Shown here in pieces: positions 1-41,042 of a DNA stretch of 41,042 bases. The notes beneath the pieces were generated by a model that had not been told where the DNA came from, ran no database searches, and was given only the letters and a program-made list of their open reading frames with translations. The DNA comes from an uncultured archaeon (GTDB lineage: Archaea; EX4484-52; LFW-46), in the NCBI GenBank assembly GCA_902384675.1, contig CABMCT010000065.1, forward strand, positions 1 to 41,042. Direction: 5' to 3'. The first letter of the stretch is position 1; each line of letters starts with the position of its first letter. The translations under genes and the position numbers were made by a program.

Positions 1-433
1 CGTCGGGAGCCGGAATGTCAATATCCTGCCCGATAAACTTATGCACTCCGCGAATATATCCCCTGCTTAATCTCTGGAGCTCAGGATGTGAGAGCTTTTT
101 GGGGTCAACAACAATGCCGCCTTTTGCACCGCCATAAGGGATGTTTGCAACAGCGCACTTGAATGCCATCCAGAAAGCAAGCGCCGTGACCTCATCAAGC
201 GAGACATTCGGATGGTACCTAATCCCGCCTTTGTAAGGCCCGCGCGCGTCATTGTAATGCACGCGGTAACCATGGAACACTTCAAGCTTTCCTGAATCCA
301 TGCGCACAGGAATCGAAAATGAAAGGATTTCCTTTGGCGCGGAGAGAATTGCACGCGCATCATCAGTCATTTTGACATAGTTCATTGCTTTTTGGAGTCT
401 CAGAAATGCTTTTTCAAAAATCTGGTTTGACAT
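1..433 (-). CDS. gdhA: Glutamate dehydrogenase, N-terminal part (cut by window edge)
   Basis: Glu/Leu/Phe/Val-type dehydrogenase, which interconverts glutamate with 2-oxoglutarate and ammonia in the cytosol. The visible 144 residues carry the family's N-terminal landmarks: an [21 protein letters not shown] stretch, then the glycine-rich KGGIVVDP segment containing the substrate-binding lysine region. The C-terminal NAD(P)-binding domain lies outside the window. The ATG at 433 is preceded by AGTGACTCCT, a plausible GTGA-type ribosome site, and by an AT-rich TATA-like run near 460-470. It is transcribed away from ppsA, in the same direction, with a 158-nt gap. The assignment to the family is secure; cofactor preference cannot be told. 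Confidence 0.93.
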
Positions 434-591
434 AGGAGTCACTTGAAATATTTTAATAAATGATTATTTAAGTTTTGACAGAAAACTATGGCTTGTAGTA
501 ATTGAGCTAGCTAAGGCAAATTATCGCATTCAGAGGATATTGAAAGGCTCATTAGTGAATTTCTGCAGGCAGGGGCTCTGCGTGAGCTTCT

Positions 592-2976
592 TCATTTCTT
601 CCCTTGCATCTTAGAAAGCATCACCCTCGTCTTTATCACGCTGTCAGGATTCAGTGAAATCGAGTCAATGCCCTCATCAATCAGGAACTGTGCAAAATCC
701 GGGAAATCGCTTGGAGCCTGGCCGCAGATGCCGATTTTGCGCTTGTATTTCTTCGCTGCATGGATTACAGAGGAGATAAGCCGCTTTACTGCCTCGTTTT
801 TCTCGTTCGCAATATGCGTCACAATTCCGGAATCCCGGTCTATTCCAAGAGTCAACTGCGTCAGGTCATTGCTTCCGATAGAGAATCCGTCAAATATTTC
901 GGAGAATTTGTCTGCCAGAATCACGTTGGACGGTATTTCGCACATGACATAGACTTCAAGGCCGTTCTGGTGCTGGACAAGCCCGTTCTTCTTCATCTCT
1001 GCAATTACCTTCTGGCCTTCTTCGGGAGTCCTGCAGAAAGGAATCATCACCTTGATATTGTTCAGGCCAAACTCCTCGCGCGCTTTTTTGAGCGCCTCGC
1101 ATTCAAGGGCAAATCCTGCCTTGTATTTATCATCATAGTACCTCGATGCCCCGCGCCAGCCAATCATCGGGTTCTCCTCCTTCGGCTCATAAGCAGTGCC
1201 GCCGATGAGGTTCGCATACTCGTTTGTCTTAAAGTCCGACAGCCTGACAATGACATCCTTTGGGTAAAACGCCGCTGCAATCATGCCTACGCCTTCTGCA
1301 AGCTTGTCGACAAAGAACTGCGACTTATCAGTGTATCCGCCGGTGTATTTGTCAATCTCCTTTTTGAGCTTTGCATCAAGTGACTTGTAATTCAGAAGCG
1401 CCAGCGGGTGAACCTTTATGTAGGAATTTATTATGAACTCCTCGCGCGCAAGCCCCACCCCGTCATTCGGGATAAACGACTCGTCAAACGCCTGCTCGGG
1501 GTTGCCCACATTCATCATAAGCTTTGTTTTCGGTGCAGGAAGATTGCTCAAATCCGTCTTTTTGACATTGAATTTCAGGCTGCCTGAATAGACTTTGCCT
1601 TCCTCGCCTTCTGCGCAGGAAACTGTTATTGTCTCGCCTGTCTTAAGCACCTTTGTCCCGTTTCCCGTGCCGACAACGCATGGAATTCCGAGTTCGCGCG
1701 AAATTATTGCGGCATGACAGGTACGGCCGCCTTTTTCCGTGACTATTGCAGAGGACAGCCTCATTATCGGCTCCCAGTCGGGGTCTGTCATTTCTGTTAC
1801 AAGCACGTCGCCTTTCCTGAACATGTTTATGTTCTTGACGTCCCTGATTATGTTTGCCCGCCCGGCACCGATTTTCTCCCCGACGCTCAATCCTTTTACA
1901 ATAACCTTTCCTTTTTCAAGAAGCGTGTACTGCTCAAGAACCGAGACATCTTTTCTTGACTGCACTGTTTCGGGCCTTGCCTGGACAATGAAAAGCTTTC
2001 CCATCCTGCCGTCCTTTGCCCACTCGATGTCCATGGGCTTTTTGTAATGCTCCTCGATTATACAGCCCCATTTTGCAAGATTCAGGACTTCTGCATCAGT
2101 CAGGCAGAATTTTGCCGCATCGCTTGCGGATGTTTTTATGTTCTTTGTCGGGGTGGATTTATCATCCGAATAAATCATGCGCACGTCCTTGCTTCCAAGC
2201 TCTCTTGAAATTATGGGCTTTTTGCCAAGCTTTAGCGTGGGCTTAAAGACAAAGAACTGGTCAGGGTCTACTCTTCCCTGCACTATGTTTTCCCCGAGGC
2301 CGTACGAGCCGTTAATCAGCACAACATCCCTGAATCCGCTTTCTGTATCGATTGTAAACATTACGCCGGAGCAGGCCATATCGCTTCGCACCATTTTCTG
2401 CACGCCAATCGAAAGATAAACCGAGAACTGGCCAAAGCCTTTTGTGTGGCGATATGATATGGCGCGGTCTGTGAAAAGTGATGAGAAGCATTTTTTGGAA
2501 GCCTCAAGAAGCGCGTCTACCCCGCGGATATTCAAATAAGTTTCCTGCTGGCCTGCAAAGCTTGCATCAGGCAAGTCTTCTGCTGTTGCCGACGAACGCA
2601 CTGCCACGTCGCAGTTTGGCCCGTATTCCTTGCAGAGCTTCTGGTAAGACGCAACAATTTCTTTTTTGAGCTCTTCGGGAAATTCTGCGGAAAGCAGTGT
2701 CTCGCGGATTTTTCTGCCGCGCTCCTGCAAATTCTTCAGGTTGGTGACATCAAGGTCAGAAAGTATCTCGCGCATTTTCTTCTCGATGCCGCTTTCTTTT
2801 AAGAATAAACGGTATGCATGGGCAGTTACTGCAAAGCCGTTAGGTATGTTTACGCCCTTCTTTGTCAGGTTCGAATACATCTCGCCCAAAGACGCGTTTT
2901 TCCCGCCGACAGTGCCGACATCAGTATATCTTATATCGCTGAACCAGAGAACAAGACTCTTTGTTTTATCTACCAT
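592..2976 (-). CDS. ppsA: Phosphoenolpyruvate synthase (pyruvate, water dikinase)
   Basis: Converts pyruvate and ATP to PEP, AMP and phosphate, the entry step of gluconeogenesis. With the ATG at 2976 the protein has 794 residues, normal for the family. The N-terminal ATP-grasp region begins with TDVGTVGGKNASLGEM; the phosphohistidine domain has TCHAAI with His421; the C-terminal PEP/pyruvate barrel has MCEIPSN, GSNDLTQLTLG and the catalytic Cys751 in GICGQAPSD. The reading frame stays open upstream to 3036, but those extra 20 residues are unlike the family, and 2976 follows a TATA-like CTATATATAC at a leaderless or short-leader distance. It is divergent from the RidA-like gene, 63 nt away, so the two share a promoter region. 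Confidence 0.96.
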   Translation of the reverse strand: MVDKTKSLVLWFSDIRYTDVGTVGGKNASLGEMYSNLTKKGVNIPNGFAVTAHAYRLFLKESGIEKKMREILSDLDVTNLKNLQERGRKIRETLLSAEFPEELKKEIVASYQKLCKEYGPNCDVAVRSSATAEDLPDASFAGQQETYLNIRGVDALLEASKKCFSSLFTDRAISYRHTKGFGQFSVYLSIGVQKMVRSDMACSGVMFTIDTESGFRDVVLINGSYGLGENIVQGRVDPDQFFVFKPTLKLGKKPIISRELGSKDVRMIYSDDKSTPTKNIKTSASDAAKFCLTDAEVLNLAKWGCIIEEHYKKPMDIEWAKDGRMGKLFIVQARPETVQSRKDVSVLEQYTLLEKGKVIVKGLSVGEKIGAGRANIIRDVKNINMFRKGDVLVTEMTDPDWEPIMRLSSAIVTEKGGRTCHAAIISRELGIPCVVGTGNGTKVLKTGETITVSCAEGEEGKVYSGSLKFNVKKTDLSNLPAPKTKLMMNVGNPEQAFDESFIPNDGVGLAREEFIINSYIKVHPLALLNYKSLDAKLKKEIDKYTGGYTDKSQFFVDKLAEGVGMIAAAFYPKDVIVRLSDFKTNEYANLIGGTAYEPKEENPMIGWRGASRYYDDKYKAGFALECEALKKAREEFGLNNIKVMIPFCRTPEEGQKVIAEMKKNGLVQHQNGLEVYVMCEIPSNVILADKFSEIFDGFSIGSNDLTQLTLGIDRDSGIVTHIANEKNEAVKRLISSVIHAAKKYKRKIGICGQAPSDFPDFAQFLIDEGIDSISLNPDSVIKTRVMLSKMQGKK

Positions 2977-3039
2977 ATCATTTATTTGGAGGAGAATGTA
3001 TATATAGAGATTTAACAGAAAATATAAACGAGGCATTGA

Positions 3040-3425
3040 ATGAAAAAAGAAATCGTCAATATTAATGGAATTGCGCCTCCCCGGGCCCGTTCAATCATGT
3101 TGTAAGGGCAGGAAATTTTCTATTTATTACAAGCCAGCTGTCAGCAGACCTTAAAACTAATAAAATTATTCCCGGCAATATCTCGGAACAGACAAGGAAA
3201 GCCATGGACAACATAAAATTATTGATAGAAGCCGCCGGAAGGAAAATGGATGACATTGTAAAGGTCATTATTTATATGAGAGATGTAAAGCAGTTTGATA
3301 AGATGAACGAAGTTTACCGAGGGTATTTCAAAGGCGGGCAGGAACCGGCAAGGGTTACTGTACAAGCATTATCTCCCATAAAATCTGTTGACATAGAAAT
3401 CGAAGCTATTGCCATTGTGAACTGA
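3040..3425 (+). pseudogene. RidA/YjgF-family protein with a single-base frameshift near the N-terminus
   Basis: RidA proteins hydrolyse reactive enamine/imine intermediates. Two frames together give a full RidA. From the ATG at 3040, frame 1 reads MKKEIVNINGIAPPR; a second frame resumes at about 3084 with GPFNHVVRAGNFLFITSQ and runs to the end, including PARVTVQ and EIEAIA, where the family's substrate-binding Arg lies. The break falls in CCCCGGGCCC, and one extra G would restore one frame. Either the gene is broken or the assembly lost a base from a short G run. The longest intact ATG frame starts at 3204 and would lack about a third of the protein. Divergent neighbour of ppsA. Confidence 0.75.
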
Positions 3426-3467
3426 CTTATTTAACGCTTATTAACTTCCCCAAATATAATATCTGAT

Positions 3468-4220
3468 ATGGTTGTTTCTGATAATCCCGCTACAAGGATA
3501 CGGCTTGAGATATCCCATAATGCTGAAGACAAAAAAATTTCTGTTGGCGGCACCTGCGCGGTTGCGAATGTCTTTGACATGGCCGGAAATCTTGCAATAA
3601 AGCCGTGCGAGCTGGCAGAAAAAGCCCACCCCTCGGATGTATGGTTCAGGCTGGATGTTACGCAGAATAATTTCAGGGAAGGGCTAAAGGAGATGGCAAA
3701 ACTTTCGCACATGGGATTTTCTAATTTTAGCATAATGCTTTCCGGCTTAAAGGAAGCGGATGAAATACGGCGCGCAAGATTTGTTGCCGCAGAATGCGGG
3801 GTTCTGTTTGGCGTCGAGATACCGTTCGGCGTCTCTATAGATTCTCCAGGAATGGCGCTTTCCTACGACGAAATTTCAAGAGCGGGGGCAACATTTGCAG
3901 TAATGGACATTGACTCGCTTTCAAAGAAAATCATGTGCCATGAAAAGATTCAACATGAAATTCCTGAACCGGTTTCCAAGATAATCGAAAGCTCGATAAC
4001 ACGATTCAAGCAGAAAGGAATTCATGTTGCTGCGCGAGGGAATATGCTTGAAAGCACGGATGTCTTAAAAGAGCTGATGGCGTCAGGTATTGACTCGATT
4101 CTTGCGCATCCCGCAAACTTTGAAAAAATAAAACTCAAGGCACTGTATGCCGAAAAGCACCAGGAACTTGATTTCATGAAATCAAAAATGAGGATGCATT
4201 TGAGGCCGAGAAGCCGGTAA
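3468..4220 (+). CDS. Uncharacterised protein resembling a degenerate PEP-utilising (PpsA C-terminal) barrel
   Basis: 250 residues; function unknown. The order of segments recalls the C-terminal barrel of PEP synthase: FGVEIPFGVS at about 120 matches the CEIPSN strand, FAVMDIDSL the SIGSNDL strand, and a final GIHVAARGNMLES...GIDSILAHP the GICGQAPSD...GIDSISLNP part of the ppsA product in this window. The key residues differ: the catalytic Cys and the Asn-Asp of the SNDLTQ motif are absent, so it is not expected to be a PEP synthase. A TATA-like AAATATAAT lies about 20 nt before the ATG, suggesting a leaderless message. The family link is inference; a pyruvate-kinase-like or other TIM barrel remains possible. 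Confidence 0.6.
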   Translation: MVVSDNPATRIRLEISHNAEDKKISVGGTCAVANVFDMAGNLAIKPCELAEKAHPSDVWFRLDVTQNNFREGLKEMAKLSHMGFSNFSIMLSGLKEADEIRRARFVAAECGVLFGVEIPFGVSIDSPGMALSYDEISRAGATFAVMDIDSLSKKIMCHEKIQHEIPEPVSKIIESSITRFKQKGIHVAARGNMLESTDVLKELMASGIDSILAHPANFEKIKLKALYAEKHQELDFMKSKMRMHLRPRSR

Positions 4221-4253
4221 AATCGTTATGAGCGCAAAGACTCGCCGGGGTTA

Positions 4254-4283
4254 AGTATTTAAATACTAGTGTGTATATAATAG
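4254..4283 (+). promoter_or_regulatory. TBP gene promoter with 14-bp palindrome
   Basis: AGTATTTAAATACT at 4254-4267 is a perfect palindrome, followed by TATATAA at 4274-4280. A TATA element there places transcription start near 4304, leaving a leader of about 80 nt before the TBP start at 4386. The palindrome contains a second AT-rich core and could be an operator or an alternative TATA site. Confidence 0.55.
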
Positions 4284-4290
4284 AGTATTA

Positions 4291-4376
4291 CTTCCAACCG
4301 CCGAAGGCGTTGTTGGGATGCTTGAAAATCTGTGCAATATGCATAAAGATTTTCATGATTTTAGGAATATTTCTAA
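4291..4376 (+). repeat. Composite hairpin repeat R0, in the TBP leader
   Basis: Shows the GCTT-[stem]-ATGATTT module: GAAAATC (4324-4330) and GATTTTC (4348-4354) enclose a 17-nt loop and are flanked by GCTT and ATGATTT, as in the other copies. It is followed by the near-palindrome TTAGGAATATTTCTAA at 4361-4376, and preceded by an imperfect CCAACC/TTGGG hairpin at 4294-4317. The copy ends 9 nt before the TBP start codon, so it would be in the mRNA leader. No tRNA adjoins this copy. Confidence 0.6.
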
Positions 4377-4385
4377 GGGATTTGA

Positions 4386-4928
4386 ATGGGGGGTAATACA
4401 GTTATAAGAAATGTTGTTGCTTCTTGCACAGCCGACTCAAAAATCCCGTTATCCCGCCTTGCCATAGGGCTTGAGGGAACGGAGTATGAACCGGAACAGT
4501 TTCCGGGACTTGTTCTGCGCCTGACTGATCCAAAAGCTGCGGCATTAATTTTCAATTCGGGAAAAATTGTTTGCACAGGAACAAAATCTCCAGAGGATGC
4601 AAAATGTGCAATCGACAAGCTTGTGCAAACGATACAGACACTTGGCGTCAGCATCGGCGAAATAAAAGACATAACAATACAAAACATTGTCGTGTCTGCA
4701 AACATGGAAGCAAAACTGAATCTGAATAAAATCTCCGTGGAACTCGAGGGCACTGAATATGACCCTGAGCAATTCCCGGGATTGATTTATCGCCTTGATG
4801 ACCCGCAGGTCGTATTTCTTTTATTCACTTCCGGCAAAGTGATTTGCACAGGAGGAAAAAGCCAGAAAGAGCTGAACAAAAGCATCGAGAGGCTGCGCGA
4901 GAATCTGGCAGGGATTGGGGCGCTTTAG
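4386..4928 (+). CDS. tbp: TATA-box-binding protein (TBP)
   Basis: General transcription factor that binds the archaeal TATA box and recruits TFB and RNA polymerase. The 180 residues form the two diagnostic direct repeats, about 5-90 and 95-178. Each has the core LEGTEYxPEQFPGL (EGTEYEPEQFPGL and EGTEYDPEQFPGL) and the SGKIVCTG / SGKVICTG strand. The start at 4386 gives the usual short N-terminus. The leader carries hairpin repeat R0 and the promoter has a 14-bp palindrome, so autoregulation is conceivable but not shown. Confidence 0.97.
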   Translation: MGGNTVIRNVVASCTADSKIPLSRLAIGLEGTEYEPEQFPGLVLRLTDPKAAALIFNSGKIVCTGTKSPEDAKCAIDKLVQTIQTLGVSIGEIKDITIQNIVVSANMEAKLNLNKISVELEGTEYDPEQFPGLIYRLDDPQVVFLLFTSGKVICTGGKSQKELNKSIERLRENLAGIGAL

Positions 4929-4979
4929 CAGATTCCGGGTTAAGGCGGATATATAAGTATTGTATGGTTATTCTATCAT

Positions 4980-5522
4980 ATGAGCTATCTCGTAATACTC
5001 CGAGGGCCTGCGGGAGTCGGCAAAACAACTGTTGGAGAAAAATTAGCCGAAGTTCTAAATGGAGAGTGCATACACATAGATAAAATACTGGATGATAACG
5101 GACTGGGATACATTTCCGGGGAAAAATGGGTTCCTGAAATAAATTTCTTAAAAGTTAACGAAATTTTAGAGCCGCATATCAATGAGCAACTGAATAAAGG
5201 AATGGTTGTCGTAGTTGAAGGAAATTTTTACCATAAATCGCAGATAGAAGATATTCTGAGGAAAGTTCGCCACAAATATTACTCATTCACGCTTAAAGCA
5301 GGTTTAGAGACCTGTATAAATCGCGATAAAAACAGAAGCGGCATCGGCAAAGAGAGAGTTAAGGCTGTATTCAAGCTGGTCTCTACGTTTGATTATGGCA
5401 TTGTAATTGATACTGAGGATAAAATGCCAGAACATGTCGTCAAAGAAATTATTTCTCATTTGCCTAATTCTAATACCAAGAAAACATTTGAAGAAATTAG
5501 ATTGACGAAAATTCAGAAATAA
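4980..5522 (+). CDS. P-loop kinase-like NTPase (AAA_33/shikimate-kinase-like fold)
   Basis: 180 residues. Opens with LVILRGPAGVGKTTVGEKLA, a Walker A at residues 9-17 typical of small-molecule or nucleoside kinases. VVVVEGNFYHK may be the Walker B-like strand. INRDKNRSGIGKERV resembles the arginine-bearing lid of this class. Substrate unknown. A TATA element GATATATAAG at about 4947-4956 lies about 25-30 nt before the ATG, consistent with a leaderless transcript separate from TBP. A hairpin with 10-bp arms GAAACTTCTG/CAGAAGTTTC (5585-5614), about 60 nt past the stop, may end the transcript. Confidence 0.75.
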   Translation: MSYLVILRGPAGVGKTTVGEKLAEVLNGECIHIDKILDDNGLGYISGEKWVPEINFLKVNEILEPHINEQLNKGMVVVVEGNFYHKSQIEDILRKVRHKYYSFTLKAGLETCINRDKNRSGIGKERVKAVFKLVSTFDYGIVIDTEDKMPEHVVKEIISHLPNSNTKKTFEEIRLTKIQK

Positions 5523-5584
5523 AAAGTAAAAAATCATCTCGCAACGCTTGAAGCTTTTTCCAAGCAAAATTTGAAAAACAATGC

Positions 5585-5614
5585 GAAACTTCTGCCAAAA
5601 AAGACAGAAGTTTC
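5585..5614. repeat. Perfect 10-bp inverted repeat after the kinase gene
   Basis: GAAACTTCTG (5585-5594) and CAGAAGTTTC (5605-5614) with a 10-nt A-rich loop. A further nested pair GCTTG/CAAGC within TCGCA/TGCGA lies at about 5539-5585. It stands between the convergent kinase and Lys/Arg-rich peptide genes and may be a bidirectional terminator. Confidence 0.55.
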
Positions 5615-5653
5615 TAAAATAGTTTAATAAGAAAATAATTTTATCATTCAGAA

Positions 5654-5725
5654 TTATCTCTTTTTCTTTCTCTTTACTGTCCTTTTAGTTGTTCTTTTTG
5701 CTTTTGCTTTTTTCTTTGCCGCCAT
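5654..5725 (-). CDS. 23-residue Lys/Arg/Ala-rich basic peptide
   Basis: Fourteen of 23 residues are Lys or Arg (begins MAAKKKAKAKRTTK, ends KRKKKR). The start is well supported: GGGGTGAT stands 3 nt before the ATG, an unusually strong archaeal Shine-Dalgarno, so this is unlikely to be a chance frame. It resembles lysine-rich histone-H1-tail or nucleoid-type peptides, and in size the ribosomal protein eL41, though the eL41 pattern with Trp/Met/Gln is not seen. A binding role with nucleic acid is inference. The leader from the promoter near 5882 is about 130 nt and contains two strong hairpins. Confidence 0.65.
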   Translation of the reverse strand: MAAKKKAKAKRTTKRTVKRKKKR

Positions 5726-5763
5726 TTTATCACCCCTTGATTCTTTATCTCCCTTGAGAACAT

Positions 5764-5846
5764 ATAGTGAATCGCTTAAAAGACATTGGATTCACTATCT
5801 ATCCAATCTCGAATACAATGCTGTTCAAAAGATGTGAGATTGGATA
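5764..5846 (-). promoter_or_regulatory. Structured leader of the basic-peptide gene: two long hairpins
   Basis: Hairpin one: ATAGTGAATC (5764-5773) pairs with GATTCACTAT (5789-5798). Hairpin two: TATCCAATCTC (5800-5810) pairs with GAGATTGGATA (5836-5846). Both stems are perfect. A TATA-like run ACTATATATACT lies just upstream on the minus strand (about 5881-5893), so both hairpins would be in the leader RNA before the GGGGTGAT ribosome site. A cis-regulatory role is inferred. Confidence 0.55.
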
Positions 5847-5968
5847 TAGATTTAGAATCAGTAACTACTTGCACACGCGTAGTATATATAGTTTCTTAAA
5901 AAAATTTCTGGAACATTTTGGAAGTTTGACGATTTTTTGGCAGAAAATATTTCGTTTGATGTAAAAAA

Positions 5969-7798
5969 TTATTTCCCCAAAACTTTTTTCACTGCTTCCG
6001 CAATTTCTTTCCCGCTCGCCTTTCCTTTTAATTCTTTCATCGCCTCGCCGATAATTACGTTGATTTTATCGGTTTTCTCGCGCGCAATTACTGCTTTTAC
6101 AACATCTTCGATTTCTTTTCCTGAAATTTTCGGCGCGGCGGCAATTATTTCGGAAACTGATTTTCCTGTGCGGTAATTCTGGAGAATTATGTGCGGAATT
6201 TTGTCCTTCTGGATTCTTCCTTTTTGGAGCAATGCAAAAATCTCCATGAAAACATTTTCGTTTATCTTGTCGGCATCGATATTTTCGCGTACTTTAAGGT
6301 TCGGAAGCGTGTTTGTGAAAAAAGCCGCAACGTCTCTTTTGTCTACATTATATTTTCCGGAAATTTCCTCGAAAATATCCAGATAATCAGAAGCCATTAT
6401 CTGGCTCGCCAATTCTTTTCCGATTTCTTTTTCAAGGCGAGCCAACTTTTTATCCAGTGTTTCCGGAAGATTTATTTTTTGAATTATTGCGCGCGGAATT
6501 TCAACCGGCGCAACGTCAGTTTCAGGATACATTCTTGCAGCACCCGGGAGCGGTCGCATGAATTCGGAATCGCCGTTTTGCAGTGCACGCCTGGTTTCTT
6601 TCGGAATTCCATCAAGAAGAGCGTTCACACGGTTAATAACCGCATTCAATGCATTTTCTGCCATGTTTTTATCAGCCGCAACAATTGCAACCAAATCCGC
6701 ATCTTTTGCGCCAAGAATTTTTCTTAATTCATCAAATTCTTTTTCAATCCCGTACTTTGCCAAATCCTCATCAGAATGAATTATGCCCTTGACTTTTACC
6801 TTTGCGCGCGCATATCCTGCAATTTCGTTTCCAAGAGTCCTGAAATCATTAAGCTTTTCCTTAAACAGCCCTGAAACTTTTTCTATTTTTGCTGCATAAA
6901 TTTCCTTGCCGCGCAAAATATTGGATGCGGTATTTTTGAAAACAGAAGTTGCATCAATAATTTTTATTTCCTCCCTCTTAAAGCCCCTGTTTTCAAGTTC
7001 TTTCTTTATTTTAAGCAATCCTAACTGCCGCAAAACTTCCTGGCGCACAAGCTCCGGAATCATTTTCAGGTCCTGCGCCCCTTTTATTTCTGTGCGGGCG
7101 CCGTCTTTTATCGAAACATTTACATCCTGCCGGATTGTGCCTATGCCGCGCATAACTTTTCCTGTGCTTTTAAGGAGCATCCCGATTTTTTCTGCTGTCT
7201 CTTTTGCATGTGCGGGGCTTTTTATGTCAGGGGCAGTTCCTATTTCAACCAAAGGAATGCCAAGCCGGTTCAGCCCAAAAACTGTTTCCCCATCGCGGGT
7301 TTCAAGTATCTGGCAGCTCTCTTCTTCAAGCGAGATATTAGTTATACCTATAAAGCCTTGCGAAGTCGAAAATTTCCCGTCAAGCCCTACAATCGCGGTT
7401 CTCTGGAATCCCGAAGTGTTTGAGCCGTCGATTACGGTTTTTCGCATGAAAAGAACTTCGTCGGGAATTTTTGCCGAAAACATCTTGGAGACAAGAAGCG
7501 AAATTCCAAGAGCATCGGAATTCGCGCTATGCGGCGGCTCCTCGTCCATCTCTACAAGGCAGGATGATTTCGGATAAATTTTGTAAACGAACTCCTTTCC
7601 CCTGCCCAACTCATGCAATGCTGCAGGGTCTATTTCTCCGAGCTCTCCTGCAACAGCACGGAGCTTGCGCTTTATCTCGGATTTTGGAGTTTCTTCTGTT
7701 TCAGTTTCGCAATTGCAGAAAAGCTTCTTTGTTTTCAGCCTGCGGTGTATTTCAAGGCCGCATTTGAAGCCGAGTGCAGGGTAGTCTAAATTATCCAT
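5969..7798 (-). CDS. gatE: Glutamyl-tRNA(Gln) amidotransferase subunit E
   Basis: With GatD it converts Glu-tRNA(Gln) to Gln-tRNA(Gln), the archaeal route to glutaminyl-tRNA. The 609 residues fit the family. The start of the kinase domain has LGFKCGLEIHRRLKTKKLFCNC with the metal-binding Cys pair; EMDEEPPHSAN and KMIPELVRQEVLRQ follow, then an inserted GAD-like domain in the middle, and a C-terminal YqeY-like helical tail ending AEAVKKVLGK. The ATG at 7798 is chosen because homology begins there; the frame is open to 7867. gatD lies about 7.4 kb away rather than adjacent. Confidence 0.96.
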   Translation of the reverse strand: MDNLDYPALGFKCGLEIHRRLKTKKLFCNCETETEETPKSEIKRKLRAVAGELGEIDPAALHELGRGKEFVYKIYPKSSCLVEMDEEPPHSANSDALGISLLVSKMFSAKIPDEVLFMRKTVIDGSNTSGFQRTAIVGLDGKFSTSQGFIGITNISLEEESCQILETRDGETVFGLNRLGIPLVEIGTAPDIKSPAHAKETAEKIGMLLKSTGKVMRGIGTIRQDVNVSIKDGARTEIKGAQDLKMIPELVRQEVLRQLGLLKIKKELENRGFKREEIKIIDATSVFKNTASNILRGKEIYAAKIEKVSGLFKEKLNDFRTLGNEIAGYARAKVKVKGIIHSDEDLAKYGIEKEFDELRKILGAKDADLVAIVAADKNMAENALNAVINRVNALLDGIPKETRRALQNGDSEFMRPLPGAARMYPETDVAPVEIPRAIIQKINLPETLDKKLARLEKEIGKELASQIMASDYLDIFEEISGKYNVDKRDVAAFFTNTLPNLKVRENIDADKINENVFMEIFALLQKGRIQKDKIPHIILQNYRTGKSVSEIIAAAPKISGKEIEDVVKAVIAREKTDKINVIIGEAMKELKGKASGKEIAEAVKKVLGK

Positions 7799-7867
7799 GC
7801 AGTATTCTTGGTGGGAAAAATGTATAAAGGAATGTGTGATTGTTCGCAAAGGGCTTGCCTGATTCAC

Positions 7868-8261
7868 GATAGTTTATCCGCTGTTTATCAGATAATTTGA
7901 GTCTTCCCTGCCAGAAATTTAAAAGTACATGAGGTGGTATTATGGATACAATATGTTTAAACTTTGTTTAAAAAGTACGTCGTACGACGGTGCTTTTTTA
8001 TCGCGCCGCAAAAGTTTATATATGGGTCAAAAGTACTGTTACTGTATCACCAAAACCACATGCAACCACGGATTCCTTGAAAGTACCTTATGACTTCTGA
8101 TGTCAGATGATGAAACTGAGGGTATTTTTCAAGGTTTCCGCCAATTGAAATTTAAGGGTTTGATATTTCTTTCTTTAGGGTCATGGAAATCCCTATGCAA
8201 TGCGGATTTTCACAACTGCATTCGATTCAAAGTGATGAAATGAGTTAAATAAAACGAGGCG
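7868..8261 (+). promoter_or_regulatory. 394-nt control region of the cell-surface operon
   Basis: Contains the perfect 12-bp palindrome CGTCGTACGACG (7978-7989) followed by T-rich TGCTTTTTTATC, then TTTATATAT at 8015-8023, a clear TATA box. Transcription from it would leave a leader of more than 200 nt. A GATGATGA...CTGA pair near 8105-8120 resembles C/D boxes but is too closely spaced for a C/D RNA. No convincing gene is seen. The palindrome with its T run could be a terminator for upstream transcription or an operator. Confidence 0.5.
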
Positions 8262-9794
8262 ATGGAAATGAAAACAGAAATCAGCGTAAAAGAGAATGAT
8301 AATGCCAGAAGGCTGGCAAATATATTTTCTATCCTTTCTATCGTGCTTGCATCTATACTTGTCATTAGCGTAAGCTCTGTCCTTAGCGCCGCTGCGCCGA
8401 ATGTCGGGCCGATAAGCGTTGAGCAGACGCAGGATGGCTCAAATACGAGCTCAAACATTACGGTAAAGGCGATAATTAATGCATCCGCGGGCACCAATGT
8501 CACATCGTGTTCGGTCCAGACAACTACTGGCGGGCTATGGTTCAATACCTCCATATGGAACCCAAATACAAGCACATGCGTGGCAAACATTAGCGGGCTT
8601 TCTGCAAATGCCACCTACCAGTTTAATATAAAAGCAATAGATAACGCAGGTAATGAAAGCGTAGGTTCTCCTGTAATAAAGGTCATAGGAAGCGCGGCCA
8701 ATATAACTGTCAGTAACGCATCAAGCAATATTACAAGCAATGTTAGTAGCATTAGCAATATTACTGCCAATATCACCAACATCACATCTAATATCACCTC
8801 AAATATTACCCAAATATCTAATATGTCTAATATTACAAACATCACCGCCCCCATGTCATTTACGACCTCGCCGGATAATGTGACTGCAGGACAAAACCAG
8901 ACAACAGTTGATTTTCCTGTGTGCTGGAACGGCTCTGATATCGGCGGGCCGGGAATAGCCAATTTCAGCCTGTTTGTTAAAAACAACACCTTGAGCTGGA
9001 TGCCCTGGACATCGCACGAAAACGCAACAAGCTTTGGCTGCGCAAACTTCACAGGAAGCACAAGAGATACATTCTGCTTTAAATCAAGGGCAACAGATTT
9101 AAACGGGACTATTGAGCCTGACAAGGACGTCGGCAATACCGGTGTAAGCTGCACTAATGTGAAAGCTTTCTCCTCCAACATCACAACTAACGGCACCAAC
9201 GTTACTGGCAACATCACTAATGTTACCGGGAATATTAGTGGCCTGTCAACATTCAATATCAGCCTATCCAGCGGCTGGAACCTGATATCCCTGCCAATCG
9301 TGCCTGTGGATAAAAGCATAACGTCGGTGCTAAAGGACATAAAAAGCAACGTAAGAAGTGTCTGGGCATATGACCCGCTAATGGCAAATTCCACAGGAGG
9401 CTGGCTGAGTTTCGCGCCGGATGCGCCAAGCAACCTTAATACAATGGACGCGGGCTTTGGCTACTGGATTGATATGGCAAACGCCAGCACCCTGACAATA
9501 TTTGGAAACTTTATGTCCCCGGCAACCACGCCGCCGCAAAGAACTCTGGTTCCCGGCTGGAACCTGGTAGGCGAGTATGGAACAGACGCCAAGAGAGCAT
9601 CTTGTTCGCTGTATTCTTTAGTCAATACAAACTCAGGCATTCCAAGATGGACTTCTCTGTGGTCGTACTCCGGAAACTTTACCCCGCTGACCGGCAATAG
9701 CACCATGAGCCCGGGAAAAGGCTTCTGGGCTGCGCTGAATTCGGAACAGGCAAGCTATATGTATGTCATAGGCGACTGCCCTTCATCGCCATAA
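8262..9794 (+). CDS. Secreted/cell-surface glycoprotein, Asn-Ile-Thr/Ser rich
   Basis: 510 residues. A basic N-terminus is followed by a hydrophobic segment (about 17-45, IFSILSIVLASILVI) and then SAAAPN, a signal peptide or anchor. Residues 55-135 look like a fibronectin-type III/Ig-like domain ending in VKVIG. About 145-195 is a run of NITSN-type repeats crowded with N-x-S/T sequons, a likely heavily glycosylated stalk. The C-terminal half holds two GWNLI/GWNLV domains (LSSGWNLISLP and LVPGWNLVGEYG, each with GFGYWI/GKGFWA), found in archaeal surface proteins. ATG 8268 is better spaced from GAGGCG than 8262. Followed 21 nt later by a second surface gene. A structural envelope role is inferred. 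Confidence 0.75.
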   Translation: MEMKTEISVKENDNARRLANIFSILSIVLASILVISVSSVLSAAAPNVGPISVEQTQDGSNTSSNITVKAIINASAGTNVTSCSVQTTTGGLWFNTSIWNPNTSTCVANISGLSANATYQFNIKAIDNAGNESVGSPVIKVIGSAANITVSNASSNITSNVSSISNITANITNITSNITSNITQISNMSNITNITAPMSFTTSPDNVTAGQNQTTVDFPVCWNGSDIGGPGIANFSLFVKNNTLSWMPWTSHENATSFGCANFTGSTRDTFCFKSRATDLNGTIEPDKDVGNTGVSCTNVKAFSSNITTNGTNVTGNITNVTGNISGLSTFNISLSSGWNLISLPIVPVDKSITSVLKDIKSNVRSVWAYDPLMANSTGGWLSFAPDAPSNLNTMDAGFGYWIDMANASTLTIFGNFMSPATTPPQRTLVPGWNLVGEYGTDAKRASCSLYSLVNTNSGIPRWTSLWSYSGNFTPLTGNSTMSPGKGFWAALNSEQASYMYVIGDCPSSP

Positions 9795-9815
9795 AACCGG
9801 CGAGGGACGATTGAA

Positions 9816-10838
9816 ATGAAAACCGAAACTTTTGCTGTGTTAGCAATTTTAGCCGGCTTATTCATCGGAGGAGCCTTTGCAGAAGCTGCTGCCATACCCG
9901 GAATACCGAACCAGTTTTTCGGCTCTGTGAATTCTTTGAATGGCCCTGCCCCGGACGGCACTCTGGTTGAAGCAAAGATTGGCAATATTACAATTGCTTC
10001 AACCGTGACATCAAACGGTTTATACGGCTCTGCGCAGAACTTGTTTCTTATTACCGACCCGGACAACAACATGACTGGAAAAAACATCAGTTTCTACGTA
10101 GCCGGCGACTCTGTTGCTTCCGCAGCCTTTGCCAGTGGCCAGCATACAAAGCTGGACCTTTCTGTAAACAAAAACCTTTGGGCAGACTCAAGTTCCTCAC
10201 AGAGCAACGATAACGGAGTAAATACGAATGCAAACAAAGATAACAAAAACAGCGAAACGCCCGCAGGAATAAAAACACTGACTTTTTTTGATAATGCATC
10301 CTCAATAAAAATAAGCATCAACCTGAAGCGGGCAATTGTAAACCCGTCTCTTTTCATAACTCTTCTTCCGGGAGCTCCTGAAACTGCACCGCAGCAGCCC
10401 GTTTACCAATACATGAATGTCATTGAGAAGAACTTCGCAAATGCCGATATTGACAGCGCAACAGTAGAATTCAGAGTTAGCAGGCGCTGGATTACGGACA
10501 ATAACATAACTGCAGTATACATTTTAAGATATGACAACAGCTGGAATAAGCTACAGACCGAACTGACCGGCTCAACAGCAGATTACAACAGCTACAAGGC
10601 ATACACAAACGCATTTTCTTACCTTGCAATTGCCGGAGAAAAAGCGCCTGCTCAATTGCAGCCCCAGCAGAAAACAGGACAACAGGCTGCAAATTCCTCG
10701 GCCAACAAGGCATTGCCAACAGGCAGCTTTCTTGGCAGCGTCGCCAGCACAACATGGGTCGGCATAATCCTGCTTTTGGCAGTCATTGTCCTGTACGGGT
10801 ATCGCACAAAAGAAAAACGTAAGGAAATGACACAGTAA
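9816..10838 (+). CDS. Surface protein with PGF-pre-PGF-like domain and C-terminal membrane anchor
   Basis: 340 residues. Signal peptide at 1-22 (FAVLAILAGLFIGGAFAEA), then a beta domain (about 30-125), a low-complexity Ser/Asn linker (125-150), and about 150-280 matching the pattern of the archaeal PGF-pre-PGF domain: VEFRVSRRWITDNNI, a short strand with RYDNSWNKLQTEL, and FSYLAIAG. A Gln/Ala/Ser linker leads to a transmembrane helix (about 310-330, WVGIILLLAVIVLYGY) and a basic tail. It would be anchored with its bulk outside. It lies 21 nt after the Asn-rich surface gene, surely one operon; the two may form one envelope structure. The ribosome site is GGCGAGGGACGATTGAA before ATG. Confidence 0.72.
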   Translation: MKTETFAVLAILAGLFIGGAFAEAAAIPGIPNQFFGSVNSLNGPAPDGTLVEAKIGNITIASTVTSNGLYGSAQNLFLITDPDNNMTGKNISFYVAGDSVASAAFASGQHTKLDLSVNKNLWADSSSSQSNDNGVNTNANKDNKNSETPAGIKTLTFFDNASSIKISINLKRAIVNPSLFITLLPGAPETAPQQPVYQYMNVIEKNFANADIDSATVEFRVSRRWITDNNITAVYILRYDNSWNKLQTELTGSTADYNSYKAYTNAFSYLAIAGEKAPAQLQPQQKTGQQAANSSANKALPTGSFLGSVASTTWVGIILLLAVIVLYGYRTKEKRKEMTQ

Positions 10839-10874
10839 TAAACCACCGGCAGTAACTGTGGGAACTTCTGCAGA

Positions 10875-11429
10875 TTACAGCCCGAGCCTTTCCGCGATTT
10901 CCTTCATTGCGGCAAGAGAAATCTCAACGAACTTGTCATAAGGAATCCCTGCTTTTTCGCATTCCATGATGTTCTCGCGCTTTGAGCCTGCAGCAAATCC
11001 CTTTTTCTTGAATGCGTTTTTGACAGAATCTTCGCTGACATTTGCCAGCTTCTTTTCTTTTACCATCGCGCATGCGATTATCAAACCCGTCATTGAATCC
11101 GCGGCAACAAGCATATGCTCCATTTTCTTTATCCTCTGCGGGGCATCGGGATTCATGTAGTTGTGCGCGACAATTGCATGAATCAGCTCTGCCGGCAAAT
11201 CCTTGTCCGCGAGAAGCTCCTTTGCAAGGACTCCGTGCATCACCGGATTTGCCTTTGTCTTCTCGAAATCGATGTCGTGCAAAAGGCCGCATAGCGCCCA
11301 CATCTCCACATCTTCCTTAAGATAGTGTGCTGCTGCCTTCATTATCGCCTCTGTCGCATACATGTGCTTCAGGAGAAACTCGCCATTTACGTGCTGTTTC
11401 ACTAACTCTTCTGCTTCCGAGCGGTTCAT
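10875..11429 (-). CDS. HD-domain phosphohydrolase
   Basis: 184 residues from the ATG at 11429; a TTG start at 11441 would add only four. The HD signature is LLHDIDFE (His51-Asp52), with a preceding KHMYATEAIM helix, the later HAIVAHN helix and AADSMTG, the usual metal ligands of small HD hydrolases acting on nucleotides or other phosphoesters. Substrate unknown. AAAATATTT about 15-25 nt upstream may be the TATA box of a leaderless message. The gene follows the proton ATPase gene with a short gap in the same direction. Confidence 0.85.
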   Translation of the reverse strand: MNRSEAEELVKQHVNGEFLLKHMYATEAIMKAAAHYLKEDVEMWALCGLLHDIDFEKTKANPVMHGVLAKELLADKDLPAELIHAIVAHNYMNPDAPQRIKKMEHMLVAADSMTGLIIACAMVKEKKLANVSEDSVKNAFKKKGFAAGSKRENIMECEKAGIPYDKFVEISLAAMKEIAERLGL

Positions 11430-11460
11430 ACAGATCAACAAATATTTTTAACTTACATTC

Positions 11461-13767
11461 TTAATAATCTTTCGAAAAAATCTTTGCCGCATCGCTTACC
11501 TGCATCCAGAAGAATGCATAGAGCCATACAAAAGCTATCATGGATAAGGATACCTGCTGCATTATTATCCCGAAGTAAGCGAATAATGAGGCTATAAGCT
11601 GCGTTCCCAAAACAGATGCAAGCAATATCTTACTTGGCATGAATTTGTACCATCTTTCCTTTGCCCTTGCAACAAGCAGGAGGAAATGGCCTCCCAGCGA
11701 CAGCTTCAAAAAGAACAGCGTCTGTAGCTGGCCAAGATTCAGATGGAAATACTCCAGCGCAAGCCATAAAAATATGATACTATTGACAACGCCCACCATT
11801 CCAAGAATTACCCCCAGCGAAGTCCTTTTTTTAAAATCAATTTTTGAAGGTGTGCTAGATATCTTAACACGGTCAAATGCTATCGAGATTATCGGAATGT
11901 CGTTTAGAAGAGACAGAAAAATTATCTGAAGCGGGGTTAAAGGATAGCTGCCTATCAGGAGGCTGATTAAAAGTATTGTCATGATAAGCCTGAAACTTTC
12001 CGATATCCTATATATTGTGTAATAATAGATTTTCTCGAATATTATCCTGCTTTCTATCAAGGCATCTGTTATGACCGAGATTCCTGGCGAGAGGAGCACC
12101 ACATCTGCCGAATTTTTTGTCGCATCAGTGGCAGTGCTGACAGCGATTCCCACATTCGCTTCTTTTATCGCAGGGATGTCGTTAACGCCGTCGCCGGTTA
12201 CTGCGCAGACGTATTTCGGCCTGGATGCAATGACCAGCTTATATTTATCTTCAGGGAACAGCCCGGAGAAGGAATCATAATTTTCTACAGTCGCTGCATC
12301 ATAATTTTTTATCTCATTCCTGCTGATTGTCCTGTCTCCTATGCCGATAATTTTTGAAATCATATTCGCGATAAACCTATTGTCGCCTGTCACCATCTTT
12401 GTTGTTATCTGGTTATCTTTCAGGAACCGGACCGCGCTTCCGGCGTCATTTCGCGGAGGGTTCAAGAGAAGGAGAAGCCCTGCCGGCCTGAAGCTTTTGC
12501 CTGCCTTGTGTGCAACAGCAATAATCTTGTAGCCGTCTTCGGAGAATTTCCTGACATTTTTCTCCATGCGCTCTTTTTCTGCTTTTGATAAGCTGCATAA
12601 CTTTGCGATTGTATCCGGCTCTCCTTTTGCAATAGAGAATTTTTTCTTTCCGAAAAATGCGGTGCTTAAAGACATCTTGCTCTCGGGGGTTGCAGGCAGA
12701 TATTTTGTAATCCGAAAATCGCGCTTCAAATCCATGCTTTTGGCTTTGGAAACTATCGCACTGTCTATCACGTCATCCGCTGATTCGTCGCTGCAGGCAT
12801 AAGCCAGCTTCATCACAAAGCCCTTTGTTCCTGTATACGGATAGACATCGGCAACCGATATGTCATTTGTAGTAAGCGTGCCTGTCTTGTCGCTCAACAG
12901 CAAATTGACGTTCGAGAGGTCCTCAAGCGATGCCAGCCTTCTTACTACAACATCTTTCTTCGATAAAGAATAAACACCGAGCGAAGTCACCAGCGTTATT
13001 ACAGTCGGCAACGCTATGGGAAAGCTTGCTATAGCGATGCTTATAATGAGAGTCAGTATTTCCAGAACCGGCTTTGAAAAATAAAGGAAATATGCGGCCA
13101 ATATGACCATTGAAATCAATCCGGCAGCTATGAGAAATTTCGTTATCATTATCACATCTTTTTCCAGTACGCTTTCCTTATGTCCTGATGCAATAAGCTT
13201 GATTGTTTTCCCGAAATACGTATTTTTTCCTGTCGCGGTTATTTCGCAGGTGCATTTCCCGGCTTTCACTATGGATGTCGAATAAAGCGCATCTCCTGCT
13301 TTTTTTTCTTTGGGAAACGATTCGCCGGTGAGCATCGACTCGTCAAGCGCCATGCCGGCTGCTTCAAGAATCTTGCAGTCCGCAGGCACTATGTCTCCTT
13401 TTTCAAGAATTATGGCATCCCCGGGAACCACCAGCCGGGAATCGATTTTTATTTCTTTCCAGTCCCTGATTACTTTGGTCTTTATGGCGAGCTTCTCTTT
13501 CAATTTTTCTATAACGTTTTCTGCCTTGTACTCGTGGTAGAACGAGATTATTATATTAATCAAAAGAAGCGAAAGAATCACATAAGCATCTTCGATTCTC
13601 TTGGCCAGAAACGAAAGCATCAATGCAACTTCCATCATCAATGAAGTCGGCTTGACAAACCACCTTAAGAATTGGATAATTGGATTGGATTCTTTTTCCT
13701 CGATTTCGTTGGCTCCGTATTCTTTTAATTTTGATTCTGCTTCTTGAGAACTCAATCCCCCATACAT
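11461..13767 (-). CDS. Plasma-membrane proton-efflux P-type ATPase (P3A type)
   Basis: 768 residues. Landmarks in order: TGES (147-150) in the actuator domain, PIALP (about 250-254) in the ion-binding helix as in H+-ATPases of type IIIA, the phosphorylation motif SDKTGTLT with Asp293, KGEPD for nucleotide binding, and GDGVNDIPAIK near 525. Several hydrophobic helices flank these at 40-80, 205-260 and in the last 150 residues. It would pump protons out using ATP. The start ATG lies about 25 nt after CAACTATAAAAAG, so it is probably leaderless. Slightly shorter than fungal/plant relatives, as usual for archaeal forms lacking the regulatory tail. Confidence 0.92.
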   Translation of the reverse strand: MYGGLSSQEAESKLKEYGANEIEEKESNPIIQFLRWFVKPTSLMMEVALMLSFLAKRIEDAYVILSLLLINIIISFYHEYKAENVIEKLKEKLAIKTKVIRDWKEIKIDSRLVVPGDAIILEKGDIVPADCKILEAAGMALDESMLTGESFPKEKKAGDALYSTSIVKAGKCTCEITATGKNTYFGKTIKLIASGHKESVLEKDVIMITKFLIAAGLISMVILAAYFLYFSKPVLEILTLIISIAIASFPIALPTVITLVTSLGVYSLSKKDVVVRRLASLEDLSNVNLLLSDKTGTLTTNDISVADVYPYTGTKGFVMKLAYACSDESADDVIDSAIVSKAKSMDLKRDFRITKYLPATPESKMSLSTAFFGKKKFSIAKGEPDTIAKLCSLSKAEKERMEKNVRKFSEDGYKIIAVAHKAGKSFRPAGLLLLLNPPRNDAGSAVRFLKDNQITTKMVTGDNRFIANMISKIIGIGDRTISRNEIKNYDAATVENYDSFSGLFPEDKYKLVIASRPKYVCAVTGDGVNDIPAIKEANVGIAVSTATDATKNSADVVLLSPGISVITDALIESRIIFEKIYYYTIYRISESFRLIMTILLISLLIGSYPLTPLQIIFLSLLNDIPIISIAFDRVKISSTPSKIDFKKRTSLGVILGMVGVVNSIIFLWLALEYFHLNLGQLQTLFFLKLSLGGHFLLLVARAKERWYKFMPSKILLASVLGTQLIASLFAYFGIIMQQVSLSMIAFVWLYAFFWMQVSDAAKIFSKDY

Positions 13768-13809
13768 AGAGAACTATTTATCAGGAGTCTTTTTATAGTT
13801 GAAAGCCAA

Positions 13810-14253
13810 TCATCGCAAATACTTTATAGCATCAACAGGATACAATTTTCCGGAAAGATAATCCCTGACAGTTGCCTTTACAGAAGAGCTACGCAGTTTT
13901 GAATCATCCATTGCAAGAATTTCTTTCGGTGCGAACCATTTTGCGTCAAGAATTTCGCCTTTCGGAATTTTCAGTTTGCCTGAAATAATTGATGCTTTGA
14001 ACTGGAAACGGATTGTCATTCGCTCGCCATTTTTTACAGCGTACTGATAAACGCCGAGCAAACCGTCAATTTTCACATCGAAACCGGTCTCTTCTTTTAT
14101 TTCACGGAATGCACCGTCGATAATTCTTTCCGGCGGGTCGAAGTGCCCTGCAGGGACATTCCATAATCCGCGCGCAGACTCTTTCGCCTCCTGCACAAGA
14201 AGAATTTTGCCGTCTTTCTCAACTATTCCGCCGCAGACCACAAGAAATTCCAT
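13810..14253 (-). CDS. Nudix hydrolase
   Basis: 147 residues. The full Nudix box is present at about 36-58: GHFDPPE, then seven residues, then REIKEETGF, matching G-x5-E-x7-REUxEExGU exactly. Such enzymes cleave nucleoside diphosphates linked to another group, often as house-cleaning or in NAD/nucleotide turnover. VCGGIVEKDGKILLVQE is the usual first strand pair. The ATG at 14253 is favoured over TTG 14259; GAGGT lies about 11-15 nt upstream. It shares direction and close spacing with the EamA gene and may be co-transcribed. Substrate cannot be told. Confidence 0.92.
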   Translation of the reverse strand: MEFLVVCGGIVEKDGKILLVQEAKESARGLWNVPAGHFDPPERIIDGAFREIKEETGFDVKIDGLLGVYQYAVKNGERMTIRFQFKASIISGKLKIPKGEILDAKWFAPKEILAMDDSKLRSSSVKATVRDYLSGKLYPVDAIKYLR

Positions 14254-14262
14254 AAACAAATA

Positions 14263-15132
14263 TTACCTCGACAAAATATAAATGCCGATAATAAGCAGAA
14301 CCGCGCCGATTACGCGCGCCATGCCGTGCTTTTCTTTCAAAACGAGCCAGCCGATAAGCGCTGCAAACAACGGAAGCGTTCCTGAAACCGGCAGGACTTT
14401 TGCTGCGTTTTGCATTGAAAGCGAGTAAAACTGGAATGCGACCCCGAGAGGCGCGGCAATCGATGCGGCAAGAACCAGTCCAATAAGCTTCTTTTCTTTG
14501 CGTACTGTGTTTATTGTCTGAACAAGTTGCCTGCGCTTTGTTGCGAATGAAAAAATAATAACATAAATAGAATCAAGAAAATACATGTAAAGCGAAAGCA
14601 CAAGAGGATTCATTGTACCGACCCCAAGCTTGGCAACTATTCCAATAAGTGCAAGCAATACGGCAGATATTGCAATTAAAACGATACCTGCAGACTTTTT
14701 CGGAACTATTATTTTCCCGTCAGCCCAGACAATATAGCCGCCAAGTATAATGACAACGACTCCGAGAAAATCACGCGGAACAAATTTTTCAGACAGCAAA
14801 ACAACTGCAAGAAAAAATGAAAGCAGGACAACTATCGCATCGCGGTATGGGATTAATTTTGATACCTCGCCGGCTTTGAGCGCATAAAAATAAGTTACTG
14901 CAGCCAGAAAATAAAGCACCGATAACGCAAGCGCCGGGTAACTTATGCCCGATGCAAAAGGAACTGCAAGAGCAAGTACAAAAATAAACGCAACAACTGC
15001 ATTGATAGAAAACCTTATTGCAGAAAGCGCCAGCGCATCGACCTTTGCATTTTTCAGTATCTGCTTGTCGAAAACAGCTACAAGCGCGTGAAGGAAAGCG
15101 TAAGATAATGCGAGTATGAGCCAGAGTTCCAT
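14263..15132 (-). CDS. EamA/DMT-family membrane transporter
   Basis: 289 residues with about ten hydrophobic helices in two similar halves, typical of drug/metabolite transporters. The first half ends in LLSEKFVPRDFLGVVVIILGGYIVW and the second in WLVLKEKHGMARVIGAVLLIIGIYIL, the two EamA signature ends. It acts in the cytoplasmic membrane and probably exports a small metabolite; substrate unknown. GAGGTAATTGA before ATG is a good ribosome site. It sits 9 nt before the Nudix gene, with gatD upstream in the same direction. Confidence 0.87.
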   Translation of the reverse strand: MELWLILALSYAFLHALVAVFDKQILKNAKVDALALSAIRFSINAVVAFIFVLALAVPFASGISYPALALSVLYFLAAVTYFYALKAGEVSKLIPYRDAIVVLLSFFLAVVLLSEKFVPRDFLGVVVIILGGYIVWADGKIIVPKKSAGIVLIAISAVLLALIGIVAKLGVGTMNPLVLSLYMYFLDSIYVIIFSFATKRRQLVQTINTVRKEKKLIGLVLAASIAAPLGVAFQFYSLSMQNAAKVLPVSGTLPLFAALIGWLVLKEKHGMARVIGAVLLIIGIYILSR

Positions 15133-15161
15133 TCAATTACCTCTCAATTACTTCTGCATTC

Positions 15162-16487
15162 TTAGTACAAAAACGTCTCATCCACAATCCTTTCAGAAAT
15201 CTCTCCTGCATAATTCGTAAGCATCATCTCCTTTGCTTTCTTTGCATCCTTTGTGTGCCCAAGAACCCATCCAAGCTTGATATAAGCGACTTCCGGAAGC
15301 ATATCCTTTGCGAAAATAACTCCGGCCTGTTCCATTTCAATCAGTGTGCGGTAGACGTGCGGATGCGTGCTGCCGTAAAGCGTCTGGGACGCGCTGACAA
15401 GAACGACTCCTGATTTTATGGCGTTTTTAATCGCGGTTTTCCAGGATTTTTTCGGGTCAATCGTAGCCCACGGAACATGGCCGAGAGCTGTTGTCAGCAT
15501 CACGATTCCGCGAAAACCTTTTTTCACATAAAAATCAAGTATCGTCGGGTCTGCGCCGGGATAGACTGCAACCTGCGCAACTTTTTCCTCGAATTTTGTA
15601 TCTGCAATGACGTTATTTTCATTTCTTGCGTGATAATTTCCGTCAATTACATCAAGCTTCCCATCGGTGCCGATTTTCCCAATTGGCAATGCATTTATCG
15701 GCCTGAATGCGTCCCTGCGCGAAGTGTGCATTTTCCTGACTTTTGTCCCGCGATTGATCAGACAATAATCATCATTTGTCGTGCCATGCATCACAATTGA
15801 AACTTCTGCGATGTCTGACAGGCAATAATGCGCCGCGCATACAAGATTCATTGCGCCGTCAAAACTTCCGCGGTCAGGCGAGCGCTGCGCTCCTACAACT
15901 GCAACAGGCTTGTTTAAATTATGCAGCATAAATGAAAGTGCAGCAGAAGTATAATGCAATGTATCTGTGCCATGGGTGATGATTACACCGCGCGCATCAG
16001 AGTTCAGTTCTTTGGCAGCTTCTTTTGCAAGCTCCTGCCATTGTGCAGGCGTCATATCCTCGGATGCAATCCTAAAAGGGCTCCTGATAGATTTTATGTT
16101 GACAAAATCGCGAAGTTCCGGAGTTGTACGCAGGATTTCATCCGGTTCCATCAGCATGAAGACACCCCCGGTTTTATAATCCACGCGCGATGAAATTGTC
16201 CCTCCGGTTGCAATCAGAGAGATAGGCGGTTTTGATTTGTCAAAGGATAATTTTCCAGCTGGCGCACTTCCAACCTTAGAGACGGCATGCTCCAATTTTT
16301 CTATCTTATCGCCCTTCGTGAATTTGATGCCGACATTATATCCGCTGTCCAGCTTGATTATAATATTGTTTGCATCGCCTGCTTCCGGGCGCGGCATTAA
16401 AATGCCCTCGTAATCTTTGAAAAGAATCCTGTCACCAACTGAAATTTTTTTTGATTTGAGAACCTGGCTGACTTCCTTGGGGTACAT
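15162..16487 (-). CDS. gatD: Glutamyl-tRNA(Gln) amidotransferase subunit D
   Basis: Asparaginase-like subunit that releases ammonia from glutamine or asparagine for GatE. 441 residues, standard length. Residues 1-80 form the GatD-specific N-terminal barrel (VGDRILFKDYEGILMPRPE). The asparaginase core has ATGGTISS (about 93-100, catalytic Thr) and the second active-site motif THGTDTLH (171-178), followed by VGAQRSPDRGSFDG. Upstream a minus-strand TATA box (CATATAAAAT, about 16510-16519) precedes ATG by roughly 25-30 nt. The partner gene gatE is elsewhere in the window, so the two subunits are not in one operon. Confidence 0.96.
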   Translation of the reverse strand: MYPKEVSQVLKSKKISVGDRILFKDYEGILMPRPEAGDANNIIIKLDSGYNVGIKFTKGDKIEKLEHAVSKVGSAPAGKLSFDKSKPPISLIATGGTISSRVDYKTGGVFMLMEPDEILRTTPELRDFVNIKSIRSPFRIASEDMTPAQWQELAKEAAKELNSDARGVIITHGTDTLHYTSAALSFMLHNLNKPVAVVGAQRSPDRGSFDGAMNLVCAAHYCLSDIAEVSIVMHGTTNDDYCLINRGTKVRKMHTSRRDAFRPINALPIGKIGTDGKLDVIDGNYHARNENNVIADTKFEEKVAQVAVYPGADPTILDFYVKKGFRGIVMLTTALGHVPWATIDPKKSWKTAIKNAIKSGVVLVSASQTLYGSTHPHVYRTLIEMEQAGVIFAKDMLPEVAYIKLGWVLGHTKDAKKAKEMMLTNYAGEISERIVDETFLY

Positions 16488-16590
16488 GATAATTATTAGG
16501 AAAGGGAATTTTATATGCTCGCGTTTCTGACATTAAACGCAAAACCGAAACACATAAAAACCTGACGGATAAAATTGAAAAAATAAAAGC

Positions 16591-16900
16591 TTATATACTA
16601 GTTACGCACAATAATACTTAGTGACTTAAATGGTACATGACACAGCAATGTGGAATTCTTTGAACCCGTTTGTGTCAGTTGATGTACTGTCTTTCAGATT
16701 CAACACCTGCATTAACTACTGCCTACACCTAAGTGCTTAATGCGGGATGATTCCAAATCTGATAAAATTCTAAGGATGACCGTGTTCTTCCAAGGTTAGT
16801 GTAATATTATTCAATCTATCCCAAAAGGGCTCCAGCGGGATTCTTGCAGTCTAAGCCCCTGCGAGAATCCCGGGGTTTTGCAGCCGTGATGTTCCCGGAG
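16591..16900 (+). ncRNA. Candidate structured RNA with its own promoter
   Basis: TTATATACT at 16591-16599 is a good TATA box; start would be near 16620. Three stem-loops follow: GTACAT/ATGTAC with inner GACACA/TGTGTC (about 16632-16687); CAGATT/AATCTG enclosing CCTGCATTAA/TTAATGCGGG (about 16695-16772); and CGGGATTCTTGCAG (16836-16849) with CTGCGAGAATCCCG (16859-16872), 14 bp with one G-U and a following GTTTTG. RNase P and SRP RNA signatures are not seen. A 36-codon frame (16630-16740, begins MVHDTAMWNSLNP) overlaps the first part and is an alternative explanation. The rest of the 477-nt gap shows nothing further. Confidence 0.4.
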
Positions 16901-16964
16901 CAATTCCGTTTAAGAATTCATTGCAGGCTCAAAACCCGCCCGAAGCCCGAAAGAAATTTTTTGA

Positions 16965-17393
16965 TTAGAATTCTGAAGCGATTGCTGGTGGACGATATCC
17001 TTTTTCTACAATCTTGGAAAGCTGTATGCTGCCTGTCGGCTTAGATTTAAGAATTTTAAAATATTCTGCGGCTGCGGTTCCTGTGCCTGTCAGTGTAATG
17101 GTCCTTAGACCGCCGTGATATACAATGCCATTTCGCTCTAAATAACTTAATGCCTCGCGCATCTCTTTCTTAACATTCCCGTTTATAGGATCTCTTGTTT
17201 CAACTAGCAAATGCGTTTCAATATCTTCTATATCTACAGACCCTGTGCTTTCGTAGTCTAAAAGAAAAAGTGCAATTTTTACTCCCGTTGGGCAACGCTC
17301 ATAGATGTGCTCCATCCGTGAGCTTCTTAATTCAAGGTACATTCTCTCGAATTTGTTTGTCTTTTCGGCGCCAGCTAAGCCCTGAGCCACCAT
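16965..17393 (-). CDS. Unknown protein with winged-helix-like C-terminal half
   Basis: 142 residues, family not recognised. Residues about 45-120 read like a wHTH: two helices (IEDIETHLLVE, KKEMREALSYLERNGIVYH) followed by a beta wing (GGLRTITLTGTGTAAAEYF), the LERNGIV/LT-G pattern being common in archaeal DNA-binding proteins. No cysteine cluster, signal or membrane helix. A minus-strand TATA box TTTATAAAT (17415-17423) sits about 25-30 nt before the ATG, so it is probably leaderless. It is divergent from EF-2, and hairpin repeat R1 lies between them. Confidence 0.6.
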   Translation of the reverse strand: MVAQGLAGAEKTNKFERMYLELRSSRMEHIYERCPTGVKIALFLLDYESTGSVDIEDIETHLLVETRDPINGNVKKEMREALSYLERNGIVYHGGLRTITLTGTGTAAAEYFKILKSKPTGSIQLSKIVEKGYRPPAIASEF

Positions 17394-17454
17394 AATTATT
17401 GTGTCTCGATGACATTTATAAATCTTTCAAAAAATCCACGCTCATATCCAATAG

Positions 17455-17464
17455 GTTTAAAAAC
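17455..17464 (+). promoter_or_regulatory. EF-2 TATA box
   Basis: GTTTAAAAAC-type box within AGGTTTAAAAACCT. With the usual 25-nt spacing, transcription would start near 17485, making a leader of about 180 nt that contains the whole of hairpin repeat R1. Confidence 0.5.
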
Positions 17465-17495
17465 CTTACTAATGAAGTTAATTTACGTTCTAGCT

Positions 17496-17664
17496 TTCCA
17501 ACCCATAGCAACGGGTTAATGGTTGGAATGCAGGATACGGTGTATCGAACTTTGAACCCGATGCATCGTATTCAGGGTTCAAAATCCATTCGCGACGCCT
17601 TGTCAACCATCGATTGCGTCGCTCTTGGCTTTAAAACCCAATGCGAATGAGGAATGGTTTTAAA
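17496..17664 (-). repeat. Composite hairpin repeat R1, between a wHTH gene and EF-2
   Basis: Reading on the plus strand: arms TTCCAACC/GGTTGGAA (17496-17528, 17-nt loop); small stem GATAC/GTATC (17534-17546); arms TTTGAACC/GGTTCAAA (17551-17583, 17-nt loop); arms GCGACGC/GCGTCGC (17592-17622, 17-nt loop); arms TTTAAAACC/GGTTTTAAA (17630-17664, 17-nt loop). Reverse-complemented, order and spacers (GCCAAGA before GCGACGC, GAATGGATTT after) match the copies that follow tRNA genes. The last arm includes the A of the EF-2 start codon. Confidence 0.85.
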
Positions 17665-19859
17665 TGGCACGAGCAAGTTTTATTGACGACCTAAAAACGA
17701 TTATCAAGGATGCAAAGAACATCAGGAATATCGCAATCTGCGCGCACATAGACCACGGAAAGACCACGCTTTCTGACAATCTTCTGTCAGGGGCAGGCCT
17801 GATTTCAAGCGAGCTGGCAGGAAAGCAGCAGTTCATGGACTTTGACAAGCAGGAGCAGGAAAGAGGCATCACGATTTACGCTGCAAACGTTTCTATGATT
17901 CACACGGTTGACGGCAAGGACTATGCAATCAACCTCATCGACACTCCGGGCCATGTTGACTTCGGAGGAGACGTGACCCGCGCAATGAGAGCAGTAGACG
18001 GCTGCGTTGTCGTTGTCTGTGCTGTCGAGGGCGCAATGCCGCAGACAGAAACAGTGCTTCGCCAGGCATTAAAAGAGCAGGTAAAGCCGATTCTTTTCAT
18101 AAACAAGGTCGACAGGCTGATAAAAGAGCTCAAGCTTTCTCCTGAAGAAGTGCAGCAGAGGCTTGCAAAGCACATTGCTGCAGTAAACACGCTTATCAAG
18201 AAATACGCGCCTCTTGAGCGACAGGCAGACTGGATGGTTGACGTAAATTCAGGAAAAGTAGTTTTCGGTTCTGCATACCACAACTGGGCAATTTCAGTGC
18301 CGTTCATGAAAAAATCAGGCGTCACATTCAAGGATATTTTTGATGCAGTAAATGGCGGAACGGAAAAAGAGTTTGCAAAGAAAGCAAAAGCATACGAAGT
18401 TCTTCTTGACGCTGTCATACACCACCTTCCAAGCCCATACGAAGCCCAGAGATACAGGATTAAGAAAATATGGACCGGCGACCCTGAAAGCCCGGAGGGA
18501 AAATCCATGGGTAACTGCGACCCGAACGGACCTGTTGTGGGCGTTATTACAAATGTAAATGTCGACCTCCATGCAGGAAGCATATGCACCGTAAGGCTTT
18601 TCTCAGGAACAGTAAAAGAGGGGCAGGCAGTATATCTTGTCAGCCAGGAATCCGAGGAAAGGGTGCAGCAGGTAGGGGTTTATGCAGGCCCGAGAAGAAT
18701 ACAATTAGGAGAGATTTCCTGCGGAAATATAATCGCAATATCCGGATTGTCAAAGGCATTCTCCGGGGAAACAGTCTGCTCCACTGAGATAAAGACTGCA
18801 CCTTTTGAGAGCATAAAGCACATATTCGAGCCGGTTGTCACAAAGTCCATCGAGGTAAAGGATGTAAAGAACCTGCCTAAAATGATAGAACTTTTGCGCC
18901 AGCGCTCAAGGGAAGACCCGACAATCGCAATAAAGATTTCCGAAAGCACAGGAGAGACTCTTGTGTCAGCGCTCGGGGAACTGCACATAGACGCCAAAGT
19001 CGAAAGATTCTTGCGCGACCGCGGGATAGACATAATTGTCTCAAAGCCTATTGTCATCTATAAAGAAAGCATTTTCAACAGCTCAGGCGAGTACGAGGGC
19101 AAATCGCCGAACAAGCACAACAAATTCTATGTAACCGTGAGCCCGATGCCTGAAAGCGTAAGGGATGCGATGAACGCAGGGCTCATCGAGGAAGGAAAAG
19201 TCCGAAAGCAGGACGTCAAATCAACTGTCGAGGAGCTTGTTGCTGCGGGAATGGACCGTGACGAAGCGAAAAAGGTCATTGACCTTTACAAGGGAAACAT
19301 TCTTCTGAACGACACAAAGGGTATTGTGCAGCTTAACGAAGTAATCGAGCTCGTTGTGCAGTCGTTCCACGAAATCTGCGACCAGGGACCGCTGGCAGGA
19401 GAGCCGGTAATGGGATTGATAATACACCTCACAGATGCAAAACTTCACGAGGACGCAATTCACCGAGGTCCTGCACAGGTGCTTCCTGCGGTCAAAGGCG
19501 CGATAAAGAACGCAATGGTTGATGCAAAGGCAGCACTTCTTGAACCAAAGCAAATTCTTCGTGTAGACTCACCCATAGAGAGAATCGGGGATGTAATGAA
19601 AGAAATCCAGAACAGGAGAGGCCAGATTCTTGAAATGGTCGAGGAGTCAGGCATGACTGTTGTCAAATGCAAGCTTCCTGTGGCAGAGATGTTCGGGTTT
19701 GAAAGCTCGCTAAAATCCGCAACAGGAGGACGAGGATTCCAGTCCCTGATTGACATAACCTACGAGAAATTGCCAAACGAATTCCAGGACAGGACGATTC
19801 TTGCAATCAGGAAGAGAAAGGGGATGAAAGAAGAGTTGCCGAGAATCGAAGTTGATTAA
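17664..19859 (+). CDS. fusA: Translation elongation factor 2
   Basis: GTPase that drives ribosome translocation. 731 residues, full length. G1 is AHIDHGKTT (27-35), then DTPGHVDFGGDV, NKVDRL, domain II, and domain IV with LHEDAIHRGPAQ, in which His600 is the expected diphthamide site. No other Met lies upstream in frame. A weak GAGG (17649-17652) 11 nt upstream is the only Shine-Dalgarno candidate; it lies in the loop of the last hairpin of repeat R1, while the 3' arm runs into the start codon. Convergent with the GNAT-like gene. Confidence 0.97.
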   Translation: MARASFIDDLKTIIKDAKNIRNIAICAHIDHGKTTLSDNLLSGAGLISSELAGKQQFMDFDKQEQERGITIYAANVSMIHTVDGKDYAINLIDTPGHVDFGGDVTRAMRAVDGCVVVVCAVEGAMPQTETVLRQALKEQVKPILFINKVDRLIKELKLSPEEVQQRLAKHIAAVNTLIKKYAPLERQADWMVDVNSGKVVFGSAYHNWAISVPFMKKSGVTFKDIFDAVNGGTEKEFAKKAKAYEVLLDAVIHHLPSPYEAQRYRIKKIWTGDPESPEGKSMGNCDPNGPVVGVITNVNVDLHAGSICTVRLFSGTVKEGQAVYLVSQESEERVQQVGVYAGPRRIQLGEISCGNIIAISGLSKAFSGETVCSTEIKTAPFESIKHIFEPVVTKSIEVKDVKNLPKMIELLRQRSREDPTIAIKISESTGETLVSALGELHIDAKVERFLRDRGIDIIVSKPIVIYKESIFNSSGEYEGKSPNKHNKFYVTVSPMPESVRDAMNAGLIEEGKVRKQDVKSTVEELVAAGMDRDEAKKVIDLYKGNILLNDTKGIVQLNEVIELVVQSFHEICDQGPLAGEPVMGLIIHLTDAKLHEDAIHRGPAQVLPAVKGAIKNAMVDAKAALLEPKQILRVDSPIERIGDVMKEIQNRRGQILEMVEESGMTVVKCKLPVAEMFGFESSLKSATGGRGFQSLIDITYEKLPNEFQDRTILAIRKRKGMKEELPRIEVD

Positions 19860-19864
19860 ATCTG

Positions 19865-20470
19865 CTAAGCCTGCGGTGCCAACAGCTTAATTAACGTTAT
19901 ATTGAAAAGCTCTAGATCATAAGAGGGTCCCTCAGCCTCGAGAGGTTTTCTTGAGACACGCCTGAACTCATGCCGTGTTGATATTGGCGGATATTTCAAT
20001 TCGGCTTTTTTAGTAATAGGCTTCACAAAGTCTATAGTTTTCCATCTGCCGCCGTCATTATATTTTCTTGTTGAAGTCGTTTTGTGAAATCCGAGCTTGT
20101 TTCCCCAGTATTCATAGTTTTTGCCGTCTACAACATCAATCCTTTTAAGACCCTTTTCTTTTGCTATTTCTTCAAGGCGCTTTAAGGCAAAGGTGCCTGA
20201 TTGCTCTTCTTCCCCGATATTCGGTGAAATGACTCCAAGAATAAGCAGGGCGTCGTCATTCAAATCGAACTGACAGCAACCCGAACCTTCAGGCAAAAGA
20301 TATGCCTTTCCATCGACTTCTCCTAAGACATACCGGTCGATCCTGACAACATCCCCACAAAAAAGAAGATCTACGAATTTCCTATATTTGCTATCCTGGC
20401 CAAAAAATGTTCCGAATTCGTACCTTTCTACCAATGGAACGTCGGTTAATCGCACCATACCCGCGTACAT
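19865..20470 (-). CDS. GNAT-like acetyltransferase (tentative)
   Basis: 201 residues. The central part, LLILGVISPNI, a charged loop, SGTFALKRLEEIAKEKGLKRIDV and YWGNKLGFHK, follows the GNAT order of strand, acetyl-CoA loop, helix, strand and the closing xxLGF motif, though the classical Q/RxxGxG/A loop is not intact (EEEQSGTFA). The C-terminal 50 residues are unassigned. Start at the ATG 20470; a second ATG is at 20458. AAATTTAAATG about 30 nt upstream may be the TATA box. It converges on EF-2 with 5 nt between stops. Substrate unknown. Confidence 0.5.
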   Translation of the reverse strand: MYAGMVRLTDVPLVERYEFGTFFGQDSKYRKFVDLLFCGDVVRIDRYVLGEVDGKAYLLPEGSGCCQFDLNDDALLILGVISPNIGEEEQSGTFALKRLEEIAKEKGLKRIDVVDGKNYEYWGNKLGFHKTTSTRKYNDGGRWKTIDFVKPITKKAELKYPPISTRHEFRRVSRKPLEAEGPSYDLELFNITLIKLLAPQA

Positions 20471-20493
20471 AGATGGTAAACCGTAGGAAACAT

Positions 20494-20877
20494 TTAAATT
20501 TTCGACTTAATCTCCGCAAGGCTGTAAGAGCGCCTGTTTCTGACAAAATCATGCACTTCAACAGAAATTCTTTTCATAAACAGCGCTGCAATTCCCCAGA
20601 GAAACGGGAGCCAGTACGGAACTCTCATTATGTTCGGAAATGCATACGTCCAGGCCCCGAATCCAATCGCGAATGATTCTGCAAGCGCTCCGGTAATGCC
20701 GCATATAAAGTAAGTAAGAATATCCTCCCTGCTTCTCCAGACCAACAGCATTAGGGCACTGACAATTGCCAGGATTCCTGCAAGAAGCGCCGGCTCGTTC
20801 CAGAGCATCGAAACAGACAACAGCGAGATTACTGCAAGAAGACAGCTATAAAGAAATGCTCTAAGCAGTCGTTTCAT
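20494..20877 (-). CDS. Small integral membrane protein
   Basis: 127 residues with about four membrane helices (about 5-25, 30-48, 53-75 and 84-102) and a basic cytoplasmic tail. The segment GAWTYAFPN..RVPYWLPFLWG recalls the GxWxY..P...xPxWLPxxWG motif of some uncharacterised bacterial and archaeal membrane families, but no function follows. Same direction as the thioredoxin-like gene and the GNAT-like gene. Confidence 0.65.
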   Translation of the reverse strand: MKRLLRAFLYSCLLAVISLLSVSMLWNEPALLAGILAIVSALMLLVWRSREDILTYFICGITGALAESFAIGFGAWTYAFPNIMRVPYWLPFLWGIAALFMKRISVEVHDFVRNRRSYSLAEIKSKI

Positions 20878-20975
20878 ATAAGCTCTATATTGTGTTACAT
20901 GAAAATATATGTTTTAAGCTCTCACTGATTCCCGGCCCTTAAATCAAGTGAGACGTTTCCAAGGGTATGTCACCC

Positions 20976-21983
20976 TCACGCCCCGCATCCTGTATGCGGT
21001 GCTTCATCCACCGGGGTCTGCTCGGTTCCGAGCTGCTCTGAGCATTCTTTTGGCGGATTGTTGAACGTCGAGCAGATTGCAGTCAGGAAACTTTCAGGCG
21101 TTCTCTGGCCGCGATAGTTCTGCGAGTTGATTATTACTGTCGGCGAGCTTCCAACGCCCATCTTGTTGCCAAGCGCTATATTTCTGGCAAGAAGACCTTC
21201 TCCTTCACTTCCTTCAGAGCATGCTTTTATGAGTTCCGCATTTATATTGTTCTTTGCCGCGCAGGACTGCCAGTCACTTCCCTTGATGTCGGAATTCCTG
21301 CAAATGACATAATCCATATAATTTGCATAAACATTCATTGCGCAGGCCTGCCTCATATCCTCCTGCACTTCGGGCTGCCCGTGAAGCGAAGAGAATGTTC
21401 CGTCATCGTTCCTGTTTGCGATAAACCTAAGCTCAAAAGAGATTTTATTCTTAAGGGCATCAAGAACCGGCTTTATCGCATTTTCTGCCTGTATGCCGTA
21501 CGGGCACTGGCTCATTACAAAAAGCTGGACTTTCGGGACATCGGTTTTATTCAGCTTAGGCGCTTCCTCCTGCTTTGCCTTTGCCTCACTTACCTGCTTT
21601 TTGGCATTTTCGACGTCAATTGCCTGTGTAAAAAGAATGGCGCCGTCTTTTGTGGCGTAAGAAACGGCAGCGGGCTTTCCGTCAACAATAACAGAAAATT
21701 TATAGAGCCCTTTCTCTTCGGTGATATTTTCGATGCTTACCTGTACAGCGCCCTGTAATAAAGTATCCTGTATAAATGCCTGCATTTTGGCGGAAACCTC
21801 GTCTTTTCCCGTATCTGATGGCGATGATTTAGATGAACCGGAAAATGCAGAAATCAGAAGAAGAATACCAAGAATCGCCGAAATTGCTGGCCAGAAATAG
21901 CTCTTCTTCTCTTTGTTTCCAGAAGTATCCTGCCCGGATTTATCCGCCTCTTCTTTCTTTACAATCTCCTTTTTGTTTTTCAT
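20976..21983 (-). CDS. Membrane-anchored DsbA/thioredoxin-fold protein with a single-Cys CPYG motif
   Basis: 335 residues. A charged N-terminus precedes one membrane helix (about 29-47), an extracytoplasmic linker domain (60-140) and a thioredoxin-fold domain from about 150: VQLFVMSQCPYG (Cys160) and the cis-Pro loop SSPTVIIN. The usual second active-site Cys of CxxC is Gly163. Further Cys residues occur in the helical insertion (QACAM, VICRN, SCAAK, KACSE) and at the end (HTGCGA). A role in extracytoplasmic thiol chemistry is likely, but a normal dithiol mechanism through CxxC is not possible. Confidence 0.78.
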   Translation of the reverse strand: MKNKKEIVKKEEADKSGQDTSGNKEKKSYFWPAISAILGILLLISAFSGSSKSSPSDTGKDEVSAKMQAFIQDTLLQGAVQVSIENITEEKGLYKFSVIVDGKPAAVSYATKDGAILFTQAIDVENAKKQVSEAKAKQEEAPKLNKTDVPKVQLFVMSQCPYGIQAENAIKPVLDALKNKISFELRFIANRNDDGTFSSLHGQPEVQEDMRQACAMNVYANYMDYVICRNSDIKGSDWQSCAAKNNINAELIKACSEGSEGEGLLARNIALGNKMGVGSSPTVIINSQNYRGQRTPESFLTAICSTFNNPPKECSEQLGTEQTPVDEAPHTGCGA

Positions 21984-22042
21984 AATTTACAACCATAACT
22001 CTATTTCTTTGGGTTGGAAAGCTTGGCACCAAAGTGCCATGA

Positions 22043-22426
22043 TCATCGACACGCAGTTTCATTAAGGCAAAGATTGCAATTCTTAAGCAGCGGTATTGCT
22101 TCCCTGTGGAGCTTGCACAGCATCCCTGATTTTCTGATATCGCGGCAGACACTGCACAAAATGCCTGATTCAAACGTGTTTTTTGCCTTTGTAAGCAGTT
22201 TTGCGGCATTCTTTATCGAGCCGAATACAGTTGCATTGCTTTCAAGAAGCTTTGCCTTTTTTCCGCGCAACTCACGCTTGTACTGCGATATTGCCGGCTG
22301 GGTCACTCCCATTTTCTGGGCAGTTTCCGCCTGATTATAATTGAAAGTTTCCATTAATTCCCTGGCAATAAGAGCCCTGACTGTAGGGAAAACTTCCTGT
22401 ACCATAACCTCGCAGAAGGGGCGCAT
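22043..22426 (-). CDS. COG2522-type HTH transcriptional regulator with Cys-rich tail
   Basis: 127 residues. The N-terminal helix-turn-helix is clear (about 28-55): NYNQAETAQKMGVTQPAISQYKRELRGKK. The C-terminal part has paired cysteines: ILCSVCRDIR, MLCKLHRE and NCNLCLNETAC, probably a metal or Fe-S site, as in the archaeal COG2522 family; the MRPFCEVMVQEVFPTVRALIA start is also typical. It could be a redox- or metal-responsive repressor. It lies next to, and divergent from, the TauE/SafE permease with a 95-nt gap, so control of that gene is plausible. Confidence 0.82.
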   Translation of the reverse strand: MRPFCEVMVQEVFPTVRALIARELMETFNYNQAETAQKMGVTQPAISQYKRELRGKKAKLLESNATVFGSIKNAAKLLTKAKNTFESGILCSVCRDIRKSGMLCKLHREAIPLLKNCNLCLNETACR

Positions 22427-22521
22427 AATGCTATATGATTATTACAAATTTATATATTGAGGCGGTATGGACGCTTAACACCTCATGATAATTATTTATT
22501 GACCTTATATCCATATTATTT

Positions 22522-23247
22522 ATGTATTATTTAGAGCTGCTTGCGCCGATTATTGTTTTGCTCAGCGATATCTCTTCAAGCACAACAGGCATAGGAATCG
22601 GAATAATTTCCACGTCTTATTTTTCCCTGATTTATCCGCCGCGCGATGCTGTTCTGCTTGGGCTGTATGTGTTCACGATTTCCAACATTTTTATACTAGT
22701 CCAGTTCAGGGAGCATATAGACAAAAAATTCGTAATTAACTTTATTCCGTTTACAATCCCCGGCATTATCCTCGGAACAATAATGCTGAAATATCTGGAG
22801 CCGCGCCTTATAAGATTAATTTTCGGCCTGATTCTGTTATCGATTATCGCCCTGGCAATAAATAAGAAACTCAAAATAAACTTTGCAGAAAGAAAAAGTT
22901 CGATGATAGCCTTTGCTTCTATTATCGGCATCACTTCGGCATTCATGAACGCTTCAAGCCCTTTTATGGTGGCGCTATTGCTTTCATCGGGCTATTCAAA
23001 GAAAGAACTGGTATCAACTGCAACTGCGTGCTATTTTATCAACAACCTGATGAAGCTGGCCGCTTTCAGTTACGTTGGCATCTTTTCCGCTGAAATTATG
23101 AAGCTTAGCCTGTACTTCATTCCCTTTATGGCCGCCGGCATCCTGACAGGAAAATTCCTGATAGAAAAAATCCATGCAGATGCGCTAAGAAAGATAATAT
23201 TCTCGCTGCTCTCTACATTCTCTTTTGGGTCGATATTTGGCTATTGA
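22522..23247 (+). CDS. TauE/SafE (TSUP) family permease
   Basis: 241 residues, about eight hydrophobic helices in two halves. The features of the sulfite exporter/anion permease family are present: an N-terminal helix pair with TGIGIGIIS, PGIILGTIMLKYL closing the first half, and the second-half TSAFMNASSPFMVALLLSSGYSKKELVSTATA. It resides in the cytoplasmic membrane and may move a small organosulfur or organic anion; substrate unknown. It is divergent from the COG2522-type regulator and 73 nt before the terpene-synthase-like gene. Confidence 0.8.
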   Translation: MYYLELLAPIIVLLSDISSSTTGIGIGIISTSYFSLIYPPRDAVLLGLYVFTISNIFILVQFREHIDKKFVINFIPFTIPGIILGTIMLKYLEPRLIRLIFGLILLSIIALAINKKLKINFAERKSSMIAFASIIGITSAFMNASSPFMVALLLSSGYSKKELVSTATACYFINNLMKLAAFSYVGIFSAEIMKLSLYFIPFMAAGILTGKFLIEKIHADALRKIIFSLLSTFSFGSIFGY

Positions 23248-23320
23248 CTGCCGCAACAGGCAATCAGGCATATATAGGCGAGACTCTCAATAATATTGTA
23301 CATCCAGAGGAAGTAGTCCG

Positions 23321-24298
23321 ATGAAAAATAATGGAAACAAATTGTGGGAAAATTCATATGAAAAGTTCCAGAACGTGTGCAGCCCGTTGAGAAACCGGAG
23401 CTTATTTGAGTGGCTAAGTAATGCATATCAGTTTCTGTACCTGTCTTCTGTGGACAAACAATATATACCGACGCTGGTCGACCTTAAGACATCGCTATGT
23501 ATTATTGACGTGGCAATAGACGATGCCTGCGATAATGCCGAAATGATTAAAAAAATGGGCGGGGAAGAATTTACTTACGGGATACTTGGGCTGGCATACA
23601 ACATCGACAAGCTGATGAACGACAGGCACCAGAGGGATTTTAAGATTAGCAACGAATACGGGGCTGAATATTATAGCGTATTGCACGATATCATGGAAAA
23701 TACCATAAGCACATTAAAAACGCTTCCAAGGTTTAACGAATTCAAGCACGAGTTTATAATGGCGATGAGGCGGGTTTGCCATTCAATGGAATTTTCATAC
23801 CTGATAAACAAAGGCGAAAGCGTCTATCCGTCATCGCACATTGTCGAGAACAGATCGGCTTCCACAATGGTAACCGTGCATTCCCTGCTTGATTTAATGG
23901 CTTCCCCTACGGTCAATAAAAAAGACATAGGGAAGATGATTCCGTTATTCCATATGGCGGATACTGTGGCTATGCTTGGGAATACACTGAATACCTGGCC
24001 AAGAGAGATACTGGAAAAAGATTACAGCAGCCCTGTCCTGGCACTGGCTCTGGAAAAAGGCCTTGTTGGATTTGACGAATTCTACAATAGCAAGCCGGAG
24101 GAAATAGAAAAAAAACTGTCTCCTCTTTCGGACATTATCGAGGAGCTGATAGATGCTAAATTAAACGAAATGAGAAGCCATATAAGCAACAATAACATAC
24201 AGTCCTTTGATGCAATAAAGTATGTGGAAAATTACCTGAAGATTAAGGAAGCATTCAAGAACCGCGAAAGATATTGGGAAAAACCCTGCATAGCTTAA
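23321..24298 (+). CDS. Class I terpene synthase-like protein
   Basis: 325 residues, all-helical. Two metal-binding motifs of class I terpene cyclases are visible: the aspartate-rich DDACD (67-71) at the end of a helix and an NSE-like N-x3-T-x3-E (Asn221, Thr225, Glu229). Arg178, 43 residues before the NSE motif, sits where the diphosphate-sensing Arg is found. These would bind Mg2+ and the diphosphate of a prenyl substrate to make a cyclic terpene or terpenol. The product cannot be predicted. The stop overlaps, tail to tail in TTAA, that of the V4R gene. A prenyl substrate could come from the mevalonate genes near 36-39 kb. Confidence 0.68.
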   Translation: MKNNGNKLWENSYEKFQNVCSPLRNRSLFEWLSNAYQFLYLSSVDKQYIPTLVDLKTSLCIIDVAIDDACDNAEMIKKMGGEEFTYGILGLAYNIDKLMNDRHQRDFKISNEYGAEYYSVLHDIMENTISTLKTLPRFNEFKHEFIMAMRRVCHSMEFSYLINKGESVYPSSHIVENRSASTMVTVHSLLDLMASPTVNKKDIGKMIPLFHMADTVAMLGNTLNTWPREILEKDYSSPVLALALEKGLVGFDEFYNSKPEEIEKKLSPLSDIIEELIDAKLNEMRSHISNNNIQSFDAIKYVENYLKIKEAFKNRERYWEKPCIA

Positions 24299-24849
24299 TG
24301 CAGCTGCTGTTTTACTTCCTTGTCTTTAAAATCGAATTTATTTCTTGGCTTGGTTATAAATTCGCAGTATGCATCGCCCTTGGATAAACATTTGACTTCT
24401 ATACCATCGATATCCTTGCCAAAGAATACGCATGAAGCTCCTGCGAACCAGCCCCTTTGTATATGGCACACCGCGTGCCCTACCTTACCGGAATGCTGCG
24501 CTATTATGCTGTCATACACCCTGTAGACCATAATGGAGTCCTTGGCATTCCACTCTACAACTTTCATTTTTCCAAGCCCCGCAAGAGTAAAAACCTTCTC
24601 TCCCCATTCCGCCTGCTCTTCGATGGTATTCATTTTGTAAGCCTTAAACAGGCCTTTAATCCAGCTTTTTCCCAATTCCTTTGCCGCCGAATAAAGCTCG
24701 ATGGTCTTGCCTGATTCTTCAATTATTTTCTGCATGGAAAAGAGGTTTTCAAACGGGAATATAACTACATTCTGGCCAAGCAGCTTTATGCTCCCTTCTT
24801 CGAATTCGAGCTGCTTATGCAACATTAGTTTTGATACAACTTCAAACAT
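24295..24849 (-). CDS. V4R (4-vinyl reductase) domain protein
   Basis: 184 residues from the ATG 24849. The C-terminal two thirds show the V4R ligand-binding domain: IIAQHSGKVGHAVCHIQRGWFAG, then EVKCLSKGDAYCEFIT, the GD.xCEF ending typical of the domain shared by BchJ, XylR-type sensors and many archaeal proteins. It probably senses a small hydrophobic or metal-bound ligand. The gene starts 13 nt after the KaiC-like gene, so the pair forms one operon and presumably acts together. Confidence 0.8.
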   Translation of the reverse strand: MFEVVSKLMLHKQLEFEEGSIKLLGQNVVIFPFENLFSMQKIIEESGKTIELYSAAKELGKSWIKGLFKAYKMNTIEEQAEWGEKVFTLAGLGKMKVVEWNAKDSIMVYRVYDSIIAQHSGKVGHAVCHIQRGWFAGASCVFFGKDIDGIEVKCLSKGDAYCEFITKPRNKFDFKDKEVKQQLH

Positions 24850-24862
24850 AAAAGAAATCAAC

Positions 24863-25585
24863 TTATGCCTTAAATTTTTCCAACTCGCTTACAACAATGC
24901 CGTTGTCCGTTATTTCCATAGGATAAACTGCCTTTGCATGATTTGTCCTTCGCATTTTCCTTACCTGTACACTGCCGAATCCCTGGCTGCCTATGCCCAT
25001 GAAATAAAGGACAATAACACCATCTGTCACAAACTCCTCAATGCCATATCTTGAAAGCAGCTTGCTGTCCTCCGTGATTTCAGAAGAAATCATGGCTGTG
25101 CAGTTTGTCGCCTTTATTGTCGAAACAAGTGAATAAAGCCCTTTTCGTATCTTGTAATCATCCTTGATATACATGCCAAAAAGGGATGTCGAATCAATGA
25201 CAACGCGCTTGTAATTATTGGTTATTATCAAATCCTTCAGGCGAAGGTTCACATCAGTAAGCTCGAAGGGGTCATACATCTCTATCCTTAATTGGCCGTT
25301 TTTTTCGTATTTCAAAAAATCCCAGCCGAACTGCAATGCATCCGCCTTTATGTCCTCAGCGCTTTCCTCAAGGGTTATGAAGATGCATTTCTCCCCGTTT
25401 TTAAGGCCTTCATTAAGAAACTGGAGCATCAGCGTTGTTTTTCCTGTCCCTGTCCCGCCGGTAACCAATACGCAGGAGCCTTTCAGAAATCCTCCCTGGA
25501 TTATTTTATCGAGTCCAGAAACGCCTGTAGATACGCGGGAATTATCTGGTAAAGGCGATTTTAATTTCGGGACATGTTTAAACAT
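24863..25585 (-). CDS. KaiC-like RecA-family ATPase
   Basis: 240 residues, a single KaiC domain. VSTGVSGLDKIIQGGFLKGS leads into Walker A GGTGTGKTT (43-51); TLEESAEDI and a Walker B-like KRVVIDSTSLFG follow, with the C-terminal FGSVQVRKMRRTNHAK strand typical of the family. Archaeal single-domain KaiC proteins are thought to be signalling ATPases. It is first in an operon with the V4R protein, and an ATPase with a ligand sensor suggests a small regulatory unit. A TATA-like AATTTATATATAC lies about 25 nt upstream on the minus strand. Confidence 0.88.
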   Translation of the reverse strand: MFKHVPKLKSPLPDNSRVSTGVSGLDKIIQGGFLKGSCVLVTGGTGTGKTTLMLQFLNEGLKNGEKCIFITLEESAEDIKADALQFGWDFLKYEKNGQLRIEMYDPFELTDVNLRLKDLIITNNYKRVVIDSTSLFGMYIKDDYKIRKGLYSLVSTIKATNCTAMISSEITEDSKLLSRYGIEEFVTDGVIVLYFMGIGSQGFGSVQVRKMRRTNHAKAVYPMEITDNGIVVSELEKFKA

Positions 25586-25690
25586 CTATAATATTTGTCA
25601 AAAGGAGTATATATAAATTACTTAAATCGGGGCTTTGCAAAAACTTGATTTGCTGATTTTAATATGGGCGGCTATTTGTACATCCAATCA

Positions 25691-26389
25691 TTACGGTTTT
25701 GTCCTGATTATCTTATAGTACGTGACATCGCCTTCCTCGTCAACAATCGCCATCAGCGCGGTTGCCCTGATATTGTGCGAAAGCCTGACATAGCGGGACC
25801 ATTCCTGCGGGGTAAGGGTGTGGTTCTCCGGGTAGGCATGAACATTATACTTGGTATGTTCCTTTGTTTCTTTAGTCCCTGCTTTGTATGGATTAACCCC
25901 CCTATCGTAAACGCGGAAGTGCGTGCCGAATTTGAATCCGGATTTCACAATGTATCCCCTGTTTCTTAAGTCGCGGTAAACCGTAAACTTTTGAGGGAAT
26001 TCCTTGTCCACAGCCATGCATTTTTCATAAAATGCTTGCGCAGCAAGCGGCTTTCCTTCGTAATTCACTTTTATATGCCCGCGGTCAAGCAAAAGCATTG
26101 CTTCCTCAAGGCTTAGCTGAAGGTAGCTTACTTTCTCCTCTTCTACCCATTTGCCGAAATATTTCTCGGAATAAATGCGGTTTGCCTCCTCCTTGTTCCA
26201 GACCACAACCTTGTTTTCCAGAAATTCCGCATTTGCAAGGATTTCCCCGGGCTTAAAAAGAGGCTGGATTTCGGGTTTTGATATTTCAATAGTTTCCGGG
26301 TTTTCAGACTCGTTAAGAATTTCATCAGAATCTTCGATTGCTGAATCTAACTGTTCTTTATCATTCTTGTTTTTATGCTTCTTTGACAT
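25691..26389 (-). CDS. endA: tRNA-splicing endonuclease (EndA-type) lacking the catalytic lysine
   Basis: Family enzyme cuts tRNA introns at bulge-helix-bulge motifs. 232 residues from ATG 26389, preceded by GAGGATGAAT. Residues 1-45 are a charged tail; the domain follows: YRDLRNRGYIVKSGFKFG (138-155), RVYDRG with the catalytic-Tyr position Tyr161, EHTKYNVH with His178, and VRLSHNIRATALMAIVDEEGD. In active relatives the last motif reads HxVRK; here Lys is Ala209 (codon GCA). So two of the triad are seen and Lys is missing. It may need a second subunit or be a structural subunit. The last hairpin of repeat R2 lies in its leader, and two intron-bearing tRNAs are nearby. Confidence 0.85.
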   Translation of the reverse strand: MSKKHKNKNDKEQLDSAIEDSDEILNESENPETIEISKPEIQPLFKPGEILANAEFLENKVVVWNKEEANRIYSEKYFGKWVEEEKVSYLQLSLEEAMLLLDRGHIKVNYEGKPLAAQAFYEKCMAVDKEFPQKFTVYRDLRNRGYIVKSGFKFGTHFRVYDRGVNPYKAGTKETKEHTKYNVHAYPENHTLTPQEWSRYVRLSHNIRATALMAIVDEEGDVTYYKIIRTKP

Positions 26390-26406
26390 ATTCATCCTCT
26401 TCCAGT

Positions 26407-26680
26407 TTTCACCTAATGCATTTGGCGAATGGCGAAAGGTCATTTTTTACTCAATGCTTTTGAACCCAATGCATTGTATGTAGGGTTCAAAATCATGGAA
26501 CTAACGTTCCAAGCTTTTTCGCCCGGTGCATATTGCAAATGGCGAAAAATCCGTTCGTTCTATTCTCGGCTTGCGAACCCATAGCACTCAGTTAATGGTT
26601 CGAAATCCTTTCGTTCGCCTTGTGAGCCATTGAGTGCTTCACTCAAGGCTCTCCAACCCAAATAAGTTGGCGTATGGTTG
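26407..26680 (-). repeat. Composite hairpin repeat R2, between tRNA-Phe and endA
   Basis: Read forward (minus strand) from the tRNA-Phe 3' end: TCTA, arms CAACC/GGTTG; a GAGAGCC region with imperfect second-type loop (GAGCC/GGCTC and TTGAGTG/CACTCAA, 26624-26651); arms CGAACC/GGTTCG (26574-26602); arms TTTTTCGCC/GGCGAAAAA (26515-26549); small stem GGAAC/GTTCC flanked by GCTT and ATGATTT (26497-26510); arms TTTTGAACC/GGTTCAAAA (26458-26492); arms TTTCGCC/GGTGAAA (26407-26437, one mismatch). The five main loops are all 17 nt. It runs into the endA leader. Confidence 0.85.
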
Positions 26681-26684
26681 TAGA

Positions 26685-26880
26685 TGGGGCCGACGTGATT
26701 TGAACACGTGACACCTAGATAACTGAAACACACTAAACAGGTGACTTGCAAAGCAAGTCGCCCCAGTGCTCGAGGTTATGAGGATTTTGAGGAACGAATC
26801 CTCAAAAGCTTGAAAATCTCCAAGGATTTTCATGAACCTCGTCTTCAGTCTAGCGCTCTCCCGGGCTGAGCTACGGCCCC
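26685..26880 (-). tRNA. tRNA-Phe (GAA) with a 122-nt intron
   Basis: Exons fold as a standard tRNA: acceptor GGGGCCG/CGGCCCC with A73, D-stem GCTC/GAGC, anticodon stem CTAGA/TCTAG with loop CTGAAGA (anticodon GAA at 26844-26846), T-stem ACGTG/CACGT around TTCAAAT. The intron (26721-26842) lies between positions 37 and 38. CTGA pairs with TCAG near the intron end, giving the four-base centre of a canonical bulge-helix-bulge, with bulges AG|A and TT|A. Repeat R2 begins 4 nt past its 3' end. Confidence 0.93.
26721..26842 (-). other. tRNA-Phe intron with three hairpins
   Basis: Long for an archaeal tRNA intron. In the RNA sense it holds GAAAATC/GATTTTC, TTTTGAGG/CCTCAAAA (both within CGAGGTT/AACCTCG), and GACTTGC-TTT-GCAAGTC (26743-26759). 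The last, with flanks CGACTTGC and GCAAGTCACC, recurs in the tRNA-Ser intron. On the opposite strand GCTT-GAAAATC...GATTTTC-ATGA matches the small-stem module of the hairpin repeats and repeat R0. Confidence 0.75.
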
Positions 26881-26899
26881 ATATTAAAACTTTGAATCA

Positions 26900-27017
26900 T
26901 CGAACCCAAAGCATCAGTTAAAGATTCGAAATCCGTTCGCGACGCCTTGCGAACCATTATACGTGTCGCTCTCGGCCTTTTTGTTTTGCATCGTTTTATG
27001 TGTGGCAAAACAAAAAG
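26900..27017 (-). repeat. Composite hairpin repeat R3, directly after tRNA-Asn
   Basis: Forward (minus strand), starting at the base after the tRNA-Asn discriminator: arms CTTTTTGTTTTG/CAAAACAAAAAG (12 bp, 17-nt loop at 26989-27005); spacer GCCGAGA; arms GCGACAC/GCGTCGC (one mismatch, 17-nt loop 26946-26962); spacer GAACGGATTT; arms TCGAA/TTCGA (26900-26929). It ends about 20 nt before the 5' end of tRNA-Phe, so it links the two tRNA genes. Confidence 0.8.
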
Positions 27018-27090
27018 CGCCCCGGGCAGGACTTGAACCTGCGACAACATGGTTAACAGCCATGCACTCTACCTGCTGAGTTACCGGAGC
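27018..27090 (-). tRNA. tRNA-Asn (GTT), no intron
   Basis: 73 nt. Acceptor GCTCCGG/CCGGGGC with G73, D-arm ACTC/GAGT, anticodon stem CATGG/CCATG with loop CTGTTAA (anticodon GTT), T-stem GCAGG/CCTGC with loop TTCAAGT. Upstream AT-rich sequence (about 27110-27125) is a possible TATA box. Hairpin repeat R3 begins at the very next base after the 3' end; its 5' arm CTTTTTG could also act as an oligo-T stop. Confidence 0.95.
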
Positions 27091-27138
27091 AACATTCTAA
27101 ATATAATAGGAGAAAACGTTTATAAATCCTTAGAAAGA

Positions 27139-27747
27139 TTACGATTTCTTCAAATCATCCTCCTTGCTCTGGCTCGCCCCGCTTTCGTTGAAATACTTCG
27201 CACCCTTCTTTGCGCCATACGGAACTTCCGCAGGGCTGCTCAAATTTTCAAGAACAAGCTGGCATATTCGCATGCCGCAGGTGAGCTTTATCGGAAGCCT
27301 GCCGATATTCGTAAGCTCAAGCGTGAGATACCCCTTGTATCCTGCATCGACAACGCCGGCAGTGCTGTGGACCTGCAATCCCAGCCTGCCTAAAGAGCTC
27401 CTGCCCTCAAGCCTGCCGACAAGGTCCACCGGCATCTCAACATGTTCCATAAGAGAAGCAAGAACAAATTCTCCCGGATGAAGCACAAAGGGCTTCTCGG
27501 AGATTAGAAGCGTGCTGTACTCGTATTCCTCGACTTTCGCGCCGTCAATTTCCCATTCCGCGATTTTTTTGTCATTAAAAGTGGTGGGGTCTATTGCGGA
27601 CTGGTTCGATGTCTTAAAAGTGCGAAATCGTGTGCCTAATCTTAAGTCAATAGAGCTTGTGCCCAATTGGGCTGAAAGCTCAAGAGGCGCTATTTTAAAG
27701 TCGCCTTTTTTTAATCGCGCCTTGATATCGCGGTCAGAGAGAACCAT
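27139..27747 (-). CDS. dcd: dCTP deaminase / dUTPase-family protein
   Basis: Makes dUTP (or dUMP) from dCTP for thymidylate supply. From the ATG 27747 the protein has 202 residues, normal for the family. Landmarks: GTSSIDLRLG (N-terminal trimer motif), FVLASLMEHVEMP, the substrate loop GRSSLGRLGLQVHSTAGVVDAGYKG with the catalytic-region Glu in LTLELTN, and the C-terminal CQLVLENL. Whether it is monofunctional or the bifunctional deaminase-diphosphatase found in some archaea cannot be settled here. A TATA-like CTTTTATAAACC lies about 25-30 nt before the ATG, so it is probably leaderless. Confidence 0.9.
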   Translation of the reverse strand: MVLSDRDIKARLKKGDFKIAPLELSAQLGTSSIDLRLGTRFRTFKTSNQSAIDPTTFNDKKIAEWEIDGAKVEEYEYSTLLISEKPFVLHPGEFVLASLMEHVEMPVDLVGRLEGRSSLGRLGLQVHSTAGVVDAGYKGYLTLELTNIGRLPIKLTCGMRICQLVLENLSSPAEVPYGAKKGAKYFNESGASQSKEDDLKKS

Positions 27748-27786
27748 ACAATATATTTTCGGGGAAGGTTTATAAAAGGCAAGCAT

Positions 27787-28470
27787 TTATCGCTTTTTAA
27801 GAAGGAACTGAAATTCCATTCCTGCTCGAACAATCTTTTTTATTTTCAGACCCGACTTTTGAATTGCTTTCTCTATCTTTTCCTGTGGATATGCGTATAC
27901 TCTGATACCGTCTTTTTCTTCACCTTTTTTGAACTCCTCAAAAAGCTCCCCGCCAAGAAGTGGAAAATCTATTACGACGCGCCCCTCGGGTTTTAATACG
28001 CGCTTTGCTTCAGAAAGAACTTTTCTTGCAAAAGAAAGCGGATAATAATCCATAGCGCCCATGCACGTAACAAGATCAAAATATCGCGCATTATATCCTG
28101 TTTTTTCTATAGAACCAATAGCAATTTCTCCACTGTTGCTTATTCTTCGTTCAGCAATCTTTCGCTTAAGAATAGAAAGCATTTTCTCGGAAATATCAAT
28201 CCCGTGAACTATACATCTTTTTTCAACCAACTTCAGAAAAACCCTTCCCGTACCGCAGGCCATATCAAGAGCAACTTCACCACTTTTCGGATTTGCGAGT
28301 CTTATGAAATTTTTATCTTCAGCTTCCATCCCCCGTACCCATTCGGAAGATAATGGCGCTCGGTTTTTGATAGAAAGATGCTTTTCCAAGCATACATCAT
28401 AGAGCGATGCCTGCTTATCATACTCTTTTTTCAGTTTTTGTTTCCTGACATCAAGGGTTGCTCTCGCCAT
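27787..28470 (-). CDS. Class I SAM-dependent methyltransferase
   Basis: 227 residues. Motif I is VALDMACGTGRVFLKL, followed by HGIDISEKML, FDLVTCMGAMDYY and a post-motif LKPEGRVVIDFPLLGG, the usual Methyltransf_11/25 order. The rest is unassigned, so the substrate is unknown. ATG 28470 is chosen because TTTTAAGTA stands about 24 nt upstream, fitting a leaderless start; 28476 is the alternative, and the frame is open further upstream inside the DUF1512 gene. It directly follows the DUF1512 gene and precedes dcd. Confidence 0.85.
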   Translation of the reverse strand: MARATLDVRKQKLKKEYDKQASLYDVCLEKHLSIKNRAPLSSEWVRGMEAEDKNFIRLANPKSGEVALDMACGTGRVFLKLVEKRCIVHGIDISEKMLSILKRKIAERRISNSGEIAIGSIEKTGYNARYFDLVTCMGAMDYYPLSFARKVLSEAKRVLKPEGRVVIDFPLLGGELFEEFKKGEEKDGIRVYAYPQEKIEKAIQKSGLKIKKIVRAGMEFQFLLKKR

Positions 28471-28487
28471 AAACATGCAGAAAGTAC

Positions 28488-29663
28488 TTAAAACCATTTC
28501 TTTTCTTTCTTCTTTTCCTCTTCCTCTTCTTTTTTCTGCTCGCGCCATGTCGGCTTTAGTTTGTCCTCAAGCCCCCTGAGCGATGCCTTTGTGTTTCCGA
28601 TTCCGCAGGTATTGCCAACTCCTATGATTAAGATGCGCTTCTTCTTTGTATCCTTGACAAGCCTCTCCAGAATTTCAATAGCGTTTTTCTGCGCATCAAA
28701 GACCTCTTTCTTAAGCGGTATTGAAGCCTCTTCGGGTGCCATTTTTATTGCAATGCCGTCTGTAGGAATATCGTATTTCACTGCCACTTCCTCAATCTGT
28801 GAGCGCTCGACTCCGACGCCGCCCATCATAACGCCAACGCCTTCTGCAATCGAGCCGGTTTTCTCTCCTTCAAGCTTTCCTGCCGCGTCTATTGTAATTA
28901 TGTGGTCTATTTTCTCGCTCTTATGAAGTGCCTCGACTGCCTTGCCGAGTTTTCCCAAGGCGCTGCCGGGACCCTTTGCCTTAAGGACAAATACATCGCA
29001 ACCTGCGAGATTTTCCTTGCTTGCAATAACGTCCTTTGCAATTTCGCTGCCTTCCTTAGTTTTGAGGCTTGCTGCAACCATAGGCCCTATCGCATCTCCT
29101 ATCGGCATGCCGTCTGCAAATGCCTTTGTCGCCTTTGTGTTCGCCTTTGCAACCTTCATTATCATTGGCATCAGCATCTGGAGCATCATGGCATACTGCA
29201 GGTTGTTCGTTTTCTTTGTCATGATAATATAATGCCTTATCACCTTGTAAATCTGGTTAACGCCTATCGCGCCTATCAGGGCGAATTTCAGGTTTGCCTT
29301 ATCAATTGCATTCATTTTCGGTGCAATGCTTTCAACAAAATATGAGAATCTTCGCTCGGACTCATCCATTATATGCTCGATTTTTTTGACGATTCCAAAT
29401 GGATCAAGGTCAACAGGCGGGGCAATAAAGAAATCCATGAAATTCTTTACCAAATCTTTTTGCCTCTTGTCCGGCTTCGGGCTTATTTTTTTGAGAACAT
29501 AATCCTCGGAAGCCTTTCTATACCCGTCAAGCTCGGTAAGGTCGCTTTCAAGCTTGTATGTCATCTGCCATATCATAAGCCGCGGGTAAAAAAAGAAGAA
29601 AATAATCAGCAATATGAACGAAAGAATGCTGTTATCGCCTGTTAAAAAAGTTGTTATCGACAT
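28488..29663 (-). CDS. DUF1512-family archaeal membrane-anchored protein
   Basis: 391 residues, one N-terminal membrane helix (about 14-30, LSFILLIIFFFFYPRLMIW), then a large cytosolic region. GAIGPMVAASL, VFVLKAKGPGSALGKLGKA, DAAGKLEGEKTGSIAEGVGVMMGG and the C-terminal ILIIGVGNTCGIGNT are hallmarks of DUF1512, a conserved archaeal family of unknown function. The protein ends in a Glu/Lys-rich tail. Transcribed ahead of the methyltransferase in the same direction. Confidence 0.85.
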   Translation of the reverse strand: MSITTFLTGDNSILSFILLIIFFFFYPRLMIWQMTYKLESDLTELDGYRKASEDYVLKKISPKPDKRQKDLVKNFMDFFIAPPVDLDPFGIVKKIEHIMDESERRFSYFVESIAPKMNAIDKANLKFALIGAIGVNQIYKVIRHYIIMTKKTNNLQYAMMLQMLMPMIMKVAKANTKATKAFADGMPIGDAIGPMVAASLKTKEGSEIAKDVIASKENLAGCDVFVLKAKGPGSALGKLGKAVEALHKSEKIDHIITIDAAGKLEGEKTGSIAEGVGVMMGGVGVERSQIEEVAVKYDIPTDGIAIKMAPEEASIPLKKEVFDAQKNAIEILERLVKDTKKKRILIIGVGNTCGIGNTKASLRGLEDKLKPTWREQKKEEEEEKKKEKKWF

Positions 29664-29837
29664 GCACTCTTATTTAATTTTCAGCTTTATATATGTTATA
29701 GGACATAATTATCTATAATACGATACTGCCGCAAACAAGCTCGAAAAATCAGTGCGGCTGTATGCGATTCACCATATTTCGATTGATGTCGAATAGTATA
29801 TTTATTCCGCAAATGCGGATTTAACAGATGTGAAGGT
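29664..29837. promoter_or_regulatory. 174-nt divergent promoter region with inverted repeats
   Basis: Separates the DUF1512 gene from the membrane-protein pair. Holds GCCGCA/TGCGGC (about 29728-29758), TTCG/CGAA (about 29779-29794) and CCGCA/TGCGG close before the second gene, with TATATTTATT as a plausible plus-strand TATA element. No gene is seen. Confidence 0.4.
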
Positions 29838-30554
29838 ATGCCCGACTCTGATTCAACGCCATCCGAGAGGAAAATTGCAGCATTGCTTCTTATCGCGGTC
29901 GTTGCCGGAGCAATAGGCTTGTACAGCTACGGGCAGGAACATCCGGATACTATAAGCTCATTCAACTCTATTTTCAAGAGCATATCTTTCCCGACGGGCT
30001 TTTCCGCATTTTCCGCAGGCCGGCAGCAGACAGTTTCCATAGACTCGGAATTGACGTTCGAAACAACGCCTGCAACAGAAATAAAGCTCCAGAATCCTGC
30101 AGAAGAATTTTCGGTTTCTTTCAACAATCCCAATAATACGCTTACAATAGACGGCACTTCATGGCAATATTCTTCAGAGACCAAAGCAATATTTGAGAAT
30201 TATACCGGAAGCGTGATTCTTTCTCAGCCTTTATCGCTTTCGGGTTCGGCAAAAGGCCTCTCGGTAAATTCGGCAATAATACCGGAATCCGGCAAAGGCA
30301 TAAGCGTTTCATCGCCGTCTCTTGCGTCGGATTTTGCCATATTAAAAGGGCTGGAAGGCGTTGACCTCCAGTTAAAAAACGTAAGCGGGACAATAAATGC
30401 AAAGGATGACAAAAATTCCGCGGTGTATACAATCTCGAATATGGCACTTTCAATTTCTTCCTTTAAAGGCGATATCGAATATTACGGCAAAAAAATCGTT
30501 CTTAAAGGCTCCGGGAAAATTGACACTGAGCTGCTTGGAGTTAAAAAGGATTAG
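29838..30554 (+). CDS. Uncharacterised membrane-anchored extracytoplasmic protein
   Basis: 238 residues, family not recognised. A single hydrophobic helix at about 12-30 (IAALLLIAVVAGAIGLYSYG) is an uncleaved signal anchor. The remainder alternates short strands with Ser/Asn/Gly turns (LTIDGTSWQYSSET, LKNVSGTINAKDDK, ISSFKGDIEYYGKKIVLKGSGKID), suggesting a beta-rich fold outside the membrane. It is 15 nt before the next membrane gene, so the two are one operon. Confidence 0.65.
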   Translation: MPDSDSTPSERKIAALLLIAVVAGAIGLYSYGQEHPDTISSFNSIFKSISFPTGFSAFSAGRQQTVSIDSELTFETTPATEIKLQNPAEEFSVSFNNPNNTLTIDGTSWQYSSETKAIFENYTGSVILSQPLSLSGSAKGLSVNSAIIPESGKGISVSSPSLASDFAILKGLEGVDLQLKNVSGTINAKDDKNSAVYTISNMALSISSFKGDIEYYGKKIVLKGSGKIDTELLGVKKD

Positions 30555-30569
30555 AGCTGATATAATATC

Positions 30570-30989
30570 ATGCTCTCGGGCATTGCAATATCGGACAGCG
30601 TGATTCTTGTAATACTGCTTGCGGTATTCATAGTCGTAGGATACAAAGTCCTGACGATATTAAGAAACGCAATCATTATCGCTGTCCTTGCCGCGATTTT
30701 CCCGTATGCCCTGAATTATTTCGGCGCGCACTTCTCGACAACTATTTCATCAGAAATCCGTTATATTGCAGTTGCGCTTGGGCTGTACCTGATTTATGAA
30801 ATCATTATCCTGATTTTTGGAATCGGCAGGTTCTTCTGGGCGGCTTTAAAAATTCTTGCAACGCCGATTGTGTGGATTGGCGCGGCGATAAAGAAGCTGC
30901 TGTTTGGCGGGAAGAAAGAGGAAAAGGAAGAGAAGAAGGGTAAGGGTAGCGAGAAAGAAAAGGAAGATGAGAATAAAAAGGAGGATTAA
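30570..30989 (+). CDS. Small membrane protein with Lys/Glu-rich tail
   Basis: 139 residues, unknown. Three to four hydrophobic stretches (about 9-24, 31-50, 66-87, 90-112) are followed by a highly charged tail (GGKKEEKEEKKGKG and on) from about 113. It may tether or recruit a partner at the membrane. Its stop overlaps that of the zinc-ribbon nuclease-like gene tail to tail in TTAA. Confidence 0.65.
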   Translation: MLSGIAISDSVILVILLAVFIVVGYKVLTILRNAIIIAVLAAIFPYALNYFGAHFSTTISSEIRYIAVALGLYLIYEIIILIFGIGRFFWAALKILATPIVWIGAAIKKLLFGGKKEEKEEKKGKGSEKEKEDENKKED

Positions 30990-31531
30990 GCATCTTTGAA
31001 AAATTGAACCGCAAACTTGCAAAATTCAATAATTGTTTCTTTATCGGTTTCAAACTCTTTTCTGCTGCCAAGATACTGGAATTCTTTTCCATTTTTCAGT
31101 TCCTCGACTGTCGCGCATTTTATGTGCTTCTTTGAGACAAGGATTATGTGCGCATTTCGATAAGGATAATCGTCGCCGCCTAACTTTTCATAATTAAATT
31201 CGCCATCGGCTCTAAACTTTACTTCTACAAAAAATACCTCTCCGGTTCTTTTATTCTGGACAACAAAATCCGGCATCCTTTTGATATTTTGCGCGACATC
31301 GCCTCTTACGCCCCTAAGCAGAGTCATAACACCGGGAATACTATTTTCCATTCCGTATCTGAAAACGTTATAATCTAATGTCAGAAAAAGTTCCTCTATT
31401 ATTGTTTCCGCAATTCGGCCTTTTATAACCTGATATCTATAGCCTATCTCCTTCTCTTTTTTAAAGCATTCGAGACACAAATCATGCGAACTATTCGTCA
31501 GTCGCGCGCCGCAATTTGAGCAGGAAGCCAT
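30986..31531 (-). CDS. Zinc-ribbon plus PD-(D/E)xK nuclease-like protein
   Basis: 181 residues from the ATG 31531. A zinc ribbon comes first: Cys4-x2-Cys7 (SCSNCG) and Cys19-x2-Cys22 (LCLEC). It is followed by a restriction-endonuclease-like core: a helix with Glu (IAETIIEELF), PD (87-88) in RMPDFVV, and ExK (103-105) in FFVEVKFR. This is the typical metal-site order of the fold. Such proteins include Holliday-junction and DNA-repair nucleases, and the closest assignment is open. No toxin-antitoxin or restriction partner is seen beside it. Confidence 0.7.
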   Translation of the reverse strand: MASCSNCGARLTNSSHDLCLECFKKEKEIGYRYQVIKGRIAETIIEELFLTLDYNVFRYGMENSIPGVMTLLRGVRGDVAQNIKRMPDFVVQNKRTGEVFFVEVKFRADGEFNYEKLGGDDYPYRNAHIILVSKKHIKCATVEELKNGKEFQYLGSRKEFETDKETIIEFCKFAVQFFKDA

Positions 31532-31604
31532 AGAAGAGAATATGCCACAAAATTTAATAAACACGTTAATTCTTAAATTTTATTGATTATCTATATAGAG
31601 ATGC

Positions 31605-31675
31605 ACGGCAATGGTCCAGTGGTATGATGCGGGCTTCCCAAGCCTGCGATCCGGGTTCGATTCCCGGTTGCCGTA
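31605..31675 (+). tRNA. tRNA-Gly (CCC), no intron
   Basis: Acceptor ACGGCAA/TTGCCGT with A73, a short D-arm, anticodon stem CGGGC/GCCTG (one G-U) with loop TTCCCAA (anticodon CCC), T-stem CCGGG/CCCGG around TTCGATT. The A1-T72 pair is unusual. TTATTGATTATCTATATAG just upstream is probably the promoter. Hairpin repeat R4 begins 4 nt after the 3' end with the same TCTA spacer as after tRNA-Phe. Confidence 0.92.
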
Positions 31676-31679
31676 TCTA

Positions 31680-31901
31680 CAGCCATTCACCAACATACTT
31701 GGGCTGGAGAGCCGAGAGTTCCGCACATAATGGTTGGCAAGGCGGAACGAACGGATTTTTTGCCATTAACCTAATGCTTTGGGCAAAAAGGAACTTTGCG
31801 TCGCGAATGGATTTCGAACCATTCGCCAATTGTGCCATGTTCGAAAGCTTGACACAGAGTGTCATGATTTTCAACCATTCATTAATTGCAATGTGTTGAA
31901 A
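31680..31901 (+). repeat. Composite hairpin repeat R4, directly after tRNA-Gly
   Basis: In order: arms CAGCC/GGCTG (31680-31706); spacer with GCCGAGA; arms GTTCCGC/GCGGAAC (31718-31748, loop ACATAATGGTTGGCAAG); arms TTTTTGCC/GGCAAAAA (31757-31789); a stray TTTGCGTCGCGAATGGATTT, like the end of another second-type unit; arms TTTCGAAC/GTTCGAAA (31812-31846); small stem TGACAC/GTGTCA between GCTT and ATGATTT (31850-31864); arms TTTCAAC/GTTGAAA (31869-31901). All five large loops are 17 nt. Confidence 0.88.
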
Positions 31902-31936
31902 TCGGGGTGATAAACTCATTCCCCTTAAACTTGAAA

Positions 31937-32089
31937 TTATACCGGCCTGCGCCCCTGGATTATCCTGATAAGCACGATTATAATTGCGAGGATAAGTAAA
32001 AAATGGATAAACCCGCCTATAGTGTACGCAGTTACCATTCCCAACAGCCACAAAATGATAAGAATTGCTGCAATAGCTTCTAGCCACAT
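31937..32089 (-). CDS. lmo0937-family small membrane protein
   Basis: 50 residues with two hydrophobic helices. The pattern MWLEAIAAILIILWLLGM, then TAYTIGGFIHFLLILAI, then VLIRIIQGRRPV closely fits the short lmo0937/DUF5670 family found in many bacteria and some archaea; function unknown. The start is supported by AGGTGACTAAT before the ATG. It lies between hairpin repeat R4 and csaA, in an otherwise gene-free stretch. Confidence 0.8.
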   Translation of the reverse strand: MWLEAIAAILIILWLLGMVTAYTIGGFIHFLLILAIIIVLIRIIQGRRPV

Positions 32090-32212
32090 ATTAGTCACCT
32101 TAGTTGGTAATGGTCATTGTGGCGGTTATAAAGCTTATCATAAAGCGGCGCTCATGCTGGCGATTGTCGAAAAATGCATATGTTTTTATAACTGACCGGC
32201 TAAATCAGTTTT

Positions 32213-32542
32213 ATGATAACCTGGGATGATTTTGAAAAGGTGGAAATTAAAGTTGGAACAATTATCGAAGCAGAAGAATTTCCGCAGGCAAAGAATCCGG
32301 CATACAAGCTTAAAATCGATTTCGGGAACTCGCTGATTAAAAAGTCAAGCGCACAAATCACAGAGCTTTACAAAAAAGATGACCTGGTCGGCAGGCAGGT
32401 TATTTGCGTGACGAATTTTGCGCCAAAACAGATTGCGAACTTTGTTTCCGAGGTTCTTGTTCTTGGTGTTGTCCTTCCGGATAAAGAGGTTGTATTGCTA
32501 CAGCCGGAAAGAAAGGTTCCGGAAGGATATCGGATTGGCTAA
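32213..32542 (+). CDS. csaA: CsaA-type tRNA-binding OB-fold protein
   Basis: 109 residues. WDDFEKVEIKVGTIIEAEEFP, NPAYKLKIDFG, KKSSAQITELY, NFAPKQIANFVSEVLVLG and VVLLQPERKVPEG are the full CsaA pattern. The family shares the OB fold of the MetRS C-terminal domain, binds tRNA, and has been described as an export-related chaperone. Start ATG at 32213 follows a TATA-like TTTTTATAAC at about 32183-32192. Its 3' half is overlapped on the other strand by the 3' end of the MFS-like frame. Confidence 0.93.
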   Translation: MITWDDFEKVEIKVGTIIEAEEFPQAKNPAYKLKIDFGNSLIKKSSAQITELYKKDDLVGRQVICVTNFAPKQIANFVSEVLVLGVVLPDKEVVLLQPERKVPEGYRIG

Positions 32543-33110
32543 TGCCTGCATCTTGCGGAAAACACAAAGCGTTCATATACCGGAATGCAAGCATTGTGCT
32601 GATAAAAGACAGCCCAATCATAAAAACAAACAATGCTCCAAAGCCAAAAGTGTAGACTACTGCCGCGCCGATAAGAGGCGCTCCTCCGGTGATAAAAGAA
32701 TTTATGCTCATATTAAAACCCCACTCCGGCGAGAACCCGCGGTTATCCAGGTGCGCTGCAAACAATGAATTATAAGATAAGCTGCCCATTGCTTCCCCCA
32801 GCGCGAGAAATAATTGAATCAGATATAGCTGCCAGACACTGCCGGCGAAAATATACCCCATCCAGCCTGTTGCCCGAAAGACAAACCCGAGTATCAGGAG
32901 ATGGCTGACATATTCCCGGGAATGCTTCCATCTGCTGACAAAATAAGCGAGTATGCCGACAGAAAGAATGTAAAAGCTCCATATCCCTCCGATGTTGACA
33001 ACTCCGACATCCATCTTCTGGATGTATGAGGCGTAAAGAGGCGCAAACATATTTATGGCAAAAACGAAAAACGAGTTGATTAACATAAGGTGTTTAATTT
33101 GTTTGCGCAT
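32400..33110 (-). CDS. Half-size MFS-like membrane protein
   Basis: 236 residues from ATG 33110, with about six membrane helices and none of the second six of a full major facilitator. KHLMLINSFFVFAINMFAPLYASYI resembles MFS helix 1, and FSPEWGFNMSINSFITGGAPLIGAA resembles helix 5. The last 47 or so residues lie antisense to conserved csaA and are polar and unlike a transporter, so the functional part probably ends near 32543. It may be a truncated transporter remnant or a half-transporter working as a dimer. Confidence 0.6.
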   Translation of the reverse strand: MRKQIKHLMLINSFFVFAINMFAPLYASYIQKMDVGVVNIGGIWSFYILSVGILAYFVSRWKHSREYVSHLLILGFVFRATGWMGYIFAGSVWQLYLIQLFLALGEAMGSLSYNSLFAAHLDNRGFSPEWGFNMSINSFITGGAPLIGAAVVYTFGFGALFVFMIGLSFISTMLAFRYMNALCFPQDAGISQSDILPEPFFPAVAIQPLYPEGQHQEQEPRKQSSQSVLAQNSSRK

Positions 33111-33270
33111 GGTAACCCTGCCATTAAGATGGGAACTCAATAATATATATTTAACGATATAGTTAGCGGATTGAATGACAGGGATTCTAATAGAGCATCC
33201 TGAAGGCAAGTTGCACCCGCCGGGAGCTATTAAAACCCTTTTTATTCTTTCCCACTACATTAGATTACGT

Positions 33271-33460
33271 GCCGGAGTCGCATAGCTCGGTAGTGCGACG
33301 GTCTCGAACAGTTTCTTTTCTTTCTTTTTCAAAGAAAGAATAGACAAATCTGGGTAGAAAAGAAAGAAACCGCCGACTTGCGCATCAGCGCAAGTCACCA
33401 GATATCTGTGAGCTAACCGTTGTCCGCAAGGACTCGCAGGTTCGAATCCTGCTTCCGGCG
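33271..33460 (+). tRNA. tRNA-Ser (CGA) with a 106-nt intron
   Basis: Class II tRNA: acceptor GCCGGAG/TTCCGGC with G73, D-stem GCAT/GTGC, anticodon stem ACGGT/ACCGT, loop CTCGAAA (anticodon CGA at 33305-33307), variable arm GTCC-GCAA-GGAC, T-stem GCAGG/CCTGC around TTCGAAT. The intron (33309-33414) lies between positions 37 and 38. CTCG pairs with TGAG at the intron end, the centre of a canonical bulge-helix-bulge with bulges AA|C and CT|A. Hairpin repeat R5 starts at the base after G73. Confidence 0.93.
33309..33414 (+). other. tRNA-Ser intron with two strong stems
   Basis: GTTTCTTT is complementary to AAAGAAAC at the other side of a pyrimidine/purine-rich stem (about 33311-33370), with an inner TTCTTT/AAAGAA hairpin. 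The second stem is GACTTGCGC (33375-33383) with GCGCAAGTC (33388-33396). The flanks CGACTTGC and GCAAGTCACC are the same as in the tRNA-Phe intron. Confidence 0.75.
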
Positions 33461-33661
33461 TTTTTCGACATTAGCCAATGGGGTTGGTCGAAAAAGCCAA
33501 GAGCGACGCAATCGATGGCAGACAAGGCGTCGCGAACGGATTTCGAACCATTCGCCAATTGTGCCGGATTCGAAAGCTTGACACAAAGTATGCTGATTTC
33601 CAACCATCTGCTAAATGCGTTGGGTTGAAACAAAAGATTGATGTGAAACGTTTCACATCAA
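33461..33661 (+). repeat. Composite hairpin repeat R5, directly after tRNA-Ser
   Basis: In order: arms TTTTTCGAC/GTCGAAAAA (33461-33495); spacer GCCAAGA; arms GCGACGC/GCGTCGC (33503-33533, loop AATCGATGGCAGACAAG); spacer GAACGGATTT; arms TTTCGAAcC/GaTTCGAAA (33541-33575); a decayed small stem GACAC/GTatG after GCTT; arms CAACC/GGTTG with flanking TTT/AAA (33597-33630). All main loops are 17 nt. It ends in a 24-bp perfect palindrome, half-site TTGATGTGAAAC (33638-33661). Confidence 0.88.
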
Positions 33662-33688
33662 CAGCTTTGGGCGAAAATTACACTTTAT

Positions 33689-34336
33689 TTACTTCTCCTT
33701 TAGCAATCTCGTAATCCCGTTCACGTGCCCTGCCCCGACCACAACAACAATCGTGCTGAACTGCTCCTGCAATTTTCTGATATTGCGCGCCATGTGCCGG
33801 TTTCTCTCCTCGATAAGAACTTCGTAAATCGCCGGGAACTCCCTCTTTAACTCGGTTAGCGCGCGCTCAATCAGCTTTTCGTCGGGCACCTTGTTCAAAT
33901 CGATTTCGGCAAGCATGGTAACACCCTTGATAGGCACGCCCACAAGCGCAGGGATTAAATAAACCAGAAGCTTAAGTTTGCCGAAAAATCCGAGTTTTTT
34001 CATCAGGCGCGAAACAGTATAGTTTATGTCCTGGTCGATAAAAGCACACCGCACGCCGTTCATTGTGGCGAATTCAACAGCAGCCATCATCTCAGTGCCG
34101 GGAAAAATATTCGTCTGCTTGCTCAGATTCTCCTGCAGCTTTTGCATTAATGTCAGTATTGTTTTTTGCAAAAAAGGTAGTTTCACCTCGCCTCTTTGCT
34201 TATAAAGCATCGCATAATACCTGTTATAATCGAGTTCTACTGCTATGCATTCCGGCTTCTTTTCCTTTATCGCTTCTTTTACTTTTTCGACACTTTCGCG
34301 CGCGATGTGCGATGTTCCGATGATGTAGACTGGCAT
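33689..34336 (-). CDS. TraB-family protein (archaeal)
   Basis: 215 residues. The family's marker motifs are visible: the opening VYIIGTSHIARESVEKVK, VELDYNRYYAML with the conserved ELD and Arg, and the closing VVVVGAGHVNGI. TraB/PrgY relatives may be membrane-linked peptidases or inhibitors acting on signalling peptides. The archaeal role is unknown. One weakly hydrophobic stretch (about 122-140, FFGKLKLLVYLIPALVGV) could contact the membrane. Follows the HAD gene in the same direction. Confidence 0.85.
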   Translation of the reverse strand: MPVYIIGTSHIARESVEKVKEAIKEKKPECIAVELDYNRYYAMLYKQRGEVKLPFLQKTILTLMQKLQENLSKQTNIFPGTEMMAAVEFATMNGVRCAFIDQDINYTVSRLMKKLGFFGKLKLLVYLIPALVGVPIKGVTMLAEIDLNKVPDEKLIERALTELKREFPAIYEVLIEERNRHMARNIRKLQEQFSTIVVVVGAGHVNGITRLLKEK

Positions 34337-34358
34337 GAGAGTAATTTCGCGCAGGTTA

Positions 34359-35027
34359 TTATAAAGATATTAGAATCTTGTCAAGTTTTGGCGGCAAAAG
34401 TTCTTCAAGACTTCCAAGAACTATATCAGGCGCGAGTTTCTTCAAATCCTTCTTTGATGTCGTTCCTGTCGCAACTGCAATGCATTTCATCCCCGCAGCT
34501 TTTGCTGCCATAACGCCCCATGGAGAATCTTCGAAAACAACGCAATCTTTGGGTGCGACATTCAGCTTTTCTGCGGCTTTAAGAAAAATTTCGGGATGAG
34601 GCTTGCTGTTCTTGATATCATCAGCAGAAACTATTTCTTGGATTTTGTTTCTGACGCCTATTTTTTGGAGCATCATCTCGATTTCAACTTTTCGTGCCGA
34701 TGAAGCCACAGCCATCGGTATTTTGCGTTTTTCAAGTTCGGATATGAAGTCAACCACACTAGGCAGAGCGACAACAAACGTGCTGCCTCCGGAAGAAAAA
34801 AATTCTCGCTTAACTCGCGCCAGTTCTTCAACTGTTTTGTCAACAAATGGCTTTTTCAAAAACTGCCGGATAATTTCAGTGCCTGATTGGCCGTAGTATT
34901 TTGAAAATACTTTTCGCGTCATTTTAGGCATATTCAGTTTTTTTGCAGCTTCGTCATAAGCCCACAAGTGCCCCGCGAATGCGTCAACCAGCGTCCCATC
35001 AAGGTCAAAGATTACTGCGCGAATCAT
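34359..35027 (-). CDS. HAD-superfamily phosphatase/phosphomutase-like hydrolase
   Basis: 222 residues. The four HAD motifs appear in order: MIRAVIFDLDGTLVD (nucleophile Asp8 and Asp10), AVASSAR, the KPHPEIFLKAA lysine, and VVFEDSPWGVMAAKAAGM. The helical cap after motif I (FAGHLWAYDEAAKKLNMP) is the type found in beta-phosphoglucomutase and related phosphatases. Substrate unknown. ATG 35027 is chosen since it begins the first strand directly; the frame is open to 35042. Confidence 0.9.
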   Translation of the reverse strand: MIRAVIFDLDGTLVDAFAGHLWAYDEAAKKLNMPKMTRKVFSKYYGQSGTEIIRQFLKKPFVDKTVEELARVKREFFSSGGSTFVVALPSVVDFISELEKRKIPMAVASSARKVEIEMMLQKIGVRNKIQEIVSADDIKNSKPHPEIFLKAAEKLNVAPKDCVVFEDSPWGVMAAKAAGMKCIAVATGTTSKKDLKKLAPDIVLGSLEELLPPKLDKILISL

Positions 35028-35049
35028 GAAAATAAATGGCAAGAAAAAG

Positions 35050-35202
35050 TTATAACCTCAAGAAATGCACCACTACACTAGCAAGAACAAAGCCGATTAT
35101 ATCGCCGATAAAAACCGATATGGACGGGAACAAAAGGTAAAAGACAGCTTCTGCAAGAAGATATACAAAAATGAAGACCACTGCCTTGGTTAGGTAGCCC
35201 AT
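35050..35202 (-). CDS. Small membrane protein, 50 residues
   Basis: From the ATG 35202: two hydrophobic helices, YLTKAVVFIFVYLLAEAVFYLL and SVFIGDIIGFVLASVVVHFL. The length and hydrophobic content make it a plausible real gene, but no family is recognised. It lies between the HAD gene and the mevalonate genes in the same direction. Confidence 0.5.
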   Translation of the reverse strand: MGYLTKAVVFIFVYLLAEAVFYLLFPSISVFIGDIIGFVLASVVVHFLRL

Positions 35203-35269
35203 ATTAAAAATATGGACAAAAGAAGATATAAGCCGCAACTACAATCTTAGAAAGTGCATAATCAAGAGC

Positions 35270-35671
35270 TCACACCACTTTCCATTTCAGCCCGTAATGG
35301 ATTATGCCTTCCTTGCCGTCTTCGTAAATTTTCCTGAAAACTGCCGTGACTTTTGCCCCGATTTTGACCTGGTCAAACGGCGCGTCCACAATCTGCGAAA
35401 CAAGAACAGGGCCGTTATCAAGCTTTATCAGAGCAACTGCATAAGGAGTCTGCTTGTCGAATCCCACAGGACCTGCATAGATTATCGAATATGTCTGGAT
35501 AGTTCCCTTTTTCTCGAACTCCTTTTCCTCAAGCACTCCTTTTCTTCGGCAGGTCGGGCAGATTTCGCGCGGGGGGTAATAATCAGTCTTGCAAGTCTTG
35601 CAGTGATTTCCAAGCAGCCTGTAGTGGTGCTTAAACCTTCGCCATAAAAGCGGAACTGATGTGCGGTGCAT
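35270..35671 (-). CDS. DUF35 zinc-ribbon/OB-fold acyl-CoA partner protein
   Basis: 133 residues. A rubredoxin-like zinc ribbon (Cys24-x2-Cys27, Cys38-x2-Cys41, KTDYYPPREICPTCRRKG) is followed by an OB fold (GTIQTYSIIYAGP ... YAVALIKLDNGPVLVSQIV, VKIGAKVTAVF). In archaea this family bridges acetoacetyl-CoA thiolase and HMG-CoA synthase into one channelling complex. Both partners are encoded upstream here. The ATG is 2 nt after the stop of the preceding unknown gene, so the two are translationally coupled. In most archaeal arrangements DUF35 follows thiolase directly; here two unknown genes intervene. Confidence 0.92.
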   Translation of the reverse strand: MHRTSVPLLWRRFKHHYRLLGNHCKTCKTDYYPPREICPTCRRKGVLEEKEFEKKGTIQTYSIIYAGPVGFDKQTPYAVALIKLDNGPVLVSQIVDAPFDQVKIGAKVTAVFRKIYEDGKEGIIHYGLKWKVV

Positions 35672-35673
35672 AA

Positions 35674-36084
35674 TTATACCTTTAATTGATTATTTTCCTT
35701 GATTTTTTGAATGAATCGTTGATAGTATATTTTAATATCATACCAATCATCAAAAGAGATAGCCACATACGCGTTGTTGTCTTTTTCTGCTCTAATGAAT
35801 AGGAATGGATTCGGACAAAGTGGATCACCTCTATAGCGCTCCAAGACTGTTCTGTAAGTCACACCATCCCGGCTTATACAATTGTCAGTAGTTTTAACTT
35901 TCGGGTATGATATATCAATTATTCTCTCAATCGCCTTTTCTAATGGGACTAGCCAAAGAATCCCCCTTTTTTCGCGTATTGGGATTCCAAGGTATGCTAG
36001 ACTGGTATTATGATGAAATACGACTTCTACACCTTCTTTTGGCATACTGCAGATTTCTTCGTATTGTCCTTCAACACCAACCAT
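35674..36084 (-). CDS. Unknown protein inserted in the mevalonate gene cluster
   Basis: 136 residues, family not recognised. Predicted to be mostly beta with a helical end. Visible landmarks: VEVVFHHNTSLAYLGIPIREKRGILWLVP, and near the end YVAISFDDWYDIKIYYQRFIQ. No cysteines suggesting metal binding beyond two single ones, no signal. The local base composition is more AT-rich than the flanking thiolase and synthase genes, which would suit acquisition from elsewhere. It directly precedes DUF35. Confidence 0.55.
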   Translation of the reverse strand: MVGVEGQYEEICSMPKEGVEVVFHHNTSLAYLGIPIREKRGILWLVPLEKAIERIIDISYPKVKTTDNCISRDGVTYRTVLERYRGDPLCPNPFLFIRAEKDNNAYVAISFDDWYDIKIYYQRFIQKIKENNQLKV

Positions 36085-36101
36085 TCAATCACTTTCTAAA
36101 C

Positions 36102-36156
36102 ATCCGTTCATCTCGCTTTGCTCGTTCTCGGCTTTTCAAGCATTGGCGCCGAAAGG
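36102..36156 (-). repeat. Partial composite hairpin repeat R6
   Basis: On the minus strand the spacers GCCGAGA and GAACGGAT are recognisable, separated by a shortened unit of CGAGC/GCGAG type, and preceded by a decayed CTTT...AAAG hairpin that overlaps the 3' end of the unknown gene at 36136. It lies between two unknown genes within the mevalonate cluster. It is the weakest copy and no tRNA adjoins it. Confidence 0.45.
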
Positions 36157-36480
36157 GCTTTCTCTTATTGTTGCTGATATAAATGCATGCCCAAAATTTG
36201 CCGTTACATATTCAGTTTCAATTGTATTCATATCTTTCTTGGATAAATAGTACGTCATGTCGTTGGGCACTGTAATTAAATAGCCACCGGATTTTCCGAG
36301 GTGCTCTATGCGTAATTCACTTATATTGGGTATGTCGGTCATATTTCTTGCTGCAAAAATATCATCGAGTAATATTGTTTTTCTGGGTTTGCCCTGCCCG
36401 ACACCTATAACAAGCACCCCATCTTCGCGCCCAATTGACTTATATCCATTGGAGATTCTGCGTATTTCTTTGTAAACCAT
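36136..36480 (-). CDS. Second unknown protein inserted in the mevalonate gene cluster
   Basis: 114 residues from ATG 36480, no family recognised. GREDGVLVIGVGQGKPRKTILLDDIFAARN and SELRIEHLGKSGGYLITVPNDMTYYLSKKDM suggest a beta-rich fold. It begins 12 nt after the thiolase stop. Its final residues (RESPFGANA) are encoded within repeat R6, so the gene end may have been remodelled by it. Confidence 0.5.
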   Translation of the reverse strand: MVYKEIRRISNGYKSIGREDGVLVIGVGQGKPRKTILLDDIFAARNMTDIPNISELRIEHLGKSGGYLITVPNDMTYYLSKKDMNTIETEYVTANFGHAFISATIRESPFGANA

Positions 36481-36492
36481 ACAGTCCACATC

Positions 36493-37659
36493 TTATTTTT
36501 TGAACACATGCACCACAGCCGTCGCCCCGGACCCGCCGACATTGTGCGTCATTCCTATTTCAGCGCCCTTAACCTGCCTTGCCCCTGCCTCGCCGCGCAG
36601 CTGCATAACTACTTCGCATGCCTGCTTTATTCCTGTTGCGCCGACCGGGTGCCCGCATGCCTTCAATCCTCCTGAAGTATTGAACGGGATTTTTCCGCCA
36701 AGCTTTGTGTTTCCTTCCTCGATGAATTTTCCGCCTTTTCCTTTTTCCGCAAATCCCAGGTCTTCAACAGCCATGAGCTCTGCGATTGTAAAGCAGTCAT
36801 GCACCTCGACAACATTGATATCTTTTGGCGCAACTCCTGCCTGCTTATAAGCCGCTCTTGATGCCATTATGGTTGCATCAAGGCGCGTAAGTGATTTTCT
36901 CTGCGCGAGCGCCAATGTGTCGGATGCCTGACCGGAGCCGACAATATAAACCGGATTATCAGTGTATTTCTTTGCAATGTCTTCCCTGCACAAAATCAAT
37001 GCAGCCGCGCCGTCAGAAACCGGGGAGCAGTCAAGAAGCGTCAGCGGGTCAGCAACCATTGTGGATTTTAAGACCTGGTCGACAGTTATTTTGTTCTGGA
37101 ACTGCGCAATCGGGTTCATTGATGCATGCTCGTGGTTCTTTACTGAAATCATTGCCAGATGCTCGCGGCGTGTACCGTAATCATGCATGTGCCTGCGCGC
37201 CATCAGCGCATAAAGCCCGGGAAATGTCAAGCCCTGGAAGCCTTCCCATTCCTCGTCTGCGGCGCCCATTAAAGTGGTTGTGACCTGGTCAACCGACATA
37301 TCGGTCATTTTTTCTGCGCCGCCGACAAGAACAACATTATGCTGGCCTGAAAGTATTGAAAGCAATCCCTGCCGGAGTGCCAAGCCGCCTGAAGCGCATG
37401 CTGCCTCAACGCGCGTTGCAGGAATATTCATGCCAATTTGGTCTGCAACTAAAGCGCCTAAATGCTCCTGTCCGGTAAGGCGGCCGGATGCCATGTTTCC
37501 GATATACATTGCATCGATTTCTTTTCCCTCTATTTTCGCGTCGGTTACTGCATTTACCCCTGCCTCGATGGCGAGGTTTCTCAGGCCTTTTTCCCAATGC
37601 TCGCCGAATTTTGTAAGGCCTATTCCTATAACTGCGACACGGAATTTTGAATTATCCAT
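36493..37659 (-). CDS. Acetoacetyl-CoA thiolase (archaeal mevalonate pathway)
   Basis: Condenses two acetyl-CoA to acetoacetyl-CoA. 388 residues. The nucleophile Cys88 is in [13 protein letters not shown]; the C-terminal catalytic region has [20 protein letters not shown] and the closing [14 protein letters not shown], the SCP2-thiolase style without the second bacterial-type Cys. ATG 37659 has GGTGAT 5 nt upstream; a GTG at 37671 is the alternative. It follows HMG-CoA synthase by 12 nt, clearly in one operon. Confidence 0.94.
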
Positions 37660-37671
37660 AAAAATCACCAA

Positions 37672-38778
37672 CTACTGCGCCCCTCCATAATGCAATTTCC
37701 CTTTTATCTTCGCATACTGCGCATATGAAACATATTCCTTGTCTTTGATGTAATCCTCAACTGTCGGTGCTGCGTTTCTTACTTCGTTCAATTTGTCGGT
37801 TGTCCTGAAAACAAACGAATCAGAGCCCGCACCTGAGCCGTATGAAGTGAGGAGTATCAGCTGGTTCGGCTTTGCAACATCAAGAGTTGCGCACAATCCC
37901 AAAATAGATGAGCCCGAATAGGTATTTCCGATCCTTTTTACGACAAAGCCGGGCGCAATCTTCTCAAACGGAATCCCCAGCTTTTTTGCCATTCCTGATG
38001 CGAATTTGCCGTTTGGCATATGGAATACCGCGAAATCAAAATCATTAATTTTATAGCCGGTTCGCTCAAGAAGCCCCTGCGTTGCCGAGAAAACATGCTT
38101 GACGTATGCAGGCTCTCCTGTAAATCGCCCTCCGTGGCTTGGGTACATCGCATGCGACCTTCTCCAGAAATCAGGAGTGTCCGAAGAATATGAATATGTC
38201 GCCTCGATTTGGGCAACTATCTCCCTTTTATCAGAGCCTATGATAAATGCTGCGCCTCCTGCAGCTGCAGAGTATTCTAAAGCATTTCCCGGTGCTCCCT
38301 GTGCAGTATCTGCGCCTATTGCCAGGCCGTATTTAATATAGTTGGACTTGACAAGACCTGCGCACATCTGTATTGCCGCAGTCCCTGCCTTGCATGCAAA
38401 TTCCGTGCTTGCCGCAGTGTAATCATGGCCTGCATTTATTGCATCCCCGACTATTGTTGCAGTGGGCTTTACAGCATAAGGATGGGACTCCGAGCCGACA
38501 TAAATCGCGCCTATTTCTCTTGGGTTGATTTTTGCGCGAAGAAGCGCGTTTTGCGTTGCCGCTACGGAAATTGTGGCAGTATCCTCGTCGATTCCCGGCA
38601 CTGCCTTTTCCTCAATCATAAGCCCGTTCTTTATGTCCTCCCCGTCCTTTCCCCAGACCTCGGCGATTGTTTCGGCTTTTATCCTGCGCTTTGGGATATA
38701 CGCGCCGTAGCCGATGATGCCGACGCCATTGTCAAGGGCTTTTTTTGAATTATTCATAATTAACTCAACTTTGTTCAT
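37672..38778 (-). CDS. Hydroxymethylglutaryl-CoA synthase (archaeal type)
   Basis: Joins acetoacetyl-CoA with acetyl-CoA to HMG-CoA, the second committed step to isoprenoid lipids. 368 residues. Catalytic residues are in place: Glu97 in [12 protein letters not shown], Cys129 in [11 protein letters not shown], His in FHMPNGK. TTTATAAAA ends about 19 nt before ATG 38778, suggesting leaderless expression; ATG 38757 is an internal alternative. First gene of the thiolase/unknown/unknown/DUF35 series. Confidence 0.95.
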
Positions 38779-38805
38779 TGGTGGGGAAGTTTTATAAATT
38801 GATTT

Positions 38806-39339
38806 TTAACAATGCAATGAGTTCATGTAATCTAAGCGTTCTTGATATTTCGTAGCTTTATTTCCTACAGATGGTTCTCCAGTATAAGGATGGTGTCGCA
38901 ATAGCGCCTTTTCAATATCCTTCTTTATAAGTTCAACCGGCCTAGCATACATTATATTGCCATCAATATTCAGTTTATTCGCTGCGCACAAATTACCGCT
39001 TAGAAAGGCACTTATATTATCTCCATCGAACACTTCTATCTTCTGAGTATTGTAATGGAATTCAAATATATCTCGTGACATAAAATCAAAGATGATTTCG
39101 TTTACCGTTGTAAATTTCCCTTCAATTCCTTCGCTATCTAGAGCTTCAATAATATGATTAAATGCCGCATCATCTACCGCGATTACATCGATATCTGAAG
39201 GCTTATCGCCTTTTCTCAGTTTTTTCTGAAGATACAATCCATAACTTCCTGCAACTCTTGTCGTCTCTCGCGGTATCTTGTGTTTCTCTATCAAGTTATA
39301 GAATCTCAGCAGAGCCTGAAACTGTGCATCATTATACAT
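38806..39339 (-). CDS. Nucleotidyltransferase-fold protein
   Basis: 177 residues. The polymerase-beta type nucleotidyltransferase core is visible: VAGSYGLYLQKK (Gly31-Ser32) followed by PSDIDVIAVDD with the metal pair Asp49 and Asp51, and a third acidic residue probably in FEFHYNTQKIEVFD. Such stand-alone domains include antitoxin-like, AbiEii-like and sugar-nucleotide enzymes, so the role is open; no toxin partner is next to it. Composition is more AT-rich than the flanking mevalonate genes. It is convergent with none and divergent from the exosome operon. Confidence 0.75.
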   Translation of the reverse strand: MYNDAQFQALLRFYNLIEKHKIPRETTRVAGSYGLYLQKKLRKGDKPSDIDVIAVDDAAFNHIIEALDSEGIEGKFTTVNEIIFDFMSRDIFEFHYNTQKIEVFDGDNISAFLSGNLCAANKLNIDGNIMYARPVELIKKDIEKALLRHHPYTGEPSVGNKATKYQERLDYMNSLHC

Positions 39340-39556
39340 ATATTACCACTTTTAAGTACTATCCACGCGAGGATTATATCAACATACGTATTTATAAATC
39401 TATCCTTACCATATAATATGTCGAAGAAAAGGATAATAGGGATACACCCAACATAACAAATACTCGTAATGTATATTTTATATAGTGAATTTTGTTGTTA
39501 TTGATGCTGATTCTCTATTATTTTGATTTTATATTTGAATTAAGAGTTGATTGAAA
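39340..39556 (+). promoter_or_regulatory. AT-rich divergent promoter region of the exosome operon
   Basis: 217 nt, strongly AT-rich. TATATTTTATATAG at about 39472-39485 is the likely TATA box for the rrp4 operon. TATTTATAAATC (about 39388-39399) is a plausible TATA box on the minus side, toward the nucleotidyltransferase gene. No gene seen. Confidence 0.5.
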
Positions 39557-40411
39557 ATGATACAATCTCAGACACACTTAGACAGACAGCCTGAGGCACC
39601 TGTTGCCGAGGCTCAAAAGGAACAAAAAATAGTTCTTCCAGGCGAACTCCTTATCGAAAGCAAGGAAATATTGCCCGGATACGGAACATACAGGATAGGC
39701 GATAAAATCTACGCAAAGCTTATCGGCATACTGATGCACGGCCCGCGAGTAATATACGTTGTCCCTCTTGCAGGAGCATATGTTCCAAAGGCAGGCGACT
39801 ATATTATAGGCGAAATAAAGGAAGTCGCATTCTCATTCTGGAATGTCGACATAAACTCGCCTTACACTGCGGCAATGTCCTCGATGGACACAAATGATTT
39901 CATACCGAAAAGCGCAGACCTTTCGCGATACTTCAATGTAGGCGACCTCTTATTCTGCGTTGTCTCGGGAGTGACCCAGAGCAAATATACCAATGTTTCA
40001 CTGAAAGACCCCAAGGCAAGAAAGCTTGTCGGCGGGCTTGTGGTTGAAATGACATCAAGCAAAATTCCAAGATTAATCGGAAAAGAAGGCTCGATGATAA
40101 ACCTGATTAAGGACAAGACAAAATGCTTCATTACCGCAGGCCAGAACGGCAGGGTATGGATTAAAGGAGAACACGAAGACATCGCGGTTGAAGCAGTTGA
40201 GATGATTGACAAATATGCTCATACACAGGGTTTGACGGACAGGATGAACGCATTCCTGACCGAAGCACTTGCAAAAAAAGGCGTGCATGTTTCCAGCCAG
40301 CCAGAACCTAAAAATGATGAGGATGAGGAACGAAAGCGCGGCAATACGTCGGACTCGCGATTGAGCGACGATGACCAAGGCAAGCTGGAAGAAGGCGAGG
40401 TAATAGAATAG
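39557..40411 (+). CDS. rrp4: Exosome complex RNA-binding protein Rrp4
   Basis: Cap subunit of the archaeal exosome, which feeds RNA into the Rrp41-Rrp42 ring. 284 residues from ATG 39557 (a TTG at 39551 is in frame). Order: N-terminal domain (VLPGELL, GYGTYRIGDKIYAKLIG), an S1 domain (PKAGDYIIGEIKEVAFSFWNVDI to VSLKDPKARKL), and a KH domain with PRLIGKEGSMINLIKDKT and GRVWIKGE. The acidic tail beyond about 245 is longer than usual. Rrp41 follows 12 nt later, the conserved operon order. Confidence 0.95.
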   Translation: MIQSQTHLDRQPEAPVAEAQKEQKIVLPGELLIESKEILPGYGTYRIGDKIYAKLIGILMHGPRVIYVVPLAGAYVPKAGDYIIGEIKEVAFSFWNVDINSPYTAAMSSMDTNDFIPKSADLSRYFNVGDLLFCVVSGVTQSKYTNVSLKDPKARKLVGGLVVEMTSSKIPRLIGKEGSMINLIKDKTKCFITAGQNGRVWIKGEHEDIAVEAVEMIDKYAHTQGLTDRMNAFLTEALAKKGVHVSSQPEPKNDEDEERKRGNTSDSRLSDDDQGKLEEGEVIE

Positions 40412-40423
40412 ATAGTGATTTTT

Positions 40424-41042
40424 ATGAAAGCAGAAACAGAAAAAACATTCAAGCCAAGCGACCCAAGACCTGACGGAAGGCGAAACGATGAAATGAGGCC
40501 GCTTAAAATCGAAGTCGGAGTAATTGAGAGAGCAAACGGCTCTGCTTATGTTGAATTTGGGAATACTCATGCAATAGCTGCTGTATATGGACCGAGCCAG
40601 GTTCACCCGAGGCACCTTGAAGACCCCCAGAAGGCAGTCATCATGTGCAAGTACAACATGATTCCTTTCTCGGTAGGGGACAGGAAAAAGCCGGGATACG
40701 ACAGGCGCTCGATTGAGATTTCAAAAGTCATAAAAGAGGCGCTTGAGCCGGCAATTTTTGTCGAGGAGCTGCCGAAGACCATGATTAATATCGAAATGGA
40801 AATAGTGCAGGCAGATGCAGGAACAAGAGTTACTGCACTAACCGCAGCTGCTGTCGCACTCGCTGACGCAGGAATCCCGATGAGGGACATTGTGTCTGCT
40901 GTTGCAGTGGGGCGGGCAAACGGCAAGATTGTTGTTGACCTCACAAAAGAGGAGGAAGATGCCCCTGATGCAGTTGACATGCCGATGGCAATGATGCCAA
41001 ATTCAGGCAGAATTTCGCTTTTGCAGATGGACGGCGACATAA
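40424..41042 (+). CDS. rrp41: Exosome complex exonuclease Rrp41 (cut by window edge)
   Basis: Phosphorolytic RNase PH-type subunit that degrades RNA from the 3' end. The visible 206 residues start with the family phrase RPDGRRNDEMRPLKIEVGVIERANGSAYVEFGNT, followed by VYGPSQVHPRHLEDPQKAVIMCKYNMIPFSV, RRSIEISKVIKEALEP and MEIVQADAGTRVTALTAAAVALADAGIPMRD with the catalytic Asp region. It follows rrp4 directly and continues past the window. A GTGATTTTT precedes the ATG as ribosome site. Confidence 0.96.
   Translation, partial: MKAETEKTFKPSDPRPDGRRNDEMRPLKIEVGVIERANGSAYVEFGNTHAIAAVYGPSQVHPRHLEDPQKAVIMCKYNMIPFSVGDRKKPGYDRRSIEISKVIKEALEPAIFVEELPKTMINIEMEIVQADAGTRVTALTAAAVALADAGIPMRDIVSAVAVGRANGKIVVDLTKEEEDAPDAVDMPMAMMPNSGRISLLQMDGDI

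Follow-up and report, generated by a model that had tools for sequence, protein, structure and literature searches.

A divergent class I terpene-synthase-like gene beside a KaiC-V4R pair in an uncultured archaeon

Why would a gene resembling a terpene synthase lie beside a KaiC-like ATPase and a V4R-domain protein in an archaeal genome? The question arose from contig CABMCT010000065.1 of an uncultured archaeon (GTDB lineage Archaea; EX4484-52; LFW-46; assembly GCA_902384675.1), whose positions 1 to 41,042 are the whole stretch that was analysed and are referred to here as the window (41,042 nucleotides). We consider that positions 23321-24298, with a probability of about 0.7, encode a divergent class I terpene synthase that makes a terpene from a prenyl diphosphate and is situated in a variable slot beside a KaiC-V4R pair. 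Homology, metal motifs and fold all uphold the assignment as a terpene synthase.

Layout of the locus and origin of the contig

The first-pass annotation had proposed a terpene-synthase-like gene in a sensing and small-molecule unit, and the gene layout that it described was recovered. An open reading frame of 325 aa is present at 23321-24298 on the forward strand, tail-to-tail with a V4R gene on the reverse strand (24295-24861, 188 aa; Pfam V4R, E 3e-14), and the stop codons of the two genes both lie in the TTAA at 24295-24298. The KaiC-like ATPase that is the upstream partner of the V4R gene is located at 24863-25585 on the reverse strand (240 aa; Pfam KaiC, E 1.1e-61), and the TauE/SafE permease, at most a candidate member of the proposed unit, is just upstream of the terpene-synthase-like gene (22522-23247, forward strand; Pfam E 3.4e-30). 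Further upstream is a 127-aa HTH regulator (22043-22426, reverse strand), for which Pfam gave only a weak HTH_3 match (1.6e-4), and a tRNA splicing endonuclease (25691-26443, reverse strand) lies on the other side of the KaiC gene. ATATATA at 23270-23276 on the forward strand, some 45 bases ahead of the start codon, may be an archaeal TATA box judging from the bases themselves; the promoter scan was at chance level. An inverted repeat at 24286-24303 spans both stop codons and is terminator-like on both strands, and it is not significant because the scan found 3 such sites where 2.8 were expected by chance. The GC content and third-position GC of the terpene-synthase-like gene match those of most neighbour genes, and a recent transfer is therefore not indicated by composition.

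The archaeal origin of the contig holds from its EF-2, which scores 1031 bits against the archaeal equivalog (cut-off 738), and its HMG-CoA synthase, which is of the archaeal type (equivalog); the assembly yielded no archaeal 16S, and the domain assignment rests on these two proteins in its place. Archaeal membranes are built from isoprenoids. An acetyl-CoA acetyltransferase and the archaeal HMG-CoA synthase, the first two genes of the mevalonate pathway, are located at 36493-38778 on the reverse strand, about 12 kb from the terpene-synthase-like gene. The same genome also contains two polyprenyl synthase genes (PF00348) separate from it, and together with the two mevalonate genes these make a supply of substrate plausible.

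Homologues, metal motifs and predicted fold

Searched alone, the window protein matched Pfam Terpene_syn_C_2 (PF19086) at E 0.0019 and 18.4 bits, under the gathering cut-off of 23.7. Of the 50 aligned members, scanned singly, 35 matched the same profile at E <= 0.01 (best 7e-8), and one haloarchaeal relative exceeded its cut-off with 24.5 bits. Matches to PF19086 across 151 archaeal genomes were all sub-threshold, and none of the members scanned matched NCBIfam at E <= 0.01. Pattern scans from the single protein yielded no relatives, and PDB sequence searches returned Exo70-type chance matches only and nothing with the profile. A Pfam match of the window protein to Herpes_gQ2 (E 7e-4) was dismissed as chance.

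Homologues were found on six haloarchaeal plasmids (E 7e-8 to 3e-12), all annotated as hypothetical. A search with an alignment built from these six identified 58 loci in the species-genome collection that encode relatives, nearly all in Halobacteria, with the addition of a locus labelled Lysobacteraceae (L031), one in Anammoxibacter (L069) and one in a Chloroflexaceae bin (L073). Distant archaeal genomes contributed two further members (G142 and G123). No homologue was found in the 33 other genomes sampled from the window's phylum, and a search of 350 genomes in the phylum of L073 added zero members. Three observations concern individual loci. Candidatus Halobonum tyrrellensis (G400) has three family copies in one genome, two of which share a long branch; the genome of L031, a MAG, is only about 0.7 Mb, which does not fit Lysobacteraceae, and its label may be wrong; and the member at L074 lies within an open frame of 645 aa, which may be a fusion or may reflect an artefact of the reading frame. 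The window protein is about 20-25% identical to its haloarchaeal relatives. On the tree it has a branch of 4.92 changes per column, which makes its placement uncertain, and a changed or lost function is possible given such an extremely long branch.

The two metal motifs that had been named were both present. The aspartate-rich motif DDACD (residues 67-71, 23519-23533) is kept across the family as DDxx[DE], with D67 in 56/59 aligned rows and D or E at position 71 in all 59, and the N221-T225-E229 triad lies in the NSE-type motif NTLNTWPRE (residues 221-229, 23981-24007). D68, N221, T225, R228 and E229 are identical in 59/59 rows, which argues that the motifs are more than chance, and the Trp of the NSE-type motif is likewise identical in all 59. 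The window protein keeps 21 of the 41 columns conserved at >= 90% in the others, and 71 of 298 majority residues overall, and all six metal-motif columns among those 41 are retained (hypergeometric p 0.012). The putative metal-site residues are thus conserved through extreme divergence.

The canonical NSE triad is ND(L,I,V)XSXX(K,R)E (PMC8450962). Compared with this definition, the window protein has the three metal ligands and the K/R-E end (N221, T225, R228, E229), and the second Asp is absent, its place being taken by Thr in the window protein and by Trp in 58/59 rows. Arg178 (23852-23854), which had been proposed as the pyrophosphate sensor, is not supported as a feature of the family: Arg occurs at this position in the window protein alone (of 59 rows, Asp in 35, Gly in 14 and Arg in 1), and it lies 43 residues before N221, not 46, with V175 at -46. 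The sensor Arg is usually 46 residues ahead of the NSE motif (PMC8450962), and it is not strictly defining, because an active sesterterpene synthase without it has been reported (PMC8450962). Another class I anchor, a conserved Asn 8 or 9 residues after the NSE motif (PMC8450962), is absent, with S237 and P238 in the window protein and Ser, Ala or Gly in almost every row; this Asn too is not strictly defining, because an enzyme with Arg there was active (PMC8450962). An RY pair within the last 20 residues was found in 4/59 rows, including that of the window protein (R317-Y318, 24269-24274), in a part of the model of low confidence. With no second NSE Asp and no family-wide sensor Arg, the family is an atypical clade, though probably an active one.

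An AlphaFold2 (AF2) model of the window protein had a mean pLDDT of 89.0 and a pTM of 0.89 with an alignment of 50 rows, and it rests on relatives roughly 20% identical. A model from the single sequence (pLDDT 45.7) was discarded. The leading Foldseek matches in the PDB were tolypothrichol, 10-epi-cubebol, T-muurolol and hydropyrene synthases (probability 1.00, TM about 0.6); the N-prenyltransferase DabA was the second match, and cyclases mostly outranked prenyltransferases. DDACD closes predicted helix 46-71, and the NSE-type motif is inside predicted helix 200-231. A viral fold search gave no significant match (best E 0.017, an Orpheovirus terpenoid synthase). The first-pass annotation had named a different predicted fold as one outcome that would refute its proposal, and the fold predicted is the alpha-helical one of class I terpene synthases, to which the window protein, by this model, belongs.

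Comparisons with known systems further place the protein. With the bacterial class I terpene synthases (PF19086; hydropyrene, T-muurolol and 10-epi-cubebol synthases) it has in common the helical fold, DDxxD/E, the N-x3-T-x2-R-E motif and a length of about 325 aa; it differs from them in an identity of only 9-14% in the structural alignments and in lacking the second NSE Asp, an Arg at -46 and the Asn anchor, and its relatives carry a GNW[LIV]xTWERE signature. The haloarchaeal hypothetical proteins (WP_103992445.1, WP_158059334.1, QCC61006.1) are full-length homologues with all the metal ligands, whereas the window protein is without the Trp after N221 and has Arg178 and the C-terminal RY. The trans-polyprenyl diphosphate synthases (PF00348) share the superfamily fold and the first aspartate-rich motif, and have a second DDxxD where the window protein has the NSE-type motif instead.

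Sensor genes beside the family and the KaiC-V4R slot

To characterize the surroundings of the family, flank genes were predicted with a home-made codon-usage caller and then clustered by BLAST. Genes of Bat/PAS/GAF or kinase type (cluster 0) occupied 37 of 129 adjacent slots and 11 of 244 slots three or four genes away. When one locus per 60%-identity clade was counted, sensor or regulator genes, including HalOD1 and HTH, were in 15/31 adjacent and 1/55 distant slots (p 1.7e-7), a comparison to be read with the richness of Haloarchaea in Bat/PAS genes in mind, which the distant-slot control covers only partly. An adjacent sensor or regulator gene was present in 12 of the 18 clades, and the kinds that recur are Bat/PAS/GAF, HalOD1, histidine kinases, KaiC and FIST. 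Outside Halobacteria, a FIST-domain gene overlaps the start of the member in G123, a PAS histidine kinase neighbours that in G142, a 7TM histidine-kinase region lies 3 bases downstream of that in L031, and a large GAF/PAS kinase neighbours that in L069. At a Halorussus locus (L049), a KaiC-domain gene is tail-to-tail with the terpene-synthase-like gene, and at L062 a 505-aa gene, known by its length and place, is located where L049 has the KaiC-domain gene. Neighbours of a biosynthetic kind were also found, with a cytochrome P450 directly after the member in L073; the member in L031 is preceded by a methyltransferase, and a polyprenyl synthase lies downstream of it. Elsewhere, a V4R-like gene is followed about 144 bases on by a FIST-domain gene (L124, 6422-8461, forward strand, G014:C16).

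Comparative analysis with related genomes showed that the KaiC-V4R locus has a variable slot. In a genome of the same genus (G001) the flanks are conserved (EF-2 91%, HTH 83%, KaiC 69% and tRNA endonuclease 81% identical). The space between HTH and KaiC, which TauE, the terpene-synthase-like gene and V4R take up in the window, is filled in G001 by a flavoprotein resembling the geranylgeranyl-reductase family, a V4R-like protein (36% over 66 aa), a UbiA-family protein and a 364-aa protein; a search for the TauE protein at the corresponding position of G001 did not find it. The 364-aa protein, between KaiC and UbiA (L110, 10988-12082, reverse strand), is without a Pfam match. In a genome of another family (G005), KaiC and a homologue of the window V4R overlap as the same pair, and UbiA is tail-to-tail with V4R, mirroring the place of the terpene-synthase-like gene in the window, and is followed by a flavoprotein. 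The UbiA copies of G001 and G005 do not find each other by tblastn. The combination of KaiC, V4R and isoprenoid-type enzymes in the window, G001 and G005 is suggestive and not proof, because it is based on three genomes. V4R homologues are present in 8/34 genomes of the phylum; a KaiC match is present in 33/34, so that KaiC beside the terpene-synthase-like gene says little alone, and a reading of ORFs placed the KaiC copies of G003 and G007 among unrelated genes. Another KaiC-V4R pair is followed by a 294-aa protein with an LDDLLDEE stretch (L126, 5664-8258, reverse strand, G033:C103). This protein had no Pfam or significant PDB match and was ruled out as a family member by its lack of profile similarity to the terpene-synthase-like family; the contig may be foreign, because G033 is 8% contaminated.

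An independent acquisition, in which the gene landed beside KaiC-V4R and forms no functional unit with it, is compatible with a terpene synthase, and we give it a little under even odds. The near-universal KaiC, the missing homologues in the other sampled genomes of the phylum, the separate strand and the possible promoter of its own all agree with such an event, but the UbiA and flavoprotein genes that fill this slot in G001 and adjoin the same pair in G005, and sensors adjoining the family in unrelated lineages, count against it. By the same evidence the proposed sensing and small-molecule unit gains support, which is real but circumstantial.

Proposed activity and its meaning

If the protein is a terpene synthase, DDACD and N221/T225/E229 would bind a trinuclear Mg2+ cluster, which would hold and ionise the diphosphate of an allylic prenyl diphosphate, perhaps C15 or C20, that the polyprenyl synthases of the cell would supply. 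In the helical cavity the carbocation would be rearranged, presumably with cyclisation, and would leave as a terpene hydrocarbon or alcohol. Because the family has no sensor Arg in the usual position and no second NSE Asp, other basic residues would have to bind the diphosphate, with R228, R137 and, in the window protein, R178 and R317 as candidates.

Two other functions on the same fold were weighed. The protein may be a pseudoenzyme or prenyl-diphosphate-binding sensor that takes up prenyl diphosphates or another ligand through the metal site, signals to the adjacent sensors and makes no terpene. The recurring sensor neighbours, the very long branch and the absence of the sensor Arg, of the second NSE Asp and of the Asn anchor all suit this reading; we regard it as improbable, since the full set of metal ligands is retained despite the divergence and the P450, methyltransferase and polyprenyl synthase beside relatives look biosynthetic. 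About as improbable, or marginally more so, is another chemistry on prenyl diphosphates, by a prenyltransferase, a head-to-head coupling enzyme or a diphosphate lyase of class I fold. The odd NSE variant, with Trp after the Asn in relatives, and the isoprenoid-modifying genes adjoining relatives could be explained in this way, but an NSE-type motif in place of a second DDxxD, and the rank of cyclases mostly above prenyltransferases in Foldseek, though with DabA second, favour a terpene synthase. That the protein is a helical-bundle look-alike with chance motifs, as its weak single-sequence Pfam match beside an equally weak unrelated Herpes_gQ2 match and its low-confidence single-sequence model might suggest, is very unlikely in view of the homologue set, the conservation and the fold search.

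With a terpene synthase as the preferred reading, the most economical account of the neighbourhood, which we infer and give less than even odds, is that the adjacent sensor responds to, or controls, the formation of a small hydrophobic isoprenoid. In the window, V4R might bind the terpene product and KaiC might relay the signal. The broader idea that products of the family are ligands or signals for adjacent V4R-KaiC, FIST, PAS kinase and Bat/HalOD1 proteins, forming sensor-coupled terpenoids of archaea, is rather doubtful; chemical sensing of this kind was not found described in archaea in the literature searched.

The first-pass annotation held that class I terpene cyclases are rarely reported in archaea, and this needs qualifying, as the family is widespread in Halobacteria, though called hypothetical there. 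Terpenoid biosynthesis in archaea has reportedly been described in a preprint by Samusevich et al. (bioRxiv 10.1101/2024.01.29.577750), as its title says, and archaeal terpenoid biosynthesis is what those terpene synthases, known by that title alone, have in common with the present family. Archaeal terpene synthases as such are therefore not claimed here as new, since the two may overlap. Archaeal examples are described as rare in a database paper of 2025, which cites a farnesylgeranyl diphosphate synthase and includes the Samusevich preprint in its list. The atypical NSE motif of the clade and its link to sensor genes appear unreported in the literature searched. A 2023 paper states that, halocin and bacterioruberin apart, confident links between an archaeal gene cluster and a secondary metabolite were lacking (PMC10105419).

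The family is present in dozens of haloarchaeal species and several distant lineages, where it is invisible to NCBIfam and mostly below the Pfam cut-off. With their intact metal motifs and recurrent sensor neighbours, its members are direct targets for work on their products and on the response of the adjacent regulators. Terpenes may thus be made under sensory control in archaea, or may even serve them as signals.
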